A DNA stretch of 6,733 nt from Candidatus Sumerlaeota bacterium. Its GTDB lineage: Bacteria > CG03 > SLGR01. The DNA is taken from the NCBI GenBank assembly GCA_007136585.1, contig SLGR01000042.1:1-6733 (forward strand), read 5' to 3'. Below are positions 1-6,733 of the stretch, piece after piece. Within the stretch, counting starts at the first letter, position 1; each line of letters begins with the position of its first letter. Below the pieces are notes generated by a model. That model saw nothing but the letters and a program-made list of their open reading frames with translations. It was not told the origin of the DNA and ran no database searches. A program made the position numbers and the translations under genes.

Positions 1-809
1 AAAACAGACGGAAGGGAGAGTCTTTCCGGGGAGATGTTCTTTTTGAGCTCACCTTCAAGCCTGGCGGCAACCTCATCATATACCTTCCGGTCGGACTCCT
101 GCCGGTGAAAAGCATAAAACTGGGCGGGGCTTATCCCGGGAGGGATAATCCTGAATTTTTCCGGGTTATCAATAGCGCCTGAGTAAACCCGGTGCCCGTA
201 CTGTTCCCTAACCTCCTCCTCGGTTGAAGCCGGTATGGCGGAAGAGTTTCTGAAAGCAACCCGTTCGGAGGCTATCCTCATATGAAACCTGAATTTTCTG
301 TTTATGAGTTCAAAGTTCTGACGGGTTATATTGAGGTTATCCATTTTCTTGCCGCCGAGAGAATGCCCGGTATGAGTAAAGAGGAGCCCTGTCTCTTCCT
401 TAAGCATCGCTGCGGAAACCCCTGCATCGGCATAATGCGATGACATAATATCAGGAAGCCCGCCCTCCTTTGAATAAAACTCTTTTACACCGTCAGTATA
501 CTCCCTCAGGTGCGGCCAGAGGGCCTCTTTCTCAAGAAACCTTTCCGGACCGCATTTTATGCGGATTATTCTAAGCCGGGAATCCCCGGGATACTCCTCT
601 ATATGTTCGGTATACCCGGGCCACTCGGGATCATCAAAATACCTGGTAAATATATCAACCCTGCATCCCAAGCGGGCAAGTTCCTTTGCCAGCTCAAGTA
701 TGTAGACGATCTGCCCTCCAGTATCAGGATGCCCCGCTATAGGCGGATTATTCCATCTTACGTGCCCCTGCGGGTTTATAAGAGCAACAGAAAGTTTTTC
801 AGATTTCAT
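1..809 (-). CDS. sps: Sucrose-phosphate synthase, GT4 family, N-terminal 269 residues (3' end beyond window)
   Basis: Glycosyltransferase that joins the glucose of UDP- or ADP-glucose to fructose 6-phosphate, giving sucrose 6-phosphate in the cytosol. Sucrose often serves as a compatible solute or carbon reserve in bacteria. The visible part is the acceptor-side Rossmann half of a GT-B fold. It shows NPQGH (12-16), GHPDTGGQIVY (26-36, the sucrose synthase/SPS signature loop), SSHYADAG (123-130), THTGHSLGGKKMDNLN (145-160), RKFRFHMRIASER (171-183) and IPPGI (222-226). The GHSLG-x-KKM-x-N-LN stretch followed by FRFH-x-RI-x-ER closely matches my recollection of the Halothermothrix orenii SPS. 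The donor-binding half lies beyond position 1. The start at 807-809 follows AAAGGGAC about 7 bases upstream, with a strong promoter about 40 bases upstream. SPS is preferred to sucrose synthase because there is no long N-terminal regulatory extension. A GT4 enzyme with another acceptor cannot be fully excluded without the C-terminal half. Confidence 0.92.
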   Translation of the reverse strand, partial: MKSEKLSVALINPQGHVRWNNPPIAGHPDTGGQIVYILELAKELARLGCRVDIFTRYFDDPEWPGYTEHIEEYPGDSRLRIIRIKCGPERFLEKEALWPHLREYTDGVKEFYSKEGGLPDIMSSHYADAGVSAAMLKEETGLLFTHTGHSLGGKKMDNLNITRQNFELINRKFRFHMRIASERVAFRNSSAIPASTEEEVREQYGHRVYSGAIDNPEKFRIIPPGISPAQFYAFHRQESDRKVYDEVAARLEGELKKNISPERLSLPSV

Positions 810-850
810 ATTCAGTCCCTTTCATGGATTCCGGCTTATTACAGAGAGGT

Positions 851-879
851 ATTATACAAACCGCAGGAAGTTATTTCAA
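851..879 (-). promoter_or_regulatory. Sigma-70-like promoter of the sucrose-phosphate synthase gene
   Basis: Read on the minus strand, TTGAAA (874-879, 5 of 6 consensus bases) is followed by exactly 17 bases and then a perfect TATAAT (851-856). Transcription would start near 844, giving a leader of about 35 bases before the ATG at 809. No other candidate in this intergenic region fits as well on this strand. Confidence 0.75.
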
Positions 880-921
880 ATCCGGGTTAAAAATTCTTAC
901 TGCGCCCCGGAACCCGGTTTT
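878..921. promoter_or_regulatory. Candidate operator: imperfect inverted repeat between divergent -35 boxes
   Basis: AAATCCGGGTT (878-888) and AACCCGGTTTT (911-921) are inverted copies matching at 10 of 11 positions, separated by 22 bases. The repeat lies between the sps -35 box (874-879, overlapped by two bases) and the -35 box of the barrel gene (926-931). This is where one regulator could control both genes. The CCGGG core is common throughout the window, so chance is a serious alternative. No regulator gene is visible. Confidence 0.3.
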
Positions 922-925
922 GTTA

Positions 926-954
926 TTGTAATTTATTATCTGTAATGTTATAAT
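926..954 (+). promoter_or_regulatory. Extended -10 sigma-70-like promoter of the beta-barrel gene
   Basis: TTGTAA (926-931, 4 of 6 consensus bases), a 17-base spacer and a perfect TATAAT (949-954). The -10 box is preceded by TGT, making the extended form TGTTATAAT (946-954). Transcription would begin near 961, leaving a very short leader of about 20 bases. That leader contains the ribosome binding site AAGGAGG (969-975), five bases from the ATG. Together these predict strong expression. Confidence 0.8.
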
Positions 955-980
955 TCAACGGAAGATAGAAGGAGGATATT

Positions 981-1709
981 ATGAAAACACTTGTCTTTAT
1001 TTCAGTTTTATTTCTCATTCCGGCCTCAGTAGCATACCCGGGATGGATAGACACTGCCAGGCAGGCAGCCGAAAAAGAACTTGAACCGGTCATATCGGAT
1101 ATAGGCGCCGCAATAAGCGGCGGCCTTTATCAGAACGCCGAAACACTGGGGTTTCCCGGAGTATCCCTTAACCTTGGAGTGGCGGGGGCCCATGTTTCTG
1201 ACGACAATAAAATTATCAATGAGGATTTTTTACCGGTACCGTTTCTTACCGCTTCTGCGGGTCTGCCTTTCGGAGCGGATCTTTTCATACGGGGTTTCAG
1301 CTATGATGTCGCAGATGCGGGCACTTCCATAAGTATCTTAGGCGGAGGGCTCAAGTACGGAATACTGGAAGACAGGATGATATCACCGGTTCCGGGGGTA
1401 TCCGCCATATTCTCGTATCACAGGTTTGATACTTCGGGGTTTACCGTAAATACAACATCCCTGGGGGTTCTGGCAAGCAAGAACCTGCCCCTCATAACTC
1501 CCTATGCGGGGATATCCTATGACATAACAAGGTCAAAAATAGATGCCCAACTCGGAAACCTGAGACCTTCAGCTGAAAATTTTCGTATAGGCGGCGGGGT
1601 GGAGTTTTCGCCTCTGCCGGTCCTTCTGGTGAACGCCTCCGCCTCACTTATAGACGGGAACCTCGGATGGTACGCGGGAGCCGGAGCCAGGCTCACTCTC
1701 CCGTTTTAA
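981..1709 (+). CDS. Exported outer-membrane beta-barrel-like protein of unknown function
   Basis: A 242-residue protein I do not recognise by name. Residues 1-18 (MKTLVFISVLFLIPASVA) form a typical signal peptide with a likely cut after SVA. The mature part starts with a short amphipathic stretch (about 19-50). It continues as alternating hydrophobic/polar segments rich in Gly, Ser and aromatics, as in an outer-membrane beta-barrel: LTASAGLPFGADLFIRGF (90-107), ISILGGGLKYGI (117-128), GVSAIFSYHRF (139-149), PYAGISYDIT (175-184) and RIGGGVEFSPL (202-212). The protein ends GWYAGAGARLTLPF; a C-terminal Phe after alternating residues is the classic barrel-assembly signal. The layout reminds me of DUF6588 proteins, but this is an impression, not a search result. 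The start is well supported by AAGGAGG five bases upstream and an extended -10 promoter. It is divergent from the sucrose-phosphate synthase gene. Transport or envelope roles are possible, but nothing identifies a ligand. Confidence 0.88.
   Translation: MKTLVFISVLFLIPASVAYPGWIDTARQAAEKELEPVISDIGAAISGGLYQNAETLGFPGVSLNLGVAGAHVSDDNKIINEDFLPVPFLTASAGLPFGADLFIRGFSYDVADAGTSISILGGGLKYGILEDRMISPVPGVSAIFSYHRFDTSGFTVNTTSLGVLASKNLPLITPYAGISYDITRSKIDAQLGNLRPSAENFRIGGGVEFSPLPVLLVNASASLIDGNLGWYAGAGARLTLPF
1674..1707 (+). terminator. Probable intrinsic terminator inside the 3' end of the barrel gene
   Basis: CGGGAG (1675-1680) pairs with CTCCCG (1698-1703). Inside it, GAGC (1684-1687) pairs with GCTC (1691-1694) around a 3-base loop, and an internal 3x3 loop separates the stems. 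The hairpin is followed at once by TTTTAA (1704-1709), whose last bases are the stop codon. The T run is short. The position is reasonable because only 6 bases separate this gene from the convergent end of tsaD, leaving no room for a separate terminator. Confidence 0.5.
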
Positions 1710-1715
1710 TCTAAC

Positions 1716-2666
1716 TCAGGTATTATTCAAGTAAAACTCCCCGCAGGAAGCAACCATTGAAGCGTTGTCGGTGCATAATCTGCGGGGTGGAAAAACTGCC
1801 TTAAAGGGTTTTCCTTCAGTTTCATCCCGGAGCTTTTCCCTAAGTCTGCCGTTTGAAGCGACCCCGCCGCATACAAGTATCCATCGTGCTGAGTACTTCT
1901 CGGCAGCCCTGACCGCGTTTTTTACAAGAGGTGTAACGGCCGCCTCCTGAAAAGCAGCTGCTATCTGTCTCCGCTGAGCTTCCGAAACCTTCTCGTTAAG
2001 ATCGTACCGCACCTTGTAAAGGACCGAGGTCTTAAGCCCGCTGTAAGAGAAATCAAAGGAGTCTCCCAGCCTGGAGACCGGAAATTTAAAGACTCCGGGA
2101 TCGGTTCCGGCAGCTTCTTTTTCTATTGCGGGTCCCCCGGGATATGGCAGACCGAGCACAGAAGCAGCCTTATCAAAAGCCTCTCCCGCCGCATCGTCCC
2201 GGGTATCTCCCAGCGTAAGATAATCTCCCCACTGTTTTATAAGAACCAGCCGCGTATGTCCCCCTGAAACAATAAGCCCTATACCCGGAGGAGGATCCAT
2301 ATCTCCAAAACGCCCGGCAAACATATGGGCCTCCACGTGATCAACCTCCACAATAGGGATCCGCATCAGAAAAGAGAGAGTCCGTCCCGCCGTAAGACCA
2401 ACAAGAAGTGATCCCTCAAGCCCGGGGAAAGCTGTAACAGCCACGGCATCTATATCACCGAACCCAAGCTCCGCCTCACTGAGGCACTCCTGGAGCAGTA
2501 TATTGAGTTTCTTGAGGTGCTCGCGGGAGGCAAGCTCCGGAACAACACCGCCGTACTCAGAGTGAAGATCAATCTGTGAAGATATCCGCTCGGCGAGTAT
2601 TGAGTTACCCTCCACTACGGCGACCGCGGTCTCATCGCACGAGGTTTCAATTCCAAGAACCTTCAT
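1716..2666 (-). CDS. tsaD: tRNA N6-adenosine threonylcarbamoyltransferase TsaD (Kae1/Gcp family)
   Basis: Transfers the threonylcarbamoyl group from threonylcarbamoyl-AMP to A37 of ANN-decoding tRNAs, making t6A. In bacteria it works with TsaB, TsaE and TsaC in the cytosol. The 316-residue protein is full length for the family and begins MKVLGIETSCDETAVAVVE, a hallmark N-terminus. It carries the metal motif HVEAH (H110, H114) with the third ligand D300 in CTDNASM, plus VSGGHTRL (133-140), GDTRDDAAGEAFDKA (153-167), YSGLKTS (208-214) and the nucleotide-site CGGVASNGRLR (266-276). The start at 2664-2666 gives the expected N-terminus, with AAGGG 9 bases upstream. The leader is part of a duplicated structured element. 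The stop is 6 bases from the convergent barrel gene. It lies 273 bases after the deacetylase gene, so it may be read from the upstream operon or from a promoter in that gap; I see no convincing promoter there. Confidence 0.98.
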   Translation of the reverse strand: MKVLGIETSCDETAVAVVEGNSILAERISSQIDLHSEYGGVVPELASREHLKKLNILLQECLSEAELGFGDIDAVAVTAFPGLEGSLLVGLTAGRTLSFLMRIPIVEVDHVEAHMFAGRFGDMDPPPGIGLIVSGGHTRLVLIKQWGDYLTLGDTRDDAAGEAFDKAASVLGLPYPGGPAIEKEAAGTDPGVFKFPVSRLGDSFDFSYSGLKTSVLYKVRYDLNEKVSEAQRRQIAAAFQEAAVTPLVKNAVRAAEKYSARWILVCGGVASNGRLREKLRDETEGKPFKAVFPPRRLCTDNASMVASCGEFYLNNT

Positions 2667-2782
2667 CTGAAAATACCCTTCAATACATTTACAGTCCCCG
2701 GCGGTACGGGTTTCCGGGTTTGCTCCGTCCTTCGGACGGAACCCCTCGGAACCGGAGGCGAGAATGAGAAAACCCGTGCCGG
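2661..2782. repeat. Structured intergenic repeat, copy 1 (reaches the tsaD start codon)
   Basis: Bases 2681-2727 match 2851-2897 at 40 of 47 positions without gaps, including the identical 13-mer CAATACATTTACA and GGCGGTACGG. Weaker similarity with small gaps continues leftward to 2661, over the first codons of tsaD. The copy folds on itself. CGGTACGGGTTT (2702-2713) pairs with AAACCCGTGCCG (2770-2781) over 12 positions, with one T-G wobble. Inside is a hairpin of TCCGTCC (2724-2730) and GGACGGA (2734-2740) with a 3-base loop, which GGGTT (2716-2720) and AACCC (2740-2744) can extend across a bulge. No T run follows in either orientation, so it does not look like a simple terminator. Confidence 0.75.
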
Positions 2783-2830
2783 CTGAGGCAGAATTTTTAT
2801 GATTTTTTGTGAGTATGCGCTCATGGACAT

Positions 2831-2932
2831 CTTATCTAAAATACTCTTTCCAATACATTTACACTCAACGGCGGTACGGTTTTCCGGGCTTTTTCCGGCC
2901 GAAAGGCTCAGCCGGGGTGAATACCGACCGGC
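2831..2932. repeat. Structured intergenic repeat, copy 2
   Basis: Second copy of the element next to tsaD, in the same orientation, with conserved blocks 170 bases apart. It begins 7 bases past the stop of the deacetylase gene. Its outer stem pairs CGGT (2872-2875) with ACCG (2927-2930), skips A2876, then pairs CGGT (2877-2880) with ACCG (2923-2926), and continues with TTC (2882-2884) and GAA (2919-2921) after one mismatch. The inner part differs in sequence from copy 1 but is again a hairpin: GGCT (2887-2890) with AGCC (2910-2913), and inside it GCC-GAAA-GGC (2898-2907) with a GNRA tetraloop. The 68-base stretch between the conserved parts of the two copies is AT-rich and shows nothing recognisable. 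Confidence 0.7.
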
Positions 2933-2939
2933 GGGGATA

Positions 2940-4055
2940 CTACCGCAGCGCTTCCGCTGCCAATACCAGTTCCACTCCGGCCTCCTGAAAAACAGGTAAG
3001 AATTCCCTGATGATATCAGCTGTATGCTTTCTGTTTATATGGCAGATCCCTATCACAATCCCCTCGTGCTCAAGAGCCCTCTCCTTTAAAAGAGTTAAGC
3101 GACTTCTTATATATTCAGGCGAATCTTCATTATCAAGAAAGACCCTGTTGCGGGCGCTGGGGACTTCCAGTTCCCTGGCAGTCTCCAGAGCCAGAGAACT
3201 CCCGGTGGTCCAGGAATCTATAAAGAACATATCCTTATTCCCAAGAACTTCCATAAGGGCCTTAACTGAAACCCTGTCTGAGGTAAAAGCAGAACCCATA
3301 TGATTATTAAGCCCCGGCGCCCCGGGAACATAAGAGAGGGCTTTCTCAAGAGCTTTTTCAACCTCTTCAATGCTCATACCTCTGAAAAGGGCGGGGCTCC
3401 CGGGGTTTATATCAGGGTACCCTTCCGGCTCCATGGGCATATGAAGGATATAAGACAATCCGTCCTGTTTTAACTCTTCCGCAATCCTGCGCGAGTACGG
3501 AAGCCCCGGCATTACGGCGTAGGTAAGAGGAACCCCAAGAGAAGTAAAACTTTCTATATCCTCTGAATATCCAAGATCATCAACTATTATCGCCGCACGG
3601 GCTCGTTTGCTTAGATCAAATATAATCCGGGAAAAGAGGGCCCCGCCGTAAGAAACCGTGAGTTCAGATTTTCCGGGGTACCTTGTAAGATAAACCTCGT
3701 ACCCTCTCCGTCGGGCAACCTCTTTCAGCTCCTCGGTCAGTTTTTCAGCCCGCCGGGGTGAGGTCTCGATCTCACGGAAAAACTTAACCCATATAACGTT
3801 ATCTTTTCTCTCGCTTCTCCGGCTGGAACTTATAGAATCTTCCGGTATACCTGAACCGGCTAAAAGCCCGCTCAGTTCGGTCTCAAACTCCAGTGACTCT
3901 ATTATAAGGTCTTCCACCGGGGCCCTGACGGAAAATATGTAAAACCCGGCAGCGGCGAGTGTCAGGAGTACGGCAGCAGCAAGAAATACCGTGACGCTAC
4001 GGGAGTTCCCAGAGTCAGAGAAGAACCGGGGTTTATTGAACGTTTTCTTTATCAT
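2940..4055 (-). CDS. YibQ-like divergent polysaccharide deacetylase family protein, membrane anchored
   Basis: A 371-residue envelope protein of the divergent polysaccharide deacetylase family (PF04748, YibQ). It has a basic N-terminus, one membrane segment (about 21-43, VTVFLAAAVLLTLAAAGFYIF) and a linker or small domain (about 44-150). The NodB-like domain follows (about 152-371): AAIIVDDLGY (154-163), PLTYAVMPGLPYS (176-188), LHMPMEPEGYP (204-214), GLNNHMGS (248-255), FFIDSWTT (277-284) and GIVIGICHINRKHT (332-345). The paired Asp (159-160), the HMPMEP His and NNHMGS are the usual conserved positions. The domain should face the periplasm. Its substrate is not established; family members sit beside envC and ctp genes, as here. 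The start at 4053-4055 overlaps the end of ctpA by 23 bases, suggesting translational coupling; there is no good Shine-Dalgarno at the normal distance (AAGG is about 13 bases away). The stop is followed by the structured repeats. Confidence 0.94.
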   Translation of the reverse strand: MIKKTFNKPRFFSDSGNSRSVTVFLAAAVLLTLAAAGFYIFSVRAPVEDLIIESLEFETELSGLLAGSGIPEDSISSSRRSERKDNVIWVKFFREIETSPRRAEKLTEELKEVARRRGYEVYLTRYPGKSELTVSYGGALFSRIIFDLSKRARAAIIVDDLGYSEDIESFTSLGVPLTYAVMPGLPYSRRIAEELKQDGLSYILHMPMEPEGYPDINPGSPALFRGMSIEEVEKALEKALSYVPGAPGLNNHMGSAFTSDRVSVKALMEVLGNKDMFFIDSWTTGSSLALETARELEVPSARNRVFLDNEDSPEYIRSRLTLLKERALEHEGIVIGICHINRKHTADIIREFLPVFQEAGVELVLAAEALR

Positions 4056-5295
4056 TTAGCAGGAAAAACCTTCTGGCCAGCAGTATATCGTGCGCCCGGG
4101 TGAGCTGGGGATCTTCTACAATCTCTTCTTGCCGGCGCCGGTGCTCCTCTTCCGAAAGCCCCAGAATTTCCTGCTGCTGTTCAATAATCTGCCTGCGGAT
4201 CTCTCTTGTGAGCTCCACTTTTATATCCGGTTCTATCCCCTCCTTATGAATTGATATGCCCGAGGGCGTATAATACCTGGCCGTGGTAAGACGCAGGGAT
4301 GAGCCGTCATCCAGGTCAATTATGCTCTGAACCGAGGCTTTGCCGAAAGTTCTTTCCCCGAGGATAAGTCCCCTGCCGTGGTCTTTTATGGCTCCGGCCA
4401 CAATCTCAGAACCCGAGGCGGAGCCCCTGTTTATAAGAACTACGAGCGGAACATCCGCAGCAAGCGGAGGGCGCCTTGCGTAGAACCGTCTGTTCTGATC
4501 TTCTCTTCTCCCCTGTGTGTATACCACAAGTTCACCTCTTTCAATAAAAACATTGGTTATCCCGATGGCTGAGCTCAGAAGCCCCCCGGGGTTGTTCCTG
4601 ATATCAAGGATAAGTCCCTCAATCCCTTCCTCCTTAAGCCCGGAAAGCTCCTGCCTCATAATCTCAGGCGCGTCTTCCGTGAACTCTACAAGGCGCAGAT
4701 ACCCTATATTTCCGTCAAGCATATCCGTGTAGACCTTCTGAGGCACGATTATCTCCCTGGTTATGGTAAACTCAAGAACCTCATCCTCACCATCCCTGTC
4801 TATGGATATGGTCACATCTGTTCCTTCGGGGCCGCGAAGCTTTGTTACCGCCTCCCTGAGCGTAAGACCTATGGCCGATTCGTCGTTTATCTTTACTATC
4901 CTGTCCCCGGGGGATATACCCAGCTTGTAAGCGGGGGTATCCGGGAGAGGGGTAACCACGGTTATAATCTCGTCTTTTGCTGTTATCCGTATACCCAGCC
5001 CCCCGAACTCCCCTTCAGTATCCGCCTTCAGAAGCTCGGAAGCCTCCGGGTCAAGGAACTGAGAATAGGAGTCAAGGGACCTCATCATCCCCTTCATAGC
5101 TCCCTGGATAAGTTCAACCTCATCAACATCGTCAACGTAGTTCTCGCTTATTATAGAAAAAACATCCGAAAAAAGACGCATCTGCTTTTCCACTTCTTCA
5201 TGACCCGGACGGGTATGAACAGCCCCCCTGTATGCTCCAGCGGCAAAAAGGCAGCAGCTTAGAATAAGCACCCTTAAATTAAATTTATAAAACAT
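4033..5295 (-). CDS. ctpA: C-terminal processing serine protease CtpA (S41, PDZ domain)
   Basis: Periplasmic protease of family S41A that cleaves proteins near their C-termini. It acts in envelope maturation and in turnover of peptidoglycan enzymes in several bacteria. At 420 residues it is of usual length. Residues 1-21 form an export signal (MFYKFNLRVLILSCCLFAAGA). An N-terminal helical part (about 35-95) includes LDSYSQFLDPEA. The PDZ domain (about 96-180) starts GEFGGLGIRI, with LPDTPAYKLGISPGDRIVKI (117-136). The protease core follows, with the strand LILDIRNNPGGLL (228-240). The catalytic set is S294 in GSASGSE (291-297), K319 in TFGKAS and Q323, with the spacing of 25 and 4 that the family requires. 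A Gly usually following the Lys is Ala here. The C-terminus (360-420) is charged and helical. The start at 5293-5295 has AAGGGAG about 10 bases upstream and lies 36 bases after the envC stop. Its end overlaps the next gene, so it is mid-operon. Confidence 0.97.
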   Translation of the reverse strand: MFYKFNLRVLILSCCLFAAGAYRGAVHTRPGHEEVEKQMRLFSDVFSIISENYVDDVDEVELIQGAMKGMMRSLDSYSQFLDPEASELLKADTEGEFGGLGIRITAKDEIITVVTPLPDTPAYKLGISPGDRIVKINDESAIGLTLREAVTKLRGPEGTDVTISIDRDGEDEVLEFTITREIIVPQKVYTDMLDGNIGYLRLVEFTEDAPEIMRQELSGLKEEGIEGLILDIRNNPGGLLSSAIGITNVFIERGELVVYTQGRREDQNRRFYARRPPLAADVPLVVLINRGSASGSEIVAGAIKDHGRGLILGERTFGKASVQSIIDLDDGSSLRLTTARYYTPSGISIHKEGIEPDIKVELTREIRRQIIEQQQEILGLSEEEHRRRQEEIVEDPQLTRAHDILLARRFFLLNDKENVQ

Positions 5296-5331
5296 AGTAT
5301 ATTATCTCCCTTAATAACGGTTCTTTACCTT

Positions 5332-6733
5332 CTATTGGGAGCCGAGCCATTCCATAGGGTTCTCAGGCTGGGCTCCTTTCCCTATCTCAAAATACATATC
5401 ACCTTCAGCAGCATACCCCAGCAGATGCCGGGGATCAACTTCAGAACCCGGATCAACCTTAAGCTCTCCAAGGTTCCCGTAAATAGTATAATAATCTTTT
5501 CCGTGATCAATTACAACCATCATCCCCATTCCTTCAAAGTAGCCTGAATAAACCACCTCCCCGGCCCCTACGGCTACAACCTCCGCGCCTTTGGAGGCAT
5601 TTATTTTTATTCCCCTGTTGTAAACATAGGTATCAAGTGTCTCGTGAGGCTGTCTTCCGAATCCCGAAACCACACTGCCCTGAACAGGACGGGCCAGGAG
5701 TCCCCGGGCGGAGGCAAAATCACCGGCAATCTCCTCCAGTCTTTCCAGGTTTGTCGCCTTCTGCTGCAGAAACTCAAGCAGGGATGAAAGCTCCTTTCGC
5801 TCCCTGCGGACCTTATCCAGGACCTCCTCTTTTTTTTCCCTGTCAGATTCTATCTTTTTAAGAAGGGCAACCTGCTCCCGCCTTTTACTTATAAGCCTGT
5901 CCTGGAGGGCTACGGTCTCTTCCTGCATTTCGACGAGGTTATCCATCCTGTTTTTCTGCTCTTTTTTAAGGGCGGTTACTTCCGCTATATCATCCCTGAT
6001 ACCGGTTAATTTTTCCGAGGTAAAACCTATCATACGCTTCAGGGTATAAAGTATTTCAGGACTGCCGGAGGAAATATACGCGCTGTGAACGGGCAGATTA
6101 AAATCCGAAAACTTACGCCTCTGGTAACTTTCAGCCAAACTTTCCAGTACCTCCAGGCAGATCTTGCTCTGCCTGAGCTCCTCCTGCAATTTCCTGTCTG
6201 TCTCTTTAATCTCCCGCTCTATTACCCGGCGGCGGTCAGAAAGGTTATTCAGCTTCTCCTGTTTTCTCCTGATACGATTTTCTGTTTCACGCTGTCCCCG
6301 CAAGAGTTCCTCTTCTCTCCTGGAGAGATCTTCAAGCTCCCTTCGGGAGCGCTCCAGTTCAGCGTCAAGCTGCCTTAGTTCCGTTTCCTGCTTCTGTATC
6401 CTCTTTCTGAGTTCAGGCAGACCTCCGGTATCCGAAGAACTAATGACCGCGCTGACAGAAAAGGGAAGCATAAGACCGGAAAGGATAAGAGCCAAGAGAG
6501 TTTTATCACGTAAAAATCTTTTTAACTTCCACGAGGATACGGTCCCCGCGGCGGCTCCGCTTGCCGCAGCTGAAAAAACCATAAATGAGAGGTCAAGGGC
6601 CCCGTAAGCCAGGTAAAGGATGCCGGATGACCATACCCCCCCGGAGACCATTCCGGCAACCGCAAAATAAACAATCATATTCAGTTTTAATTTTTTTTCC
6701 CGTCCGCCTGCCAGATGCGCGAACTTAAGCTCC
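5332..6733 (-). CDS. envC: FtsX C-terminal segment in frame with EnvC-like murein hydrolase activator (5' end beyond window)
   Basis: One open frame runs from the window edge to TAG at 5332-5334. Residues are counted from the Met at 6676-6678, which has no Shine-Dalgarno and is probably internal; 18 more codons are open upstream. Residues about -18 to 57 resemble the end of FtsX: ELKFAHLAGG, then two membrane segments (about 1-26 and 28-48), then KLKRFLRD (51-58), like the RRFLR ending of many FtsX proteins. A third hydrophobic stretch (60-79) looks like an EnvC signal peptide. Two coiled-coil blocks follow (about 86-175 and 220-315), then a LytM/M23 domain (about 330-448) ending ENPMEWLG, as in EnvC. 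The M23 zinc and catalytic positions are replaced: NRGIK (354-358) for HxGxD, YGN (400-402) for YAH and DMY (427-429) for HLH. It should therefore activate amidases rather than cut. FtsEX normally controls EnvC. It heads the ctpA-deacetylase operon. The EnvC part is secure; the fusion is probable but could be a one-base indel. Confidence 0.87.
   Translation of the reverse strand, partial: ELKFAHLAGGREKKLKLNMIVYFAVAGMVSGGVWSSGILYLAYGALDLSFMVFSAAASGAAAGTVSSWKLKRFLRDKTLLALILSGLMLPFSVSAVISSSDTGGLPELRKRIQKQETELRQLDAELERSRRELEDLSRREEELLRGQRETENRIRRKQEKLNNLSDRRRVIEREIKETDRKLQEELRQSKICLEVLESLAESYQRRKFSDFNLPVHSAYISSGSPEILYTLKRMIGFTSEKLTGIRDDIAEVTALKKEQKNRMDNLVEMQEETVALQDRLISKRREQVALLKKIESDREKKEEVLDKVRRERKELSSLLEFLQQKATNLERLEEIAGDFASARGLLARPVQGSVVSGFGRQPHETLDTYVYNRGIKINASKGAEVVAVGAGEVVYSGYFEGMGMMVVIDHGKDYYTIYGNLGELKVDPGSEVDPRHLLGYAAEGDMYFEIGKGAQPENPMEWLGSQ
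6442..6532 (-). other. FtsX/EnvC junction with latent GTG start and TGATAA stop in the -1 frame
   Basis: In the open frame this segment encodes the basic stretch KLKRFLRDK and the hydrophobic run from TLLALIL to SVSAVIS. In the -1 frame of the same strand there is a tandem stop TGATAA (6503-6508), just where FtsX proteins usually end, and a GTG (6530-6532). Adding one base within the A5 (6519-6523) or T5 (6512-6516) runs, as read on the coding strand, would end FtsX at that stop. It would also give EnvC its own start, MEVKKRFLRDKTLLALIL or MEVKKIFLRDKTLLALIL, a textbook signal peptide. As read, the frame is continuous and no stop separates the two parts. Confidence 0.55.

Follow-up and report, generated by a model that had tools for sequence, protein, structure and literature searches.

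A continuous open frame at the contig edge

Does the last gene of this contig encode EnvC alone, or a single polypeptide in which EnvC follows FtsX? The window, i.e., the whole stretch of 6,733 nucleotides analyzed here, is the entire contig G000:C188 of a Candidatus Sumerlaeota genome; the assembly ends at position 6733, and no extension beyond it is therefore possible. As the initial annotation had it, the minus-strand frame that closes with the stop codon at 5332-5334 is open up to the window edge, a length of 466 codons, or of 448 when counted from the first ATG. In the 300 nt adjoining the edge this frame alone is free of stops, the other two carrying five and four, and the chance of an open stretch of 77 codons in a given frame is about 0.018 under a Markov-1 model of the window. 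Hydropathy analysis of the translated frame revealed hydrophobic segments at residues 19-33, 38-52 and 79-93. The first two, and the basic stretch KLKRFLRDK that follows them (residues 69-77), are the two membrane segments and the KRFLR motif that had been described at the place where FtsX normally ends. The features of the locus are collected in Table 1. Searches of the window's own MAG with PF18075 and with the FtsX of a relative did not recover the remainder of ftsX. The other end of the contig (3-809, minus strand) carries a truncated glycosyltransferase which, by eye only, resembles sucrose synthase or sucrose-phosphate synthase.

Table 1. Features of the ftsX-envC region of the window
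Feature	Position	Strand	Basis or remark
Continuous open frame: FtsX C-terminal part plus EnvC	5332..6732	-	466 codons and a stop; runs open to the end of the contig
Putative FtsX C-terminal part, residues 1-77	6502..6732	-	Synteny with relatives of the same order, hydropathy, sole open frame
GTGG (in GTGGAAG)	6529..6532	-	One-G deletion gives GTGAAG, the GTGA overlap of relatives (single-indel enumeration)
TLLALILSGLMLPFSVSA, residues 78-95, EnvC signal peptide, would-be TM5	6448..6501	-	Aligned with the signal peptides of relatives
EnvC coiled-coil region, about residues 100-335	5728..6435	-	Alignment with six relatives
LytM/Peptidase_M23 core, residues 372-458, ends MYFEIGKGAQPENPMEWL	5359..5619	-	Pfam PF01551, 62.5 bits
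S41 C-terminal processing protease (CtpA-like), next gene downstream	4033..5295	-	Also at the fused f30 and several Nitrospirota loci

Identity of the two parts of the window frame

Peptidase_M23 is the sole Pfam match in the frame, and a coiled coil followed by a LytM (M23) domain, the arrangement expected of EnvC, is found both in the window and in the fusions described below (PF01551). The LytM domain of the window is degenerate, with MYFEIGKG instead of the HxH motif; the change of HxH to xYF is also seen in the fusions (YLYFEIRE in the family f30, IYFELRH or LYFEMRH in the Nitrospirota). Since HxH is missing, the LytM domains of the window and of the fusions are, as judged from this motif, of the activator type. 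A match to Amidase_3 was not found in the window MAG (88% complete), nor in G002, a genome of the same family; Amidase_3 is represented in six of seven relatives of the same order, including G001, also of the window's family.

Residues 1-77 comprise a basic loop, GGREKKLKLN, followed by two hydrophobic segments, which would be TM3 and TM4, and by a basic, presumably cytoplasmic, tail. The FtsX Pfam domain is absent from the frame, and a FtsX profile built in the course of this work scored only 2.8 bits against its 5' part, within the range of shuffled sequences; assignment of residues 1-100 to FtsX by profile was discarded as not significant. The same profile performs weakly on the group, the FtsX of one genuine relative (G002) reaching just 28 bits. 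Because the score is not significant, the FtsX label of the window piece rests on conserved gene order, topology and charge, in a region without significant sequence similarity to FtsX. When the FtsX and M23 profiles named in the initial annotation are run over the frame, M23 is matched but FtsX is not; the reading of the upstream residues as FtsX agrees with synteny and topology. In the Elusimicrobiota loci L006-L016, FtsX is very divergent and barely recognized by a broad FtsX profile.

Complete FtsX-EnvC fusions in other lineages

Sixteen unbroken FtsX-EnvC frames were found in other uncultured bacteria of two other lineages, three in the family f30 and 13 in the Nitrospirota. The three f30 frames and eight of those from the Nitrospirota could be read from ATG to stop over both whole proteins, and five more read through both halves. 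A domain-wide search detected a complete FtsX-EnvC protein of 668 residues (L023, in G039). Complete single frames without internal stop occur in three genera of f30, that of L023 included (669-714 aa, 47-50% identity); in the other two genera the fusion is preceded by a gene for an ABC-ATPase (FtsE-like) and followed by one for an S41 protease. Among 386 genomes sampled across the domain, the unbroken full-length frame was confined to the three f30 genomes. Scanning of the named genome contigs yielded eight Nitrospirota fusions (L101, L105, L111, L124, L143, L144, L146 and L168), and a survey of 245 Nitrospirota genomes found 12 frames without a break, of which five had not been seen before. 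FtsX_ECD (PF18075), FtsX (PF02687) and M23 scored above the curated Pfam cut-offs in all six fusions scanned (P0001, L143, L168, L101, L105 and L111). Each half matches solved chains of its own protein, FtsX or EnvC, and the EnvC halves give long matches to the EnvC chains 8tzk_E, 6tpi_A and 8hd0_E. The fusion is the sole full-length match in each of 11 fused genomes checked, and Amidase_3, the client family of EnvC, is present in 10 of 11 fused genomes. An AlphaFold2 model of L143 (mean pLDDT 73.7; pTM 0.41, the relative placement of the parts not being reliable) shows a FtsX fold, a low-confidence TM5 region, a coiled coil and LytM, and the structures that it matches best are those of FtsX and EnvC from FtsEX-EnvC complexes.

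The 16 fusions are not independent data points but represent about three lineages. In an EnvC tree, made by a quick method with no bootstrap, the 11 fusions included call for at least three changes, forced by the starred branches, and for four when the window is added. As an architecture predicted from these frames, the FtsX-EnvC fusion is clearly real outside the window, and with it the proposal that the EnvC signal peptide has become a fifth helix, of inferred topology, proved right; for the window itself, where the 5' part of ftsX is missing, the proposal is plausible. Four long open frames from GC-rich genomes that resemble fusions (L021, L043, L089 and L094) were rejected, FtsX lying in another frame, as were G055 and G075, in which FtsX and EnvC share a frame but a stop separates them. 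In L124 (2305-4299), about 23 residues of the cytoplasmic loop between TM2 and TM3, kept in the other fusions (alignment A3, columns 196-220), are missing from the FtsX part, through either a real deletion or an assembly artefact.

The junction is followed by a predicted signal-peptidase site

In the Nitrospirota clade FtsX ends in GSWxSVGRY and continues without a spacer as the signal-peptide core LGVAIFLFLCLN; in the Troglogloeales the turn between TM4 and TM5 is longer and basic. In about twenty more Nitrospirota genomes FtsX and EnvC share a frame that one or two stops interrupt within the aligned stretch; all ten of those read (L280-L289) are split, and in nine of the ten EnvC opens directly after the FtsX stop (for example GRFLKV-stop-GGG-ATG). 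Apparently one mutation away from a fusion, these split loci look like possible intermediates.

The joined protein could in principle stay in one piece, with EnvC permanently tethered to FtsX through TM5, a reading that has some merit, the topology placing EnvC beside its controller, but that we consider less than even. A predicted Ala-type signal-peptidase site (beyond the hydrophobic core of TM5, with A at -1 and a residue at -3 that is small or aliphatic) is present in 14 of the 16 fusions and in the window, where SVSA/VI, a SPase-I-like site, follows the third hydrophobic segment. For the 11 fusions compared directly, the rule holds at 11 of 11 TM5 exits but at just 6 of the 22 exits of TM1 and TM3 that served as controls. 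The exceptions are L275 and L277 (in G409 and G433), which have lost the Ala at -1 (TVA replaced by HEV and PVV), and because of this replacement EnvC may be permanently tethered in these two. Moreover, an uncut fusion forces the synthesis of one EnvC per FtsX, whereas in E. coli one EnvC engages two FtsX periplasmic domains (PMC7668044). As an uncut fusion would give more EnvC than such an arrangement uses, we favor a polyprotein that can be cleaved and that, in some lineages, stays permanently tethered. The initial annotation, which regarded TM5 only as a tether, overlooked the signal-peptidase-like site that follows TM5. Another way to a free EnvC would be translation of the fused frame together with internal initiation in the 3' end of ftsX, from which a functional EnvC would be made separately. 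Of six Nitrospirota clade-A loci, five do have a TTG or ATG directly before TM5; an internal ATG is found in L101, and several starts are found in L279. However, L143 and L037 have no ATG, GTG or TTG within the 20 codons before TM5, so that separate initiation of EnvC is unlikely there; in the window the sole candidates are a TTG within the hydrophobic core and a TM4 ATG that lacks a SD; and SD-like sequences are not conserved. With no conserved start codon, internal initiation was rejected as a general explanation, and we regard it as improbable.

The case for two genes bears on the window itself, in which ftsX and envC may be separate, overlapping genes whose single frame arose through a mistake in sequencing or assembly or through a recent disabling mutation; a surplus G at 6529-6530 would then hide a GTGA overlap, and KLKRFLRDK would be the n-region of the EnvC signal peptide. 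The window lies in an Elusimicrobiota MAG, and the named records with its nearest homologues are MAGs labelled 'Elusimicrobia bacterium'. The initial annotation had proposed close relatives as a place to look for the same single frame; in all six relatives of the same order with the locus (G001-G006), two of them in the window's family, ftsX lies upstream of envC in a different frame; the frameshift between the two parts, named there as the contrary outcome, is thus found in relatives at the family and order level. The junctions show a GTGA or ATGA stop/start overlap in three, a directly adjoining start in one and a 28-nt overlap in two. Deletion of one G at the above position of the window gives exactly a -4 overlap and an EnvC that starts MKLKRFLRDKTLLALILSG, with a good signal peptide. 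This restoration is weak evidence, because several other single indels at the junction also yield near-canonical starts (overlaps of 8 or 10 nt, or a TTG start). Furthermore, the FtsX so produced would end ...GAAAGTVSS, without the K/R tail present in split Elusimicrobiota relatives, and FtsX-EnvC fusions are real in other lineages. In the window MAG, no credible frameshift was detected in the 93 genes with homologues (105 kb). Five candidates of a first screen were dismissed as four antisense ORFs and one pair of response regulators, and a sense-only screen left just the response-regulator locus, L257. Searches found no independent assembly of the window's species or genus and no congener for comparison. 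On balance two separate genes appear unlikely, and we consider a real fusion in the window genome likely; since the relatives are split and deletion of a single G restores their arrangement, it is not proven.

A proposed polyprotein variant of FtsEX-EnvC

Taken together, one reading, to which we give a probability of roughly 55%, is that FtsX and EnvC were joined at least three or four times into a polyprotein in which the signal-peptidase site is usually kept, forming a cis switch with 1:1 synthesis, and that the cut was lost in some lineages. We infer translation as one chain, the membrane topology, the cleavage and the activation of amidases as follows. In the window, TM3 and TM4 of FtsX and a short basic cytoplasmic turn would lead into the EnvC signal peptide, now TM5, which would bring the coiled coil and the degenerate LytM domain into the periplasm. 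For the 16 genomes elsewhere, one gene would make both the FtsX gate and the amidase activator, the gate being driven by FtsE, which is encoded just upstream where that sequence is available. The fused polypeptide would insert co-translationally, and its FtsX part would dimerize and bind FtsE. ATP-driven movement of the FtsX periplasmic domain would then shift the EnvC coil and release the LytM domain for amidase binding, as in the FtsEX-EnvC of E. coli. Once the chain is inserted, most lineages probably release EnvC by cleavage; where the site is lost, EnvC would stay joined.

The fusion is a variant of FtsEX-EnvC and not a new kind of system. Like the complexes of E. coli, P. aeruginosa and V. 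cholerae (PDB 6tpi, 8hd0, 8i6o and 8tzk), it combines FtsX and its periplasmic domain with an EnvC made of a coiled coil and a degenerate LytM domain; where neighboring sequence exists, the fused gene also stands between genes for a FtsE-like ABC ATPase (upstream) and an S41 protease (downstream). It differs in being one gene and one frame where the known system has two proteins, and in turning the EnvC signal peptide into an internal TM5. In the Gram-positive FtsEX-PcsB, FtsEX-CwlO and FtsEX-RipC systems, FtsEX also controls a secreted coiled-coil partner; this partner, however, is a hydrolase and a separate protein, whereas the fusion carries an EnvC-type LytM without HxH, in cis. In the cytochrome b/c1 polyprotein (fbcH) of Bradyrhizobium, too, a cleavable internal signal peptide links a polytopic membrane protein to a periplasmic one. 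The proteins and the pathway are unrelated to FtsX-EnvC, and the cleavage, predicted for the fusion, has been demonstrated experimentally in fbcH. No description of a natural FtsX-EnvC fusion was found in the open-access literature searched.

How FtsEX hands ATP-driven motion to the hydrolase activator is an active structural question. Because ratio and attachment point are fixed in them, natural fusions offer a test of whether the system requires the 2:1 arrangement and an EnvC with a free N-terminus, and they provide structural studies with constructs of a single gene. That fusion occurred repeatedly and independently supports a direct, obligate partnership of FtsX and EnvC across distant bacteria. 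If the recurrent polyprotein is real, a two-protein switch for cell separation would assemble in cis, with a fixed 1:1 synthesis of its parts.
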